In this document: positions 1 through 64,000 of the stretch, in pieces
How positions within the stretch are numbered: position 1 is the stretch's first letter
Layout: each line of letters starts with the position of its first letter
Origin: Haloplanus aerogenes
GTDB taxonomy: Archaea; Halobacteriota; Halobacteria; Halobacteriales; Haloferacaceae
Direction: 5' to 3'
NCBI RefSeq assembly: GCF_003856835.1
Contig: NZ_CP034145.1
Span: 3,224,001 to 3,288,000 of the forward strand
Length of the DNA stretch: 64,000 nucleotides
Notes under the pieces: model-generated
Database searches by the model: none
The model's input: only the letters and a program-made list of their open reading frames with translations
Told to the model about the DNA's origin: nothing
Program-made: the position numbers and the translations under genes

Positions 1-335
1 ATCTGGGCGTCCGGCCCGAGACGGACACCGAGGGCTGCCTACAGGACATCCACTGGTCCCACGGCGCCTTCGGCTACTTCCCCACCTACTCGCTGGGGAG
101 CGTCGTCGCGGCGCAGTTGTTCGACGCCGCCGAGGCGGACATCGAGGGATTGGAGGGGCAGGTCCGCGAGGGCGAGTTCGACACCCTGCACGAGTGGCTG
201 ACCGACAATATCCACCACCACGGGAAGCGCTACGAGACGAACGACTTGGTCCGGCGGGCGACCGGCGAGGACGTGTCGGCCGACGCCTTCGTCGACTACG
301 CGACGGCGAAGTACGGCGACCTGTACGGACTGTAG
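1..335 (+). CDS. Carboxypeptidase Taq (M32), C-terminal part
   Basis: The window opens inside this gene; about 110 C-terminal residues are visible in the frame whose first full codon is at base 3. The motif GCLQDIHWSHGAFGYFPTY followed by SLGS and AAQLF is typical of the C-terminal half of M32 metallocarboxypeptidases, cytosolic zinc enzymes that trim C-terminal residues from peptides. The catalytic HExxH helix lies upstream, outside the window. The end, with an alpha-helical ATAKYGDLYGL tail, looks intact. Identification rests on recall of the family and a partial protein. Confidence 0.85.
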   Translation, partial: LGVRPETDTEGCLQDIHWSHGAFGYFPTYSLGSVVAAQLFDAAEADIEGLEGQVREGEFDTLHEWLTDNIHHHGKRYETNDLVRRATGEDVSADAFVDYATAKYGDLYGL

Positions 336-389
336 CGGCGGTCGTAGGCCCGAATCGCACGACTGTGACCGCTCGACCTGTACTGTGCT

Positions 390-435
390 ATACTTATCCA
401 CACCAATACGCCTAAGTAATGGTATGGCGTACCAT
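390..435 (+). promoter_or_regulatory. Promoter boxes and inverted repeat before the zinc-finger gene
   Basis: Two AT-rich boxes, around 390-398 and 412-419, precede the gene. The second is centred about 26 bp before the ATG at 443, which would give a leaderless transcript. An inverted repeat, ATGGTA at 419-424 and TACCAT at 430-435, lies between box and start, where a bound repressor could block initiation. The repeat is seen directly; its role as an operator is inference. Confidence 0.35.
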
Positions 436-442
436 GGCATGT

Positions 443-628
443 ATGGCAGCCGGACCCAGCGAACACGACGACGAACTGTTCGACCAGTTCCTCGCGGACA
501 ACGGCCACGAAACCACACCGGTACGCTGGGAACGATCCTATAACAAGCTGCAGTGCCCGGACTGTGGGGCACTGCACGACGAGGCCGCGACCGACTGTTC
601 GGTCTGCGGCTGGGACCCGGCCACGTAG
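443..628 (+). CDS. Small zinc-ribbon protein, HVO_0416-like
   Basis: A 61-residue acidic protein with two CPxCG-type knuckles, CPDCG near residue 35 and CSVCGW near residue 52, which should bind one zinc ion. The context SYNKLQCPDCGALH and the CGW ending resemble the haloarchaeal HVO_0416 family of small zinc-finger proteins; no biochemical role can be read from the sequence. In-frame ATGs also exist at 419 and 434. The start at 443 is chosen because the resulting MAAGPS start resembles relatives as I recall them and fits a leaderless transcript from the box near 415. It is monocistronic, followed by the helicase gene 75 bp downstream. Confidence 0.75.
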   Translation: MAAGPSEHDDELFDQFLADNGHETTPVRWERSYNKLQCPDCGALHDEAATDCSVCGWDPAT

Positions 629-703
629 CCGGGTCAATTCCGGCGTCGTCGCCCGTCCTTCGAGCCACGCCGTTTATAGAGCCTCGGGCCGTGCACATGG
701 ACA

Positions 704-2548
704 ATGAGCGACGACGCTACGGTCACCCGCCTCTTCGGTGGCCCCGGTAGCGGGAAGACGACGGCCCTCCTCGACCGCGTAGACGAATTGCTGGAAAACG
801 ACGACGTGAGCATCCGCGACGTCCTCGTCGTCTCGTACACCCGGGCCGCGGCCGCGGAGGTGCGCGAACGCCTCGCCGAGCGACTCGACGTGTCGCCCCG
901 CGCGCTTCAGGGGAACGTCTGTACGATGCACGCGAAGGCGTACGAACTGCTCGACCTCTCGCGGGGCGACGTGGTCGGCGAGAGCGACAAGGAGGAGTTC
1001 TGCGAGGAGTACGGCATCGAGTACGAGGACGAGTACGGCGGCGCGGGTCGACGAACGGCCCGGTCGACGACGCTCGGCAACAAGATCATCGCCACCAGCC
1101 AGTGGCTCCAGCGCACCCAGCGCGACGTGGCCGACTGGTACGACGTGCCCTTCCAGTGGGACGTGGAGACGGTCCGCCTCCCACCCGACATCGACCCCAA
1201 CGCACAGGAAGGGAACAAGTACACGCCGACGTGGCCGACCGACGACGACCGGATCGACGTGCCCGAAGTCATCCGCGCGTGGCGCGCGTACAAGGGCGAA
1301 CACGGCCTCGTCGGCTTCGCGGACATGCTCGAACGGGTGGCCCAGCGGTCGCTCGTCCCTCACGTCGACTACCTCGTCATCGACGAGTTTCAGGACATCA
1401 CCACCCTCCAGTACGAGGTGTACGAGGAGTGGAAACCCCACATGGAGGGCGTCCTCATCGCCGGCGACGACGATCAGGTCGTCTACGCCTGGCAGGGCGC
1501 CGACCCCAACATCCTCCTCGACGCCGAGGTGCACGAGGACATCGTGTTGCCCAACTCCTACCGCCTCCCCTCGCGCATCCTCAACGTCGTCAATCGGGAG
1601 ATTCGCCACATCGACAAGCGACAGGAGAAGGACCTGAACCCGCGCAAGGAGGGCGGCGTCGTCGAGGGGATTCAGAACCCCTCGATGTTCGAGGTGGTGC
1701 GGAACGTCCAGCACACCGTCGACACCACCGACGAGACGCTGATGATCCTCTTCCGGGCGCGCTACCAGATGTTCCAGTTCATCGACGACTTCCTCCCGAA
1801 GGGCATCCCGTTCTCGGTGATGACGGATCAGCGGATGTGGACCGACCGCCTCACCCAGTACGTCCGCGCCGTCGAGAAACTGGAGGCCGACGACCCGATC
1901 ACGGGACTGGAAGCGCGCCGCCTCGCCGACATGCTTCAGGATTCGGCGTTCGGGACGAACGAGCGCGACGACTTCTACGACACGCTCGACGACCGCGAGG
2001 AAGAAGCGGACGTAGAGGACATCGCCGAAATCGAGATATCGGCGGACGTGGTGAACGACCACATCCCCTTCATGCCCGACGCCGCCTCCGCGGGCGATAT
2101 GCTCCGAAAGGTGACGAGTTTCCAGCGCAACTCCGTCGACGCCTACTTCGGCGGGGAGTATCAGGGCATGGACCCGAGTCGCGTCCGCGTCGGCACCATC
2201 CACTCCGCGAAGGGTCGCGAGGCCGACCACGTCTTCGTCTGTACCGACCTCACCGAGAAGGTGGTCGAGCAGATGGCCGCGAGCGTCGACGATCCGACCG
2301 ACGTGGACGGCGTCGAGGAGTTCACCGCCCACACCAGTCCCGTCCCACTCCTCACCGACAACGAGCGCCGCGTGTTCTACGTCGGGATGAGCCGGGCGCG
2401 GGAACGGCTCGTCCTCCTGGAGAACCTCATCGGCGGCGCCCCCACCCTCCCGATCAGCGTCGTGTTGCACAACGAACTGCGCGACGAGGGCGTGGAGGCG
2501 ATGCTGGAGGAGGCCCAGGAGACCCCGGCTCCCGAACCCGAGCCGTGA
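704..2548 (+). CDS. UvrD/Rep-family superfamily 1 DNA helicase
   Basis: A 614-residue SF1A helicase. The Walker A motif GGPGSGKTT is at residues 12-20, Walker B VIDEFQD near 224-230, motif III AGDDDQVVYAWQGADP near 252-267, and motif VI VGMSRARERL near 560. These are the ATP-binding and translocation motifs of UvrD/PcrA enzymes, which unwind DNA 3' to 5' in repair. The protein is somewhat shorter than bacterial UvrD, and the 1B/2B insertions appear reduced. The ATG at 704 is in a plausible leaderless position. The TGA stop overlaps the GTG of the next gene (GTGA), implying translational coupling. Confidence 0.9.
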   Translation: MSDDATVTRLFGGPGSGKTTALLDRVDELLENDDVSIRDVLVVSYTRAAAAEVRERLAERLDVSPRALQGNVCTMHAKAYELLDLSRGDVVGESDKEEFCEEYGIEYEDEYGGAGRRTARSTTLGNKIIATSQWLQRTQRDVADWYDVPFQWDVETVRLPPDIDPNAQEGNKYTPTWPTDDDRIDVPEVIRAWRAYKGEHGLVGFADMLERVAQRSLVPHVDYLVIDEFQDITTLQYEVYEEWKPHMEGVLIAGDDDQVVYAWQGADPNILLDAEVHEDIVLPNSYRLPSRILNVVNREIRHIDKRQEKDLNPRKEGGVVEGIQNPSMFEVVRNVQHTVDTTDETLMILFRARYQMFQFIDDFLPKGIPFSVMTDQRMWTDRLTQYVRAVEKLEADDPITGLEARRLADMLQDSAFGTNERDDFYDTLDDREEEADVEDIAEIEISADVVNDHIPFMPDAASAGDMLRKVTSFQRNSVDAYFGGEYQGMDPSRVRVGTIHSAKGREADHVFVCTDLTEKVVEQMAASVDDPTDVDGVEEFTAHTSPVPLLTDNERRVFYVGMSRARERLVLLENLIGGAPTLPISVVLHNELRDEGVEAMLEEAQETPAPEPEP

Positions 2549-3183
2549 GCGTCGAGGTGGCGCTGCCGGCCGCCGAATCGGGACTCGTCGCCGTCGCGGA
2601 CCGCCTCGCGGCGGCGACGGTCGTCGACGGACGACTGCGCGTCGACGGCGACCCGCTCATGGCGGCGGTACTCGACGGCGTCGTGAACGAGGCCGCCGAC
2701 GATCTGACGGCGATCGTGGGAACGCACGACGGACCGCTCCGAGCAGGTGTCCCCATCGTCGTCGCGGTCGATCCCCGCGTCGACGACGCCTCCACGCCGC
2801 TCGCGCGGACGTTCGTCGTCGACGGGAGCGGCGGCTGGGAGCGGCGGGCGGCCGTCGCCGTCGAGATGGCCCACGACGCCGTCCGCCGGGTGGCCGAACC
2901 GGGAGTCCCGGCTCGCCGGATCGTCGACGAGGCGGTCGCGGAACTCGCGGCGTACGGCCTCGGCACGGGCGAGGGCGCCGTGGCTCGCGGACTCGGCACC
3001 GACATCGACTTTTCGACCGACACGTCGCTGGCGGCCGGTCAGCGATTCGTTCTCGATCCGACGGCCGTCGCGCCCGACGCCGACCGCGGCGCGGTGCGGA
3101 TCGGGGCGTGGTACGCGGTTACCGACGAGGGGTGTCGACGGCTCGGGGACCTGCCCACGTCGCTGTCGCCGGACGCCTACTGA
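2545..3183 (+). CDS. M24-like (pita-bread fold) protein, probably non-catalytic
   Basis: A 212-residue protein starting at the GTG that overlaps the helicase stop codon by 4 bases. The central part (AAVAVEMAHDAVRRVAEPGV..) and GLGTDIDF..LAAGQRFVLDPTAV resemble the creatinase/aminopeptidase M24 fold. I do not see the five metal ligands (D, D, H, E, E) of active M24 peptidases, so it may be a degenerate relative with a binding or structural role. Coupling to a repair-type helicase is the only clue to its job. It converges on the next gene with a 7-bp overlap of coding ends. Confidence 0.65.
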   Translation: MSVEVALPAAESGLVAVADRLAAATVVDGRLRVDGDPLMAAVLDGVVNEAADDLTAIVGTHDGPLRAGVPIVVAVDPRVDDASTPLARTFVVDGSGGWERRAAVAVEMAHDAVRRVAEPGVPARRIVDEAVAELAAYGLGTGEGAVARGLGTDIDFSTDTSLAAGQRFVLDPTAVAPDADRGAVRIGAWYAVTDEGCRRLGDLPTSLSPDAY

Positions 3184-3437
3184 GCGTCCCTATCCTCGTC
3201 GTCCTCGTCCGGTTCCTTCACCGCCCGGCCGACGACGCGTTCCAGAACCGCGCCGGGCAGGTCGGCTGGCGTCGTGAGTCGCCGGGGTAACACGACCATC
3301 AACACGGCGACGATCACGAGACCGCCGCCGAGGAGCCGGTTCCCGGAGAGAAACGTCTCGATGCCGTAGAGGCCGACGGGGATGGCGAAGATGAGCGTGG
3401 CCGCGAGGCCGACGGTCTCCAGAATCCCGAGTCGCAT
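3177..3437 (-). CDS. Small two-helix membrane protein, DUF7533-like
   Basis: An 86-residue protein with two hydrophobic segments: LGILETVGLAATLIFAIPVG near residues 3-22, and a second around 37-52 rich in G, L, V and I. A basic PRRL stretch and a charged, acidic C-terminus (EPDEDDEDRD) follow, suggesting a cytoplasmic tail. The frame is open upstream to an ATG at 3464, but the start MRLGILETVG at 3437 fits this family as I recall it. Function unknown; the DUF number is from memory. Confidence 0.65.
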   Translation of the reverse strand: MRLGILETVGLAATLIFAIPVGLYGIETFLSGNRLLGGGLVIVAVLMVVLPRRLTTPADLPGAVLERVVGRAVKEPDEDDEDRDAQ

Positions 3438-3485
3438 CGGCGGACGTAGGCGGCGACGGGACAAAAGAGGCGTCGGTCTCGGGTC

Positions 3486-4015
3486 CTACCCCGTGACGCC
3501 CGACGGCAATTCGTCCACGTCGTCGACGCTCAGTCCCGTCGTGACGAGGAGCCGAAGGCCCCGGCGGTCGGATTGGGGCTGTTTGGGAGGAAGACGCTGT
3601 AGAGATCCTCGTTGGTCGCGCGACGGGTGGCGCGCGGCGCCTCGTTGGTGATGAAGCCGACGGCGTAGACGCCCTTGCGGAGGAACTCGACGAGGACGAC
3701 GGCGTCGTAGCCGGCGGAGCGCTGGACGAGGCGGATGGCTCGCTCGACGCCGCCGAAGAGGCGTTTCCCGAGGCGCCACGACGCGAGATAGCCGAGGAGC
3801 GTGATCCCCGCGTCGATGAGCAGGGCCGCGAGCAACTGCGCGACGATTTCGACGTTGGCGGTGTAGTTGGTCAGTCGCGTCGCCTGCACGAGCGGATTCA
3901 GGAGGCCGGTCGTGCGGACGAAGACGAACTGCAGGACGAACAGCGTCACCGCGAGCGGCGTCACCAGCAGGAGGCCGGTGGCGAAACTGGTCCGGAGGCG
4001 GCCGCTGAGACTCAT
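3486..4015 (-). pseudogene. DUF502 membrane protein, disrupted by a frameshifting deletion
   Basis: The first 155 or so residues read as a normal DUF502 protein: two transmembrane helices after MSLSGRLRTSFATGLL, then GVERAIRLVQRSAGYD and the family signature VFLPNSPNPTAG near the end. After PTAG the frame runs into AFGSSSRRD and a stop at 3530. In the neighbouring frame the expected C-terminal region appears at once (GLRLLVTTGLSVDDVDELPS, stop at 3486). Family members have about 20 residues between these two parts (a DMSV-type segment), which are missing here. So the gene seems to have lost a non-multiple-of-three stretch near 3555. This is a true mutation or an assembly error. Confidence 0.7.
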
Positions 4016-4096
4016 ACCGAGAGAGAGAGAGCGGAACGCGGATAAGTGAGACGGCGGATCGGAATCCCTTACTCCGGCGCCGGCGAACGGGCGAGC

Positions 4097-4675
4097 ATGT
4101 TCACGGGTATCGTCGAGGAGACGGGCGAGGTGGTCGGCGTCGACGTGACCGAGGAGGGCCGCCGCCTCCGCATCCGCCACGGGTTCGACGCGGTCGACCA
4201 CGGCCAGTCCATCAGCGTCAGCGGCGTCTGTCTCACGGTCGAGCGCTTCGACGACGACTGGTTCGAGGTGTTTCTCGCGAGCGAGACGGTGGCGAAGACG
4301 TATCTCGGCGAGGTCGGAGTGGGCGACACCGTCAACCTCGAACGCGCCATGCCCGCCGACGGGCGCTTCGACGGCCACATCGTTCAGGGGCACGTCGACG
4401 GCGTGGCGACCGTCGAGGCCGTCGAACGCGTCGGCGACGACTGGGAGTTCACGTTCTCGCTCCCCCCGGACCTCGGACGCTACGTCGTCGCCAAGGGCTC
4501 CATCGCCCTCGACGGGATCAGTCTCACTGTCGCGGACCGCGCCGACGGTCGGATCACCGTCGCGATCATCCCGACGACGTACGATCTGACGACGCTCTCG
4601 ACGAAGGAACCGGGCGATCCGGTCCACGTCGAGGTGGACGTGGTCGCGAAGTACGTGGAGCAGTTGGTCGACTGA
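4097..4675 (+). CDS. ribE: Riboflavin synthase, alpha-chain type
   Basis: A 192-residue enzyme that dismutates two 6,7-dimethyl-8-ribityllumazines into riboflavin, the last step of the pathway. The family start MFTGIVEETGEV is present. The protein is made of two similar lumazine-binding halves, seen from the repeated pattern SISVSGVCLTV near residue 36 and SIALDGISLTV near residue 134. Length is normal for the family. Many archaea use an unrelated riboflavin synthase, but haloarchaea carry this bacterial-type enzyme. It is followed after 3 bp by the end of the convergent PrsW gene. Confidence 0.93.
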   Translation: MFTGIVEETGEVVGVDVTEEGRRLRIRHGFDAVDHGQSISVSGVCLTVERFDDDWFEVFLASETVAKTYLGEVGVGDTVNLERAMPADGRFDGHIVQGHVDGVATVEAVERVGDDWEFTFSLPPDLGRYVVAKGSIALDGISLTVADRADGRITVAIIPTTYDLTTLSTKEPGDPVHVEVDVVAKYVEQLVD

Positions 4676-4678
4676 GCG

Positions 4679-5686
4679 TCAGGACTCGAACTCGGTCGCC
4701 TCCACCTCGAACGCCGACTCCTCGGCTTCCTCGTCCTCGTGGACCTCGCGGTAGGTGTGGCTGTATCGCCGGATCTTTCGGAAGAGTATGAGGCCGAAGA
4801 AGCCGTCGTAGAGCAGGACGTAGACGAAGTAGGACGGGAGCTGCGGCAGGCCGGTCGCGAGGGCGATCAGTCCCGAGCCGATGCCGACGGTGGTGTTGTA
4901 GGTGGCGTGGATGAACGCGGCGATCAGGAGACCCTTGACGACGATCGGCCCGCGGTTTTTCGGGTTGAACTTCGCGAGGCCGAGGTAGTAGCCGGCGAAG
5001 GCGGAGTAGATGACGTGGCCCGGCCCGGCGAGGGCGCGGACGGCCGTAATCCCGCCACCGGCGCCGATGAGGCCCAGCCCCGTCGCCGTCGGCGCGTCGA
5101 GGCTCTGCGTAATGTAGAGGGCGTTCTCGATGGTGGCGAAGCCGAGACCGGCGACGGCGCCGTACACCGCGCCGTCGACGACGGCCTCGAAGTGGTCGGT
5201 GCCGTAGGCGTACAGCCGGACGGCGAGGAGTTTCACCGTCTCCTCGATGGGGCCGACGATGAGGAAGAAAAAGAGGACGTTGCCGACGAAGCCGAGGCCG
5301 TCGAAGGTGCCTTTGGTGATCGAGTTGAGCACCGCCGCGAAGTTGGCGGTCAGGACGCCGAGGAGGAAGGTAGCGACGAGAATCGAGAGGGGTTCGCCGC
5401 TCGTGACGTCCGTCCGCCGGACGTAGAGGGTGAGGCCGAGCGCCGGGAGCGCGGAGAGGAGCGTCAGCGCGCCGATCTGTGGGTCGGTCAGCGCGCTCAG
5501 TCCGCCGATACCGACGAGGATGAGCAGGGCGATGCCCACGACGAACAGTCGGGCCGAGGCGACCATCACGCGGTAGATGCCGGACGACACGGCGTCGAGC
5601 GGACCCCGACGTTCCCACGTTGCGATGTCGTAGAGGTCGACGGAATCGTCGGCACGCTCCTCGACCGGGTCCCGTCTGCGCGACAT
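4679..5686 (-). CDS. PrsW-family intramembrane metalloprotease
   Basis: A 335-residue protein with about eight hydrophobic segments. The PrsW/CPBP-like catalytic motifs are visible: GPIEETVK near residue 143, AGPGHVIYSAFAG near 220, and FIHATYNT near 258, giving the EE, H and H residues expected to bind zinc within the membrane. Bacterial PrsW cleaves an anti-sigma factor; archaea lack that pathway, so the substrate here is unknown. The N-terminal 30 residues and the C-terminal tail are highly charged and probably cytoplasmic. The start ATG at 5686 lies about 100 bp from the divergent flavoprotein gene. Confidence 0.88.
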   Translation of the reverse strand: MSRRRDPVEERADDSVDLYDIATWERRGPLDAVSSGIYRVMVASARLFVVGIALLILVGIGGLSALTDPQIGALTLLSALPALGLTLYVRRTDVTSGEPLSILVATFLLGVLTANFAAVLNSITKGTFDGLGFVGNVLFFFLIVGPIEETVKLLAVRLYAYGTDHFEAVVDGAVYGAVAGLGFATIENALYITQSLDAPTATGLGLIGAGGGITAVRALAGPGHVIYSAFAGYYLGLAKFNPKNRGPIVVKGLLIAAFIHATYNTTVGIGSGLIALATGLPQLPSYFVYVLLYDGFFGLILFRKIRRYSHTYREVHEDEEAEESAFEVEATEFES

Positions 5687-5788
5687 ACACGTCGTGTCGC
5701 CTGCCAGCGGTTAAGTTCTTGGCCTAAGCGAACTGGGACCGCTCACCGGACCGCCGGGTATTTGTCCGCGCGCGCCGGAACGTGGCGC

Positions 5789-6922
5789 ATGTACGACTTC
5801 GTCGTAGTCGGCGTCGGCCCCGCGGGTGCGCGCCTCGCGCGCCGGGCCGCCGAGGCCGGATACGACGTGCTCGCCCTGGAGAAAGGGACCGTCGGCACGC
5901 CGCTCGCGTGTTCCGGGCACGTCAGCACCGACATCTGGGCATACGTCCCCGAAAGTGCGAAAGCGACCCTCCTCCAGAATCGGGTGTACGGCGCGAACTT
6001 CCGGCTCGGCGGGCCGGACTCCCGAGCGTACCCCTTCTACAAATCCAGCGAGGTGTCGAACGTCATCGACCGCGTCGAACTCGACCGGACGCTGGCCGAC
6101 GCGGCGCGGGCGGCGGGCACCGACGTGCGCGAGGGCCACACCGTCACCGCCGTCGACGAACGCGCGGACGGCGTCCGGGTGACCGCGAGCGCCGACGGCG
6201 AGACACACACGTTCGAGGGGCGCCTCGTCGCCGGCTGTGACGGTCCCGTCTCGCGGGTGCGCCGCGAGATCGGCCTGCCGGAACCGGCGGAGACGCTCCA
6301 CGGCGTCCTCGCGTTCGACGAGGAACCCGACCACGGCGACTTCGTGGACGTCCACCTGACGGTCCCGCGCTTCTTCGCGTGGCGCATCCCCCGCGGCGAC
6401 GCGGGTGTGGAGTACGGCCTCGCGGCGCCGCCCGGCACCGACGTGACCGAGCGGTTCGAACGCCTGACCGACGCCTACGGCGCCGAGACGACCCACCGGT
6501 GTTCGGGCGCCATCCCCATCGGCCCGCCGGAGCGCGTGACGAGCGACCGTGCCTTCCTCGTCGGCGACGCCGCCGCCCAGACCAAGCCCTTCACCGGCGG
6601 CGGCATCCTCTACGGCATGACCGCCGCGGACCACGCCGTCGACACCATCGATCCCACGGACCCATCGACGCTCGACGCCTACGAACGGGCGTGGCGGTCG
6701 GATTTGCGCCGAGAGATCCGGCTGGGCCACCTGATCCGCCGAGCGTACTCGCTGCCCGAACCGATCCAGCGGCTCGGTCTGTGGGCGCTCGACGGCGAAA
6801 TCGGGGTTCACATGGACCGCCCGACCTCTTTCTTCTCGGTCGAGCATCTGCGGGCGCTGGTCGGAGGGGGGAGCGCCGACACGGCAGGCGAAAACGAGCG
6901 ACCTCGGTCTCAGTCCGAGTAG
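5789..6922 (+). CDS. Geranylgeranyl reductase-family flavoprotein
   Basis: A 377-residue FAD-dependent oxidoreductase of the family that saturates isoprenoid chains of archaeal lipids. A Rossmann nucleotide-binding motif, VGVGPAGARLARRAAEAG, is at residues 7-24. The family motif LACSGHVS is near residue 37, and the second FAD motif FLVGDAAAQTKPFTGGGI is near 252-269. Paralogues act on menaquinone or other polyprenyls, so the exact substrate is not settled. The frame is open far upstream, but MYDFVVVGVGPAG is the natural start. The 3' end overlaps the convergent next gene by 13 bp. Confidence 0.85.
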   Translation: MYDFVVVGVGPAGARLARRAAEAGYDVLALEKGTVGTPLACSGHVSTDIWAYVPESAKATLLQNRVYGANFRLGGPDSRAYPFYKSSEVSNVIDRVELDRTLADAARAAGTDVREGHTVTAVDERADGVRVTASADGETHTFEGRLVAGCDGPVSRVRREIGLPEPAETLHGVLAFDEEPDHGDFVDVHLTVPRFFAWRIPRGDAGVEYGLAAPPGTDVTERFERLTDAYGAETTHRCSGAIPIGPPERVTSDRAFLVGDAAAQTKPFTGGGILYGMTAADHAVDTIDPTDPSTLDAYERAWRSDLRREIRLGHLIRRAYSLPEPIQRLGLWALDGEIGVHMDRPTSFFSVEHLRALVGGGSADTAGENERPRSQSE

Positions 6923-8001
6923 CGGGGCAGGCGGGCCGACCGGCCGCTCCCCTCGACGAACGGGAGCGAGGTGACCGTGGCGTCCACCTCGTCGCCGTCG
7001 ACACGGACGGTGAGTGAGGGATCGGAATCGTCCAGCACCCCACTCTCTGCGTAGGCGAGCGCGATGGGCCGCGAGAGCGACGGACTCTCCGCGCCGCGGG
7101 TCACGTCGCCGACGTGGGCGTCGCCCGCCATCACGGCCGCCCCCGAGTCGGGCACGGCGTCGAGTTCGAGGCCGACCAGTCGCTTGCTCGGCCGACCCTG
7201 ATTCTCGACGCGGGAGACGACTTCCTGTCCGACGTAACACCCCTTGTCGAAATCGAGCGCGTTGCGGACGCCGGCGACGTTCGGAATCCGGCCGGCGAGT
7301 TCGGTGTCGAACAGGGGCGTGCCCGCCTCCAGCGTCAGGGTATCCCACGTGCGGTAGCCGACGGGCGTCGTCGGCGTGCCGCGAGTGAGCAGGGAGTCCC
7401 ACACGTCGTCGGCGTCGTCGGCGCGACAGATCACCTCGTAGCCCGTCTCGCCGGTCGGATCGTCGGCGGAGACGACAGTGACGCCGGCGTCGGCGATGGC
7501 GCCGCGGGCGAACGTGAGCGGCTCCTCGGGCGCGCCGGAGCCAGCAAAGAGGGTCGCCACCGTCTCCGTCGCGGTGGGGCCGTGGACGCCGAAGACGCCG
7601 AACTCGTCGGAGGCGTCGCGGATCGACACGTCCTGAATGAACACCTTCTCGCTCCAGTCGGCGGCGAGGGGGTCGGCGCGGTCGGGCGGTGTGAAACAGA
7701 GCAGGCGCTCGCCCGCGTTGTAGACGTACAGATCGGTTTCGATGCCGCCCTGCGGGTCCAGCAGGAGGGCGTAACAGCCCTCGCCGTCGGCGGCGGGGAC
7801 GCGATTCGAGACGGCGTTGTCGACGAAATCGACGGCGTCGCTTCCCTCGACGACGACGACGCCGTAACCCATCTCGATGACGCCCACACCGTTGCGGACC
7901 GCGAGGTGGGTGCGCTCCGGGCGACCGTAGTGAGCGACGACGTCGCGCCCGCCCCGTGTCTCGAACTCGGCGCCGTAGTCGGCGTGGCGACCCCGTATCA
8001 T
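6910..8001 (-). CDS. YgfZ/GcvT-domain folate-binding protein
   Basis: A 363-residue protein with the aminomethyltransferase fold. The diagnostic YgfZ motif KGCYVGQEVVSRVENQG is near residues 252-268. In YgfZ/IBA57 proteins the cysteine of KGCYxGQE is needed for iron-sulfur enzyme maintenance and tRNA modification. Haloarchaeal copies are often annotated as glycine cleavage T protein, but this motif favours the YgfZ branch. The N-terminus ERTHLAVRNGVGVIEMG matches GcvT-like proteins. No other glycine-cleavage genes are nearby, which supports the non-GcvT assignment. Confidence 0.85.
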   Translation of the reverse strand: MIRGRHADYGAEFETRGGRDVVAHYGRPERTHLAVRNGVGVIEMGYGVVVVEGSDAVDFVDNAVSNRVPAADGEGCYALLLDPQGGIETDLYVYNAGERLLCFTPPDRADPLAADWSEKVFIQDVSIRDASDEFGVFGVHGPTATETVATLFAGSGAPEEPLTFARGAIADAGVTVVSADDPTGETGYEVICRADDADDVWDSLLTRGTPTTPVGYRTWDTLTLEAGTPLFDTELAGRIPNVAGVRNALDFDKGCYVGQEVVSRVENQGRPSKRLVGLELDAVPDSGAAVMAGDAHVGDVTRGAESPSLSRPIALAYAESGVLDDSDPSLTVRVDGDEVDATVTSLPFVEGSGRSARLPRYSD

Positions 8002-8055
8002 CGACGACAGGTAGACGGGGAGACGGAAAAAGTGACGCGGTTAGCGGTGGGGCGA

Positions 8056-8355
8056 TCAGAACCCGAGGCGGTCGCGGATGGCGTCGAACAGTCCGTCCTC
8101 CTCGTCCGGCCGTTCGCTCGGGTCGGGGACGACGCGGTCGTCGGGGAGGACGACCGTCCGCCCGTCGTCGTGTTCGACCGAGATGAGCGAGTCTTCCTTC
8201 AGTTTCCCGAGCGCGTCTTCGAGCGTGTCGATGTCTTCGTCGACGGCCGCGCGGAGTTCGAACACGGTCATCCCCTCACCACTGCGGTCGACCAGCGCGT
8301 CGAGGACGGCCACCTCCACGTCCTCGCGGTCGCGGAACTCCCGTTTGGCCTTCAT
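8056..8355 (-). CDS. Small winged-helix-like protein, DUF6432-like
   Basis: A 99-residue acidic protein starting MKAKREFRDREDVEVAVLDA. The pattern of helices followed by GEGMTVFELRAAVDEDIDTL and LKEDSLISVEHDDGRTVVL looks like a winged helix-turn-helix with a short beta wing. A charged tail DEEDGLFDAIRDRLGF follows. It probably binds DNA or acts as an adaptor; no target can be deduced. It is divergent from the 8464 gene, with 108 bp between starts that must hold both promoters. The DUF number is from memory. Confidence 0.7.
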   Translation of the reverse strand: MKAKREFRDREDVEVAVLDALVDRSGEGMTVFELRAAVDEDIDTLEDALGKLKEDSLISVEHDDGRTVVLPDDRVVPDPSERPDEEDGLFDAIRDRLGF

Positions 8356-8463
8356 GCACGGACGTAACGACCGCGGATGGTTTACCAGTACCGCCGAGCA
8401 GTGTCGCAGTCGGACGCACGTCTGACGGACGCTTTTGGTGTCGGAACCCGCTACCCCTACACA

Positions 8464-9405
8464 ATGGGACTCAGGTGCCTGCTGGGACACGAATACGCGA
8501 ACCGAGAGGTGGAGCGCGAGCGGGAGGAACGCGGGAACGAGGTGGTCGTCACCTACCGGACCGTCGAGACCTGTGATCGCTGTGGGGAACGCCGGATCGT
8601 CAGCGAGAACAAGGAAGTGCGCCCCGTGCGCAACCCTCGCGATGACGAGGTAACGACGGGGCTGGGCGGCGACGCCGGCGGCGTGACGGCCGATATGGGC
8701 GAATCGCCCGGCGAGGACGATGCGCCGGCGGCTGCGGAGACGGAGCCGGCCCCGACGCCGCAGCCCGAGACGCCGAACGAGGAGTCGACGCCGGCCGCAT
8801 CGACGGCGGAGCCGACCGACGTGCCCGACGCCGAGGGGGCGGCGTCGGCCGACGAGACGGCCACCGACGCCGACGAGACGGACGACGTAGACGACGCGAT
8901 CATCCTCGACGACGATGGGACGGACGAAGGTGGGGCCGACCGCAGCCACGGCGAGTGGCCCGAGCCGGACACCGAGTCGGAAATGGAGCCGGAACCGGAG
9001 CCGGAACCGGACACCGTCGACGACGGTGCGACCGTCGTCAGCGGCGACGAGGGCTGGCCCGACACGGAGGGGGAAGACGAGGGGTTCGACGCCGAACCGA
9101 GCGACGGCACGCCCACGGAAGTCTCCTTCGGCGGCGGGCTGGCACCCGAGCGAGCCGACGAGACGGCAAGCGGCGAGGCGGAGGCGGCCGCCGCGACGAA
9201 CGGCACGACGGGTGGCTCGGTCGCCGGCAAGCAGTTCGTCGCCGCCGAGGAGGTCGAACGGGTCGGCGAGGAGGGCGACGGCGAGACGGAGTTTTTCTGC
9301 CCCAACTGTGGCTACGCCCGCGTCGCCGGCGGGTCGTCGATGCGCGCCGGCGACATCTGCCCCGAGTGCCACAAGGGGTACATCGCCGAGCGCGAGCGGT
9401 CGTAG
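8464..9405 (+). CDS. DUF7093-like protein with terminal zinc sites and acidic linker
   Basis: A 313-residue protein. The N-terminal 50 residues (MGLRCLLGHEY, then CDRCGERRIVSENKEV) carry a zinc-knuckle-like segment. Residues about 70-265 form a low-complexity linker rich in D, E, T, P and A with an EPEPEPEP run. The C-terminus has a clear zinc ribbon: FFCPNCGY near 277 and CPECHKGY near 300. Such architecture suggests a flexible tether between two small domains; the role is unknown. The frame is open upstream, but MGLRCLLGHEY is the family-like start. Confidence 0.8.
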   Translation: MGLRCLLGHEYANREVEREREERGNEVVVTYRTVETCDRCGERRIVSENKEVRPVRNPRDDEVTTGLGGDAGGVTADMGESPGEDDAPAAAETEPAPTPQPETPNEESTPAASTAEPTDVPDAEGAASADETATDADETDDVDDAIILDDDGTDEGGADRSHGEWPEPDTESEMEPEPEPEPDTVDDGATVVSGDEGWPDTEGEDEGFDAEPSDGTPTEVSFGGGLAPERADETASGEAEAAAATNGTTGGSVAGKQFVAAEEVERVGEEGDGETEFFCPNCGYARVAGGSSMRAGDICPECHKGYIAERERS

Positions 9406-9497
9406 TCGCAGTCGGGCAATCACGCGGTGTCGACGAACGACGAGCAGGGTGGCGGAAGGACGAAACTGGTAAACCATCGCCTTTCGAAGCAGGGTCC

Positions 9498-9890
9498 ATG
9501 AAGGAGTACAAGATGCGTCGTGGGGAAACCCTGGAGGAGAACGCACCGGATCTGAAGGGGACCATCGAAGAGTATTTCGGGCCGGTAACGGGGACGGAGG
9601 AGTTCAAGGGGAACGACCTCTACGTCGTCGGCGAACCGGACAACCCGGTCTTCGAGCGGATCGTCGCGGGCGCGACGAAATACAGCGGCAAGAAGGACAA
9701 ACTCGCGGTCCACTTCGAGGAGAAACCGGCTGCGCAGGTGATCGAAGAGGGCCACGCCGACGCGGCGGAAGACGCCGTCAGCGCGAAAAACGACTTCCTG
9801 CTCGAAGTGACGGGGCGTGACGCAAAGTCCCGCCGCGACTCCATGAAACGCTCCGTCGAGGACGACCCCGACGACGTGCCGAACGCCTGA
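9498..9890 (+). CDS. DUF5611-like conserved protein
   Basis: A 130-residue acidic soluble protein starting MKEYKMRRGETLEENAPDL. It has an alpha/beta pattern, with a central strand-rich part (NDLYVVGEPDNPVFERIVAG) and a charged C-terminal tail (SVEDDPDDVPNA). No catalytic motif is visible. It matches the widely conserved haloarchaeal DUF5611 family as I recall it. It follows the DUF7093-like gene by 92 bp on the same strand, so the two may be co-transcribed or separately promoted. Confidence 0.8.
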   Translation: MKEYKMRRGETLEENAPDLKGTIEEYFGPVTGTEEFKGNDLYVVGEPDNPVFERIVAGATKYSGKKDKLAVHFEEKPAAQVIEEGHADAAEDAVSAKNDFLLEVTGRDAKSRRDSMKRSVEDDPDDVPNA

Positions 9891-9949
9891 ATAGTCCCGT
9901 TTCCGCCGTCGAACGACAGCGGAGCGCCGCCTCCGGGATGGACACGAGA

Positions 9950-10687
9950 TTACAGCGCTTCCGGAATCCACCCGCCGTCGACTTCGACGTTTTCGCCGCT
10001 CACGTAGTCGCTATCCGAATCGAGGAAGAAAAAGAGCACCTGCCGCAGGTCGTCGAAGGAGGCCCACCGGCCGCGAGGCGCCTCCGCGGGAAACTCGTCG
10101 GAGTTCTCGACGACGTACGGCGAGATGCAGTTGACGGTGATGCCGTCGGATTTCGTGTCGTTCGCCAGCATCCGCGTGAACATGATGACACCCGTCTTGG
10201 CGACGAGGTAAGGGAAGTTCTTGGGGTAGACGAGCGCCTTCTCCGTGCCCGCGTAGCCGACGTTGACGATGCGGCCGAACTCCGCCTCGCGCATCGCGGG
10301 AAGGGCACGTTTCGAGCAGAGATACGTGCCCGTGAGGTTCGTGTCGATGACACGATTCCACGTCTCGAACGAGAGGTCCTCCCAGTGCCGGGGTGCGAAG
10401 TCGCCGACGTTGTTGACGAGTATGTCGACGGTGCCGAGATCCGACTCCACCGCGTCGAAGATGGCGTCCACGTCGTCGGGGTCGGTCACGTCGCCCTGAA
10501 CTGTCGTCGCGGCACCGCTTTCCTCGCGGGCGACGGCGGCCGTCGCCCGCGCCGCCTCGGCGCTCGTGTGGTAGTGGACCGCGACCGAGGCGCCCGCCTC
10601 GGCCATCGAGAGGGCAAATTCGCGGCCGACACCCTTCGCGCTCCCCGTCACCAGCGCCACCCGGTCGGAGAGATCCGTGGTGAGCAT
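9950..10687 (-). CDS. Short-chain dehydrogenase/reductase
   Basis: A 245-residue classical SDR, a cytosolic NAD(P)-dependent oxidoreductase. The cofactor motif TGSAKGVG is at residues 15-22, the NNVG motif near residue 90, and the catalytic YLVAK near residue 160. The SDR catalytic serine usually sits in an IVNxSS stretch about 13 residues before the tyrosine. Here that stretch reads IVNVGYAGT, so the serine is not obvious and a threonine may replace it. The overall sequence is FabG/FolM-like; the substrate is unknown. Confidence 0.85.
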   Translation of the reverse strand: MLTTDLSDRVALVTGSAKGVGREFALSMAEAGASVAVHYHTSAEAARATAAVAREESGAATTVQGDVTDPDDVDAIFDAVESDLGTVDILVNNVGDFAPRHWEDLSFETWNRVIDTNLTGTYLCSKRALPAMREAEFGRIVNVGYAGTEKALVYPKNFPYLVAKTGVIMFTRMLANDTKSDGITVNCISPYVVENSDEFPAEAPRGRWASFDDLRQVLFFFLDSDSDYVSGENVEVDGGWIPEAL

Positions 10688-10777
10688 ACCGACGCATGGG
10701 AGAGCGGGCGCAAAGGGATTCCGGGGTCGTGAGAGCGGGCGGTAACGGTTTGTGTGCGGCCCGCGAACCCGCCGGGC

Positions 10778-11224
10778 ATGGCCGTCGAGACAATCCTAGT
10801 TGCAGTCGGACCGCAGGACTACGAACGCGTCGAGCGACTGGCGGAGGAGACCGTCGACATCGCGGGACCGACCGGCGCAGAGGTCGTCCTCGCCCACGCG
10901 TTCACGCGGGAGGGGTACGAGAAGGCGCGGACGAACCTCTACTTCGACGACGCGACGCCGGACGAAGTGGCGGAGCGTAACGCGACGATCCGCGACCTGG
11001 AGGACGTGTTAGAGGAGACCGACATCGACTACACGATCCGTGGCGCGGTCGGCGATCCGGGAGACACGATGGTCGAGCTGGCGGGGTCGTGTGACGCCGA
11101 CATCGTCGTCGTCGGCGGGCGCGAGCGCTCGCCGGCCGGCAAGGCCCTGTTCGGGAGCGTCGCCCAGTCGATCATGCTCGACGCGCCGTGTCCGACCCTG
11201 TACGTCCGTACCGGCACGGAGTAG
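10778..11224 (+). CDS. Universal stress protein (UspA family)
   Basis: A 148-residue single-domain USP. It begins MAVETILVAVGPQDYERVERL and ends with the nucleotide-binding signature GGRERSPAGKALFGSVAQSI near residues 114-133. This matches the G-x2-G-x9-G(S/T) pattern of ATP-binding USPs. USPs are cytosolic proteins that respond to stress; the precise role is rarely known. The TAG stop is directly followed by the ATG of the ROK kinase gene (TAGATG), so the two genes are probably co-transcribed and coupled. Confidence 0.9.
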   Translation: MAVETILVAVGPQDYERVERLAEETVDIAGPTGAEVVLAHAFTREGYEKARTNLYFDDATPDEVAERNATIRDLEDVLEETDIDYTIRGAVGDPGDTMVELAGSCDADIVVVGGRERSPAGKALFGSVAQSIMLDAPCPTLYVRTGTE

Positions 11225-12187
11225 ATGGCGACGTACCTCGGCGTCGACCTCGGGGCGACGACGATCCGGGCGGTCGTCGGCGACCGCGCCGGGCAGGTGG
11301 TCGGTAGCCACCGCACCGCCACACCACGGGGACCGACCGGCATCGCGGTCACCGAGGCGGTACTCGACACCGTCCGCGAGGCGTGTGCCGACGCCGGCGT
11401 CGACCCCGCGGCGCTCGTCGCGGCCGGCATCGGCGCCATCGGCCCCCTCGACCGTGACGAGGGCGACGTGGTCGACACCCCGAATCTGCCACGTGTCGAC
11501 CGCATACCCCTCGTCGGCCCCCTCCGCTCCCTGCTGTCGACCGATCGGATCATCCTCCACAACGACGCCACGGCCGGCGCTATCGGCGAGCGGTTCTTCC
11601 GCGAGGGGGCGGACCACCTCGTCTACCTCACGCTCTCGACGGGGGTCGGTGCAGGCGCCGTCGTCGACGGACACGTCCTCGACGGCTGGCAGGGCAACGC
11701 CGCCGAAGTCGGGCACGTGACGGTCGACCCGGACGGCCGTCCCTGTGGCTGTGGCGGGGCGGGGCACTGGGAGGCCTACTGCGGCGGGGCGAACGTTCCG
11801 GACTACGTCAGCGACCTGTACGACGGCGAGGCGACGAGTCTCCCCGTCGACGATCCGGACGCCGGCCTCGACGCCGCGGCCGTGTTCGACGCCGACGCCG
11901 CGGGCGACGCGTTCGCGACGCGGGTCGTCGACCGGATCGGCCGCTGGAACGCCCTCGGCGTCGCGGCCGTCGTCCACGCCTACGCGCCACGGATCGTGGC
12001 CGTCGGCGGGGGGATCACGCGCAACAACCCCGAGCGCGTACTGAGGCCGATCCGTGAGCGCCTGCCGGACCACGTAGCGACGACGGTGCCCGAGATTCGG
12101 CTCACCGACGAGGACGGGGACGCGGTCGCCAAGGGTGCGCTGGCGAGTGCGATCACCGGCGGAACGGGCGCGCCGGCGGACCGCTAG
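11225..12187 (+). CDS. ROK-family sugar kinase (glucokinase-like)
   Basis: A 320-residue sugar kinase of the ROK family. The N-terminal phosphate motif GVDLGATTIRAV is at residues 6-17, NDATAGAIGE near 114-123, and STGVGAGAVVDG near 139-150. The zinc motif CGCGGAGHWE near 175-184 has histidine where most ROK proteins have the third cysteine. An ATP-binding glycine motif VAVGGGI is near 258. It would phosphorylate glucose or a related sugar. Its coding end overlaps the convergent FAU-1 gene by 4 bp. Confidence 0.88.
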   Translation: MATYLGVDLGATTIRAVVGDRAGQVVGSHRTATPRGPTGIAVTEAVLDTVREACADAGVDPAALVAAGIGAIGPLDRDEGDVVDTPNLPRVDRIPLVGPLRSLLSTDRIILHNDATAGAIGERFFREGADHLVYLTLSTGVGAGAVVDGHVLDGWQGNAAEVGHVTVDPDGRPCGCGGAGHWEAYCGGANVPDYVSDLYDGEATSLPVDDPDAGLDAAAVFDADAAGDAFATRVVDRIGRWNALGVAAVVHAYAPRIVAVGGGITRNNPERVLRPIRERLPDHVATTVPEIRLTDEDGDAVAKGALASAITGGTGAPADR

Positions 12188-13581
12188 AGCGCCCCTTCCA
12201 GACTCGACGCGACCGTCCGCGCCTTCTCCGCCAGGTCCTCGGACACCAGTCCGGCGTCGACGGCGTCGTCGAGTTCGTCGTCGTCGACCCGGCGCACCTC
12301 GCCCGCGGGCCCTTTCACCACGTCGACGTGGAGGTCGACGTACCGGACGGCGTCGGGGAAACACTCCACGGGGGTACAGACGTTGACGTAGGTCCCCTTC
12401 CGCTCGCCGTCCGCGTCGCGGTAGACGGTCGGGTACCACCACCGGCCCTCGCGGACCTTGGTGATCGCCACGTCGCCGGCCTCGCGGGAAACGCCGAGGG
12501 CGTCGTAGGTGCCGCCGGCGGTCATCTCGCGGCGAAGCGTGAGCGTGCCGTCGGGGTCGCGGTCGACCACCTCCGCGCGCCCGAGGACGATCCGCCGGCC
12601 GTCGGGTTTGCCGTGGTCGAGGCGGACGGAGTCGCCCGCGACGGGGCCGAATACGTCGGTGACGGCTTCGAAGGGGAAGTCGTCGTCCCCGCCGGCCGTC
12701 CCCAACGCCTCCACCAGATCGACCGCCCGACTCGCCTCGTCCGAGGCGGCCTTGACGCGGTGGTGGCCGGGCATCGTCGTCGTCACCGCGCGCCGGTCGG
12801 CGTCGAGGGCGAACCGCGCCTCGCGGCCGAACCACACCCACGTCGTCGCGGCGGGGGCGGCGAGACGGCGGGGCGGGTCGACCGTGGAATCGAGCGTCGC
12901 CTCCAGTCGTTCGGCGCGGTCGACGGCGCGGTCGAGTGCCGTCTCCAGCGACCCCATGTCGGCCTCGGTCGCCGCGGCCGCCCAGACGAGTCCCCAGCCG
13001 TCGGGCGGTTCGATGCCGAGGAGGTCGGTCATGCCCGCGAGTTCGCGCCCGGCCTCGTCGTCGTAGGTGTCGACCGTGATTCCCGAGTCGCCGCGGACGA
13101 GGGTCGCCGGACCGGCGCGCACCCGAATCGCACCGTCGAGGACGGGCCGACGGTCGGCCCACGGCGGCGCGGGGTCCGTGACCTGCACGCGCACGTCGTC
13201 GCCCACCTCGACGTGGGCGTCGACGTTGCCGAAGGGGAGAAAGCCCGTGGCGTCGCCGAGGTCACAGACGGCGCCGCTCCCCAGCGTCTCGGTGACGCGG
13301 GCGTCGAAGACGGCGTCCCGTGCGGCCGGGGCGGGCCACACGAACGTGTCACGGGTCAGGTCGAGGTTGTCGACCACCCCCGCGACGGCGTCGGGGTCAC
13401 CGGTCACGCCGACGCCCTGTCGGTCGTCGGTCGTCTCGATGGTCACGTCGTGCGGATCGGCCCCGAAGTCCGCGTCGAAGCGCTCGCGGATAGGATCGGA
13501 CGCCGCGACCACGTCGTGATCGGCGTCGAGAAAGCGGCGCGTGAGCGCCGTCGTGTAGATACCGCGACAGCGGACGTTCAT
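12184..13581 (-). CDS. fau-1: FAU-1 family RNA-binding protein / probable ribonuclease
   Basis: A 465-residue protein starting MNVRCRGIYTTALTRRFLDA, the typical start of archaeal FAU-1. The N-terminal part resembles the S1-like/RNase E-type region (ETLGSGAVCDLGDATGFLPF near 93-112). The C-terminal quarter contains the DUF402 signature WWYPTVYRDADGERKGTYVN. FAU-1 proteins bind AU-rich RNA, and DUF402 relatives include nucleotide phosphatases. Length agrees with the family. Confidence 0.88.
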   Translation of the reverse strand: MNVRCRGIYTTALTRRFLDADHDVVAASDPIRERFDADFGADPHDVTIETTDDRQGVGVTGDPDAVAGVVDNLDLTRDTFVWPAPAARDAVFDARVTETLGSGAVCDLGDATGFLPFGNVDAHVEVGDDVRVQVTDPAPPWADRRPVLDGAIRVRAGPATLVRGDSGITVDTYDDEAGRELAGMTDLLGIEPPDGWGLVWAAAATEADMGSLETALDRAVDRAERLEATLDSTVDPPRRLAAPAATTWVWFGREARFALDADRRAVTTTMPGHHRVKAASDEASRAVDLVEALGTAGGDDDFPFEAVTDVFGPVAGDSVRLDHGKPDGRRIVLGRAEVVDRDPDGTLTLRREMTAGGTYDALGVSREAGDVAITKVREGRWWYPTVYRDADGERKGTYVNVCTPVECFPDAVRYVDLHVDVVKGPAGEVRRVDDDELDDAVDAGLVSEDLAEKARTVASSLEGAL

Positions 13582-13637
13582 ACGTGCCTGCGACGACCGG
13601 TCGTCGCCGGCGGGAGGGGAAGTTCGTCGTCCATCAC

Positions 13638-13663
13638 ACCCCCGCTTGGAGCGCGGGGGTTTT
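13638..13663 (+). terminator. GC-rich hairpin followed by a T tract
   Basis: CCCCCGC at 13639-13645 pairs with GCGGGGG at 13653-13659 around a 7-nt loop, and TTTT follows at 13660-13663. It looks like an intrinsic terminator reading rightwards, yet both flanking genes run leftwards. It could act on antisense transcription, or be the remaining end of an IS200/IS605-type element. Only the hairpin itself is seen directly. Confidence 0.35.
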
Positions 13664-13680
13664 CACTGCGACGGAGACGG

Positions 13681-16389
13681 TCAGGGGCGTCGGCGCCGAG
13701 CGCGAACGACGAGAGACAGGAGCGCCGCGACGGCCGCGACGACGGCGGTCACGGGGCCGAAGCCGGGGCCAGCGCCGACTGTCTCGGTCCGCGATGCGCG
13801 ACCGGTCGCGTTTCGCGCGTCGTCCCCCGCGGCGGCGCGGTCGGGGGTGGCTGGCGTCTCGGTCGGCGTGGGTGTCGCCGTCACCACGGTCACCGCCTCG
13901 GAGTCGATTTCGGTCGTCGTGGGGGCTGGCGTGGATGTCGCCGTCGCCACATCGCCGATCTGCACGGCTCGGCTGTCGGTCACGTCGGCTGTCTCGGCCC
14001 GAAGCGTGTAGGCGCCGTCCGCGACGCCCGCCACGTCGACGGTCGCCTGCCAGCGGCCGGAGGCGTTCACCGTCGCGTCGCCGACGGTGACGGTCGCCGT
14101 CTCGCGCCGGAGGTCGAGGAGGACGTGCGTCCCGTTCTCGCGGTTGGACGTCCCGGTGACGACGAGCGTGTCGTTCCGGTGCTGGACCGTCTCGACGCGC
14201 ACGCGAGGGTCGGTCGCGGTGACGTTCAGCGCGAGGATTCGGTCGTCGACGCCGGCGCCGCCGTAGCGGTCGCGGACGACCGCTTCGGCCTCGGCGGCCG
14301 TCTCGGAGCCCGCGAGTTCGCTCCGGATGGCCGCCGCATCGCCACCGTCGGCGAACCCGAAGGTAGCGTCGCGGCCGGGCGTCACGAGTAGAACGCGGTA
14401 CCGGCCGGGCGTGTCGAAGCCGGCGTAGTCGAACTCGAAGGTGTCGTCGTCCGCGACCGTTACGTCCCGGGGGTCGACGGCGCCGCGGGGCGAGACGACG
14501 TAGGCGCGGACCGTCTCGCCGGGGCCGGGCGCGCGCCCAGTCACCGTCACCTCGTCGCCGTCGGTCGTGGCGATACGCGACTGCGACACCGACGCCGACG
14601 GCGCGGGATCGGTCGTCGTGAGCGTCGTTGTGCCGAAGTCCTCGAAGTCTCGGAGCGTCGACTCCGAGATGCGCGCGGTCGACCCGAGTTCGTCGTCGCC
14701 GGGATCGGCGACGGCTGCGATCCGGTACCGACCGGGGACGGTCACGACTTCGCGGGTGTCGAGGTCGACCGCCCACGACCCGTCGGCGCCGACGCGCGTC
14801 TCCGCGAGATCACCGTCGTCGTCGTACAGCGGCGCGTACGCCCCGCCGACCCGGGCGTAGAGTTTCACGTCGTCGGCGCCGGGGGCGGTCCCCGAGACGG
14901 ATACCGTCTCGCCGACCGTCACTGTCTCGCGCGCAGGTGATGCCGAGACCTGTCGGTCCGCGACGGTGACGGGGACGCTCGCCTCGGCGTCGGCGGTGAC
15001 GTTCCGGGCCACCGCGATGTCGTGGGTGCCCGTCGCCAGTCGATCGGTGTCGATTTCGACTTTGGCGAAGCCGTTGTCGTCGAGAGCGACCGTGGCGTAG
15101 AGGGCGTTCGCCTCGCTGTCCGCGCCGACGAGGACGAGACCGTCGGCCGCGCCGAACACCGCCTTCGCGGTGGGAACGGTCACCGATTCGCCATCGCGGA
15201 GGGCGTCGGCCGGCACCCGGACGTGCCGGACGGCCCCCGGCGCGCCGCTCACCGTCGCCACCGTCGACTGGCCGCGGGCGACGCGCGTCCGACTCGCCGA
15301 TATCGTCTTCGCCTCCGCGCGTACCCGGAACGTCGCCGTCGCGGTCACGTGATCGAGGTCGTCCGCGCCCTCGACGCGGACGGTGTAGGTGCCGGTCGAG
15401 AGGTCGGCCACGTCGAGCGTCACCGTCTCGCCCGAGGCCGACACCGTCGCGTCCGCGGTGAGTTCGTCGGTGACGGTCAGGCCGTCCGGGTTCTCGACGG
15501 TGATGGTGGCGTCGTCGGCGTCCTCGAAGTCGAACCGCGGCTCGACCGTGAGCGTCTCGACGCTCGCCGGGATGGAGGAGCCCGAGACTTCCGTCCCGCT
15601 CGCGGTGTCGCCGGGGTAGAGGTCGACGGCCGTCACGTTCGGTTCCTCGACGACGAGCGTCGAGTCGCCGCCGGCCGAGAGCGCGTACGTCCCGGGGACG
15701 AACCCATTGCCGCGTGTCACGTCCGCGACGAGGGCGTCGTCGACGGTCGCGACGTTCCCTTCGGCCTCACCACCGGTGCCGAAGAACTGCTGTGACTCGC
15801 CCGCCGCGCTCGCACCGTCGAGCCCCGTCAGATCCACGTCCGCCTCGCCGAGGAAGAGCGAGGCGTCGGTCGTGGTGACGCTCCGGTCGCTTTCCGCCGC
15901 AGTAGCGGTAAGGGTACCGACCGACCCCGAGGCGTCCGTCGTCCCGTCGCCGTCGGCGTCGACCGTCGCGGAGAGGTCGTGGTCGCCGGTCCGGTCGACG
16001 GCGACACCCGAGACGGTGACGGTGACCGCTACCGTCTCGGAGTCGGCACCGGCGTCGTCGTCCCACGAGACGACGACGGCGTTCGACGCGCTATCGACCG
16101 AGGCGGTCACGCCCGTCGCGTTGGGCGTAACGCTTCTCGCGTCGACCGTCGCACCCGAGAGGTCGAGCGCTGCGGGCACGGCGACGGTGACGTTCGCGCC
16201 AGTCGTCCCGTCGGTGGTGTTCACTGCCGTCGCGTTCACCGAGAGGTCGAGCGTCGTCGTCGACCCGGTCGTGGCAGTCGTGGGCGAGACGGACGCGTCC
16301 CCGAAGCCGACGGCCGCACCGCTCGCGGGGATGGCCGCGAGGGTGAGGGCGAAGACGACAGCGAGCGCGACCGTACGGCGCCGCGTCAT
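13681..16389 (-). CDS. Large PGF-CTERM cell-surface protein
   Basis: About 902 residues starting MTRRRTVALAV, followed by a Sec-type signal peptide. A long series of beta-sandwich-like segments follows (TATTGSTTTLDLSVNATA, GQSTVATVSGAPG, GETVSVSGTAPG, GDEVTVTGRAPG). A T/P-rich stalk precedes a C-terminal GAGPGFGPVTAVVAAVAAL plus a basic tail. The last is the PGF-CTERM signal that an archaeosortase (ArtA) uses to anchor proteins to a lipid. It resembles S-layer-type glycoproteins such as the HVO_2072 kind. The start at 16389 is chosen because its ATG overlaps the upstream stop (ATGA); an ATG three codons earlier also exists. Confidence 0.82.
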   Translation of the reverse strand: MTRRRTVALAVVFALTLAAIPASGAAVGFGDASVSPTTATTGSTTTLDLSVNATAVNTTDGTTGANVTVAVPAALDLSGATVDARSVTPNATGVTASVDSASNAVVVSWDDDAGADSETVAVTVTVSGVAVDRTGDHDLSATVDADGDGTTDASGSVGTLTATAAESDRSVTTTDASLFLGEADVDLTGLDGASAAGESQQFFGTGGEAEGNVATVDDALVADVTRGNGFVPGTYALSAGGDSTLVVEEPNVTAVDLYPGDTASGTEVSGSSIPASVETLTVEPRFDFEDADDATITVENPDGLTVTDELTADATVSASGETVTLDVADLSTGTYTVRVEGADDLDHVTATATFRVRAEAKTISASRTRVARGQSTVATVSGAPGAVRHVRVPADALRDGESVTVPTAKAVFGAADGLVLVGADSEANALYATVALDDNGFAKVEIDTDRLATGTHDIAVARNVTADAEASVPVTVADRQVSASPARETVTVGETVSVSGTAPGADDVKLYARVGGAYAPLYDDDGDLAETRVGADGSWAVDLDTREVVTVPGRYRIAAVADPGDDELGSTARISESTLRDFEDFGTTTLTTTDPAPSASVSQSRIATTDGDEVTVTGRAPGPGETVRAYVVSPRGAVDPRDVTVADDDTFEFDYAGFDTPGRYRVLLVTPGRDATFGFADGGDAAAIRSELAGSETAAEAEAVVRDRYGGAGVDDRILALNVTATDPRVRVETVQHRNDTLVVTGTSNRENGTHVLLDLRRETATVTVGDATVNASGRWQATVDVAGVADGAYTLRAETADVTDSRAVQIGDVATATSTPAPTTTEIDSEAVTVVTATPTPTETPATPDRAAAGDDARNATGRASRTETVGAGPGFGPVTAVVAAVAALLSLVVRARRRRP

Positions 16390-18065
16390 CGGCGCCACCT
16401 CCCGGTCAGCGCGAGAAGCAGGAGCGCCGAGAGCGCGGCGACGGGGCCGAATCCGGGGGCGCTCCCGGGCGTCGGCGTCGACGCAGTGGGCGTCGACGTG
16501 TCGGTCGCCGTTGCCGTCGCCGTCGCGGTTGGTTGCGGCGGTGTAGCGGTGGCCGTCGCCGTCGCGGTGGCCGTCGCCGTCGACGGCTCCGTCGCATCCG
16601 TCGCCGGGTCGGGGTCACGTGACTCCTCGACGGCCAGCATCAGCGTCGGCAGGCCGGTCGTCCGCGCCTCGTAGACGAGGGTGTCGGCCGTCGCGTTCAC
16701 CTGCGTCGTCCGCAGCGGCGTCCAGCCGGAGTCGGTCACCCGGTAGAGCGTGACCGTGTCGGGGTCGGCGTTGCCGAGTCGACTCCGGTTCACCGCCAGC
16801 CTGAGCGTCAGGTGGTCGATGTCGTCGGTGTAGATGCCGTTGCCGGACACCCGCATCGTGCGGAGGGCGCGGGTGCCGTCGGGCGCCGATCGGTTGCCGG
16901 CGTCGCGCACGCGGAGTGTGAACGTCGGGTTGATCGTGGAGAGGGAGACGTTGACCCGGCGCACGTCGACCGTCGCGTTCGAGCGAGCGGGCAGGTCGAA
17001 ACTCACGCGGGTGGCGCGGCCGATGTTGGCCGCCTCCAGCGTAACGCTCCCGTCCGCGAGCCGTTCGGCCGTCGTCCGGCGCTGGCCGTCGAGCGATCCG
17101 GAGTCGATGCGACCCGCTATCTCCTCGTCGTACGCCTCCGGGTGAAGCACTCGGACGAGGTCGACGATGGCGTCGACGATCCGCGGGGCGGGCTGACTGA
17201 TCTCGTTGGCGTCGAGGACGATGGCGTTGTCCTCCTGGTAGGCGGTGGTGCCTTCGTAGACGCCGTTGGGACCGGACGGCACCGTCGCAGTGCTGTGCTC
17301 GTCGCTGTTGAGGACGAACCACGTGGGGTCGGCCGCGACGACCACCTCGCTGTTGGCGAGGAAGTAGCCCGTCGTGTCGCCGCCGCTCGCGTTGATGTCG
17401 TCGTAGTCGGTGGCGATGTTGTCGCCGCCGGCCGTCTCGATTACCTCGTGGACGAACGTGTCCTCGCCGGCGGTGAACCCGAAGAAGGTGTAGAACACGT
17501 CGGGACGGTCCACGTCGTCGACGGCGGACTCGATCACGTCGAGCTGCCGCGCGAGTTCGTCGGCGCGGGAGTCGGCGCTCTCGCAGTGGCCGACGAGTTC
17601 GCCCGTCAGCCGCGTCTTCTCCTCGATGTCCTCGAGGTCCTCGGCCTCCTCGAACAGGTACACCGTCAGGCCGGCGTCGCGGAGTTGCTCGACCGTCCCC
17701 GTGTCGGCGATGGTGTTCGGCGCGAGGACGAGGTCGGGGTCGAGCGCGATGGTCTGCTCGACCGTCGCGTCGTCGGTGCCCGTCCCGACCGTCGTCTTCT
17801 CGTCCGCGCCGGAGAGGTAGGAGGCGTAGGACGAGACGCCGACCACCTCGTCCCACGCGTCGATTTCGTACATCGTCTGTGCCGCACTGGGGTTGAGCGT
17901 CACCACCTCGTCGGGGTCCTCGGAGATGGTCACGGGCGTCCCCGTGGCGTCCGTCCGCGTGATCGGGAACGAACAGTCCTCGGCCGCCGCGGCGGTGCCG
18001 ATGCCCGGTGATCCGAGCGCCGACACCACGACGAGGACGGCGAGGAGCAGGCGTGTCGTGTGCAT
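16386..18065 (-). CDS. PGF-CTERM-anchored substrate-binding protein (BtuF/FepB type)
   Basis: A 559-residue surface protein. A signal peptide (residues 1-27, ending GTAAAA) is followed by a cluster-VIII periplasmic-binding domain (about 30-310). The domain shows VVTLNPSAAQTMYEIDAWDE, LVLAPNTIADTGTVEQLRDA and ETAGGDNIA, as in cobalamin, haem and siderophore binders. Residues 330-470 form an added beta domain. A stalk made of repeated TA units follows, and APGFGPVAAL plus RWRR form the archaeosortase signal. No permease or ATPase gene is adjacent, which is unusual. Its stop overlaps the start of the large surface protein. Confidence 0.88.
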   Translation of the reverse strand: MHTTRLLLAVLVVVSALGSPGIGTAAAAEDCSFPITRTDATGTPVTISEDPDEVVTLNPSAAQTMYEIDAWDEVVGVSSYASYLSGADEKTTVGTGTDDATVEQTIALDPDLVLAPNTIADTGTVEQLRDAGLTVYLFEEAEDLEDIEEKTRLTGELVGHCESADSRADELARQLDVIESAVDDVDRPDVFYTFFGFTAGEDTFVHEVIETAGGDNIATDYDDINASGGDTTGYFLANSEVVVAADPTWFVLNSDEHSTATVPSGPNGVYEGTTAYQEDNAIVLDANEISQPAPRIVDAIVDLVRVLHPEAYDEEIAGRIDSGSLDGQRRTTAERLADGSVTLEAANIGRATRVSFDLPARSNATVDVRRVNVSLSTINPTFTLRVRDAGNRSAPDGTRALRTMRVSGNGIYTDDIDHLTLRLAVNRSRLGNADPDTVTLYRVTDSGWTPLRTTQVNATADTLVYEARTTGLPTLMLAVEESRDPDPATDATEPSTATATATATATATPPQPTATATATATDTSTPTASTPTPGSAPGFGPVAALSALLLLALTGRWRR

Positions 18066-18087
18066 GTTTCCACCGCTGTAGGCAACA

Positions 18088-18106
18088 TTGATTTATCTAA
18101 CGAAAA
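18088..18106 (-). promoter_or_regulatory. Promoter of the PGF-CTERM pair
   Basis: On the minus strand an AT-rich box (TTAGATAAATC) is centred about 32 bp before the ATG at 18065, predicting transcription start only a few bases before the start codon. The surrounding 40 bp are markedly AT-rich compared with the genes. A metal- or haem-responsive operator would be expected for a transporter of this class, but I see no clear palindrome. Confidence 0.45.
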
Positions 18107-18191
18107 CAAACTTGATAATTCGGCGAAGGGTGAGAGCCGCGTCGGCGCGGTGCGGCGACGGGCTTTCGGCCCCACGCGACGACGGGATGGT

Positions 18192-19325
18192 ATGGACGAT
18201 CCGTTCGACGCCGATCCGGCGACACGTGTACGGCACGTGTTCGAGCGCCACGCCACGGTCGGCCTCCACCACGGTGCGCAGTTGGCGGTGTACGACGGGG
18301 ACGAACTCGTCCTCGACCTGGCGACCGGCACCGTCGGCCCCGACGGCCCGGCGACGACGCCCGACCGCCGGTACGTACTCTTCTCCTGCACGAAACCGTA
18401 CGCCGGCGTCTGCCTCCACCACCTCGTCGAGCGTGGCCACCTCGACTACGACGACCCCGTCCGCGACCACTGGCCCGAGTTCGCCGACGCGGGGACGGAG
18501 AAAGCCGAGGCGACGGTCCGACACGTCCTCAGCCACCAGGCCGGCCTCCCGTACGGCCCGTTCGACGAGGCGTACGACCAGTGGGGCGACTGGGACGCGG
18601 CCGTCGCGGCGATGGAGGATCTGGAGCCGAAATTTCGGCCGGGATCGACCGCCGCGTACCACTCGCTCACCTACGGCTTCCTCGTCGGCGAACTCGTCCG
18701 GCGCGTGAGCGGGCAGCCCGTCGACGCCTACGCCCGCGACCACGTCTTCGAGCCGCTGGGGATGAGCGACACGTCCATCGGCCTCCCCGCTGGCGAGCCG
18801 GACGACGTGGCGACGCTCGCCGGATTCGCGCCGGGCGAGCGGTGTCGAAACGCCGGTGTCGGCCTCGACGGCCGGGAGGACGAGGCGGCCGCGCTGTTCA
18901 ATCGGGAGGCGATGCACCGCGCCGTCGTCCCGGCGGCGACGGGCGTCGGCACCGCGCGCGACATGGCGCGGTTCTACGCCTGTCTCGTCAACGCCGGTGA
19001 ACTCGACGGGGCGCGGCTACTCGCTCCCGACACCGTCGAGGCGGCCACGAGCCTGCAGGTCGAAGTCGAGACGGACGCCACCCTGAACGTGCCCCGGCGC
19101 TACGCGCTCGGCTTCGAGCGCGCGGGAACCGTGTGGGACAAATACGGGACGCTGGCGCCGCGGACGACGTTCGGTCACGGCGGCCTGGGGAGCATCGTCG
19201 GGTGGGGCGACCCCGAATCCGGGCTGGCGATGGCCTACGTCACCAACGGGATTCGGGACGAGACGGAACACGCCCAGCGGGCCTGTGAGATGGCCGACGC
19301 GGTTCGGCGGGCGTTCGGCGGGTGA
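18192..19325 (+). CDS. Serine hydrolase of the beta-lactamase (S12) family
   Basis: A 377-residue protein of the beta-lactamase/penicillin-binding fold. The catalytic SxxK motif is SCTK near residue 65, and the YxN/YxS element is YHSLTYG near 156. A C-terminal FGHGGLGSIVG near 327 takes the place of the KTG strand motif. No signal peptide is seen, so it is probably cytoplasmic, an esterase- or peptidase-like enzyme; archaea lack peptidoglycan. The frame is open upstream to 18060, but the ATG at 18192 (MDDPF) starts the conserved part. Confidence 0.85.
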   Translation: MDDPFDADPATRVRHVFERHATVGLHHGAQLAVYDGDELVLDLATGTVGPDGPATTPDRRYVLFSCTKPYAGVCLHHLVERGHLDYDDPVRDHWPEFADAGTEKAEATVRHVLSHQAGLPYGPFDEAYDQWGDWDAAVAAMEDLEPKFRPGSTAAYHSLTYGFLVGELVRRVSGQPVDAYARDHVFEPLGMSDTSIGLPAGEPDDVATLAGFAPGERCRNAGVGLDGREDEAAALFNREAMHRAVVPAATGVGTARDMARFYACLVNAGELDGARLLAPDTVEAATSLQVEVETDATLNVPRRYALGFERAGTVWDKYGTLAPRTTFGHGGLGSIVGWGDPESGLAMAYVTNGIRDETEHAQRACEMADAVRRAFGG

Positions 19326-19442
19326 GCAGGACTACCGTCTCGATGTACGTCGGAAGCGACGCCGACGGCGCTACCGCCACCACGGCACGCACGGTGGGTC
19401 CGGGACCGAAACAGCGCCGTCCGACCCGCGATAATGTTGGGA

Positions 19443-19480
19443 CACCTATATGTAGACAGAGAGCCATGGTATAGCATGGC
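19443..19480 (+). promoter_or_regulatory. Promoter and start-site inverted repeat of a microprotein gene
   Basis: A TATA-like CCTATATG lies near 19444-19451, about 26-30 bp before the ATG at 19476, predicting a leaderless or nearly leaderless mRNA. The start codon lies inside an inverted repeat: GCCATG at 19463-19468 and CATGGC at 19475-19480, separated by GTATAG. The repeat could be a binding site or an mRNA hairpin that masks the start. Confidence 0.4.
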
Positions 19481-19607
19481 AAGCAAGGAGACTCGGCCGA
19501 CCACCGCCGACGAATTGGATATGTTTCCCGACTGGGTCTACCAGATCCCCGGCCTGATCCTGATAGCCCTCGGCTTCGGTGGCGTCGTGTACCTCTCACT
19601 CTTCTGA
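19476..19607 (+). CDS. 43-residue single-helix membrane microprotein
   Basis: The frame encodes a polar N-terminus (MASKETRPTTADELDMFPDW), then one transmembrane helix (PGLILIALGFGGVVYLSLF) that ends the protein. The ordered layout of charged cytoplasmic start, amphipathic DWVYQ linker and helix, plus a well-placed promoter, argue that this is a real small gene. Function is unknown; small membrane proteins of this kind often accompany a larger complex. Codon third positions are GC-rich as in neighbouring genes. Confidence 0.65.
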   Translation: MASKETRPTTADELDMFPDWVYQIPGLILIALGFGGVVYLSLF

Positions 19608-19672
19608 ACCACACCCCGTGGAGGAAGGCGGGCTCCGTAGCGCCGCCTGAGCGACGGCATCGTCGGCCGCGA

Positions 19673-22663
19673 CTAGTCGTTGCTCGCGGCCTTCGCCGGC
19701 TTGCGCCGATCCGAGCGCGGCCCCGTCAGCGCCACGTCGGGGAGCAGGTCGCGCAGATACCGACCGGTGTGGGAGTCGTCGAGTCGCGCCACCTCTTCGG
19801 GTGTTCCCGTCGCCACCACTTCGCCGCCACCCTCGCCACCCTCGGGACCGAGGTCGATCACGTGGTCGGCGTTTTTCACGAGGTCGAGTTCGTGTTCGAT
19901 GACGACCACCGTGTTGCCGGCGTCGGCGAGGCGGTGGAGCACCTCGATCAACTTGCGTTCGTCCTCGGGGTGCAGCCCCGTGGTCGGTTCGTCGAGCAGG
20001 TAGAGCGTCTCGCCGGAGTCCTTCTTGCCCAACTCCTCCGCGAGTTTGACGCGCTGGGCCTCGCCGCCGGAGAGCGTGGTCGAGGGCTGGCCGAGTTGCA
20101 TGTAGCCGAGGCCCACGTCCTGTAAGAGTTCGAGGCGACGACGGATGCCGGGGTTGGCCTCGAAGAAGTCCAGCGCCTCGTCGACCTCCATGTTCAGCAC
20201 GTCCGCGATGGTCGCGCCCTTGTAGGTCACGTCGAGCGTCTCGTCGTTGTAGCGAGCGCCGTCACACTCCTCGCAGGGGACGTACACGTCCGAGAGGAAG
20301 TTCATCTCGATTTTGACCGTGCCCTGTCCGCCACACTCCTCACAGCGGCCGCCCTTGACGTTGAACGAGAAACGCCCCTTCTCGTAGCCGCGCTGGTTCG
20401 CGAGTTTGGTCTCCGCGAAGAGTTCGCGGACGTGGTCGAAGACGCCGGTGTAGGTGGCGGGGTTGGAGCGAGGGGTGCGGCCGATGGGGGACTGGTCGAT
20501 GAGCCGCACCGTCTCGATCCGATCGTAGCCCTCGATGGCGTCGTGGTCGCCGGGGTCGACGGAGGTGTTGTCGTTCATCTCGCGGGCGAGCCCCTTGTAG
20601 AGCACGTCGTGCATGAGCGTGGACTTGCCGGAGCCGGAGACGCCGGTGATGGCGACGAACTGGCCCAGCGGGATGGATACGTCCACGTCGTCGAGGTTGT
20701 GCTGGCGGGCGCCGCGGATCGCGAGGGTGCCGTCGTCGGGGTCGCGGCGCTCGTCGGGCACCGGAATCTCGCGTCGGCCGGCGAGGTAGTCGGCCGTGAT
20801 GGATTCGTCACAACTGACCACCTCGTCGAAGTCGCCCTGCACGACGACTTCGCCGCCGCGCTTGCCCGGGCCGGGTCCCATGTCGATGACGTTGTCCGCG
20901 CGGCGCATCGTCTCCTCGTCGTGTTCGACGACGAGGAGGGTGTTGCCGAGGTCCCGTAGTCCTTCGAGGGTGTCGAGCAGGCGGTCGTTGTCGCGCTGGT
21001 GCAGGCCGATGGATGGCTCGTCGAGGACGTAGAGGACGCCCACGAGACCGGAGCCGACCTGCGTGGCGAGGCGGATGCGCTGAGACTCGCCGCCGGAGAG
21101 GGTGGACGCCTCGCGGTCGAGGGTGAGGTAGTCCAGCCCGACTTCCTGCATGAAGCCGAGGCGGGCGCGAATCTCCTTCAGAATCTCCTCGGCGATGGTG
21201 CGTTCGCGCTCGGTGAGCGCGCCTTCCAGTCCCTCGAAGTGGGCGAGGGCGTCCGCGATGCTCATGCGGTTCACCTCGGTGATGGCCGTCCCGTCGACGA
21301 GGACGGCCCGCGAGGCGGGCTTGAGGCGCGTGCCGTCACACTCGGGACAGGTGGTGACGGCCATGAACTCCTCGATGTGGTCGCGGGTGTTGTCCGAATC
21401 CGTCTCGACGTGCCGACGTTCGAGGTTGCCGATCACGCCCTCGAAGGGCTGTTCCTTCCGACGAACGCCGTTTTTCGTCGTCCACTCGAAGAGCACGTCC
21501 TCGTCGGTGCCGAAGAGGAAAGCGTCCTGTACCGCCTCGTCCAGTTCCTCGAAGGGCGTGTCGACGGAGACGCCGAAGTGTCGCGCCACGGAGTCGAGTT
21601 GCCGGCGGTAGTACGACCGGTTGTAGCTCCACGGCTCGAAGACGTTTTTCAACGGCTTGCTCTCGTCCTGCACGACGAGGTCGGGGTCGACCTCCTTCGC
21701 GTTGCCGATGCCCTCACACTCCGGGCAGGCGCCATGGGGGCTGTTAAAGGAGAAGCTCCGCGTCTCGATTTCGGGGATGTCGATGCCGCAGTGGGTGCAG
21801 GCCAGATCCTCCGAAAATTCGACGACGAGGCGGTCGGGGGCGTCGCCGTCGTCGTCGTCCGCGGCGTCGGCGTCCGGGTCCGCGGCCAGATCACCGGTCG
21901 ACCGGGCCGTCGAGCCGCCGAGTTCGACGCCCTCGGGCGGGTCGGGGAGGATCACCTTCAGGACGCCGCCCGCTTCTTCCAGCGCCGTCTCGACGGAGTC
22001 GGTGATACGCGAGCGAGCGTCGGGATCGATCGTCACGCGGTCGACCACCACGTCGATGGTGTGGTCGTAGTTCTCGTCCAGGTCGGGGCGATCCATCGTC
22101 AGATCGTAGGGTTCGCCGTCGACCTCGACCCGACTGTACCCCTCGCTCACGAGGTCGTCGAAACGATCCTCGAAGGCGCCCTTCTGGTCGCGGACGATCG
22201 GGGCACAGAGTTTGGCCCGCGTCCCCTCGGGGAGTTCGAGGAGGCGGCGGACCATCTGACTCGCGCTCTGTTCGCCGACCTCGCGGCCGCACTCGGGACA
22301 GTGAGGCGTGCCGACGCGAGCGTACAGCAGGCGGAGGTAGTCGTGGAGTTCGGTGACGGTACCGACGGTCGACCGGGGGTTGTTGGCCGCGTTCTTCTGG
22401 TCGATAGAGATGGCCGGCGAGAGGCCCTCGACGCTCTCGACCTGCGGCTTGTCCATCTGCCCGAGAAAGTTGCGGGCGTAGGCGGAGAGGGATTCGATGT
22501 AGCGACGCTGACCTTCGGCGTAGACCGTCTCGAAGGCGAGCGACGACTTGCCCGATCCGGAGAGCCCGGTAACGACGCTGAACTCCTCGCGGGGGATGCG
22601 GACGTCGAGGTCCTTGAGGTTGTGTTCCTCGGCCCCGCGAACCTCGATATAGTCCTTACTCAT
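19673..22663 (-). CDS. uvrA: UvrABC excinuclease subunit A
   Basis: A 996-residue DNA damage-recognition ATPase of nucleotide excision repair. Both ABC modules are complete: Walker [10 protein letters not shown] near residue 33 and GVSGSGKST near 670, signatures [12 protein letters not shown] and [12 protein letters not shown], and DEPSIGLH and DEPTTGLH Walker B motifs. The zinc modules CTHCG..CPEC and [12 protein letters not shown] are visible. Haloarchaea have bacterial-type UvrABC by ancient transfer. The insertion around residues 255-275 is rich in D, a halophilic feature. The ATG at 22663 directly follows an in-frame TAG. Confidence 0.97.
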
Positions 22664-22756
22664 CTACGCTCGACTGGGGGCCGGACCGCTGAAACGCTGT
22701 CGGTTCGGGCGACGCAGGGCTGGCTGTCGGTCAGGATCGGTGCGCCGCCGCCCCAT
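22664..22756 (-). other. Possible leaderless upstream ORF before uvrA
   Basis: A 30-codon ORF starts at the ATG at 22756 and ends with a TAG that directly abuts the uvrA ATG. A TATA-like box near 22779-22787 is about 26 bp before this upstream ATG, so transcription may begin right at it. The peptide (MGRRRTDPDRQPALRRP..) is Arg/Pro-rich and unlike the acidic proteome, so it may simply be an open frame in GC-rich leader DNA. Confidence 0.25.
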
Positions 22757-22793
22757 GCCGACGGAGCAGCGGGAGGCAGCTATAGTCGCCCTG

Positions 22794-23147
22794 TCAGGAC
22801 AGTTTCTCGCGGCTGATCTTCACGCCCGTCGGCGCGACGATGATCTCGTCCTCACCCTTCTGAACCACGTCGCCGTCGACTTCGCGAGCGACCTGCCGGA
22901 GGTCCTCCAGAATCCGGTCGACCACGCTGTCGCTCGGGCTCATCCGCGTGATGTCCGCGATGACGAGGTTGCCGTCGTAGACGGCGTCCTTGATCGCCAT
23001 GGCGTCGCGCTGTTCGCTGATTTCGGCGATCTGGACCTGCATGCTCGCCTCGGCCCGCGCCGTGTCGAAGTCGTCCAGGTTCAGTTCGACGTAATCCTCG
23101 GTGCTGTGGGTACCGCCACCGCCGAGGATCTTGCTCATGATGCCCAT
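22794..23147 (-). CDS. sepF: SepF-like cell division protein
   Basis: A 117-residue protein starting MGIMSKILGGGGTHSTEDYV: a short N-terminal membrane-targeting segment, a linker and a SepF domain. The domain contains VQIAEISEQRDAMAIKDAVY, LVIADITRMSPSD and the C-terminal DEIIVAPTGVKISREKL. In Haloferax SepF anchors the cytokinetic FtsZ2 ring to the membrane. Length matches archaeal SepF. It precedes uvrA on the same strand with 130 bp between them. Confidence 0.93.
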   Translation of the reverse strand: MGIMSKILGGGGTHSTEDYVELNLDDFDTARAEASMQVQIAEISEQRDAMAIKDAVYDGNLVIADITRMSPSDSVVDRILEDLRQVAREVDGDVVQKGEDEIIVAPTGVKISREKLS

Positions 23148-23239
23148 GGTACGTACAGGAACCACTGGCTCAATAGTTCTTGCGTCAGACGAAGGGTGTC
23201 GACGGCGGATTTTTGATGCGGCACGCCCCTCAACCGATC

Positions 23240-23896
23240 GTGACCTACAGCATCTGCGTCCGGGAGCGGGGTGCAGCGGGCCATCGCTTCGGCGTCGCCG
23301 CCGCAGCCCGCGTCCCGGCGGTGGGGAGCGTCTGCCCGCACGTGGGGGACGAGGGCGCCGTCGCGGTGGCCGGCGTCGCCGACCGTGACCTCGGGGGGCG
23401 ATGTCTGGCCGCCCTCGCGGACGGCCGGCGACTCGACGCCGTGGTCGACGAGATGACCGACGACACCGCCGACCGCTGGCAACTCCACGGCGTCGACGCC
23501 GCATCGAGCGCCGCCCACACCGGCGACGACTGTCGCCCCGTCGCGGGCCACCACGCAGGCGACGGCTACACCGTCGCCGGCACGTCGATGGCCGACGAGG
23601 AAGTTCTCGACGCGCTGGAGCGGGGGTACCGCGAGAACGAGCGCGACGCGCCGCTCGCCTACCGCCTGCTCACGGCGCTGGCGGCCGGGGAGCGCGCGGG
23701 CGGCGACGGACGGGACCTGCCGGTCGGAAGTGCGGCAGTGGTCGTGCGGACGCCCGGCGCGGGGCCGGAACCGCTGTATCACGACTTGCGGGTCGACGCC
23801 AGCGAGACGCCAGTCGCCGATTTACGGGAGACGTACCGGCAAGCGAAGCAGGGGTACGAGGCGGCGGTGGAGCGTTATCAGACCGAGAACTCGTAG
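23240..23896 (+). CDS. DUF1028 family protein (Ntn-hydrolase-like)
   Basis: A 218-residue protein. The family start (M)TYSICVRERGAAGHRFGVAA and RVPAVGSVCPHVGDEGAVAV are recognisable. These proteins have an Ntn-hydrolase-like fold and no settled reaction. The GTG at 23240 gives the family-typical MTYSI start; an ATG eight codons upstream (23216) is possible. Compared with relatives, the middle segment around residues 50-70 looks diverged. The end overlaps the convergent PUA gene by 19 bp. Confidence 0.78.
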   Translation: MTYSICVRERGAAGHRFGVAAAARVPAVGSVCPHVGDEGAVAVAGVADRDLGGRCLAALADGRRLDAVVDEMTDDTADRWQLHGVDAASSAAHTGDDCRPVAGHHAGDGYTVAGTSMADEEVLDALERGYRENERDAPLAYRLLTALAAGERAGGDGRDLPVGSAAVVVRTPGAGPEPLYHDLRVDASETPVADLRETYRQAKQGYEAAVERYQTENS

Positions 23897-24357
23897 AGGT
23901 CGTCGCCGACGTGGTGGACGGATTCGACGACCTTGCCCGAGTCGCCGGTGAGGTCGGCGCCGGGTTCGAGCGCCCGGCCCACCGCCAGCGCCTTGCCGTG
24001 GGTCTCCTCGACGATGGCGACGAGGTCGCCGGGGTCGATGCTCTCGTCGGCGTCGACGATGCCGGGGCGCATCACGTCCGCGCCGTCGCTGACGAACTGG
24101 ATGGCGCCGGCATCGACGGTGACGACCCGCCGCTGTGGCGGGTAGGTGTTCGCGCCGCGGACCGTCAGGAAGGGTTCGCCGTCGACGAAGAAGACGGACG
24201 GCTCACCGTCGACGAGCACCAGATCGAACTCGGTGTCGACGAGGTCGACGCGCTCGTAGGTGTCGCCGTCGAGGTCGACACCGAGAGCGTCCTCGAGCGT
24301 CGACTCCAGTTCCCGTATCTCGTCGCTCCGCAGGTGATGGCGGGATTTGACTTCCAT
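23878..24357 (-). CDS. PUA-domain RNA-binding protein
   Basis: A 159-residue protein like archaeal MCT-1/PUA proteins. An N-terminal alpha/beta domain (MEVKSRHHLRSDEIRELEST.. and FDLVLVDGEPSVFFVDGEP) is followed by a PUA domain at about 78-150, with VVTVDAGAIQFVSDGADVMRPGI and KALAVGRAL. PUA domains bind structured RNA; eukaryotic MCT-1 acts with DENR in translation reinitiation. The target here is unknown. The start at 24357 gives the canonical MEVKSRHHL. Confidence 0.88.
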   Translation of the reverse strand: MEVKSRHHLRSDEIRELESTLEDALGVDLDGDTYERVDLVDTEFDLVLVDGEPSVFFVDGEPFLTVRGANTYPPQRRVVTVDAGAIQFVSDGADVMRPGIVDADESIDPGDLVAIVEETHGKALAVGRALEPGADLTGDSGKVVESVHHVGDDLYEFSV

Positions 24358-24477
24358 GGAGGGGTGGTAGGTCGCTCGGCGGATAAGTCGCCCGTTCGCG
24401 GCCGACGGTGTCGCGGCCGTCTGCCGAGCGTCGGACACGCAACAAACGCTAAGTGGTCGTGGTGCCTGGCATCGGCC

Positions 24478-24789
24478 ATGTGGCGTTCCGGATCGGATGG
24501 GGGACGGGATCGGAAGACGGTCGTGTGTATCGCGTGTGGCACGTCGCTCCACCGATCCGAGGCCCGCGAGTACGACAAAGAGGGCGACCGCTGGAGCCGA
24601 CACGGCAAGGAGTTCGAACACCTCTGTAAGGAGTGTTACCGGAACCTCTGTCACCAGCCGCGGGACGAACTCGAAACCCTCCTCGTCGACATCGGTGACG
24701 GCGAAAACCTCTCCCAGCAGACCTTTCTCGAACGGTATTACGGTGCCGTCGAGGAGCGGTACGGCTCGGCCGAAGAGCCCGAATCCTGA
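24478..24789 (+). CDS. DUF7562-like zinc-finger protein
   Basis: A 103-residue protein with two cysteine pairs: CIACG near residue 15 and CKECYRNLC near 45-53, the latter followed by HQPRDELE. This suggests a zinc finger with a helical, acidic C-terminal tail (LERYYGAVEERYG). A box around 24448-24454 (ACGCTAAG) lies about 26 bp before the ATG at 24478, compatible with a leaderless transcript. It is divergent from the PUA gene. The DUF number is from memory. Confidence 0.72.
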   Translation: MWRSGSDGGRDRKTVVCIACGTSLHRSEAREYDKEGDRWSRHGKEFEHLCKECYRNLCHQPRDELETLLVDIGDGENLSQQTFLERYYGAVEERYGSAEEPES

Positions 24790-24909
24790 GACGGATCGTT
24801 GTAACGGTCTACCGGCCGTCACCGCCCCCGTAGCCGGAACTGACTTACAACAATCCGTATGGCTGCCGCGCCCGACACGTCTAACTACCCGTCACGTGTA
24901 GAGCGGGGC

Positions 24910-26241
24910 ATGACGAACGATTCTGAGGCGCAGGCCCAAGCCGGGACGGCCGAGGGCCAGGGCCCGGTCGAGATTACGCCGGCCGAAGCCCGCCAGTTAC
25001 AGGAGAAACGCGAGGACCTGTTCGAGGAATTCGAGATCCGCGACGAGTTTCCCTCCGAAGTCCGCCGCGAGGCACGCGAGCGAACCGATGGCGTCCAGCA
25101 AGAGATTCAGGACGAACTCGATCACCGCGAGGACCTCCGGGATCTGACCGCGTGGACGACCGACCCCATCGACGCGCAGGACTTCGACGACGCGATCAGC
25201 GTCCGCGAGGAGGAGGACGCCTACCGCCTGTGGGTCCACATCGCCGACGTGACCCACTACGTCCACCCAGACTCCGCGATGTGGGAGGAAGCCGTCCAGC
25301 GCGGGAACACGGTCTATCTCCCCGCCTACACCATCCACATGCTCCCGCCGATTCTCGCGGAGACGGTGTGTTCGCTGGTTCCCGAGGAAGACCGCCTCGC
25401 GCACACGGTCGAGATGGAACTCGACAAGGAGACCCTGTCGTTCGAGACCATCGACATCTACAAATCCGTCATTCGGAGCGACGAACGGCTCACCTACAGT
25501 CAGTGTGAGAACCGGCTCGAAGACCCCGAGGCACCGCTCCACGAGGAGAACACCCTCGCGTTCGAGCTCGCGGATCGAATGCACGAACAGCGCAAAGAGG
25601 ACGGCTCACTCGTCCTGAACCCGCGGCGGGACCGCGCCCACACCATCATCGAGGAGTGCATGCTGAAGGCGAACAAGGCGGTGACGCACGAACTGATGTG
25701 GAACCGAGGCGTCGAGGCGATGTATCGCGTCCACCCCCAGCCGACGCCGGATCAGTGGAACGACGCGCTCCGGGAGATTCAGGAACTCGACGGCGTCTCC
25801 ATCCCCTCCGACAAGTGGGACGATCCGCGCAAGGCCGTCAACGGGGCACTGGAGAACGCCCCCGACCGGATGCTGTCGAAGATCCAGCGCGCGGTGCTGA
25901 AGGTGATGCCGCGGGCGAAGTACATGAACGACCCCTTCGGCGGCCACCACGCGCTCAACTTCGACATCTACGGCCACTTCACCTCGCCCATTCGACGGCT
26001 CTCCGACCTGATCAACCACTGGATCGTCCACGAGAACGACGTGCCCGAGGATCTGATCGAACTCTGTGACCGGGCGTCCGACAGGCAGAAAGACGGCGAG
26101 ACGGTCGAACGCCTCTACAAAGGGTTCATGGAGGAGATCGGTCTCGACCCGTACGCGGTGAACAACCGCGGCGTCGTCACCGTCGACGAGGACGGAACCG
26201 TGCTGAACGACGAAGGGCTACCGCCGGCCGAAGATCGATAG
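24910..26241 (+). CDS. rnr: RNase R-like exoribonuclease (RNB domain)
   Basis: A 443-residue 3'-5' exoribonuclease. The RNB active-site motif DPIDAQDFDDAIS near residues 87-99 has the aspartates that bind Mg2+. PAYTIHMLPPILAETVCSL and FGGHHALNFDIYGHFTSPIRR are further RNB signatures. Bacterial RNase R has N-terminal cold-shock and C-terminal S1 domains; both appear to be missing, so this is a minimal haloarchaeal form. An in-frame ATG at 24859 exists. MTNDSEAQ at 24910 is preferred because the extra residues are not acidic and look like leader. Confidence 0.9.
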   Translation: MTNDSEAQAQAGTAEGQGPVEITPAEARQLQEKREDLFEEFEIRDEFPSEVRREARERTDGVQQEIQDELDHREDLRDLTAWTTDPIDAQDFDDAISVREEEDAYRLWVHIADVTHYVHPDSAMWEEAVQRGNTVYLPAYTIHMLPPILAETVCSLVPEEDRLAHTVEMELDKETLSFETIDIYKSVIRSDERLTYSQCENRLEDPEAPLHEENTLAFELADRMHEQRKEDGSLVLNPRRDRAHTIIEECMLKANKAVTHELMWNRGVEAMYRVHPQPTPDQWNDALREIQELDGVSIPSDKWDDPRKAVNGALENAPDRMLSKIQRAVLKVMPRAKYMNDPFGGHHALNFDIYGHFTSPIRRLSDLINHWIVHENDVPEDLIELCDRASDRQKDGETVERLYKGFMEEIGLDPYAVNNRGVVTVDEDGTVLNDEGLPPAEDR

Positions 26242-26459
26242 GTCAGTTCCAGCGTTTGAGAATTGGGGCGGTACGTTTGTATAGTCGAACCATCCACGTC
26301 CACGTGCCCCTTCACGGGGCCTGCCGTCGAGTCGGGTCGACCATGCATCGCTCCCACGTCGACGGCTCCTTTCGTACCATGGGCGAGACGGCTCTCCCCC
26401 CCGTCTCGTGTGTTCTCTTCATCAGACACCTGCCGAGTCGAATCGTCGGTGAAGTGTGA

Positions 26460-26472
26460 GAAAGATTTATGT
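26460..26472 (+). promoter_or_regulatory. Promoter-like box before the structured RNA candidate
   Basis: AGAAAGATTTATGTTCC around 26458-26474 has a purine-rich BRE-like part followed by a TTTATG box. It predicts rightward transcription from about 26490, just before the hairpin-rich stretch. It is the most AT-rich spot in the neighbourhood. The reverse strand (ACATAAATC) is also box-like, so the direction is not certain. Confidence 0.35.
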
Positions 26473-26487
26473 TCCATGGTAACGTAT

Positions 26488-26800
26488 GGCAAGATCCGGT
26501 AGCATCCACGAGGACACACTGGACGATCGGGTCCAGTCCGTTCGAACGAACGGGTTGGATCGGATTAGGGGTAAAACCAAAGACCCCGTAACAGGGGAAC
26601 AAGGTGAACGCCTCGAAGGAGGACCGTAGCGACCCGATGCCCATCCGCCATGGCGGATGGGAGCGAAGACCAAGTAACGGATCTCGGGTAACCGAGATTC
26701 GAGAATCTGGGAAACCAGTACCGGTCGTAAGGGCCGTGGAAAACATCTCCCGTCCGGGTCCAAATCGTGGTGATACCGTTCTTCCGCAACCGTGAGCCGT
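26488..26800 (+). ncRNA. Candidate structured non-coding RNA
   Basis: Six consecutive hairpins can be drawn. They are CCCC/GGGG at 26584-26597, CCTC/GAGG at 26611-26622, and a perfect 22-bp palindrome at 26640-26661. The next is ATCTCGG/CCGAGAT at 26681-26698 closed by a GTAA loop. CTGG/CCAG at 26707-26718 is closed by GAAA, and CGGTC/GGCCG at 26722-26736 is the last. Two loops are GNRA tetraloops, which only make sense in RNA on the plus strand. It does not match my memory of archaeal RNase P or SRP RNA. The ends are guesses. Confidence 0.35.
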
Positions 26801-27269
26801 CGCTATCGGGACAGACGGACGGGGTCCCGTATGGGACGATGGTACAGGGAGTGTCCGGGACCCCGTGGGGACGTGGGTCTGGAATACTGAATAGTTCAGG
26901 GACGTTCACAATATTTTCGTCCGACACGAAGTTCTTCTCGGATCTGATAGCTGGTGCAGAAGTATTAATTGGCTGAACAGACGAGGGAGAGTGGGCTTCG
27001 TCCGACCCCGAAGCCCTCAGAGGCACCCCCCTTTTTCCGTTGCTCCGGGACGGATGGCGACAGGTGGCTTGCAGCCACGTTCTGGGTCGTCGAGCGGTAC
27101 GTCGACGACTTCGTCGCGCACGGCGTCGGCTTCCCCAGGGCGACGCCATTCCCTTCCGTCCGTCGTAGTCCCCCGCGTGCATCGCGTCCGACCACCTCAC
27201 GAAGCAGTCAAAAAATCGGGGATTCCGTCTTCTCGGCCACATATCGGCTGCTGGCTACCGAGAGGACCC

Positions 27270-27497
27270 TTATTCGAATAGATGCTCGTATCGCTCGAAG
27301 TCCTCGGCCCTCGTGAGGGCCCCCGGAGTATGAAACAACTCGTGGTCCCGATCAAGATCATATTCTTCAGCTACCCAGTTCTTGTACTGTTTGAAAGCGT
27401 CAGAATCGCCAAAATGATCTTCGCGTTTGAAGTGGACACCTGCTACGAACTCGAAGGATTCTCCACAGTACAGACAAGGCGCTTCTTTGCGAGCCAT
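27270..27497 (-). CDS. Small putative zinc-finger protein
   Basis: A 75-residue protein starting MARKEAPCLYCGESFEFVAG. Cysteines in CLYC and histidines in HFKREDHF form a C-x2-C...H-x5-H pattern, suggesting one zinc site. An acidic helical tail with QYKNWVAEEYDLDRDHELFH follows. The pattern recalls MucR/Ros-like or phage zinc-finger proteins, but similarity is weak. Codons are more AT-rich than in core genes, consistent with acquired DNA. The GTG one codon upstream could also start it. Confidence 0.55.
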   Translation of the reverse strand: MARKEAPCLYCGESFEFVAGVHFKREDHFGDSDAFKQYKNWVAEEYDLDRDHELFHTPGALTRAEDFERYEHLFE

Positions 27498-27856
27498 CAC
27501 TATTCTGTGCGTGGTAACTGATGTTATAACGACGGGGAATGAAGCACGGCTGCCCGAGTGTCCGATTCACCAGTCTTCTCGGTCGCACTCTTGTCGTATT
27601 ATTTGTGCCACCGACGCTGTCAGTTCGGTAGTCTTCGAATGCCGCAGTAGCAGTCGCTCGTGGTTGTTAGAGAGACGGAGTAGGTCAGTCAACGGAACCA
27701 CACGTGGAGATCACGTGGGCTGAAAGGGGCTGGCTGACCGTGCCGTCTACCTTCCTTTCCCGTCAGCGCCACAAAACACCTCCGGTACGCAGTTCTGGGA
27801 AAGGGCTTCGACTCTGTGCCGGTTCGCGAAGACCGATAAACGCGACCGGCAGACGG
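27498..27856. other. Intergenic stretch, nothing recognised
   Basis: No open frame with haloarchaeal composition and no tRNA or repeat was recognised between the zinc-finger gene and the left repeat of the tRNA-Ala element. If the element were removed, this would be the native sequence downstream of tRNA-Ala. Confidence 0.5.
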
Positions 27857-27915
27857 CGCTACGCGTCGCTTTTGTTTCCCTAGCGACCGAGTGAAATTTT
27901 GGCGGACTCGCCGGG
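27857..27915 (-). repeat. Left direct repeat (attachment-like) of the tRNA-Ala element
   Basis: These 59 bp match 29149-29207 at 54 positions. The copy ends with CGGACTCGCCGGG, equal to the last bases of the tRNA-Ala gene (minus strand), preceded by about 45 bp of the sequence downstream of the tRNA. A direct copy of a tRNA 3' end at a distance is the classic mark of site-specific integration. All five differences are G or C here against A or T in the copy next to the tRNA. Confidence 0.75.
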
Positions 27916-27958
27916 GGTTGACTAATCGGCAGACAACGCCGCATCTCGTTGGGCTCTC

Positions 27959-28072
27959 TCATCGGTCACTAACCTCCCGCACGAGGCGGCGACGAATCTC
28001 CATCTTCTCGCGCTTCGTCCGCTTGTCGTAGTGCTTCTCCAGAATCTTCTCGGTCACGTCCATCCGCGGCAT
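27959..28072 (-). pseudogene. Fragment resembling the C-terminus of a tyrosine integrase
   Basis: A 37-residue frame starting [20 protein letters not shown] and ending [10 protein letters not shown]. The pattern [23 protein letters not shown] closely recalls the extreme C-terminus of haloarchaeal phage-type integrases, next to the catalytic tyrosine helix. It lies 44 bp from the left attachment repeat, where an integrase end is expected. It has a good ribosome-binding sequence (GGAGGTGA) 9 bp before the ATG, so the fragment may be translated. Family assignment is from memory of short motifs. Confidence 0.45.
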
Positions 28073-28081
28073 CTTATTCAC

Positions 28082-28321
28082 TCACCTCCGGTTTGCATAC
28101 GCCGTGAATACGGGGACGGCGCGGCGATTCGGAGTCCGTATGCACGGGGGAGGGAATGTGTGCGGAGCGGACTCGCGTGCGGGCCCGTGTGCGCGAGACC
28201 CGTCACCCTCGCCGACCGAAGGGTACAGGTCGACCGTGCCGACGAACTCGGTGAGGTGCGTCTGTGCGACCGAGTGGATCGCGCGGTCGGCGCGCTCTAT
28301 GATGGCGAAAAAGTCCATCAC
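28082..28321 (-). CDS. Unknown small protein of the tRNA-Ala element
   Basis: A 79-residue frame starting MMDFFAIIERADRAIHSVAQ. The first 38 residues look protein-like (amphipathic helix, then LTEFVGTVDLYPSVGEG); the rest is P/R/A-rich and less convincing. Its TGA lies inside the ribosome-binding sequence of the next ORF, so the two could be coupled. A perfect inverted repeat sits 11 bp before the start codon. I do not recognise a family. Confidence 0.4.
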   Translation of the reverse strand: MMDFFAIIERADRAIHSVAQTHLTEFVGTVDLYPSVGEGDGSRAHGPARESAPHTFPPPCIRTPNRRAVPVFTAYANRR

Positions 28322-28332
28322 GCCTTACCCCC

Positions 28333-28360
28333 TTGCTCACTGTCCGGAACGAGTGAGCAA
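28333..28360 (-). promoter_or_regulatory. Inverted repeat before the 28321 gene
   Basis: TTGCTCAC at 28333-28340 and GTGAGCAA at 28353-28360 are perfect inverted copies, 12 bp apart, just upstream of the start at 28321. An AT-rich minus-strand box (AATAATAAG) is near 28385. The repeat is placed like an operator overlapping the transcription start. Its role is inference. Confidence 0.4.
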
Positions 28361-28445
28361 CAACTGTCGACGACCGCTGTCACTCTTATTATTACGTTGA
28401 CCATATGCAGAACAGTCGGGGTACAAGCCTCTGGAGAAAGATGAC

Positions 28446-28528
28446 CAACGGGGGGAAAGTGCCTCATACCCCATCCCAAACCCCCCGTTGTGTGGACTGA
28501 GTACGGTCGCGCTTTGCTTCCGTACTCA
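28446..28528 (-). terminator. Two hairpins downstream of the SWIM gene
   Basis: CAACGGGGGG at 28446-28455 pairs perfectly with CCCCCCGTTG at 28481-28490. TGAGTACGG at 28498-28506 pairs with CCGTACTCA at 28520-28528. They fill the gap between the SWIM gene and the 28321 gene and could end the transcript of the first two genes. No strong T tract follows on the minus strand. Confidence 0.4.
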
Positions 28529-28554
28529 CTCCCGCTCGTAGAGTGACTGACCGC

Positions 28555-28914
28555 TCATGCCTCACCTTCCTGCCGGTACTGACGCCACAGCATCGCCAGT
28601 TCCTCGTCGGGATCAGCCTCGAGGTCGGCGACGACGATCTCCTGCCGACAGTACGCGAGGAAGACGGTGGCGAGGTGAGCACACCACTCGTGGTGCGCGT
28701 AGCCCTTGCAGTCGCACTCTCCGACGGGCTGGCCGCTCCGCGTCCCGAAGACGACGCGATGCCGGTCACCGTCGCCGACGCGGACCATCCACTCTGCGCG
28801 GGTGAGCGGCTCGACGCGCGTCTCCTCGTCGCGAGCGCGTTGCCAGCTCGTCGCGTCGCTGAAGTCGTCTGGTAACTCGACTTCGGGATAGCCACCGACG
28901 CGCTCGGTACTCAC
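28555..28914 (-). CDS. SWIM zinc-finger protein
   Basis: A 119-residue acidic protein. The SWIM motif CDCKGYAHHEWCAH near residues 68-81 fits CxC(n)CxH, which binds zinc and mediates DNA or protein contacts. In front is a beta-rich segment (RHRVVFGTRSGQPVGE), behind it a helix (LATVFLAYCRQEIVVAD). SWIM proteins are frequent on haloarchaeal plasmids and proviruses. The GTG start at 28914 overlaps the stop of the upstream zinc-ribbon gene (GTGA), indicating coupling. Confidence 0.75.
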   Translation of the reverse strand: MSTERVGGYPEVELPDDFSDATSWQRARDEETRVEPLTRAEWMVRVGDGDRHRVVFGTRSGQPVGECDCKGYAHHEWCAHLATVFLAYCRQEIVVADLEADPDEELAMLWRQYRQEGEA

Positions 28915-29018
28915 CGCCGCTCACCCCCGTTGCAGTCGGGGCAGATACGCCGGGTGAGACCACCGCGCGACGTGGTCGTGACGAGACGCGCACCGCAGGT
29001 CGGACAGTGGCGTCTCAC
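28911..29018 (-). CDS. Small zinc-ribbon protein of the tRNA-Ala element
   Basis: A 35-residue protein with two CPxC knuckles (CPTCG near residue 5 and CPDCNGG near 28) and a basic middle (TSRGGLTRR). The frame is open to a GTG at 29114, which would add 32 residues. But a minus-strand TATA-like box (ACTATATGAG, about 29115-29124) predicts transcription start near 29094, inside that extension, so the GTG at 29018 is preferred. It is coupled to the SWIM gene by a GTGA overlap. Confidence 0.5.
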   Translation of the reverse strand: MRRHCPTCGARLVTTTSRGGLTRRICPDCNGGERR

Positions 29019-29148
29019 GCCGACCACCCCCCGGTTTCCTTCTGGCGATGACCCGACGGCGTCGACGTGCGCCGAACCTCGCGGTGGAATCGTTTTTCGG
29101 GGGTACTCAGACACTCATATAGTCCGAGCGTGATCGACGGAGAGAGAA

Positions 29149-29207
29149 CGCTACGCGTCGCTTTTGTTTCCTTAGCAACCGAGTAAAATTTTGATGGACT
29201 CGCCGGG
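29149..29207 (-). repeat. Right direct repeat, overlapping the tRNA-Ala 3' end
   Basis: The partner of 27857-27915 (54 of 59 identical). Bases 29195-29207 are the 3' end of the tRNA-Ala gene itself; the rest is its downstream flank. The repeat pair defines the boundaries of the 1.3 kb relict element. Confidence 0.75.
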
Positions 29208-29266
29208 ATTTGAACCCGGGGCCTCTTCCTTGCGAAGGAAGCGATCTGCCACTGATCTACGAGCCC
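29195..29266 (-). tRNA. tRNA-Ala (anticodon CGC)
   Basis: The 72-nt minus-strand sequence folds into a full cloverleaf. The acceptor stem GGGCTCG/CGAGTCC includes the G3:U70 wobble pair that identifies tRNA-Ala. The anticodon stem CTTCC/GGAAG encloses loop TTCGCAA, giving anticodon CGC (codon GCG). The T arm is CCGGG-TTCAAAT-CCCGG and the discriminator base is A. CCA is not encoded. Its 3' end is the attachment site of the neighbouring relict element. Confidence 0.97.
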
Positions 29267-29341
29267 GCAGTTTGGTCCAGCCGTCGAGCGTACTTGTAAG
29301 CTTCTGTTTCCGCGTGAAAACGCCTTAGCGCGGGGCGCCGA

Positions 29342-29650
29342 TCAGTCCTCGAGGACGATCTCGATGCTGACGTCGTTCGGCACCTGGATGCGCATGAGCT
29401 GACGGAGTGCGCGTTCGTCCGCGTCGATGTCGATCAGCCGCTTGTGGACGCGCATCTCCCAGTGTTCCCAGGTCGCGGTCCCCTCGCCGTCGGGGGACTT
29501 GCGGGCCGGGACTTCCAGCGTCTTCGTCGGCAGCGGGATCGGCCCGCTGAGGTTGACGCCCGTCTTGTTCGCGATCTCGCGGACTTCGTCGCAGATGCCG
29601 TCGAGGTCCTCGGGGCTCGTGCCCGCCAGGCGAACGCGTGCCTGCTGCAT
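29342..29650 (-). CDS. rps10: 30S ribosomal protein S10 (uS10)
   Basis: A 102-residue protein. [40 protein letters not shown] and [19 protein letters not shown] are the conserved archaeal S10 blocks. It binds the head of the 30S subunit near the decoding region. The gene starts directly after the EF-1A stop with no gap, so it is certainly co-transcribed, the conserved archaeal tuf-rps10 pair. Confidence 0.97.
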
Positions 29651-30916
29651 CTATCGCTCGTTGACCGAGAGCACTTTGCCGGCCGCGATGGTCTGACCCA
29701 TGTCGCGGATGGCGAAGCTACCGAGCTCCGGAATCTCGGACGATGGCTCGATGCTGAGGGGCTTCTGCGGGCGAACGGTCACGACCGCAGCGTCGCCGGA
29801 CTTGATGAAGTCCGGGTTCTCCTCGGCGACCTCGCCACTGGCGGGGTCGAGCTTCTGGTCGATGGACTCGATGGTACACGCGACCTGCGCCGTGTGGGCG
29901 TGGAAGACCGGCGTGTAGCCAGCGGTGATGACCGACGGGTGCTGCATCACGACGATCTGCGCCTGGAACGTCTCGGCGACGGACGGCGGGTCGTCGGCCG
30001 GGCCACAGACGTCACCGCGGCGGATGTCGTCCTTGCCGATGCCGCGGACGTTGAACCCGACGTTGTCGCCGGGGCCGGCCTCGGGCACCTCTTCGTGGTG
30101 CATCTCGATGGTCTTGACCTCGCCACCGACGTCCGAGGGCTGGAAGCTCACGTTGTCGCCGACGTTCATGATACCCGTCTCGACACGGCCGACCGGGACC
30201 GTCCCGATACCGGAGATGGTGTAGACGTCCTGAATCGGCAGGCGGAGCGGCGCGTCCGTCGGCGGCTCCGTCTCCGGCAGGTTGTTCAGGGCCTCGAGCA
30301 GGGTCGGGCCGTCGAACCAGTCCATGTTGCCGGACTTCTCGGCGACGTTGTCGCCCTCGAAGGCCGAAATCGGGATGAAGGACGCGTCCTCCGTGCCGAA
30401 GCGGACCTGCTTGAGGAGCTGCTTGACCTCTTCGCAGACCTCGTTGAAGGTGTCCTCGGAGTAGTCGACGATGTCCATCTTGTTCACGCCGATGATCAGT
30501 TCGTTGATCCCGAGCGTGCGGGCCAGGAAGACGTGCTCGCGGGTCTGGGGCGCGACGCCGTCGTCGGCCGCGACGACGAGCACCGCGTTGTCGGCCTGCG
30601 AGGCACCCGTGATCATGTTCTTCACGAAGTCACGGTGACCCGGACAGTCGACGATGGTGAAGAAGTACTTGTCGGTGTCGAACTCCTGGTGGGCGATGTC
30701 GATGGTGACACCACGCTCTCGCTCCTCGGCGAGGTTGTCCATGACGTAGGCGAACTCGAAGCCGCCCTTGCCCTTCTCCTCGGCTTCCTCGCGGTACTGC
30801 TCAATTACGTGCTCGGGGACCGACCCTGTCTCGAACAGGAGTCGGCCGACGAGCGTGCTCTTGCCGTGGTCGACGTGGCCGATAATGGCCAGATTCTGGT
30901 GCGGTTTGTCACTCAT
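29651..30916 (-). CDS. tuf: Translation elongation factor EF-1A
   Basis: A 421-residue GTPase that delivers aminoacyl-tRNA to the ribosome. G motifs: GHVDHGKST near residue 13, GVTID near 69, DCPGHRDF near 89, NKMD near 151. Domains 2 and 3 are complete, with the aa-tRNA binding segment [20 protein letters not shown]. The N-terminus [18 protein letters not shown] is standard. An AT-rich minus-strand box near 30970 (GGTTTTAGG) could drive the gene with a short leader that contains GCGC/GCGC. Confidence 0.98.
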
Positions 30917-31092
30917 GGTGGAATCACGCGCTAAGGCGCTTGGTGACGACTATTTGCCCCGAATCACCTAAAACCATTTCGATACACGTTACAGAAGTCC
31001 TCGCCGCCGTCTTGCGGTTTGTCATGCCATACCGCACGACTGCGCGGAGACGGTGGTAGGGAGCGTCGATCGTCGAAACGGCCGTGGAGGCC

Positions 31093-32046
31093 CTACTCCA
31101 GCCGGCCCACGTCCGAGAGAATCGCCGTCGCCGTCTCCGGGCCGCCCGCACCGCGGCCGCTCAGGTGTAGCTGGCCCGCGTTGACCGTGTCGAACTGGAC
31201 GATGTTGCGCGTCCCCGTGACCGCCAGCGCATCGTGCTGGGGGACGAGTCGCGGTCCCACGCGGACGCCGTCGGCCGTCGCCTCGCCGATCAGGCGAACG
31301 GTCCGCCCGTCCTCCGCGGCTAGATCGAGCGCGCTCGCCGGAATCGACTTGATCCCCTCGACCGTCGCGTCGTCGAGGCTGTACACCTGATCGCCCTGAC
31401 TCAGCACGTTCGCCAGGATGACGAACTTCAGCGCCGCGTCCGTCCCCTCCACGTCGAAGGCGGGGTCGGCCTCCGCGACGCCGAGGTCCTGTGCCTCCGC
31501 GAGGACGTGTTCGTACCCCAGCCCTTCGGCGGCCATCCGCGAGAGGATGAAGTTGGCCGTCCCGTTGAGGACGCCGCGCGCCGCCGTGATCTGTCCGGGG
31601 CCGAAGTCCGCGATGGTCGAGAGGATGGGGATGGCGCCGCCGACGGCCGCCTCGAACTGCACCGTCCCGGCGCTCTCGGCTTCGAGCGCCCGCAGGTCGG
31701 CGTAGCGTTCGGCGACGGGACCCTTGTTCGCCAGCACGACGTGCCGGTCGCGTTCCAGCGCCGCCTGGACGTGCGAGAAGCCGGGTTCGGCGTCGCCGAG
31801 CGTCGTCGGCGTCGCTTCGACCAGTACGTCGTAGTCGGCTGCGAGCGCGTCCTCGGGGGCACCGTCCCCGACCACACCCTCGCGCTCCTTGCGGTCGAAC
31901 ACGGCCTCGGCGTCGAGGCCGCTGGCGTCGACCGCCGACGACCGGGAGTCGGCCACCGCCGTCACGACGTGGCCGTACTCCGGCGCGAGTTCGACGACGG
32001 AGCGGCCGACCGCACCGACACCGACGACGGCGAGACGGAGGCTCAT
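31093..32046 (-). CDS. hom: Homoserine dehydrogenase
   Basis: A 317-residue NAD(P)-dependent enzyme that reduces aspartate semialdehyde to homoserine, the branch towards threonine and methionine. The Rossmann motif VVGVGAVGRSVVEL is at residues 7-20. GGAIPILSTIADFGPG near 152 and the catalytic region GLGYEHVLAEAQDLGVAEAD near 189 are typical. There is no ACT domain in this protein; one is encoded by the overlapping upstream gene. Start and stop overlap (ATGA) imply coupled translation. Confidence 0.95.
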   Translation of the reverse strand: MSLRLAVVGVGAVGRSVVELAPEYGHVVTAVADSRSSAVDASGLDAEAVFDRKEREGVVGDGAPEDALAADYDVLVEATPTTLGDAEPGFSHVQAALERDRHVVLANKGPVAERYADLRALEAESAGTVQFEAAVGGAIPILSTIADFGPGQITAARGVLNGTANFILSRMAAEGLGYEHVLAEAQDLGVAEADPAFDVEGTDAALKFVILANVLSQGDQVYSLDDATVEGIKSIPASALDLAAEDGRTVRLIGEATADGVRVGPRLVPQHDALAVTGTRNIVQFDTVNAGQLHLSGRGAGGPETATAILSDVGRLE

Positions 32047-32618
32047 TCGCCCACCTCCACGAGCGGTTCGATCACGTCCAACTCCTTCTCGTCGGCAATC
32101 TCGCGGACGTGCGCGAACACCTCGTCCATCCGTCCGGTCCGGGTCGCCAGCCGGAGGCGCGCGCTCGACGCGCTTCCCCGTCCTTCGGGCGCCGAGAGCG
32201 AGAGATCCGCGAGCGTCGCGTCCGTACTCGACTCGATGCGCCGCAAGGTGTCGGAGAGGTCGGTGTCCACGATGTCACCGACGAGCAGGAGCGTCAACTG
32301 CTCGCCGTACCGCTCCGCGCCGGCCTGGATGACGTTGACGCCCTCCTCGCGGAGCGCTTCGACGATGGTCTCGAACCGATCCGGCGGACACTCCACGTCA
32401 ACCTCGACAGGGATGTGGCCACGCGGCGTGAGGTTCCCGCGTTCGTGGAATATCGAGAGCAAGTTGCCGCCGTTCTCCGCGATAGGGCGGAGTGCCGACA
32501 GCAGTTCGCCCGGTTTGTCGACGAGTTCCAGCCGGATAGTGTGCGTCTGTGGACGCTCGCCACCGTCGGTTTCGGGGTCGGCGGCGGCATCCTCGGTGGT
32601 GACTGCCTCGTCGCTCAT
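32043..32618 (-). CDS. ACT-domain amino acid-binding protein
   Basis: A 191-residue acidic protein with an ACT-type regulatory domain at about residues 27-100 (TIRLELVDKPGELLSALRPI, NLLSIFHERGNLTPRGHIPV). A second, diverged ACT-like half (LTLLLVGDIVDTDLSDTLRR) follows. ACT domains bind amino acids to regulate enzymes. Directly upstream of and coupled to hom, it very likely serves as the regulatory subunit sensing threonine or methionine. The ATG at 32618 directly follows the stop of a candidate leader ORF. Confidence 0.88.
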   Translation of the reverse strand: MSDEAVTTEDAAADPETDGGERPQTHTIRLELVDKPGELLSALRPIAENGGNLLSIFHERGNLTPRGHIPVEVDVECPPDRFETIVEALREEGVNVIQAGAERYGEQLTLLLVGDIVDTDLSDTLRRIESSTDATLADLSLSAPEGRGSASSARLRLATRTGRMDEVFAHVREIADEKELDVIEPLVEVGE

Positions 32619-32738
32619 TCAGGCAGTCACCCCCGCGGCACGACCCGTCGACGCAATAATTGTAATCGGCGACGGGGAGGGGCCGCGGGGTAGCTCCGTG
32701 CCGACACGTCGACTGCCGGTAGTCATGCCGCTGGGCAT
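32619..32738 (-). CDS. Candidate leader peptide of the ACT-hom operon
   Basis: A 39-residue frame. It begins MPSGMTTGSRRVGTE, contains a Thr/Ile-rich stretch PITIIASTG and ends AAGVTA; its TGA directly precedes the ACT gene ATG. A TATA-like box on the minus strand (CTTATAC, about 32760-32768) predicts transcription start at about 32738, exactly this ATG, so it would be leaderless. Threonine and isoleucine are end products downstream of homoserine, as in bacterial thr leader peptides. The peptide may regulate the operon by reinitiation or attenuation. Not proven. Confidence 0.4.
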   Translation of the reverse strand: MPSGMTTGSRRVGTELPRGPSPSPITIIASTGRAAGVTA

Positions 32739-32757
32739 GGTACACACTGTGCCGGTC

Positions 32758-32770
32758 GGGTATAAGATTG
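32758..32770 (-). promoter_or_regulatory. Promoter of the ACT-hom operon
   Basis: The minus-strand sequence ATCTTATACCC is a good archaeal TATA box about 26 bp before the ATG at 32738. Between this box and the ACT gene lies only the 39-codon open frame. Confidence 0.5.
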
Positions 32771-32788
32771 CATCGGTCGCGGACTGTC

Positions 32789-33970
32789 TTACGTCGCCGC
32801 GGCGGGAGACGGGTCGCCGGCCGCCTCGACCGGCGACTCGGCCCGGTCGTGTGCGAGACGGACGACCGTCCGCTCGCCGTCGGTGTCGAACGTCAACTCA
32901 CCGTTCGCGGCCTCCGCGACGGACCGCGCGACCCAGAGCCCCAGCCCGCTGCCGTGTTTGAGTTGCGTGATCTCCGTGTCGCCCGAGAGGATGGCCCGCT
33001 CGTCGTCCGGAATACCCGGCCCGTCGTCCTCGACGCGAACGTCGACCGTCCCGTCGTGGGTGGTGGCAGTAACCCGGATATCGGAGCCACCGTGTTCGAC
33101 CGCGTTCTCGACCAGTTCGGCCAGGGCAGTCTCGATTCGGTCGTCCGCCCAGATCCACAGGTTCGTCGGCACGTCGACGGTGATATCTACGTCCGCCTCG
33201 TCGGCGACCACCTCGCGCACCTCGTCGACGGCGTCGGTGGCGACGTCGTGGACGTTCAGCCGCGCGTTCGGCGTCGACCGCCGGTCCAGCGCTTCGACCA
33301 TCGTCTTGGTCTTTTCCGCGAGGCCGCCGACCGTCCGGGAGCGCTGGTGGAGGGCGTCGGCCGTCTCGGCGAGCGATCCGTCGAGTTCGTCCACCAGCCG
33401 TTCGGACTGCCCGATCAACACCGTGGCGTCGTTTCGCAGGTTGTGACGCAGGACGCGACTGAGAACGGCGAACTTCTCGCGCTCGCGGGCCAGTTGCTCC
33501 GCGCGCACCCGCCGGGCGTCGTGGACACCGATGATGACGTGCGCGGCCGCGCTGATCGCGAGGACGTTCCCCGCCGCGAGCGCGTCGGCCGTCGTCACCG
33601 TCCCGAGTGCGCCACGGTAGGCGCCGTGGCCGAGGATGACACCTCCGAGGACGACGAGTCCGAGGAAGTTCCAGACGGCGATCCGCACCGCGTTCGGCGT
33701 CGAGAAACCGCTTCGATACAGGAGTGCGCCAGCGACGATCAGACCGAGACAGACGACGACACCCAGCGCCCCCAGTCCCAGCCCGACTGCCGGCTGCCCC
33801 GAGGCGAGATACGGGGTGAGGTTGGGAAGAAAGAGGGCGACACCGGTCAAACTGACCGCCGTACAGGCGCCGAAGCGGGCGAGTCGTTCCCGACGACGTC
33901 TGCCGCCGTCGGGACCCGCCTCGAACAGCCGAACGAGCGTGCGGTCGATCTGAGTGAGGAGGCCAGCCAT
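32789..33970 (-). CDS. Membrane-bound sensor histidine kinase
   Basis: A 393-residue kinase. Residues 30-145 hold about four transmembrane helices as the sensor part. The phosphoacceptor H-box VLRHNLRND is near residue 178, the N-box ELVENAVEHG near 286, G1 DDGPGIP near 322 and G2 GSGLGLWVA near 342, so the catalytic core is complete. The HNLRND H-box is typical of haloarchaeal kinases. No response regulator is adjacent, so the partner is unknown. The ligand cannot be read from the short membrane domain. Confidence 0.88.
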   Translation of the reverse strand: MAGLLTQIDRTLVRLFEAGPDGGRRRRERLARFGACTAVSLTGVALFLPNLTPYLASGQPAVGLGLGALGVVVCLGLIVAGALLYRSGFSTPNAVRIAVWNFLGLVVLGGVILGHGAYRGALGTVTTADALAAGNVLAISAAAHVIIGVHDARRVRAEQLAREREKFAVLSRVLRHNLRNDATVLIGQSERLVDELDGSLAETADALHQRSRTVGGLAEKTKTMVEALDRRSTPNARLNVHDVATDAVDEVREVVADEADVDITVDVPTNLWIWADDRIETALAELVENAVEHGGSDIRVTATTHDGTVDVRVEDDGPGIPDDERAILSGDTEITQLKHGSGLGLWVARSVAEAANGELTFDTDGERTVVRLAHDRAESPVEAAGDPSPAAAT

Positions 33971-34087
33971 TACCGCAGGCTTACGGAACGGCGGTGATGA
34001 AACTGTCCGTCGGATTATCGAAACTGAGAGAAGAGGGGACCGACTCGAAGCGACGCCGGCGGACGGGGAGTCCTTACGAGCCGCCCG

Positions 34088-36277
34088 TCAGATGTAGTCG
34101 ATCGACGGCGGGAGTTCGAGCTTCATGCCCTTGCGCTCGCGAATCTCCTTGATGATGTCCGGCTGGAGATTGTCGGCGAGCACACGGAAGCCCGCGTTCT
34201 CCGTGTTCCAGGAGGCACGACCCTCGGTGGCGCTCCGGATGTCGGAGGAGAACCCGATCATCTCGTCGACGGGCGCGATGCCCTCGATGACCATGAGGTC
34301 GCCCTCCTGGTACATGTCGTCGACGCGGCCACGCCGACCCTGAATCTCGCCGGACGCCGCACCCATGTGCTCCGAGGGCACGTCGATGCGCACGTCCTGT
34401 ATCGGTTCGAGCAAGCGAATCTCGCCGTCGATCAGCGCGCGGTGGACCGCCTCGCGGACCGCAGGGATGACCTGTGCCGGGCCGCGGTGGATGGTGTCCT
34501 CGTGGAGCCGCGCGTCGTGGAGGCGGATGAGGGTGCCGGAGACGGGTTCCGCGGCGAGCGGACCGTCGTCCAGCGCCTCCTCCAGCCCCTCGACGACGAG
34601 TTCCATCGTCTCGTTGAGGTGCTGAATCCCCTTCGTGTCGTCGATGAGGATGTTCGTCCCGTGGATGTGCTCCACGTTCTGGGACGTGTCCTTGTCCATG
34701 CCGGCCTCCTGCAGCGCCTCGCGGCGCTCCAGTTCGGGCATGTCCATCGAGACGTTGCCGAGCTGGATCTCCTCGACGATGTCGTCGCTCAGGGGTTCGA
34801 CCGTGATGTAGAACTTGTTGTGGCGGTTCGGCGAGACACCCTCGACCTCCTGGGAGGCCTCCTGTGGCGACTCGCGGTAGACGACGATGGGTTCGCCGGT
34901 GTTGATCGGGATGCCCTGGTTGCGCTCGATACGCTGACCGATGACTTCGAGGTGGAGTTCACCCTGCCCGGAGATCAGGTGTTCGCCCGTCTCCTCGTTG
35001 ATCTCGATCTGGATCGTCGGGTCCTCTTTCGCGACCTGCTGGAGCGTCTCGATGAGTTTCGGCAGGTCGTCCATGTTCTTCGCCTCGACGCTTTTCGTGA
35101 TGACGGGCTCGCTGATGTGTTCGATGGATTCGAACGGCGTCATCTCGACGCTCGACACCGTGGAGCCGGCGATGGCGTCCTTGAGGCCGGTGACGGCGGC
35201 GATGTTGCCCGCGGGGACGTGCTCCACTTCCTCGCGCTCGCCACCCATGTAGATGCCGACGCTCTGGACGCGGTTCTTGCCCGCGGTCCCGGAGACGTAG
35301 AGCTCCTGGCCCTTCTCGATGGTGCCCGAGAAGACGCGACCGGCGGCGATTTCGCCGGCGTGGGGGTCGATCCCGATGTCCGTGACCATGAGGACGAGTT
35401 CGCCGTCCTCGTCGACCAGCCGCATCGTCTCGGCGATGTCGGAGTCGGCGTCACCGCGCCAGATGCGCGGGATACGACGGGGCTGGGCCTCCAGCGGGTT
35501 CGGGAAGTGCTCACAGACCATGTCGAGCACGACGTCCGAGAGCGGCGTCCGCTCGTGGAGTTCCTGGCGCTTGTCGGCGCGTTCGAGGTCGATGATGTCG
35601 CCGAAGTCCATGCCCGTCCGCTGCATCGAGGGCATCGAGACGCCCCACTTGTAGAGCGCGGACCCGAAGCCGACGGTGCCGTCCTCGACGCCGACGGTCC
35701 AGTCGTCGTCGATGTCGTCCATCTCCTCGGTCATGCCGCGGATGAGCTCGTTCACGTCGCGGATGACCGAGAGGAGCCGCTCCTGCATCTCCTGGGGCCC
35801 TTCCTGAAGCTCGGAGATGAGGCGGTCGACCTTGTTGATGAAGAGAGTGGGCTTGACGCCCTCGCGGAGCGCCTGCCGAAGCACTGTCTCCGTCTGGGGC
35901 ATCGCGCCCTCGACGGCGTCGACGACCACGAGCGCGCCGTCGACGGCGCGCATCGCCCGCGTCACGTCGCCACCGAAGTCGACGTGGCCCGGCGTGTCGA
36001 TCAGGTTGATCAGGTGGTTCTTCCCCTCGTACTCGTGGGTCATCGAGACGTTCGCGGCGTCGATGGTGATACCGCGTTCCTGCTCGTCTTCTTCCGTGTC
36101 CATCGCGAGCTGCTGGCCCGCGGTGTCCTGCGAGATCATGCCCGCACCGGCGAGCAGGTTGTCCGTCAGTGTCGTCTTGCCGTGATCGACGTGAGCGGCG
36201 ATGGCGATGTTCCGGATGTTCTCCGGTTTGTCCATCAGCCGTTCACATTCTTGTACGATCTTCTTTCGTCGGCCCAT
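34088..36277 (-). CDS. fusA: Translation elongation factor EF-2
   Basis: A 729-residue translocase GTPase. Motifs: [10 protein letters not shown] near residue 28, ERGITI near 68, DTPGHVDF near 94, NKVDRL near 148. The diphthamide loop [13 protein letters not shown] near 598 contains the histidine modified to diphthamide. [20 protein letters not shown] is the archaeal start. It belongs to the rpo/rps12/rps7/EF-2 neighbourhood, here separated from rps7 by two unrelated genes. Confidence 0.98.
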
Positions 36278-36387
36278 TACAGGCCCATACCGTCAGGAGG
36301 GTCAAAAGGGTAGTGTTTTGCCGGCAACGAAACGGTCGATTTCCGGCGCCTGATTGGATGTGTCACGCGATACCACGATACGAGCCG

Positions 36388-36425
36388 GGTACCACAACCG
36401 TCTTACCTTTCTGCCCCGTGGTACC
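36388..36425 (+). promoter_or_regulatory. Inverted repeat around the promoter box of the DUF5781 gene
   Basis: GGTACCAC at 36388-36395 and GTGGTACC at 36418-36425 are perfect inverted copies flanking the probable box TCTTACC near 36401-36407, about 30 bp before the ATG at 36433. A regulator bound to both halves would cover the promoter. Function is inference. Confidence 0.4.
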
Positions 36426-36432
36426 AATCAGC

Positions 36433-37206
36433 ATGGACGTACGCGTTCAGGGCGGCGCTCCGCCCGATCCGTTTCTCAGCGCCGCCGACTTGCTGGCAAC
36501 CGAACACGATCTCGACCACCCAGTCCACGTGCGGGTCCGGGACGACCCCGACGAACGAACCTGGACAGCCCACTACGACGACTACCACGTCCTCAACATC
36601 TCCCGACAGGCCGCCACGAGCGCCATGGCGCGCGAACTCGCGCTCCACGAACTCGCACACATGGCCCGCTACGAACAGGGGCACGCCTCCCACACCCAGT
36701 CGACCGACGAGGCGCTCTTTCTCGCCCTCTCCGGGCGCGACGTGGAGCGCCGCAAACTCGCACACTGCTACCAGATCGCCAACCACATGCGCGACATCTA
36801 CGCCGACGACATCACCCTCGCCGTCGCGCCGGCGGCGAAACTAGTGCAGTTCCTCGAATCCAAGCTCGCGGCCGCCGTCGCCGACGCGCCCGGCCCCGCC
36901 GGATCGCGACCGGCCGGTGCCGGCCCCGCACAGACGGGCGCCGATCCCGACATCACCGCCGTCAACGCCGCCTTCGCCCTCGGCCTCGTCGAGCGCCACG
37001 GCCTCATCGACCCCGACCACCGTCTCTACGACCTCGCCCGCGCCGCCGCGGCCGACGCCCCTGCCGTCGGCATGGAGACGTTCAAACACCGCTTCCGGGG
37101 GCTCATGGACGACCCCACCGAGAGCGACTTCCGGCGCGACCTCGTGGCGGTGACGAAAGAGTACGCGCTCGGCGGCGGGCAGGCGGCGGACTATAGTAGC
37201 AGTTGA
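36433..37206 (+). CDS. DUF5781 family protein with an HExxH-type motif
   Basis: A 257-residue protein. ARELALHELAHMARYEQGHA near residues 73-92 contains HELAH, the zinc-protease helix, with a further histidine nearby, so metallopeptidase activity is possible but not shown. The region DAPGPAGSRPAGAGPAQTG near 155 is a flexible linker, and the C-terminal third is helical. As I recall, the family often sits beside EF-2 in haloarchaea. The last four codons and the stop (YSSS-stop) lie inside a hairpin element, so the native C-terminus may have been altered. Confidence 0.8.
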   Translation: MDVRVQGGAPPDPFLSAADLLATEHDLDHPVHVRVRDDPDERTWTAHYDDYHVLNISRQAATSAMARELALHELAHMARYEQGHASHTQSTDEALFLALSGRDVERRKLAHCYQIANHMRDIYADDITLAVAPAAKLVQFLESKLAAAVADAPGPAGSRPAGAGPAQTGADPDITAVNAAFALGLVERHGLIDPDHRLYDLARAAAADAPAVGMETFKHRFRGLMDDPTESDFRRDLVAVTKEYALGGGQAADYSSS

Positions 37207-37276
37207 AACTGTTCACACCTTTGATCGCAAGACAGCGTGCGATCCGGTGTGCGATGACTTTCAACTGGTACTATAG
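37191..37276. repeat. 86-bp MITE-like hairpin between two convergent genes
   Basis: The ends CTATAGTAGCAGTTGAAA (37191-37208) and its inverted copy at 37259-37276 match at 17 of 18 positions. Inside, CACACC pairs with GGTGTG and GATCGCA with TGCGATC, so nearly the whole element folds into one hairpin. Each end supplies the last codons and stop of one flanking gene (YSSS-stop rightward, YSTS-stop leftward). It may be a miniature transposable element that now also works as a bidirectional terminator. No other copy is in this window. Confidence 0.65.
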
Positions 37277-38463
37277 CGGCCCGCCATCGCCGCCTCGAAC
37301 ACGTCGATCACGTCCTCGCGGTCCATGTGGCGGGGGTTCCGCTCGATGTTGTGTTCGGAGTGTTCGAACGCCACGTCCGCGAAGTCCGCGAACGTTTCCC
37401 GGTCGAAGTCGCCGTACGCGGCGATGCTCGTCGGTACGTCTACGTCTTCCAGCAGGTCGAACACCTGTTCGACGCTCCGATCCGCGAACGCCCGCGTCGA
37501 CTCCCCCGGCCGCCGCTCCGCCCCCAGCAGGGCGGCCAGATCCGCGAACCGCTCCACCTCCGCGGGCACGTTGTACCGCATCACGTGTGGGAGGAGGACG
37601 CCGTTCGCCAGCCCGTGTCCCAGCCCGCACTCCATCCCGAGCGGGTAGGTGAGCGCGTGGACCGCCCCCAGCCCGGAGTTGACGAACGCCTGCCCCGCCA
37701 GCATCGCCGCGAGGCTCATGTTCGCGCGTGCCGCGTCGTTCTCGGGCCCCTGTGTCACCGCCGGCCGCAGGTTCGCTGCGACGAGTTCGACCGCCCGCCG
37801 CGCCAGCGTGTCCGTGTACGGCGTTCGCAACACGGTGACGTAGCTCTCGACGGCGTGGGTCAGCGCGTCGAGCCCCGTCGCCGCCGCGACCCCCGGCGGC
37901 AACGTCGTCGTCAGATCCGGATCGACCGCCGCGAGGTCGGCAAAGAGATGTGGCGAGAAGACGACCTTCTTCACCCCACCCTCGCGTTCGTCCGCGAAGA
38001 CGCCGATGTGGGTCACCTCGCTGCCCGTCCCCGCCGTCGTCGGCACGAGCGCCAGCGGCCCCGTCTCCCCCGGCACGTTGTCCATGCCGAGCATGTCGCG
38101 AACGGGACCGCCGTGTTTCGCGAGTGCCGCCGCGAGTTTGGCCGTGTCCATCGAACTCCCGCCGCCGACGCCGACGACCAGGTCGTGATCGGCTACCCGC
38201 TCGGCCGCCGCCTCGACCATCGACAGTTTCGGCTCCGGCGCCACGCCGTCGTACACCGCCACGTCGACACCCGCGGCATCGAGGCGAGCGACGGGTGTGT
38301 CGATGACGCCGCTGGCTGCGAGATGGTCGTCGGTGACGACGAGCGCCGAATCGACATCACGGTCGCGGGCGAAGGCTTCGAGGGCGTCGACTGCGCCCGC
38401 GCCGTACTCGACGTGAGCGGGGCTCCGGATGGTGTGAGCATCGGTGAGTGAACCGAGGGACAT
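37261..38463 (-). CDS. Iron-containing alcohol dehydrogenase
   Basis: A 400-residue group III alcohol dehydrogenase. GVGGGSSMDTAKLAAALAK near residues 98-116 binds NAD(P), and LVPTTAGTGSEVTHI near 138-152 is the second signature. The metal ligands are expected at D(A), H and H in GLDALTHAVESY, GLGAVHALTYPLG and CGLGHGLANG. The substrate is unknown. The coding end lies in the right arm of the hairpin element, giving the terminal residues YSTS, mirrored by YSSS in the convergent neighbour. Confidence 0.92.
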   Translation of the reverse strand: MSLGSLTDAHTIRSPAHVEYGAGAVDALEAFARDRDVDSALVVTDDHLAASGVIDTPVARLDAAGVDVAVYDGVAPEPKLSMVEAAAERVADHDLVVGVGGGSSMDTAKLAAALAKHGGPVRDMLGMDNVPGETGPLALVPTTAGTGSEVTHIGVFADEREGGVKKVVFSPHLFADLAAVDPDLTTTLPPGVAAATGLDALTHAVESYVTVLRTPYTDTLARRAVELVAANLRPAVTQGPENDAARANMSLAAMLAGQAFVNSGLGAVHALTYPLGMECGLGHGLANGVLLPHVMRYNVPAEVERFADLAALLGAERRPGESTRAFADRSVEQVFDLLEDVDVPTSIAAYGDFDRETFADFADVAFEHSEHNIERNPRHMDREDVIDVFEAAMAGRYSTS

Positions 38464-38520
38464 ACCGGTCCCGTCGGCTGGGGGATACGTAGCTGTTCGG
38501 GAGAGAAGGGGTAGAGTACC

Positions 38521-39135
38521 TTACCGCGCAGCGGCGGCGACCCGCTCGGCTTCCTCTTTCTGGTTGATGGCGTAGGTGCCGACGTCGTAGTCGGCGGCGC
38601 CCATCAACTGCGTGGCGAGCGCCTGCGCGGCGCTCGTCGGCGACTTGTAGGACCCGCGGTAGGTCCCCTCGGCGATGAACTTCAGAGCCTGATCGACCCG
38701 GCGCTGGGGCGCCACGTCGACGGCCTGCGGGACGGAGATCCCACCGTACTTCAGGCGGACGGTCTCCTCACGCGGCGCCGCGTTCTCGACGGCCGTGACG
38801 AGGATCTGGACGGGGTTTTCCTCCGTCTCCTCGTGGACGATTTCGAACGCGTCGCGGACGATCCGCATCGCCTGCTGTTTCTTGCCCGTGTTCTCCTCCG
38901 TCTGCATCAGACGGTTGATCAGGCGCTCGACGATCGAAATCTCGCTCTTCTGGAACTGCTTGGAGGCGTGGCGACCCATCGTGTGCGCGATGGGCGTCAC
39001 GTTGAGGTAGCGCTGGGTGCTGGGATCGTTGTACGCGATGTCGTCCGTCTCCCAGACGCCGAAGAGGAGCGCGTCCGTCTCCTGATCCTCGCTGCCGGCC
39101 GGCGCGTCGGGTTCGGGGGTGTCGCTCTCGGACAT
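38521..39135 (-). CDS. rps7: 30S ribosomal protein S7 (uS7)
   Basis: A 204-residue protein, primary binder of the 16S rRNA 3' domain. YLNVTPIAHTMGRHASKQFQ, VRLKYGGISVPQAVDVAPQR and the C-terminal NQKEEAERVAAAAR are conserved archaeal S7 blocks. The first 35 residues are an acidic, halophile-type extension. It overlaps the rps12 stop by one base (TAATG), so translation is coupled. Confidence 0.97.
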   Translation of the reverse strand: MSESDTPEPDAPAGSEDQETDALLFGVWETDDIAYNDPSTQRYLNVTPIAHTMGRHASKQFQKSEISIVERLINRLMQTEENTGKKQQAMRIVRDAFEIVHEETEENPVQILVTAVENAAPREETVRLKYGGISVPQAVDVAPQRRVDQALKFIAEGTYRGSYKSPTSAAQALATQLMGAADYDVGTYAINQKEEAERVAAAAR

Positions 39136-39563
39136 TATCGGACGGGTTTCTCCGCGTTACCGCGCACGAGTTCGATGAGCGAGACGCCGTTGACCTTCTC
39201 GACCTTGTAGTTGACGCCGGAGAGGTCGCCCATGGCACGACCCTTCGCGCCGCCGATACCGGCGATGGTGACCTCGTCGTGTTCGTCGATGAACGAGATA
39301 GCACCGTCGCCGGGGCAGAAGGCCGTCACCTGCTTGCCGTTCTTGATGAGCTGGACCCGGACGCACTTCCGGATCGCGGAGTTGGGCTGTTTCGCCTCGA
39401 TACCGACCTTCTCGAGGACGATGCCCCGCGCCTGGGGCGCACCCTCGAGCGGGTCCGATTTCTTCCGGAGACCGCGCTCGCGTCGCGCGTACTCCGAGTC
39501 GGACCACCGTCGCGTCTGGCGGTCCTTCTTGAGTTTGCGGGCCGCGTACTTGCCGTTCGCCAT
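39135..39563 (-). CDS. rps12: 30S ribosomal protein S12 (uS12)
   Basis: A 142-residue decoding-centre protein. [20 protein letters not shown] starts it, and [20 protein letters not shown] with the PNSA block is diagnostic; [20 protein letters not shown] is the next conserved block. It heads the rps12-rps7 pair; its upstream region is shared with the divergent lipoprotein gene at 39786. Confidence 0.97.
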
Positions 39564-39785
39564 AGTGCAACTCAGTTGCCGACGGAGCTACTTAAGCCTC
39601 CCTTTTCGCACTCGGTGAAACCGGCTCAGAACGCGTTATGGCACCCGCTAATCCGATCTGAGAGGTTCCTCATCCATCCATCGGCGCCCGGAGAACGACG
39701 CTGAGCGCCGAAAGAGCGTCGAGAAGCCGTGAGAGTCGGTTCAGTCTACCGAACCCTTATTTCGCCGCCGCCGGGACGGACGGAT

Positions 39786-40235
39786 ATGCTCCGCCGCCGT
39801 GTCCTCGCTCTCCTCGGAAGCACCGCGACCACTACCCTCTCGGGCTGCCTGTTCGGCGGTTTCGGCGCCAGCGAATCCGGCCCGCCGGAGACGGTGACGG
39901 AGCGCCCCGTCACCGCGAGCGGGTCGATTCCCCAGTACCAAGTCGACGCCGAAAACACGGGCATCCTCACCGGGTCGGCGCCCGCCGATCCGTCCGTCGC
40001 CTGGCGCCGGACCCCGTCTCGTTACGACGCCGCCCAACCCGTCGTCGACGGCGACGCCGTCTACGTCGCCTTCGACGGCGACCTGGTGAAACTCTCGCTC
40101 CGCGACGGCGACACGGACTGGACGGTCTGGGAGCAGTCGGGCGACGAACGCACCACGGCAGCCCCCACAGTCGCCGACCAAAGGGTCGTCGTTGCGGACG
40201 GTGAGACCGTCCGGGCGCTCGACGACTCAGGGTAA
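39786..40235 (+). CDS. Short PQQ-repeat lipoprotein
   Basis: A 149-residue protein. The N-terminus MLRRRVLALLGSTATTTLSGC has a twin-arginine-like RRR and a lipobox (LSGC), so it should be an exported lipoprotein. After a P/T-rich linker come one to two beta-propeller blades of PQQ type (VDGDAVYVAFDGDLVKLSLR, then VVADGETVRALDDSG). Normal relatives are about 400 residues with seven or eight blades, so this is a truncated or minimal form. It lies on the opposite strand within the nusA-rps12 cluster, suggesting later insertion. Confidence 0.7.
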   Translation: MLRRRVLALLGSTATTTLSGCLFGGFGASESGPPETVTERPVTASGSIPQYQVDAENTGILTGSAPADPSVAWRRTPSRYDAAQPVVDGDAVYVAFDGDLVKLSLRDGDTDWTVWEQSGDERTTAAPTVADQRVVVADGETVRALDDSG

Positions 40236-40249
40236 CGGCGTGACTGCCG

Positions 40250-40675
40250 TCACGTTAGTTGCACGTCGTCGAGGTCGTAGTGTCGCCGTGCCAGCCGCCG
40301 CGCCGTCTCGATGTTCCGCCCGTCGCGACCGATGGCGGCGCCGCGGTCGGCTTCGGGCACCTCCGCGTAGGCGACCCGATCGCCCTGTTCGCTGATCGTG
40401 ACGTGTTGGACCGCCGCCGGCGCGAGCGCGTTGGCGACGAACGCCTCCGGCGTGTCCGCGTCCTCGACGAGTTCGACCGTGCGGCCGAGCGCCTCCTCGA
40501 CGGCCTGCACGTGCCGCCCGTCCGGGCCGACCGCCTGCGCCATCTCGCCCGCGACGACGAGAAAGACCACACGGTCCTCGTCGTCGTAGACCAGACAGTC
40601 GCGGGCGGTCGCGCCCGTCTCGTCCTCGAAACGGGTGATAAACCGGCGGTCCTGATCGGAGAGCGTGACGCGCAT
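40250..40675 (-). CDS. nusA: NusA-like KH-domain transcription factor
   Basis: A 141-residue protein with two KH RNA-binding domains and without the N-terminal and S1 domains of bacterial NusA, as usual in archaea. VVAGEMAQAVGPDGRHVQAV near residue 41 and AAIGRDGRNIETARRLARRH near 112 carry the GxxG loops. It follows rpoA2 on the same strand after 82 bp and probably belongs to the RNA polymerase operon. Confidence 0.93.
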   Translation of the reverse strand: MRVTLSDQDRRFITRFEDETGATARDCLVYDDEDRVVFLVVAGEMAQAVGPDGRHVQAVEEALGRTVELVEDADTPEAFVANALAPAAVQHVTISEQGDRVAYAEVPEADRGAAIGRDGRNIETARRLARRHYDLDDVQLT

Positions 40676-40757
40676 TATCGTGGTGAGTGGACCGGTGAAC
40701 CCGCGGGTCGCCGTAACCGTCCCGCGACCCGTCGGGACCGACGGACGATGCTCATCA

Positions 40758-41981
40758 CTAGTCGTCGGACGGCTGGGTCGTGTCAGGACTGAAAGAGCCC
40801 ATCCGGAGGTCCACGTCGCCGGTGCCGATGGCGACGGGCTTGCCGACGATGACGTTCTCGATGACGCCGTCCAGCCGGTCGCGTTCGCCGTGGATCGCCG
40901 CGTCGAGCAGGTGGTTGACCGTCACCTCGAACGCGGCGCGGGCGAGCACCGACTCCTTCGACCCCGAGATGCCGTGGCGGCCGATGGACTCGATGGTGCC
41001 GCGGTTGGTCATGATGTCCGCGACCAGCATCAGGTGGCGGACGTTCACGTCGTCGAGACCCTGCTCTTCCAGCGTGTCCATCGTCTCGTTGATGATGGCT
41101 TCGCGGGCGGCTTCGACGCCGAGGTTGCGGTAGATCTCGTGGATGTTGTTACACGTCGTCCGCGAGGCGTCGACGCCCTCGATCTCGATCACGTCGCCGA
41201 AGGCCGATCCTTCGGTGTAGAGGACGAACTCCTCGCCGTCGTCGAGCGTCTCCTTCCGGATGACGACCCGGGAGACCTCCTCGATCCCCTTGAACACCAC
41301 GTCGCGAAGTTCCTCGACCAACTGGAGGAGTTCGCGGTAGCTGGGTTCCGAGGGGCCGAACTCGATGAGCGTCCCCTCGCGTCGGGTCTGGATGCCCAGT
41401 GCGTCTTCGATGGTCTCGGCGATCTCCGCCGCGATTTCGTTCACGTCGTCGACGGTCGGCCACCGTTCCAGCAGCGTCTCGTCGTTCAGATCGACCTGCA
41501 CCAGCATGTCCGCGACGTTCGTCGACACGTCACCCAGCGAGAGGATCTTGGTGGACTCGATGGCCCACACGACCTCGTGGGCGCGCTCGCGGTCGGTCGC
41601 GTACTCCTCGTCGAGATACACCGTCATCATCGGCGTGTCGGGCGTCTTCCGCGCGTCGACGAGTTCGATGAGGCGCGGCAGCCCCTGTGTCACGTCGATC
41701 TCCGCGACCCCCGCGTAGTGGAACGTGTTCATCGTCATCTGCGTTCCCGGTTCGCCGATGGACTGCGCGGAGACGGTGCCGACGGGGTCGAGCGGATCGA
41801 CCCGCGTATCGATGTAGCGCGACTCGGTCGCCTGCGCGATTTCGTTCGCCTGCTCGACGGTGATCGGACCACGGTCCTCGACGGTCTCGTAGATCTGAGT
41901 CTTGAGCCGCCGCGGCAGTTCCGTGTCCTCGACGACCGCCTCGATGTCGTCCGTGACGTGTTCGTACTCGCTCTCAGTCAT
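40758..41981 (-). CDS. rpoA2: DNA-directed RNA polymerase subunit A''
   Basis: A 407-residue C-terminal half of the largest RNA polymerase subunit. [19 protein letters not shown] near 78-96 is the trigger-loop/bridge region motif, and [13 protein letters not shown] follows. The jaw and clamp C-terminal parts are complete. The gene overlaps the end of rpoA1 by 8 bp. Splitting A into A' and A'' is an archaeal feature. Confidence 0.97.
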
Positions 41982-44913
41982 CGGACTCCACCTCCATGCC
42001 CTGCGCCTTGTTCAGGCCGGGACCGGCGTACTCCGAGAGGTTCGTCGGCGGTTCGCGCTCGCCGAGGAAGCGTTCCTTCTCCGCGTCGGAGTCGAACTCC
42101 GCCTCGATGACGCGATCCGCGATCCCCTCGACGTCGATGGGGTTCTCGTCGGTGGAGGACACCTTCACCGGACTGGTGCCGTCCTCACCGAACTCGAACT
42201 GGACGATGGTGTCGGAGGTGTCGCGGACGGTGCCGTCGTACTGCGACTCCAGTTCGGACAGTGCGTTGATGAGGCGGCGCTGGAGGTATCCGGACTTCGA
42301 GGTCCGGACGGCCGTGTCGACCAGCCCCTCGCGGCCACCCATCGCGTGGAAGAAGAACTCCCGCGGCGTCAGCCCGCCACGGTAGGAGTTCTCGACGAAG
42401 CCGTGCGCCTCGGCGGAGAGGTCGTTCGGCTCGTAGTGGCTGAGGGTGCGGTCCTCGTAGCCGCGGTTGATCCGCTCGCCACGGACTGCCTGCTGCCCCA
42501 CACAGCCGGCCATCTGGGTCAGGTTGAGCATCGACCCACGGGCGCCCGAACGGGCCATGATGACCGCCGGGTTGTCCTCGTCGAAGTGATCCTCGGCGAT
42601 CTCACCCGCGCTGTCGCGGGCCTTGCCGAGCGTCTGCATGATCTTCATCTCCAGCGTCTCGTCGATAGTGCGTCCGGGGAGGGATTCGAGTTCGCCCGCC
42701 TCGTAGGTCTCGATGAGATCCTCGATGCGCTCGTAGGCGTTGTCGATGGCCTCGTCGACCATTTCGTTCGCCTCCTCCGGGATAGACTCGTCGTCGATGC
42801 CGAGCGAGAACCCGAAGTGCATGATCGCGCGCATCGCCAGCGCGGCCACCTCGTTGATGAACACGCGAGCGCGCGTCTCCGAGTACACCTTCGTCAGCGT
42901 GTCGACGATTTCGCCGCCGAACGCGCCGACTGCGTCCTCGTCGATGGTGCCAGAGACGAGCTGGCCGTCCTCGATGACGACCGTGTCACCCGCCGACGAC
43001 GTGAATTCGAGGTTCAGGTCGTCGGGCAGGAGTTCGGAGAAGACGGTGCGGCCCGACCAGTAGGGCTCGCCGTCCTCCTCGCCGTCCGGCTCGGGCAGTT
43101 CGTCGACGCTCGTCGCGCGGAGCAGGTCGAGCGCCTGCGTCTCCGAGAAGTGCGGATTCTCGTGGGTGAGCAGGTAGGTCCCGCTGATGTGGTCCTGAAT
43201 CGCCCCGATGATGTTCTCGCCGAACCGGGGGCTGAGAATCTGTTCCTGCACGCGCATCAGGACGCGCGCCTCCGCCCGCGCCTCCTCGTTCTGGAGGGCG
43301 TGCATGTTCATCTCGTCGCCGTCGAAGTCGGCGTTGTACGGCGGACAGACCGTCGTGTTCAGCCGGAACGTCTTGTACGGCATCACGACCACCTCGTGGG
43401 CCATGATCGACATCCGGTGGAGCGACGGCTGCCGGTTGAAGATCACGATGTCGCCGTCGACGAGGTGGCGGTTGACCTCCCACCCTTCCTCGACTTTCGT
43501 GGAGAGTTCCTCGCAGTTCTTCTCGGTCACTTTCAGCCGCCGGCCGTCGGGTCGGCGGACGTAGTTGGCGCCCGGGTGCCCTTCGGGGCCGTTGGCGACG
43601 TACTGTCGCGCCTGCTCGACGTTGCGCTCCGTGACGTTCAGCGTCTGGGTCATCTCCGTGGCGACCCGTTCCGGTACCCCGACCTCGTTCAGACTGAGCG
43701 TGGGGTCCGGGCTGATGACCGTCCGGGCCGAGAAGTTGACGCGCTTCCCGGAGAGGGAGCCGCGGAAGCGACCCTCCTTGCCCTTGAGGCGCTGGCTGAG
43801 CGTCTTCAGCGGCCGACCGGAGCGGTGTCGGGCCGGCGGCGTCCCCGAAATTTCGTTGTCGATGAAGGTGGTGACGTGGTACTGGAGCAGTTCCCACAAG
43901 TCTTCGATGATGAGTTGCGGGGCACCCGCCTCGCGGTTCTCCATGAACCGCTGGTTGATGCGGATGATGTCCACCAGCTTGTGCGTGAGGTCGTCCTCGC
44001 TCCGCTGCCCGTTGTCGAGCGTGATCGACGGTCGGGCCGTCACCGGCGGCACGGGGAGCACGGTGAGGATCATCCACTCCGGCCGCGAGCGGCCGGGGTC
44101 GATGCCGAGCACCTGGATGTCCTCGTCCGGAATGTCCTCGAACCAGTCCCGAATGTCGGAGGGCATCAGCTTGTTCATGTCCTCCTCGGTCAGATCGACG
44201 CCGAGCGCCTTCTCCAGTTTCTTCCGCGTGTCGCTCTTCGGGCGGAACTCGCCCGCCATGATGTCGTTGACGCGCTCCAAGTCGATGCCGAGACCTTCAG
44301 CGAGTTCCCGCGGACTCGTCCCCTCGTCGTCCTCGTCGTCGGGGTCGGGCTGCATCGCCTCGGCGATACGCTCCGAGTAGTCCCCGGCGAGTACGTCCTG
44401 CACCTCGTAGTAGGTGGTCGGCTTCTCGTGTTTGATGTCGTGCATCACGCCGTCGCAGTCCGGGAACGGGCAGTAGCTCTGCTTGCGCGCCTGCCGGACC
44501 GCCGACTTCAGCACGTCGTTGGGGTCCTCGCCGAGTTCCTTCGCGCGGACGAGGTTCTCCTCGTACTCCTCGCGTTCCTCCTCGGTGAGCGCGAGTCGCC
44601 CGCACTCCCGACACGTCGAGCGCAGGAGCCGCCGAATGAGCTTCGTGAATCCGACGTGGATGACGGGGGCCGCGAGTTCGATGTGGCCGAAGTGGCCGTT
44701 ACACGAGCCCGAGTGTTGCCCGCAGGTCCGACACTCCAGCCCCGGGTCGATGACGCCCAAGCGCGGGTCCATCAGCCCCATGTCGATGGGGTAACCGTCG
44801 TCGTCGTAGGTGTCCGCCGTGATGACCTTCGTCGCGGACATGTCGCGATACGTCTCCGGGTCCATCAGCCCGAACTGAATGCCGCCGATCTCCTTTGGTG
44901 TCTGCATTGACAT
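41974..44913 (-). CDS. rpoA1: DNA-directed RNA polymerase subunit A'
   Basis: A 979-residue catalytic subunit. The active-site motif [20 protein letters not shown] binds the catalytic Mg2+. The zinc site [20 protein letters not shown] near residue 61 and the second zinc site CRECG near 99 are intact. An in-frame ATG two codons downstream could also start it. No intein is seen, although polymerase genes of haloarchaea sometimes carry one. Confidence 0.98.
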
Positions 44914-44915
44914 TG

Positions 44916-46742
44916 TTATACTGCGTCCTCGAGTTCCAGCCGCGGTCGAATGCCGAGCGCGATCATCTCGTCGAGGAGGAGCTTGAACGCGTAGCTCACC
45001 TCGATCTCGTGGATGTCGTCCTCGTCGCCGGTGACGGGGTCGTACACCCGACGCTGATCCACGTCCTCGACGGCGACCATGCCCGTGTCGGCGCTGATGT
45101 AGACGTTCTCGCGGTCCGAGGAGTCGAGCAGGCGCTCCTTGAGCGCCATCGCCGCCCCGTGACCGATCAGCACCTCACGCTCCATCTCGCCCACGCGCAG
45201 GCCACCCTCACGGGCGCGACCCTCGGTGGGCTGGCGGGTGAGCACCTGCACCGGCCCGCGAGAGCGGGCGTGCAGCTTGTTGCTCACCATGTGGTACAGC
45301 TTGTGGTAGAAGATGGTGCCGACGAAAATCTCGGCCTCGATCTTCTCCCCCGTCACGCCGGAGTACATCACTTCCTTGCCGGAGGACTCGAAGCCGTGCT
45401 CCTCCAGCGCGCCCCGAAGCTCCGACTCGTCCTCGCCCTGGAAGGCCGTGCCGTCGACGCGGCGGCCTTCAAGCGAGCCGACCTTGCCGCCCAGCATCTC
45501 CAGCACGTGGCCGACCGTCATCCGCGACGGGAGGGCGTGCGGGTTGAGGACCAGGTCGGGGACGACACCCTCCTGCGTGAAGGGCATGTCCTCCTGCGGC
45601 GCGAGGTGGCCGATGACCCCCTTCTGGCCGTGGCGGGACGCGAACTTGTCCCCGAGTTCGGGAATGCGCTCGTCCCGCACCGAGACCTTCGAGAGCTTCG
45701 AGCCGTCCTCGCCTTCCATCAGCGTGACCGTGTCGACGACACCGTCCTCACCCGAGCGCATCGTAACGCTCGTCTCCCGGCGCTTCTGGGGCGACAGGCC
45801 ACCCATGTCGTCCGGTTCCTCCAAGAAGCGCGGCGGACTCGTCTTCCCCAGCAGGACGGAGTTCTCGTCGACCTGCGTCTCGGGGTTGACGAGGCCGTCC
45901 TCGTCCAGATGCGTGTAGGCGTCCTCGCCGCGAGCGCCGCGCACGTCCTGACTCGGCACCTCGAAGCGGTCCTCCTGACCGCCGGGGTAGCGCCGTTCCT
46001 CGCCCTCGTAGGTCCGGAAGAAGTGCGAGCGGGCGAGCGCACGGTCGACCGAGCCCTTGTTCATGACGAGCGCGTCCTCGATGTTGAACCCCTCGTAGGA
46101 CATGACGGCGACGACGAAGTTCTGCGCCGCCGGCCGCTCGTCGAACCCGATCTGTTCCGTGGTCTGGGTCTTGACCATGGCCAGCTGCGGGTAGTGCATG
46201 AGGTGCTGGCGCGTGTCCGGGCGAATCCGGTAGTTGGCGGCCGGAAGCCCGAGCGACTGCTTCATCATCCCCGCACCCATCGTAATCCGCGGCGATGCGT
46301 TGTGTTCGGGGTAGGGGATCATCCCGGCGCCGATACCGAAGATGAGCTGCGGGTCGATTTCGAGGTGGGTGTGTCGGTCGTTGAGTTCGTCCTCGTCGAC
46401 GGCGACGTAGATGTCCTCCTCCTCCTCGGCGTCGATGAACTCGATGTAGCCGCGGTCGACGAGCTGTTCGAAACTCAGCTCGTCGTTCTCCACCGCTTCG
46501 ATTTCCTCGTCCGAGAGGAGGGGTTCGCCGTCCTCGACGACGATCAGCGGACGGCGGGCCCGGCCCGCGTCCGCGTTGATGATGACCTCGCGCGTGCGCT
46601 CCTTGATGGAGACGTTGACCATGTCGCTGACGTCGCCGCGCCGGCGCGCTTCGCGGATCTGTTGTGCGAGCTGTTCGGGGTCGGGATGCGTTCCGACCAG
46701 ACTGCCGTTGACGTATACTTTCGCCTCGCGTGCCTGAGCCAT
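44916..46742 (-). CDS. rpoB1: DNA-directed RNA polymerase subunit B'
   Basis: A 608-residue C-terminal half of the second largest subunit. [20 protein letters not shown] near residue 360 is the universal motif, and [20 protein letters not shown] near 501 is the clamp segment. The protein contains the wall and the anchor for the A' clamp. It follows rpoB2 with a 1-bp gap and precedes rpoA1 by 2 bp. The B/B'' split places haloarchaea with methanogen-type polymerases. Confidence 0.98.
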
Positions 46743-46743
46743 G

Positions 46744-48303
46744 TTAATCCGCCATCGAGTCGACGCCTTCGATTCCGGGGATGCCCTCGACCCCCATCGA
46801 CGCCAGTTCGCGTTTGAGTTCCTGTTCGTCCTCCACGTTCTGGGAGAGCTCCATCGCCTGCGCGAAGTTCTTCACCAGCCCACAGTTCGGTCCTTCCGGC
46901 GTCTCGGAGGGACAGATGCGACCCCACTGGGTCGCGTGCAGGTCACGCGCCTCGAAGTGGGGCTGCGAGCGCGAGAGCGGGCTCCGCAGGCGCCGCAGGT
47001 GCGACAGCACGCCCATGTAGTCCGTGCGGTCGACGAGCTGGGAGACGCCGGAGCGGCCGCCCACCCAGTTCCCCGTCGCGATGGGGTGTTCCAGCCGCTC
47101 GGTCAGCACGTCCGACCGGACGACGGTGTTGACCGTCAGCTGCCGGTTGCGCATGTTCGCGCGTTCGAGCTGGTACTTCACGTCACGGGCCAGCTTGTTC
47201 AGGGCCGTCCGGAACAGGTCGCGCATCAGGTCGCCGCTCACCTTCAGGCGCTTGTTCGCGTAGTGGTCCTTGTCGTCGGCCTCGCGGCGGTCCAGCGCGA
47301 GTTCGAAACACGCCTCCGCCATCCGGCAGAGGTAGTACGCCTTGTTGATCCGAACCTCCTCCTCGTCGACGCCCTCCTCGTGGAGATGCGGGAGCAGGTA
47401 GCGGTCGATGACGTAGTTGGCGCGTTTCAGCTGGTAGTTTTTCCCCTGACCACCGGCGACCCGCTTGCCGAGCGTCTCGATGGCCTCCTCCTCGCTCTGG
47501 ACCTCGGCCATCTCCAGGTTCTCCAGCATGAACTTCACGATCTCGGGGTCGTCGCTGACGCGGTGGACGATCTCCTCGTCCGACTCCAGCCCCAGCGCCC
47601 GCACCAGCGTCACGAAGTCGACGCTCCCGGAGACGGAGGGGAACGATACTTCCAGAATCCCCTCGCGGTTGCGCTCACAGAGGACCAGCGCACGGTAGCC
47701 CCGGCGCTGGCTGAACGTCTTGGCGACCTGAATCTCGTCGCCGTACTTGGTGTCGTACTCCGCGAGAATCTTGTTCGGGGCGAGGTCCTCGCTCGTCATC
47801 AGCACCCGCTCGGAGCCGTTGACGATGAAGTAGCCACCCGGATCGACGGGGTCCTCACCGATGTCGATCAGTTCCTCGCGCGTGAGATCCGCGATGTTAC
47901 AGCGCCGCGACCCGACCATGATCGGCATCCGGCCGACCTTCGTCTCGGTGGAGTCGACGACGACTTCCTCCTCTTCCTCGCCGCCGCGGACGATGGCCAT
48001 CTCCATGAAGACCGGCGCGGCGTACGTGATGTTGCGCAGGCGGGCCTCCTGCGGATAGAGGAGTTCCTCGCTCCCGTCGGCCTCGCGCACTCGGGGCGTC
48101 TCCACGCGCACGTCGCCGAGTTCGACGAAGACCGGCTCCTGGCCTTCCTTGTCACCGATGTCAGTCTCGATCCGCTCTTTCTCGTCGACGACTTCCTGCA
48201 TCCCCCGGTCGAGGAAGGCGTTGAACGAGCGGAAGTGGTGTTCGGCGAGCCGTTCCTGTGAGAAGTACTCTCGTGAAATCGTGCGTCGGCTCTGTCGATT
48301 CAT
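46744..48303 (-). CDS. rpoB2: DNA-directed RNA polymerase subunit B''
   Basis: A 519-residue N-terminal half of the second largest subunit. [15 protein letters not shown] near residue 125, [20 protein letters not shown] near 155 and the C-terminal [19 protein letters not shown] near 473 are conserved. It contains the protrusion, lobe and part of the fork. It overlaps the end of rpoH by 4 bp (ATGA), so H and B'' are coupled. Confidence 0.98.
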
Positions 48304-48530
48304 TCGACCACCAGTCGGTATACGGTTGCTTGGTCAGTGGTACGAGAGTCGCGAACGATCTCGATCACGTCGCCAATCTCGGCATCCTCGGGCAACGCCG
48401 GATCGCTCTTCTTTATTTTCGGCAAGTTGGTCTTGCTCACGTTGTACTCCGCGAGTACCTCGTCGACGCGGTCAGGGTCGTCGAGGACTGTATGCTCCGG
48501 AACCAGTTTGTGTTGGCTTACGTCTACCAT
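48300..48530 (-). CDS. rpoH: DNA-directed RNA polymerase subunit H
   Basis: A 76-residue small subunit (Rpb5 C-terminal homologue). [20 protein letters not shown] and [20 protein letters not shown] are diagnostic; the protein lies at the downstream DNA jaw. It heads the operon rpoH-B''-B'-A'-A''(-nusA). A minus-strand box CGTTAAATG (48587-48595) would give a leader of about 35 nt. Confidence 0.96.
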
Positions 48531-48584
48531 GGGTGAGTGGGTGGAGAAGTTATCACGAGATACTACGGCGCCTTTGTAGACCTA

Positions 48585-48597
48585 CCCATTTAACGCT
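48585..48597 (-). promoter_or_regulatory. Promoter of the RNA polymerase operon
   Basis: CGTTAAATGGG on the minus strand is the only AT-rich box in the 250 bp before rpoH. It lies about 60 bp before the start, so this mRNA is leadered, unlike many haloarchaeal mRNAs. The rest of the interval up to tRNA-Asp holds no open frame I trust. Confidence 0.45.
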
Positions 48598-48745
48598 TGC
48601 CAAAGAAACGCGAAGCGAAGCTAATCGACCCGCCGGCGGGCGCCGGCGGACCACGCTCGGTACGGATTGCCATGGACTCTCCCAGTACAAAGCCGTTTCG
48701 GCGACGCGCCGCGATACCGCATCTCACAGCGGGTCGATATGGCAA

Positions 48746-48756
48746 GTCTTATTTCC
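48746..48756 (+). promoter_or_regulatory. Promoter of the first tRNA-Asp gene
   Basis: AGTCTTATTTC at 48746-48756 is a good archaeal box centred about 32 bp before the first base of the tRNA, the usual spacing for a tRNA with a short 5' leader. Confidence 0.5.
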
Positions 48757-48783
48757 CAGTCCCCGCTCGGATTAGATGCGAAA

Positions 48784-48856
48784 GCCCGGATGGTGTAGTG
48801 GCCCATCATACGACCCTGTCACGGTCGTGACGCGGGTTCAAATCCCGCTCCGGGCG
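48784..48856 (+). tRNA. tRNA-Asp (anticodon GTC)
   Basis: A 73-nt complete cloverleaf. The acceptor GCCCGGA/TCCGGGC and the T arm GCGGG-TTCAAAT-CCCGC are fully paired. The anticodon stem CGACC/GGTCG has loop CTGTCAC, anticodon GTC (codons GAC/GAU). The discriminator base is G, an Asp identity element. CCA is not encoded. It begins a roughly 200-bp module that recurs at 51134. Confidence 0.97.
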
Positions 48857-48982
48857 TTCTTCCTGATTCCAACTCACGAGCGACGAGTGTAACGAGGAGC
48901 GAGTGACCGAATCAGGAAGGCGACTCTCGGGATTTGAATCAGGGAGTGCAGCGAAGCGGAACGACCGTGGTTCAAATCCCGC
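48784..48982 (+). repeat. tRNA-Asp module, copy 1
   Basis: The direct repeat consists of the tRNA, a spacer with an 11-bp inverted repeat CTTCCTGATTC/GAATCAGGAAG, and a hairpin CGGGATTTGAA/TTCAAATCCCG (48928-48938 and 48971-48981). The right arm is a second copy of the tRNA 3' end: 22 nt at 48969-48990 identical to the tRNA tail. Copy 2 starts exactly 2350 bp further on and differs at roughly 15 positions. Confidence 0.75.
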
Positions 48983-49068
48983 TCCGGGCGTCCTTTTGCC
49001 GACGCCGACTACGAACGAGGAGCGAACGAGCGGATTCTGTCTGGACACTGAACCGAACCAATGGTCTT

Positions 49069-50970
49069 ATGTCCCGATACCGAAACCCGTGGGTACGAGT
49101 GTCATCCGTCGGCAGATCGTCCGACTGGTACGGACACACCGCCGCTCTCGCGGTGTCCGTGAGTGGACTCGCTGCGCTCTATGTCGTCCAGACCCGAAAC
49201 TTCCTGCTGTTTCACAGCATCGTCGAGATCTTCAGCATCCTGGTCGCCTTCGGCGTCTTCATCATCACGTGGAACGCCCGTGAAGAGCTGGAACACCCGT
49301 TCATCGTCGTCCTCGGGATCAGCTACTTGTTCGTCGGCGGCCTCGACCTGTTACACACGCTCGCGTACAGGGGCATGGGTGTCTTCCCGAACGCCAGCGC
49401 GAACCTCCCGACGCAGTTGTGGCTCCTCGGTCGGTCGCTCGAAGCCGCCTCGGTGCTCGGTGCGGGCGTCGCCGGGGTGGTGGTCAGCGAGCGCGACCGC
49501 CTGAACATCGAGTGGAACGGCCGGAACCTCGGGATGCTCATCACGGGCTTCGCGGTGGTCGTGGCGCTCGGTCTCGGGTCGATATTCGTCGTCGACTGGT
49601 TCCCGCGGGCGTACGTCCTGGGGAGCGGGCTGACCCGGTTCAAGGTCGTCAGCGAGTATGTTATCGTCGGCCTGTTCGGGGTCGGCCTCGCAGTCGTGAC
49701 CCGCCAGCAGGAGACGTTCGACGAACGCGTCTTCCGGTTGCTCGCCGCCTCGCTACTCCTGACGATGCTGTCCGAACTCGCGTTCACGTTCTACGTCGAC
49801 GTCTACGGCCTCTCGAACGCCGCCGGCCACTTCCTCAAGCTCGGCTCGTTTTACCTGATCTACCTCGGCGTCGTGAAAACCGGGATCAAAAACCCACAGC
49901 GGGCGCTCTATCGTACCCTCGCCCAGCGGGAGGCCGAGGCGCGCAAGTTCAAGAAGGCCGCCGACCACTCCGGACACGCGATCCTGATCACGGATCGGGA
50001 CGGCATGATCCAGTACGCAAACACCGCGTGGGAGGACATGACGGGCTACGACGCAAGCGAGGCCATCGGCCGGACCCCGCGCCTCCTCAAGTCCGGCGAA
50101 CACGACGACGCGTTCTACGAGGAGCTGTGGGAGACCATCCTCGCGGGAGACATCTGGGAGGGTGAAATCGTCAACGAGCGCAAGAACGGCGAGCGGTTCG
50201 TTATCTACCAAACGACAGCACCCATCCTCACGGAAGACGGCAAGATAGCGGGCTTCGTCGCGATTCACGACGACATCACCGAACAGAAGGCGTACGAGGA
50301 GCGCCTAGAGAGTGATCTGCACACGAGCATCGAGCAGTTACAGGTGCTCGCTCGCATCCTCCGGCACAACATCCGCAACGAGCTGAACGTCGTCTCTGGC
50401 ACCGCCGAGACGGTGCGAACGAAGACGGACGACGCCGACATCGAGGCGATGGTGACCCGAATCGAGGAGGCGAGCGACCGGTTGCTCATGCAGGCCGACA
50501 AGCAACGCGAGATAGTGCAGCTCCTGCTGGAGCCGTCGACCGAGACGCCGCTCCAGCTCGACGAGGTGGTCGACGACGTCGTCGAGCGCCTGACGGCGCA
50601 GTACCCGCACGCGGAGGTCACCGTCGACGTGCCCCCGGAGCTCGAACTCACGACGATTCCGGAGCTTCGGCAGGCGATCACCGAAATCGTCGAGAACGCC
50701 ATCATCCACACAGATCGGGAGACACCGACGGTCACGATCAGCGCCCGGTCCCGAGACGAAGTGGTCGAAATCAGCGTCACGGACGACGGGCCGGAGATTC
50801 CGGCGGTGGAGCGACAGGTGATCGCCGAAGAGACGGAAATCGACGCGCTCCTCCACAGTAGCGGCATGGGTCTGTGGCTCGCCAGTCGCACTGTCAGGCG
50901 AGCCGGCGGGACGATCCGGTTCGAGGACGCGGACCAACGCGGGAACGTCGTCACCCTCGTCGTCCCGTAG
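49069..50970 (+). CDS. MASE3-PAS sensor histidine kinase
   Basis: A 633-residue kinase. Residues 20-275 form a MASE3-type membrane sensor with about seven helices (FLLFHSIVEIFSILVAFGVF, SYLFVGGLDLLHTLAYRGMG). A PAS domain at about 300-410 includes HAILITDRDGMIQYANTAWE and MTGYDASEAIGRTPRLLKSG. The H-box ILRHNIRNEL is near 430, N-box EIVENAIIH near 537, G1 DDGPEIP near 572 and G2 SSGMGLWLA near 597. G1 has E where most have G. The frame is open upstream through the repeat, but MSRYRNPW at 49069 starts the native-looking part. No regulator is adjacent. Confidence 0.88.
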   Translation: MSRYRNPWVRVSSVGRSSDWYGHTAALAVSVSGLAALYVVQTRNFLLFHSIVEIFSILVAFGVFIITWNAREELEHPFIVVLGISYLFVGGLDLLHTLAYRGMGVFPNASANLPTQLWLLGRSLEAASVLGAGVAGVVVSERDRLNIEWNGRNLGMLITGFAVVVALGLGSIFVVDWFPRAYVLGSGLTRFKVVSEYVIVGLFGVGLAVVTRQQETFDERVFRLLAASLLLTMLSELAFTFYVDVYGLSNAAGHFLKLGSFYLIYLGVVKTGIKNPQRALYRTLAQREAEARKFKKAADHSGHAILITDRDGMIQYANTAWEDMTGYDASEAIGRTPRLLKSGEHDDAFYEELWETILAGDIWEGEIVNERKNGERFVIYQTTAPILTEDGKIAGFVAIHDDITEQKAYEERLESDLHTSIEQLQVLARILRHNIRNELNVVSGTAETVRTKTDDADIEAMVTRIEEASDRLLMQADKQREIVQLLLEPSTETPLQLDEVVDDVVERLTAQYPHAEVTVDVPPELELTTIPELRQAITEIVENAIIHTDRETPTVTISARSRDEVVEISVTDDGPEIPAVERQVIAEETEIDALLHSSGMGLWLASRTVRRAGGTIRFEDADQRGNVVTLVVP

Positions 50971-51133
50971 GACCGTACCGAGCGGGCAACGGCGGGAGTT
51001 GGACACAGTTTAGGAGCGGTTACGCTGAGGTTGTGACGTGGGTTCTTTTAAGCCTCTGACTAATAGTATGAGGCGAGTGCTGGTGGAAATGGCCGCGTGA
51101 GGCTGTGACGTTTGAGTTGTGGGCGTGACGAGT

Positions 51134-51206
51134 GCCCGGATGGTGTAGTGGCCCATCATACGACCCTGTCACGGTCGTGACGCGGGTTCAAATCCCACCC
51201 CGGGCG
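51134..51206 (+). tRNA. Second tRNA-Asp (GTC) copy, possibly degenerate
   Basis: Identical to the first copy except for two bases near the 3' end. The T stem now reads GCGGG/CCCAC (one C-A mispair) and the acceptor base facing A7 is C instead of T (second mispair). The anticodon and remaining stems are intact. No good promoter box lies at the expected distance; AT-rich boxes near 51052 and 51061 are too far upstream. It may be a pseudogene. Confidence 0.75.
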
Positions 51207-51332
51207 TTCTTCCTGATTCCAACTCACGAGCGAGGAGCGTCGCGACGAGCGAGTGGTCGAATCAGGAAGACGGTTCTCGCGATTTGAACCAGGGAGTGCA
51301 GCGAAGCGGAACGACCGTGGTTCAAATCCCGC
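51134..51332 (+). repeat. tRNA-Asp module, copy 2
   Basis: Direct copy of 48784-48982 at the same internal spacing, including the inverted repeat CTTCCTGATTC/GAATCAGGAAG, the segment AGGGAGTGCAGCGAAGCGGA and the tail TTCAAATCCCGC. Similarity stops at 51332, before the last bases of the tRNA 3' copy. Together with copy 1 it brackets the histidine kinase gene. Confidence 0.75.
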
Positions 51333-51370
51333 ACCCTCCTCACTCAACCAACCGCAGAGCGACGCCCCCC

Positions 51371-53086
51371 TCAGAAGTACCGTTCGAGGATCTTATCCGC
51401 CGTCCGAGCAGCGAGGGCCTGCCCCGTGTTGGTAGGGTTCGCGCCGCCGACACCGTTCGAGAGGGCGGAGTGGTCGGCGACGAACAGGCGGTCAACATCG
51501 TGGGCTTCGCACGCCTCGTCCAGCACCTCGCCCATCCGCATCGTACTGTGAACGTGCAGGGCGGTCGGTGGCGAATCCGACCGGTGGACGTGTGAGGCAC
51601 CCGCTTCGCGGAGGATGTCGGCCGCGATGGTCGCGAGTTCGTCACGTCGCTTCTGGTCGCCCTCGCTCGGTTCGTAGTTCACGACGGGGATGGGTCCGTG
51701 TTCGTCCGCCAGCCCTGGCGTCACGGTGACGCCGTTTCGTCGGTGCGGACGGTCGTCGCTCACGACGAGGATCTGCAGCATCCGGGGATAGCCCGCGAGC
51801 AGCCGTTTGAGCTCCGGCCCGGCGAGTCGTCCCATCGTGTCCCAGGGCGCGTCTGTGGGGTCGTTCTGGAACGTGAACCCCGACGCGCTGGCGCCGAAGC
51901 CCAGAATCGCGCCGACACCGGGCGTGGTGCCGACCGTCTGCAACATCCCCAGCCCCGGATAGTCGAACCTGGCGGCGATGTCCTGGCCTTCGTGTTGATC
52001 GACCGTTCCCTTCCCGAGGCGCTCTTCGAGGTCGTCCGCTTTCCACAGCCCCATCACGTTGTCCCCGAAGTGGATGGTCAGACCCCGCCCCACCCACTCG
52101 TTTCGCGGCAGGTCGGCGTTCAGCCAGAGGCGCGGCGTCTCGATGGCGCCTGCCGCGAGAATCACCACCTCGGCGTCCACGCGTTCGGTTCGCCCCGACC
52201 ACGTGTCCCGGAATCTGACGCCGGTCACGCTGGGCGTGTCTCCGAGCGGCGTCTCCGTCCGGATGTCGGTGACGAACGCATTGGGTCGAATCGAGACGTT
52301 GCCCGTCGCGAGGGCTGCGGGCACGAAACTGACGTTGCTCGACCGCTTCGCCTTCTCCTCGTAGGGCGCACCCCGAGGGTGAGGATTGCCCGCGATGTTG
52401 CCGAGGGCGAGCGTGTCACCCTGCACCTCGGGGTAGGTGAAGTCGCCGTCGTACCCCGCGTCAACGTGGAGTTTCGGGTCGGGCTGTCGGATCGCGTTGG
52501 GTTGTGGTCTGTAACCGGGTTCGGTGACGTTGTGGTCGTGGAGGAGTGGCCATCCTGCCGCCGCCGCCCCACGGAAAAACAGTTCCTCTTTCGCGGTGAC
52601 GGGCGCGGGCGTCACCTCACACATCGTCTCGATTTCCCAGTAGTACGGAAGCAGGTCGGCGTAGTCGATGGGCCAGTGACCCTGCTCGTCGATCGACGCC
52701 GGGTAGGCACGGGGGTGACAGCCGGTGTAGTGGAGCGTCGTCCCGCCGACGCCCGCACACTGGAGGATCGCCCCGTCGCCGGGGAACTTCCGGAACCAGA
52801 ACCCCCGCTCGTGATCGGCCGGACCGAAGAGCAACTTGTTCACCATCTCGAACTCCCGCGTCGTGAACTGCTCGTCGAGCAACTCGCCGCTCAGATCCGC
52901 AACGCTGGACGAAACCGCACCGCCCGGCTCCTCGCTGGGTTTCGGCCACTTCTCGTTCCCGTAGAACGGGCCGGCTTCGAGAACGAGCACCGACAGCCCT
53001 GCATCGGCCAGTTTCCAGGCCGCGACGGGACCGTCGCCGCCCGCACCCACGACGATCACGTCGTAGTCGTCTGCGACCATCGTCAC
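51371..53086 (-). CDS. GMC-family oxidoreductase
   Basis: A 571-residue FAD enzyme like the large subunit of gluconate-2-dehydrogenase-type or sorbose dehydrogenases. The FAD motif VVGAGGDGPVAAWKLADAG is at residues 12-30, with GAGGDG in place of the common GxGxxG serine form. LQCAGVGGTTLHYTGCHP is near 108, and the active-site region HVHSTMRMGE plus NPTNTGQALA is near the C-terminus. The substrate is unknown; no signal peptide is visible. The GTG at 53086 overlaps the upstream stop (GTGA); an ATG two codons later is the alternative start. Confidence 0.85.
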   Translation of the reverse strand: MTMVADDYDVIVVGAGGDGPVAAWKLADAGLSVLVLEAGPFYGNEKWPKPSEEPGGAVSSSVADLSGELLDEQFTTREFEMVNKLLFGPADHERGFWFRKFPGDGAILQCAGVGGTTLHYTGCHPRAYPASIDEQGHWPIDYADLLPYYWEIETMCEVTPAPVTAKEELFFRGAAAAGWPLLHDHNVTEPGYRPQPNAIRQPDPKLHVDAGYDGDFTYPEVQGDTLALGNIAGNPHPRGAPYEEKAKRSSNVSFVPAALATGNVSIRPNAFVTDIRTETPLGDTPSVTGVRFRDTWSGRTERVDAEVVILAAGAIETPRLWLNADLPRNEWVGRGLTIHFGDNVMGLWKADDLEERLGKGTVDQHEGQDIAARFDYPGLGMLQTVGTTPGVGAILGFGASASGFTFQNDPTDAPWDTMGRLAGPELKRLLAGYPRMLQILVVSDDRPHRRNGVTVTPGLADEHGPIPVVNYEPSEGDQKRRDELATIAADILREAGASHVHRSDSPPTALHVHSTMRMGEVLDEACEAHDVDRLFVADHSALSNGVGGANPTNTGQALAARTADKILERYF

Positions 53087-53985
53087 TCCGGGAAGGGCTC
53101 CTCGTAGTCGCTCGTCTCGTAATCGTTCTCGCGGAACGATCCGGGCTCACGGACGATCCGAACCGGCGACTCCTGATCGTCGTCGATGGTCGTCCAGACA
53201 TCGCCCGCACCGAGTGGTCCGTCGTCGTCACCGAGGTATCCCCTGAGCGCCGCGTATCCGTCGCTGAATCCCGGGTATCCCGTCTGTCGCCAGCTTTGAA
53301 CCGCCGCCGGATCGTTCGGATGGACGCGTTCGCTCGGCGGCTGGGTGAACTCGTCGTATCCCTGCCACTCGCTGTAGTAGATCATCTCGGTGAATCCGAC
53401 GACGAGTTGGCCGACGAGTCCCCCGTCGAACTCGAACAGTTCGCCTTCGAACTGCGAGAGTTCGAGTTCGAGTTCGTCGAGAAGCCCGATGGCCCGGAGT
53501 CGATCCCGCCGGGATAGTTTCGAGAAGGGGCCGGCCGCCGTCCGAACCGCTCGGGGAGACGCCTCGCCGGGAGCCAGCAACGAGACTGGGCGGTCGTCGT
53601 CGAGTTCGCCGGTGGCGTCCCCCTGATCGAGGAGAGTCAGCGCCGCGATGTCGAGAATCTGTGCGATCGGATCGGCGAGCGGGATGTTCCCTCGGGGACC
53701 GAGATACGGCAAGCCGAATTGAAATCCGTCGTCGACGTACGTGACGACGAAATCTTCGAGACCGATCGCCAGGCCGCCGGGGACGTGTGCAGGACCGAGT
53801 TCGGGATCGAGTTCCGGCGTCTCCGGTACCACCGCGTCGACGATTGCCCGAAACGTCACGACCGTATGGAGTTCCACGTCCTCGGTGCCCGAGACGAGGT
53901 CGGCTAGGAGTTCCAGAGCCGACGCAGCCCCCCGTAAGACGGTGCCGATCCACCGATTGAGCCGGCGCAACTGTTCGTCGTACAT
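53083..53985 (-). CDS. Subunit-3-like partner of the GMC oxidoreductase
   Basis: A 300-residue acidic protein. Weak resemblance to the gluconate 2-dehydrogenase subunit 3 family is seen in TFRAIVDAVVPETPELDPEL near 45 and TEMIYYSEWQGYDEFTQPP near 210; the main argument is the gene position, coupled to a GMC oxidoreductase by GTGA. Such small subunits help folding, export or membrane attachment of the flavoprotein. I see no cytochrome subunit and no clear signal peptide, so electron transfer must use other partners. Confidence 0.65.
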   Translation of the reverse strand: MYDEQLRRLNRWIGTVLRGAASALELLADLVSGTEDVELHTVVTFRAIVDAVVPETPELDPELGPAHVPGGLAIGLEDFVVTYVDDGFQFGLPYLGPRGNIPLADPIAQILDIAALTLLDQGDATGELDDDRPVSLLAPGEASPRAVRTAAGPFSKLSRRDRLRAIGLLDELELELSQFEGELFEFDGGLVGQLVVGFTEMIYYSEWQGYDEFTQPPSERVHPNDPAAVQSWRQTGYPGFSDGYAALRGYLGDDDGPLGAGDVWTTIDDDQESPVRIVREPGSFRENDYETSDYEEPFPE

Positions 53986-54076
53986 GCACCCCTATTCGTC
54001 AGCGAGATAATAATACTTCGTCGTGGGCCTGATTTCCCGGACGGCGACACGTCCGTCGAGAGCGCGCTGGCAGGGG

Positions 54077-54334
54077 CTACTGGTCGGCACCGTCTCCGGA
54101 GGCCGTCGACTCGGTCGCTCGGCTGAAGCCGAGAAACAGAAGAACGCCCCCGGCGATGCCGGTTGCGGCGAAATCGAGCGTCCAGTGCCACGGATACGGG
54201 GCGGGCGGCTCCCGAATGCTCTCGGGGAGGGCTTTGAGGGCGGGGATGTACCAGAACAGATAGGCGACGAGGTAGAAGCCCCCGATGATCATCCACAGCC
54301 AGTCGACGCGTCGGAGCCACTCCCGAACGGACAT
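54077..54334 (-). CDS. Small two-helix membrane protein
   Basis: An 85-residue protein. MSVREWLRRVDWLWMIIGGF leads into a helix, followed by IPALKALPESIREPPAPYPW outside, a second helix (FAATGIAGGVLLFLGF) and a short charged tail. The pattern suggests a hairpin membrane protein. An ATG 14 codons upstream exists, but MSVREW gives a clean start. Function unknown; gene order puts it between the GMC pair and a C-terminally anchored protein. Confidence 0.6.
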   Translation of the reverse strand: MSVREWLRRVDWLWMIIGGFYLVAYLFWYIPALKALPESIREPPAPYPWHWTLDFAATGIAGGVLLFLGFSRATESTASGDGADQ

Positions 54335-54372
54335 ACACGGCGATACGGTCGCAACCGTGCTAAGCCTATCTC

Positions 54373-55023
54373 TCACCGCCGTTCACGTCGACCCCGCTCG
54401 GCGTGCGAACGACCCCGCCACGCGAGGTACCCGACGATCAGGAGGAGGATGCCGATCACGGCGGGCCGTCGCCACCGCCGTCGGGTCGGTTGCGAGTCGC
54501 CTCGCTCGTCGCCCCACGACAGTAGCCGGGTGGCAACGTACTCGTCGACGGTGTCGTCTTCGACGATTTCGAATGTCGCCGCGCCGAGGGAATCGAGGGG
54601 GTCGAGAAGCGATTGCAGCACGTCGACGAACCGCTTCGCGTCGTCGGTGGTCGCCCACTCGTACAACTCGAGAAATTCGCCCTCCTGCGTCCCGGCCAAC
54701 CAGAGTTTTCGTCGGAAGCCGGGCATGCCGGCGAAAAACGGGGTGGCGACGTTCGCGAGCGGGTCGAATAGCACGCTGCGAAGCGTCTCGCTCGTGGTCC
54801 TGTCGGCACCGTGCAGGTGAAAGACGAGGACGACGCCGTCGTCACGTGCGTCCGCGACAGCCGGCTGGAGCGTCGTTTCACGGTAGAGGACGAAGCGGTC
54901 TCCGTCCGGCAGTTCGAGGACGTACCCCAGACGCTGCTGCGGAAATCGGATGCGGCCACCGAGGAGATAGCCGATGGATCGAAGCAGCGATTGCAGGAAC
55001 ACGAGTGCGGTTTGCGGGTTCAT
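54373..55023 (-). CDS. Unknown protein with C-terminal membrane anchor
   Basis: A 216-residue protein. The N-terminal 180 residues are soluble, with FVLYRETTLQPAVADARDDG, VLVFHLHGA and ELYEWATTDDAKRFVDVLQS, the last recalling a dimeric alpha/beta-barrel helix. A single helix PAVIGILLLIVGYLAWRG and a strongly basic tail end it, so it is probably tail-anchored with the domain outside or inside the membrane. I do not recognise the family. Start MNPQTALVF at 55023. Confidence 0.6.
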   Translation of the reverse strand: MNPQTALVFLQSLLRSIGYLLGGRIRFPQQRLGYVLELPDGDRFVLYRETTLQPAVADARDDGVVLVFHLHGADRTTSETLRSVLFDPLANVATPFFAGMPGFRRKLWLAGTQEGEFLELYEWATTDDAKRFVDVLQSLLDPLDSLGAATFEIVEDDTVDEYVATRLLSWGDERGDSQPTRRRWRRPAVIGILLLIVGYLAWRGRSHAERGRRERR

Positions 55024-55132
55024 GGATCACTCCAGCGATGGCACCGTGTCGCTCCACCGACGGACGACATCGATTGAGACCACCGCTACCTGTAGGTCAC
55101 CAGTCGTCTTAGTATCTCGCTGTCCCGCGACT

Positions 55133-55294
55133 CACGACTCCGACCGCGACCCGTACCCGCCGTGCCGCGTCGACACCGTCTCCGGTTCCGGCTGTGCGGC
55201 GTTCAACAGCGCCACGTACACGCCCGGCCGTCGCTGGAGCCACCCCAGTTGCACCGTCACGTGACCGGCGACGAACAGGCCGAGCAAGAGCACC
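55133..55294 (-). pseudogene. Remnant of a small membrane protein gene
   Basis: The frame reads as one helix (VLLLGLFVAGHVTVQLGWL) followed by RRPGVYVALLNAAQPEPETV and a polar tail, 53 residues from a GTG at 55294. The same frame stays open further upstream to the preceding gene, broken by a single TAG at about 55319. Its upstream part (HLAVESACAFATSLGLP) also looks like helix, but it has no start codon. This suggests a damaged gene of about 90 residues; the short version could still be translated. Confidence 0.4.
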
Positions 55295-55409
55295 GGTGTT
55301 TCGAGTACCTGTCGGGCCTAGACTGGGAACCGCGGGACCGACGGGAGTCCGAGCGAGGTCGCGAACGCACACGCACTCTCGACCGCGAGGTGCCGGTGGT
55401 AGCGACCGA

Positions 55410-55883
55410 CTAGTCCCCTCGATTCGGCTCGAACTCGTGGATCGGCCACTCGAGTTCGTGCGCCAGCGCCAGTTCCCGTTCGTCCTCGTCGAGAGCCCGG
55501 GCGGTCAAGCGCACCGGCATGTCGATGGCGGCGTTCGCGTACGGGACGGTGAGGCGCCCAGTCAGCCGGGCGCCCGAATCGAGTTCGACGATGGCGACAG
55601 TGTACGGCGCCCGGCCTTCGAGTGCGGAGGGCGGCGTCCGAACTTCGGTGTAGGAGACGACGGTCCCCGTTTTCGGCTGTGATTCGACGTGCAGGTTCCG
55701 GCCGCCGCAGGCGTAACAGGCCGGGCGGGGCGGGACCAGCCGCTTCCCGCAGTCCTCGCAGACGGCGGCGAGCAGGTCGCCGGAATCGAGCGCCGAGAAG
55801 AAACCGGGGAGGGTGAAGGGACTGTCTGGCGTCACCTCGTCGGGTGCGAGCGGTGCGGTCGTGGAGTGGTCGTGGTCGGTCAT
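55410..55883 (-). CDS. Zn-ribbon OB-fold (DUF35) protein
   Basis: A 157-residue protein. The rubredoxin-like zinc ribbon CEDCGKRLVPPRPACYACGG lies near residues 42-61. An OB-fold follows (GTVVSYTEVRTPPSALEGRA, TVAIVELDSGARLTG). DUF35 proteins bind acyl-CoA and bridge thiolase and HMG-CoA synthase in archaea. The gene overlaps the upstream thiolase by 4 bp (ATGA), so the two products probably form a complex. Confidence 0.9.
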   Translation of the reverse strand: MTDHDHSTTAPLAPDEVTPDSPFTLPGFFSALDSGDLLAAVCEDCGKRLVPPRPACYACGGRNLHVESQPKTGTVVSYTEVRTPPSALEGRAPYTVAIVELDSGARLTGRLTVPYANAAIDMPVRLTARALDEDERELALAHELEWPIHEFEPNRGD

Positions 55884-57052
55884 GTGGTGAGAACGTGGGC
55901 GACGGTGACGGCGTCTGCGACGCCACCTTCGTTGATCAGCAGCGCGGTCGTCGCGTCCGCGACCTGTCGCTCGGGTGTCGCCGTCCCGGTCAGTTGTTCG
56001 TACGCTTCGACGGCCTGCGCGAGGCCGGTGGCGCCGATGGGGTGGCCGCGGGCCTTCAGCCCCCCACTCGTGCTCAGGTGCGTGTCGGTCCAGCCGTCGC
56101 TGCGCTCGGCAGGCGGGAGTGCGCTCTCGTATCCCCGCCCACGGGGTGCGAGTCCGGCGGCCTCGGCGAGGAGTGCCTCACTGATCGTGAAGGCGTCGTG
56201 GACCTCGGCGATATCGACGTCCGCCGCCTCGACGCCCGCCTCGTCGTACGCTTCGGTCGCCGCCTCGTGGGCACCCTCGACGAACGTGAGGTTCCGGTCC
56301 GCGACGCCGATGTTGTTCGCACCGGCGCCGACGCCGGCGACCCGGACCGGCGGGCGGTCGTCGCCGTCGTCGAACCGCGCCGCCACGTCCGCGTTCGCCA
56401 CGAGCACCACGGCCGCGCCGTCGGTGACGGGCGCACAGTCGAACAGTTTCAGCGGCGGGGAAACGTAGTCGGAGTCGAGTACCGTCTCCACGTCCGTCTC
56501 CCGCTGGAACTGCGCCCGTGGGTTGGCGGCGGCGTTCGCGTGGTTCTTGACCGCGATACGGGCGAGGTCACGCTCCGTCGCGTCGGTGTCGTGGAGGTAT
56601 CGCTGGGCGAGGAGGGCGTACTGGCTCGGCGCCGTGACGCCGGAGCGCTGTTCGAGCGCGCGGTCGAACGCCGCCGACAGCGCGTTTGTCGCCCCTGCGG
56701 TGCCGCCCGCGGTCATCTTCTCGACGCCACAGGCGAGAACCGCGTCCCGGCGGCCGCTCCGTACGTCCTCGACGGCGTGGCGGAGGGCCAGCGCTCCCGC
56801 GGCGGCACAGCCCTCGACCCGTTCGGAGGGGACGTGACGCAACCCGCACCACTCCGCGAGGAGCGTTCCGTACATGATCTGGTGCTCGTAGGACTCCGAC
56901 TGGTTGCCGACGTACATCGCGTCGACCACTTCGGCCGGATCGGGACCGCCCTCGAACGCCTCGGCGACGGCGGCGCTGAAGAGGTCCCGCCCGGTCAGTT
57001 CGGTGCGGCCGAACGGCGAGGTGCCGACGGCCGCGACGTGTGGGTCGGGCAT
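55880..57052 (-). CDS. Thiolase-family acetyl-CoA acetyltransferase
   Basis: A 390-residue protein of the archaeal/SCP2 thiolase type. The nucleophile cysteine lies in RVEGCAAAGALAL near residue 81, and the catalytic histidine in GLKARGHPIGATG near 337. DIAEVHDAFTISEALLAEA is a further family block. It would condense or cleave acyl-CoA, either acetoacetyl-CoA for mevalonate or a fatty-acid-like substrate. The short form and the DUF35 partner support the archaeal complex type. No HMG-CoA synthase gene is adjacent. Confidence 0.88.
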   Translation of the reverse strand: MPDPHVAAVGTSPFGRTELTGRDLFSAAVAEAFEGGPDPAEVVDAMYVGNQSESYEHQIMYGTLLAEWCGLRHVPSERVEGCAAAGALALRHAVEDVRSGRRDAVLACGVEKMTAGGTAGATNALSAAFDRALEQRSGVTAPSQYALLAQRYLHDTDATERDLARIAVKNHANAAANPRAQFQRETDVETVLDSDYVSPPLKLFDCAPVTDGAAVVLVANADVAARFDDGDDRPPVRVAGVGAGANNIGVADRNLTFVEGAHEAATEAYDEAGVEAADVDIAEVHDAFTISEALLAEAAGLAPRGRGYESALPPAERSDGWTDTHLSTSGGLKARGHPIGATGLAQAVEAYEQLTGTATPERQVADATTALLINEGGVADAVTVAHVLTT

Positions 57053-57077
57053 GCACCCACCCAGACGTGCTACGTAG

Positions 57078-59585
57078 TTAACTGTTCGTCGTCCCCGCGT
57101 CGCCGTTCGTGACCGGCGGCGGCTGCAACTCGCCGAAAAGGCGCTCCCAGACGACGAGCGCCGCGGGCAACACCAGAAGCGAACTCAGGAAGGCGTAGAC
57201 GACCGAGAGCGCGGTGAGCATCCCGAAGTCGCCGATGGCGGGAAACACCGAGAGGACGAGGACGCCGATCCCGAAGACCGTCGTGAGGACGCTCCCGAGG
57301 AGCGCGCCACCGGTGCCGTAGACGCTCCGGGAGAGGGCGTCGAAGACCGTCGGCTGGAGGCGTCGCTCGTCGATGTAGCGGTGGGTGAGGTGGACCGAGT
57401 AGTCGATGCCGAGGCCGATCGTCATGGCGAGGACGGTCGCGGTGAAAGCGTTGAGCGAGAAGCCGAGATAACGCATCGATCCGCCGACGAAGGCGACCGT
57501 GACGATGATGGGGGCGAGGTTGGCGAGGCCGAGCGACGCCCGTCCCTCCAGCACCCAGTAGACGAACAGCAGGAAGACGGCGGTGCCTGCGAGCGCCAGT
57601 GCGAGGCTGACGATGGCGGACGCGAAGATGATATCCGAGATGGCCTTGAACACGACGATGTTGCCGGTCGCCGTCGCGCCTGCCCGGTACCGGTCCGCGA
57701 CCGCCCGTGCGTCTGCCGTAACCTCGGCGTCGGTTCGATCACCCTTCACCGCGTACACCACGCGGGCGCTTCGGCGGTCCTCGGTGAGGTACTCCAGCGT
57801 CCGATCCCGGGCGGGCGAGGCAAACAGGTAGTCGTACACCTCGTCGAGATTCCGGTCGGGGATGCCGTTCGCGTTCCGATCGTTCCGGGCCACGAGCGCG
57901 GCGAACTCGGGGTCCTGTTCTTGGTAGGTCCGGACGATCGTCACGATCGAGGTCTCTCTGGCGTGCCGTCCGTCCCGCACGAACGTATCAGGGGGATTGT
58001 CGCCTGCCCGCCACATCGACTCCAGCGCAGTGTTTCGTTCCATCGGCGCCTCGACGTAGACGACCACCTCGTCGTCCTCGCTTGACTCGAAGGTGTCTTC
58101 GAGGTAGTTGATCGTGGCCGTGATGGTGTAGTCGCCGGGTCGGAACGGTTCGGGAAGCACGTCGTAGAAGTCGGCAGTCTCCTCGGGTGGGAGGAACTGC
58201 TCCTGCGAGAACGTCGTGTCGATACCGGCGGCGTAGTAGCCGGCGCCGCCGGAGGCGACCAAGGCGACGAGGAGGAAGACGACCGGGATGCGCCTGGCGA
58301 CGATCACGCCGACGGAGAGGAGACCGCCGAGCCGCGACCCCTCCGATCCGATCGGTGTCTGCGAAAACGTCGGGATCGGATACCGGTCGCGGAGGGCGTC
58401 GGTGTAGAGTTTGAGTGCCGGCAGGAAGACGCCAAAGACGAAGAAGGTAAAGATGATGCCGACCGCCGCGACGAGGCCGAACTCCCGGATGGGGAGCAGG
58501 CCGCTCACCAGATTGGAGGAGAATCCGATGACCGTCGTCGCGGTGACGATGAAAAACGCCACGAGAAGCTGATCGGTCGCGGTCCGCATCGCCCGCTCGG
58601 GATCGGCCTCCGTGAGCCGTTCCTCCCGGTAGCGGTTGATCGCGTGGATGCCGAAGTCGATGCCCACCGCCAACAACAGCGGCGGGACGGCGATGAGGAT
58701 CTGTGAGAAGGCAATGCCGGCGAAGCCCATGAATCCGAACGTCCACACGATGGTCATGCCGAGACCGGTCAGTCCGAGGAGCAGGTCGACGAGGTCACGG
58801 TAGGCGATCGCGAGAAAGAGGGCGATGAGAATGACCGCCGCGGGGACGACGATGAGCAGAGAGTCGCCGATGACCGTTCCGAACTCGACGGCGATGATTC
58901 CCGACCCAAAGACGATAACGTCGCCCCCGGCGGCGTCGGCGATATACCGTGCCTCGACCTGAATCGATTCGAGCGGGCTGGCGCTCCCCTGTCCCGTCTC
59001 GGCGTCGATGCCGGCGGGGACCTCGTGCGTGACGATACCGATGGTCGCCGAGGCGGAGGCGGCGGTCGGATTGAAGTCGTCGCTCAACAGGGCGGCAAAG
59101 CGCGGGTCTCCCGCCGCGAGCGTGCGGACGGCGATCCGTATCTGGCCGGGCGTCGCGCGCTCGACGGCGTCGATTTCTTCTTCGAGGGTCGACGCGGACG
59201 GGTCGAGTTCCCGGGCGACGAGTCGGGCAGCGCTCTCGGTTCGGATGACGCGCATCCCCGGATCGTCGGCCAGCCGTTCCTGAACCGTGAGCATCCGAAG
59301 GAGCCCCCGCTTCGAGAGGACGTTCTCGCCGCGCTGGATGAGCTGTGTACTTCCCTCGTCGGCCGCGAACGGGGCGGAGAACTGCTCGTTGACGGCTTCC
59401 AGCGCCGCCTCCTCGGGAACGTCTTCGGCGAACGACTCGGTGCCGGATTCGGTCGAGACGGCGGGGAGCCCGGCGGCGAAGACGGCGGTCACGAGAACGA
59501 ACGCGAGGATGACGGTGCCCGGGCGGCCGGTGATCCAGTCGTCCGCCGCGTCGATGAACCGCTGATACGGTATTTTCGACGGCAC
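57078..59585 (-). CDS. RND-superfamily (MMPL/HAE3-type) transporter
   Basis: An 835-residue membrane protein with two repeats, each of one helix, a large external domain and five helices. The matching motifs GIDFGIHAINRYREER near 304 and GLGIDYSVHLTHRYIDERR near 722 show the internal duplication. It probably exports hydrophobic compounds or lipids using the ion gradient. It directly follows the COG1361 gene (1 bp apart), a pairing that suggests a joint exporter complex. The start MPSKIPYQRF is typical. Confidence 0.9.
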   Translation of the reverse strand: MPSKIPYQRFIDAADDWITGRPGTVILAFVLVTAVFAAGLPAVSTESGTESFAEDVPEEAALEAVNEQFSAPFAADEGSTQLIQRGENVLSKRGLLRMLTVQERLADDPGMRVIRTESAARLVARELDPSASTLEEEIDAVERATPGQIRIAVRTLAAGDPRFAALLSDDFNPTAASASATIGIVTHEVPAGIDAETGQGSASPLESIQVEARYIADAAGGDVIVFGSGIIAVEFGTVIGDSLLIVVPAAVILIALFLAIAYRDLVDLLLGLTGLGMTIVWTFGFMGFAGIAFSQILIAVPPLLLAVGIDFGIHAINRYREERLTEADPERAMRTATDQLLVAFFIVTATTVIGFSSNLVSGLLPIREFGLVAAVGIIFTFFVFGVFLPALKLYTDALRDRYPIPTFSQTPIGSEGSRLGGLLSVGVIVARRIPVVFLLVALVASGGAGYYAAGIDTTFSQEQFLPPEETADFYDVLPEPFRPGDYTITATINYLEDTFESSEDDEVVVYVEAPMERNTALESMWRAGDNPPDTFVRDGRHARETSIVTIVRTYQEQDPEFAALVARNDRNANGIPDRNLDEVYDYLFASPARDRTLEYLTEDRRSARVVYAVKGDRTDAEVTADARAVADRYRAGATATGNIVVFKAISDIIFASAIVSLALALAGTAVFLLFVYWVLEGRASLGLANLAPIIVTVAFVGGSMRYLGFSLNAFTATVLAMTIGLGIDYSVHLTHRYIDERRLQPTVFDALSRSVYGTGGALLGSVLTTVFGIGVLVLSVFPAIGDFGMLTALSVVYAFLSSLLVLPAALVVWERLFGELQPPPVTNGDAGTTNS

Positions 59586-59586
59586 G

Positions 59587-61185
59587 CTATCTCCGTCGGA
59601 TGACGACGACGGCGGCGATCACCGCGGCGCCGACGCCGAGGAGAATCCAGATGGGGAGCCCGCCGCCGCGTCGCTCTTCGACGGTAACGGGGAGGCGGAA
59701 CGTATCGGAGATTTCGGTCGTGCCGTCCGCGCGGTCGTATTCGAAGTCCATCGAGACGGGGTACTCCTTGGGGAACGTGGACCGAGCCGCGCTCACCTCG
59801 AAACTGATTTCCGCCGACTCGCCGGGTGCGAGTTCGTCGACGAACGCCTCGTCGTCGCTCGTTGCGATGGGATCGTCCACGAACAGTTTCGCGGACACGT
59901 CCGAGAGCGACTCCGCCTCGGCGTTCGTGACCATCACCGTCAGCCGGCCGCTACCACCCGCCGAGACGTTCGACTCCACCACCTCGACCGTGAACGGGTC
60001 GCGTTCCGGCGCGACCTCGATCCGGGCGGTGAGCGCGTCGCTCGTCCGGTTGTCACCGTCCTCGTCCTCGTAGTCGACGACGAACTGGAGTTGGCGCGCG
60101 CCGGGATCGGCGGCGCTCGACACCTCGACCTCGAACGCGAACGCCGCGGACGCACCCGGGTCGAGGTCGGGGACGGCGAACTCCGTCTCACTCGCATCGA
60201 AGTTGGGGCTCGCGGGCCGGAAGACCACGACCGCGTCGGCGACGGGGAGGGGACCGTCGTTCGTCACGGTCCCGGAGACAGCCCCCTCGTGGTCGACGCG
60301 AAGCGTCGATTCGACGTCCGACAGCGAGAACGTCTGTTCGGCCAGCGGACGGAGGCTCGACCGAAGCTCGTTCGACGACTGGGCGAAGCCGTCGGTGTCG
60401 GTGTACGAAACTCGTCCGGTGACGGTGTAGTTCCGGAGTTCGGCATCGTCGACGACCGTGGCCGGGAACGTCACCGTCCTGATCTCGCCGGGAGCCCACT
60501 CGCCGACGAACGACTCCGCCGTGGTCGCGCCGCCGAACGTCAGATCGTCGTTCCCGGAGATGAGCTGAACGCTCGCCTCCCGGGCGAGCGCCGTCCCGAC
60601 GTTCTGTACCGAGACGGTCGTCGTTCCCGATCCGCCAATCTGTGCGTCGGTCCCCATCTCGACCACGCGGAATCGCGCCCGTTCCTCGACGACGACCGGA
60701 ATCGTCACGCGGCGGGTGACCGTCCGCTCCTCGTACTCCGGTTCCGCGTCGAGGTCGGTTCGGTCGTAGGCCACCACCGAGGTGTAGGTGTACGTGAGTT
60801 CGACCGGCAGTTGGTAGGTTCCCGGCGGGACGAACTCGGGGACGGTGAGTTCGATAGCGGCCGGTCCGTGGATACCCTCGGGGACGACGCCGAACGGAAT
60901 CGCGCTGGTCTCCACGTCGATACCACGAACCTCGCCGATGTCGAGCGTCGCGGAGCGGGCGGTCGTGACGCGGTCGACAAATTCCTGTGGCCCCCCGCGG
61001 ACGATAGTCGCGTCGTTGACGACGTACACGTCGAGGGTGACCGCCTCACCGGGGGCGACCCGGTTGTCCGGCACCGACAACGAGAGGTCGGCCCGCCCGA
61101 CGACGACCCGATCGGTCGCGGCAACCGGCACCGCAGAGAGGACCAGCGCCAACACGAGAACGAGCGTCACGATGCCGACCCTCAT
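59587..61185 (-). CDS. COG1361-type surface protein with C-terminal anchor
   Basis: A 532-residue exported protein. A signal peptide (MRVGIVTLVLVLALVLSAVP) is followed by four or five immunoglobulin-like repeats (VVEMGTDAQIGGSGTTTVSV, VVESNVSAGGSGRLTVMVTN, ELAPGESAEISFEVSAA). One C-terminal helix and RRR end it (WILLGVGAAVIAAVVVIRRR). Family members act as extracellular partners of RND exporters. It heads the two-gene operon. A minus-strand box near 61365 (AGTTTAACTC) predicts a leader of over 100 nt, which is long for haloarchaea. Confidence 0.88.
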   Translation of the reverse strand: MRVGIVTLVLVLALVLSAVPVAATDRVVVGRADLSLSVPDNRVAPGEAVTLDVYVVNDATIVRGGPQEFVDRVTTARSATLDIGEVRGIDVETSAIPFGVVPEGIHGPAAIELTVPEFVPPGTYQLPVELTYTYTSVVAYDRTDLDAEPEYEERTVTRRVTIPVVVEERARFRVVEMGTDAQIGGSGTTTVSVQNVGTALAREASVQLISGNDDLTFGGATTAESFVGEWAPGEIRTVTFPATVVDDAELRNYTVTGRVSYTDTDGFAQSSNELRSSLRPLAEQTFSLSDVESTLRVDHEGAVSGTVTNDGPLPVADAVVVFRPASPNFDASETEFAVPDLDPGASAAFAFEVEVSSAADPGARQLQFVVDYEDEDGDNRTSDALTARIEVAPERDPFTVEVVESNVSAGGSGRLTVMVTNAEAESLSDVSAKLFVDDPIATSDDEAFVDELAPGESAEISFEVSAARSTFPKEYPVSMDFEYDRADGTTEISDTFRLPVTVEERRGGGLPIWILLGVGAAVIAAVVVIRRR

Positions 61186-61471
61186 GCGCGCCCCTCGCAG
61201 TCACTCGCGAGACCGTGTGCCGTCGGAGAACGATCCACGGCACCGGTCGATTCATCACTGTCGACCGTCGACTCGACCGCCAGAACCACACAATCGCCGA
61301 ACCGTCGCGGGGACTTCGCGGCGGATACCACTGCGTACATCGGTAGTAGTAGCCGGCGAGTGGAGTTAAACTGTTGCCTCAATAACAATAAGGCGGGAGC
61401 AAAGCATCGATCCGACCCCGAGTGAAGAACGGCGACCGAAGGCTTAGGCAGGTACGGGCCGACGTGTGACC

Positions 61472-61579
61472 ATGGGCGACCCAGCCTGTTATCTGGACTA
61501 CTGTCCCGACTGTGCGGCGCCCGTCCCCGTGGTCGACGGCGAGTGCCCGGACTGCGGCGCGGAACTCGACGACTGCTGA
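61472..61579 (+). CDS. 35-residue zinc-knuckle microprotein
   Basis: The peptide starts MGDPACYLDYCPDC and has a second knuckle CPDCG near residue 26, giving a four-cysteine zinc site, and ends LDDC. A TATA-like box AGGCTTAGGC near 61439-61448 is about 26 bp before the ATG, so the mRNA would be leaderless. Such tiny CPxCG proteins are common in haloarchaea. It overlaps the 3' end of the ATPase gene on the other strand for about 80 bp. Confidence 0.65.
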   Translation: MGDPACYLDYCPDCAAPVPVVDGECPDCGAELDDC

Positions 61580-62610
61580 CCGCCGCGCTCACTCGCCCGC
61601 GGGTCGTCGCCGCCGTGGGTCGTCTCGCGTCGCCGGATCTGCACGCCGTGGACCGATTCGGTCACGTCGTCGACGACGACGGCACCACCCGGATCTGCCG
61701 GGAGTCGGTCGCGGAGCGTCCCCGTCAGATACGTCGGCGTCGCCTCCGCGAGCGCCGCGATGTCGGCGGCGGCCGTGAGCCGGTGGGCGACCAGCAGGTC
61801 CGATTGCGAAATCGCCACGGACGGGAGCGACGCCGGGCGCTGGGTGGCTACGACCAGCGAGACGCCCGGACTCCGCCCGCGCGTCAACACCGTCTCCAGC
61901 GCCGGCGCCGCGACGCCGTCGAAGAACGCGTGCGCCTCGTCGATCAGGAGCCACGGCAACCGGGCTGGATCGCGCTCCACGCAGGCCCGATACAGCCCCG
62001 ACGCGACGCCGCGAACCAGCGCCGATGCCGCCCGGTCGGGGAGGTGCGAACAGTCGAGGACGGTCGCCGGTTCCGAGAGCAACGCTGCGGCGTCGAGGCC
62101 GTCGGGGTCGAAGACGCCCCACGACGCCGCGAGGCGGAGATGGTTGCGGGCCGCGCGGCGGACGCTGTCGTCGACGCGAGCCTGCTCGATCCGGGCCGCC
62201 ACCGCGTCGAGGGTCGCCGTCTCCGCCTCCCGAGCCGCCTCCCAGAGGACGGCACCGGCCGGATCGGTCGTCGAGAGATCGAAGAGCGCGGGCCACGTCG
62301 ACGGCGGCACGGCCGACGGCGACACCGTCGGCGCCTCGACGACACGCGCCGGGATCGAGCCGTCGGCGAGGCCGCCGAACTCACCCATCGGGTCGACGAC
62401 GACGGGCGCGACGCCCGACGCCCGCGCCGCCCCCTCGGCGAGGACGCCGAGCGTGTGGGACTTGCCGTAGCCGCGCTTGCCGACGACGAGTGCCGCGTGC
62501 GGCCGGTCCAGATCCAGCCCGACCGCCGCCCCCTCGCTCCCGTCGGCAGCGCGATAAGTGCCGAGGCGGGCGACCGGTCCGTCCGGGTCCGTGCGTCCGA
62601 GGACGTTCAT
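61498..62610 (-). CDS. HerA/VirB4-like ATPase
   Basis: A 370-residue P-loop ATPase. Walker A GKRGYGKSHTLGV is near residue 44, Walker B LPWLLIDEAHAFFDG near 226 and the arginine/sensor region LVVATQRPASLP near 254. This resembles HerA-type and DUF87 ATPases of archaea, which move DNA or act in repair. The start MNVLGRTDPDGPVARLGTYR at 62610 is chosen; the frame is open upstream with no protein-like sequence. The last 28 residues (GGQQSSSSAPQSG..) are antisense to the microprotein and may be non-native read-through. Confidence 0.82.
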   Translation of the reverse strand: MNVLGRTDPDGPVARLGTYRAADGSEGAAVGLDLDRPHAALVVGKRGYGKSHTLGVLAEGAARASGVAPVVVDPMGEFGGLADGSIPARVVEAPTVSPSAVPPSTWPALFDLSTTDPAGAVLWEAAREAETATLDAVAARIEQARVDDSVRRAARNHLRLAASWGVFDPDGLDAAALLSEPATVLDCSHLPDRAASALVRGVASGLYRACVERDPARLPWLLIDEAHAFFDGVAAPALETVLTRGRSPGVSLVVATQRPASLPSVAISQSDLLVAHRLTAAADIAALAEATPTYLTGTLRDRLPADPGGAVVVDDVTESVHGVQIRRRETTHGGDDPRASERGGQQSSSSAPQSGHSPSTTGTGAAQSGQ

Positions 62611-62686
62611 GGGACGGCGTGGCCGCGGCTTCGGGGATAAATCCCGGGGCGGAGGTTCAAGTACGGGAACGGGAGCACACCGGCCC

Positions 62687-63136
62687 ATGTTCGACGCGTT
62701 CCGAGACGACCGCCGCGCCATCGAAGGACTGCCGATCAGACTGGTCATCGCTCTCGTCATCGGCGTCGCCAGTCTGAGCGTGATGATGAACATGCTGACC
62801 GGCATTCAGGGACTCTCGACGACGGAACTCGACGTGCGGCCCGAACCGGAAGTGATCGGTCCCGGCAGCGGATCGATCGAACTGACTGTCGTCGGTGCCG
62901 ACGGCTCGGCCGTCGCGGACGCGACGGTGCTCGTCAAGGCGGGAAGCGCCGACCTCGGCAGTGTCGAGACGGCGACGACCGGCGAAGACGGCACGGCTCG
63001 CGTCTCCGTAACGCCGACGCTCCGGGCGAATCAGGACGAGGGAACGCTGGTGATCGAGGTGAAACCGCCGGCCGGAAGTGGGTACGTCGACCGACGCGGA
63101 AATACGAAGGTGCTGGTGGTCAGGGGGGAGGAGTGA
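62687..63136 (+). CDS. Single-helix protein with external beta domain (DUF7382-like)
   Basis: A 149-residue protein. MFDAFRDDRRAIEGLPIRLV leads into one helix (LVIALVIGVASLSVMMNML), like a pilin-type or membrane-anchored start. The rest is an Ig/carboxypeptidase-regulatory-like domain (IELTVVGADGSAVADATVLV). It should face outside. The frame is open upstream, but MFDAFRDD is the natural start. Its end faces the pcm gene 1 bp away. The DUF name is from memory. Confidence 0.7.
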   Translation: MFDAFRDDRRAIEGLPIRLVIALVIGVASLSVMMNMLTGIQGLSTTELDVRPEPEVIGPGSGSIELTVVGADGSAVADATVLVKAGSADLGSVETATTGEDGTARVSVTPTLRANQDEGTLVIEVKPPAGSGYVDRRGNTKVLVVRGEE

Positions 63137-63137
63137 C

Positions 63138-63911
63138 CTATCGTCGGTGGTGACCGCGCCCGCCGTCGAGGCGGTCCTCCCAGTCGATCCAGTTCTGCTC
63201 CCACCCGGTCGGCGCGAAGTAGCCCTGTTCGGCGAACTCGCGGTCCTCGCGTTCGGTGCGGTTGCGGGTGACGCCGCCGGCCTCCTCGCCGGCGACGAGG
63301 AGGGGTGCGAGCGTCGTCGAGCCGAACTCCTCGACGACCGCGTACCCCTCCGGAGAGTCGTCGGCTTCGACCGCCACGAGCGTCTGGTCGGGCGTCCCCA
63401 TCGGCATCACGAGGCGGCCGTCGGGGGCGAGCTGGTCGAGCAGCGCGCGCGGCGGGCGCACCGCCGCCGCCTCGACGAGGATGCGGTCGAAGGGGGCGTA
63501 CTCCGGTAGCCCGTTCGCGCCGTCGCGACGGTCGACGAGGACGCCCTCGTAGCCCGCCTGTCGGAGATTCCGACGCGCGTCGAGGACGAGCCGGCGGGCG
63601 ATGTCGACCGCGTGGACGCGCCGCTCGCCGACGAGTTCGGCGAGGAGCGCGGCCGTGTAGCCGACTCCGACGCCGACGACGAGTACGTCGTCCTCGTCGC
63701 CGGTGTCGAGGGCTTCGAGCAGGCGCGCGACGGTTCGAGGGGCGAGAACGTCCGTGCCGGCGTGGTCGCCAGCACGGTTGTCGTAGGGGCGGTCCTCGAC
63801 GAAGACGTGCCGGGGGACCGTCCGCATCGCCACCCCGAGCGACTCGTCGAGACCGTCGAGGGCGTGGTCGAGGCCGTCGACCATGTCCTCGCGCAACACC
63901 GCAGGGTCCAT
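63138..63911 (-). CDS. pcm: Protein-L-isoaspartate O-methyltransferase
   Basis: A 257-residue SAM enzyme that starts repair of isomerised aspartates in aged proteins. VPRHVFVEDRPYDNRAGDHA near 32-51 and the SAM motif VVGVGVGYTAALLAELVGER near 78-97 are the signatures. FDRILVEAAAVRPPRALLDQ follows. A C-terminal extension of about 60 residues (NRTEREDREFAEQGYFAPTG) is longer than in bacterial Pcm. A partial minus-strand frame upstream may be a second copy. Confidence 0.92.
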   Translation of the reverse strand: MDPAVLREDMVDGLDHALDGLDESLGVAMRTVPRHVFVEDRPYDNRAGDHAGTDVLAPRTVARLLEALDTGDEDDVLVVGVGVGYTAALLAELVGERRVHAVDIARRLVLDARRNLRQAGYEGVLVDRRDGANGLPEYAPFDRILVEAAAVRPPRALLDQLAPDGRLVMPMGTPDQTLVAVEADDSPEGYAVVEEFGSTTLAPLLVAGEEAGGVTRNRTEREDREFAEQGYFAPTGWEQNWIDWEDRLDGGRGHHRR

Positions 63912-63958
63912 ATCTGGATCTTGGCGCCAGCGCTTATCAAGGGTGCGCTTGCGCTGGC

Positions 63959-64000
63959 TTACCCCGACGACTCCCGCATCGGCACGAACCGAACGGCACC
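63959..64000 (-). CDS. C-terminal end of a minus-strand gene, possibly a second pcm
   Basis: The last 13 codons (GAVRFVPMRESSG, then TAA) run in from beyond the window edge. VRFVP followed by a short tail resembles the C-terminus of Pcm-type methyltransferases, and haloarchaea often carry two pcm genes side by side. The fragment is too short for a firm call. Confidence 0.35.
   Translation of the reverse strand, partial: GAVRFVPMRESSG

Follow-up and report, generated by a model that had tools for sequence, protein, structure and literature searches.

The 64,000-nucleotide window of Haloplanus aerogenes DNA analysed here raises the question of why a very small ORF lies between a TATA box and the first gene of an operon encoding an ACT-domain protein and homoserine dehydrogenase (ACT-hom). 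In bacteria, leader peptides that control amino-acid operons are textbook knowledge, an example being the thr operon leader (thrL, Rfam Thr_leader), a short ORF with Thr and Ile codons preceding homoserine dehydrogenase, but this kind of control has hardly been reported in archaea. Comparison across haloarchaea suggests that the ORF is very probably a conserved, translated leader coupled to ACT, and its best reading, which we consider probable, is that of a Thr/Ile-sensing leader peptide forming the first cistron of the ACT-hom operon.

Position of the ORF in front of ACT-hom

32760..32765, minus strand: TATA box TTATAC, 27 nt 5' of the leader ATG, recognised by sequence
32619..32738, minus strand: leader peptide ORF, ATG at 32738, TGA at 32619, 39 codons plus stop, presumed leaderless
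32627..32634, minus strand: Shine-Dalgarno-like sequence for ACT, GGGGGUGA, inside the leader ORF, recognised by sequence
32043..32618, minus strand: gene for a protein with an ACT domain (Pfam PF01842 at E 2e-5, narrowly below the Pfam cut-off)
31093..32046, minus strand: hom, homoserine dehydrogenase (PF00742, E 1.5e-47; NF004976, above its cut-off)

The leader ORF of the window translates as MPSGMTTGSRRVGTELPRGPSPSPITIIASTGRAAGVTA*. As the TTATAC box is located 27 nt before its ATG, transcription is predicted to start at this ATG, to within about 3 nt, and the leader transcript is therefore presumed to be leaderless, with its 5' end at the ATG. At its other end, the base following the TGA (32618) is the first base of ACT. 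The initial annotation had described a 39-codon ORF with a Thr/Ile-rich stretch, placed by its TATA box at the predicted transcription start and ending in TGA directly before the ATG of an ACT-homoserine dehydrogenase operon, and these particulars were confirmed: length and stop were as described, the block PITII was present, the box lay at 32765..32760, and the gene identities were upheld by the Pfam and NCBIfam matches given above. The best NCBIfam match of the ACT gene product was the ACT tail of threonine ammonia-lyase. On both strands of the window, four TATA-proximal small ORFs were found under the criteria of the analysis, three of which end near a long ORF, with only the hom leader ORF directly touching an identified gene.

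Conservation of the ORF and of its Thr/Ile block

ACT upstream regions from 153 haloarchaeal loci were searched for an ATG located 26-36 nt after a TATA-like box and opening an ORF that ends near the ACT start codon. A TATA-proximal ORF with its stop touching or overlapping the ACT start codon was found in 146 of the 153 regions, a proportion that is not an unbiased estimate, since the finder requires a stop near the start codon and a few of the 146 have weak boxes. In most relatives a TATA-like hexamer lies about 27-32 nt 5' of the ORF start and GGAGGTG or GGGGGTG, resembling a Shine-Dalgarno sequence, occupies the equivalent place within the ORF. The leader stop reaches 0, 4, 8 or 11 nt into the ACT start codon (0 or 4 nt in most, 8 or 11 in some); the 4-nt overlap is seen in most relatives, and in the window TGA and ATG adjoin. 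The combination typical of termination-reinitiation, in which adjoining or overlapping stop and start codons are preceded by a Shine-Dalgarno sequence, is thus present at this locus. The ORF was as short as 11 codons in several families, whereas most Haloferacaceae and Halobacteriaceae had 33-69 codons; within the Haloferacaceae many different lengths occurred, all of which keep the frame relation to ACT. The element is present in several Haloferax species.

The alignment of upstream regions across Halobacteria that the initial annotation had proposed as a check showed start, stop and Thr/Ile codons to be conserved, and the loss of frame in close relatives that it had named as counter-evidence was not seen, the reading frame being kept in every Haloplanus genome examined. 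Open frames are plentiful in GC-rich DNA, yet an ORF present by chance has next to no probability here, as two families conserve its start, stop and core, and most of the order shares its start and stop; the cross-genome comparison refutes it. The frame conserved throughout Haloplanus would also suit a functional small protein encoded ahead of ACT. This is very improbable, however, as beyond the core the peptide varies from genus to genus and elsewhere has shrunk to as few as 11 residues or been lost, and the constraint on nucleotides is stronger than that on the peptide. Among 12 Haloplanus genomes the leader ORF showed 93.1% nucleotide identity, and third codon positions were 91.1% identical in the leader ORF versus 65.7% in ACT (upstream DNA, 39%), indicating selection on nucleotides as well as on frame. 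Codon-substitution counts gave an excess of synonymous changes over other frames in Haloplanus and in genera g5 and g10, but they did not favour selection on the peptide in Haloferax or in some mixed groups, and the case for a leader peptide does not, given this mixed outcome, rest on them.

The leader ORF was absent in the Halorussus family (f17; L017-L020, L030, L088, L089), where the TATA box is followed at a short distance by ACT itself, a state equivalent to a natural deletion of the leader element. Four ACT copies (L041, L046, L153 and L154, two of them second copies in their genomes) are preceded only by an 11-13 codon ORF that overlaps the ACT start by 8 nt and has no Thr/Ile block.

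The part of the peptide that recurs between genera is a short block of Thr and Ile residues.

32655..32666, minus strand: core Ile-Thr-Ile-Ile (ATT ACA ATT ATT), codons 25-28, within the Thr/Ile block conserved across genera

In 50 non-redundant long ORFs, Thr made up 15.1% of residues and Ile 3.3%, whereas dinucleotide shuffles kept free of stops gave 9.8% and 1.5% (z 9.1 and 8.2, respectively), with z values that ignore shared ancestry, which is common to the sequences in all statistics reported here. Thr and Ile were the two most enriched of the 20 amino acids in these long ORFs (Haloferacaceae and Halobacteriaceae). They also interchange across genera, the core taking forms such as ITII, TTII, TGII, TTTV, TII, IIT and TT: SPITII in Haloplanus, TPITIIGS in genus g10, TSTTIIGS, TSTGIIGS or TSTTTVGS in g6, TPTIID or TSIIRP in g78, APIITG in g86, SPTT in Haloferax and PTT or STT in most others. 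In the Halobacteriaceae the variants were TTT, TTI, TITGI and TITVI (QPTTT, PPTTIV, QPTTIR, VSTITGI, VSTITVI). Furthermore, the codons used are rare ones, ACA accounting for 72% of core Thr codons, compared with 9% in the remainder of these ORFs and 4% across ACT genes, and ATT or ATA for 62% of core Ile codons versus 16%. Of 173 core codons beginning with A, 172 encoded Thr or Ile, which speaks against a loop that is simply A-rich; this count follows partly from construction, the core window having been chosen for Thr plus Ile, whereas the ACA preference does not.

The leader ORF therefore carries codons for the end products of its own operon, Thr and Ile, as is expected of an attenuator. It was, however, also considered that the ORF might do no more than capture ribosomes at a leaderless start and pass them to ACT by termination-reinitiation, with no amino-acid sensing and with a Thr/Ile content arising from other constraints. 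Such plain coupling would fit the stop/start overlap in nearly all genomes and the strict coupling that reporters revealed for overlapping genes of Haloferax volcanii (PMC6728339). It would also fit the short ORFs of 11-17 codons (Haloarculaceae, Natrialbaceae and others), which retain only start, ribosome-binding site and stop, and which showed no Thr/Ile enrichment in the same shuffle comparison. We regard it as rather unlikely, as it leaves unexplained the Thr/Ile block, the rare ACA and ATT codons, the conserved pairing described below and the 91% third-position identity. In most other families the short ORFs lack Thr/Ile codons, which makes Thr/Ile sensing improbable as the original role of the ORF. 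The earlier proposals of a leader peptide upstream of ACT-hom, and of the Thr/Ile-rich stretch as its control codons, gain support from the conservation of the ORF, the interchange of Thr and Ile between genera, the rare codons and a parallel upstream of ilvB.

Structure of the leader RNA

32666..32704, minus strand: hairpin P1 (outer pairs UCGGC/GCCGA), which runs up to the core codons, with compensatory changes across genera
32722..32731, minus strand: 5' strand of helix P0, GCGGCAUGAC, codons 3-6, forming ten pairs with 32644..32635
32635..32644, minus strand: 3' strand of P0, GUCGUGCCGC, part of which can instead pair with 32690..32682
32682..32690, minus strand: CCCCGCGGC, able to pair with GCCGCGGGG at 32639..32631 to the exclusion of P0 (minimum-energy fold of the window)
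32598..32631, minus strand: 11-bp hairpin GGUGACUGCCU/AGGCAGUCACC spanning the stop codon of the leader and the start codon of ACT

The leader region of the window folded better than chance (z = -4.8; 0 of 200 shuffles). Haloplanus sequences fold either as P0 or as the alternative pairing, the two being mutually exclusive. In one of them (L098) a partner change restores a Watson-Crick pair of P0, and P0 pairing is kept in other genera. Across 25 relatives, P1 (UCGGCACGGAGC...GCUCC..GCCGA) terminates directly before the core codons and P0 joins codons 3-5 to a segment that follows soon after the core; paired cells made up 81.5%, versus 30-44% in slid controls, and double changes were seen in 16 cells versus 7.3 in shuffles. 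The peptide motifs MxTGT and GTE follow, at least in part, from these helices. The hairpin at the stop and start codons is kept in most other Haloplanus species, with a T-to-G change opposite C in L094, L098 and L100 as judged by eye, and its 3' arm sits in an otherwise variable N-terminal coding region of ACT.

An RNA covariance model, R1, was built from sequences other than those of Haloplanus, Haloferax and Halobacteriaceae. It gave one match per genome in 35 of 234 genomes, and all 35 matches lay before ACT: 23 adjoin listed ACT positions, and the other 12, read individually, precede ACT with a leader ORF. The window leader, though not used in building R1, matched the model end to end with 28 bits; it was missed in the whole-genome search, where stricter filters applied. 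No Rfam family matched the hom leader up to E = 1.

Nucleotide conservation beyond the needs of the peptide, covarying helices around a conserved single-stranded junction and a model specific to the ACT-hom operon would also be in keeping with a structured RNA whose ligand is a metabolite or protein, as in a riboswitch or in autoregulation by the ACT protein, with the ORF being secondary. This is nevertheless improbable. The junction varies as nucleotides (ACAACA, AUUACAAUUAUU, AUAAUU, ACAAUUAUC) and is conserved as Thr/Ile codons, the reading frame and stop overlap hold while the length of the ORF varies from 33 to 69 codons, and no Rfam family matches.

Proposed mechanism and related leaders

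A tiny ORF at the start of the messenger, with rare Thr/Ile codons set in a conserved folded RNA, suggests that the ribosome itself probably measures Thr and Ile. We infer that translation begins at the 5'-end ATG of a leaderless transcript, the ribosome unfolding the leader as it proceeds and meeting, directly behind hairpin P1, the short run of rare Thr/Ile codons. Its speed at the core would be set by the supply of charged tRNA-Thr and tRNA-Ile. This speed would select between alternative folds, either P0 or the structure surrounding the ribosome-binding site of ACT, and would also decide whether ribosomes arrive at the stop touching the ACT start, where they may reinitiate.

An intrinsic terminator, sought as a GC hairpin followed by a U-tract, was not found in 32200-32850, where no site resembled one. 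Output at the level of translation is favoured, the alternative being factor-dependent transcription termination. In a stall model, a ribosome-sized stretch was blocked at each codon and the RNA refolded. Although mutually exclusive folds exist in Haloplanus and the helices are conserved in relatives, stalling on the core left the accessibility of the ACT ribosome-binding site unraised (mean change -0.005 ± 0.014 over 60 leaders, under a simple fold model), and the simplest form of translational attenuator is therefore unsupported. Reinitiation at ACT is expected from the adjoining stop and start, given the reporter work on overlapping pairs in H. volcanii (PMC6728339). For bacteria it has been argued that, where a stop touches a start, stalling could lower reinitiation, which would be the wrong sign for feedback (PMC4833913). 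Stalling would likewise be predicted to lower ACT translation here unless another route opens, and the remaining options for the readout are a fold change beyond the model, RNA stability, or factor-dependent termination upon uncoupling of ribosome and polymerase.

The hom leader resembles thrL/Thr_leader, by general knowledge rather than by sequence, in being a short Thr/Ile ORF before homoserine dehydrogenase. It differs in being presumably leaderless, in having a stop that abuts the first gene, and in having neither a U-tract terminator nor an Rfam match. With the ilvB-II motif and the Corynebacterium ilvBNC leader it shares a conserved upstream ORF, amino acids of its own pathway and conserved RNA structure (PMC10272879). 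The Corynebacterium leader has been attributed to transcription attenuation and tested with reporters (PMC10272879), whereas the haloarchaeal leader is without a terminator and is known here from sequence comparison. The overlapping pairs of H. volcanii have the same ATGA or adjoining stop/start and internal Shine-Dalgarno sequence (PMC6728339), but consist of two ordinary genes, unlike the hom pair, where a leader peptide ORF bearing putative control codons stands upstream. Small ORFs upstream of haloarchaeal genes are also found among the Haloferax uORFs, of 15-31 residues in 150-250 nt 5'-UTRs; in the parts of that work consulted, no amino-acid control was proposed and homoserine was unmentioned (PMC4983044). 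No case of leader-peptide control of an archaeal amino-acid operon was found in the open-access papers searched.

A second candidate leader was found upstream of ilvB in the same genomes.

Near G000:C1 2137935, minus strand, in the genome of the window: ilvB leader, ending IVGA(V/L/A); a hairpin is located at the stop (loci L157-L173, L250-L277)

Here the operon starts with a TATA-proximal ORF. In most Haloplanus its end reads PIVGAV or PIVGAL, and other families share the ...IVGAx form. Its last codons lie within a hairpin GGGGC/GCCCC, in most cases about 100-190 nt before ilvB. A scan with the IVGA pattern matched 28 of 117 genomes and a reversed control pattern none. The ilvB leader was enriched in Ile and Val and not in Thr, the conserved last residues being part of the search pattern for most of the leaders counted. 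Four ilvB regions gave no Rfam match. By contrast, no such upstream ORF was found before thrC and trpC, which are apparently leaderless, before trpE or, by eye, before hisG, so that leaders of this type are not generic to amino-acid genes. As read from these sequences, each of the two leaders carries codons for its own pathway, and the Ile/Val codons before ilvB support the general leader-peptide idea. We are inclined, by a modest degree, to see in them a haloarchaeal family of leaderless, amino-acid-specific leader peptides (Thr/Ile for ACT-hom, Ile/Val/Leu for ilvB), which the ribosome would read on folded RNA at the transcript 5' end without bacterial terminators, as an archaeal counterpart of attenuation. 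If so, the logic of ribosome-sensing leaders would work with a leaderless start and with archaeal transcription and translation machinery.

A separate observation concerns the leuA-like gene before ilvB (L359, G000:C1:2138200-2139285, minus strand; L360-L371), which in several genomes has no ATG or GTG start in its catalytic frame. Instead, an ORF of 25-27 codons (MSNDMEDSSDTPADRVLPGHVGPH...) begins at a TATA-proximal ATG in a different frame, within DNA that is nearly invariant over several families. From its sequence, this 5' arrangement resembles either programmed +1 frameshifting or the use of a non-standard start, and an alignment of the leuA2 5' end is listed in the supplement of a Haloferax annotation paper (PMC8305020).
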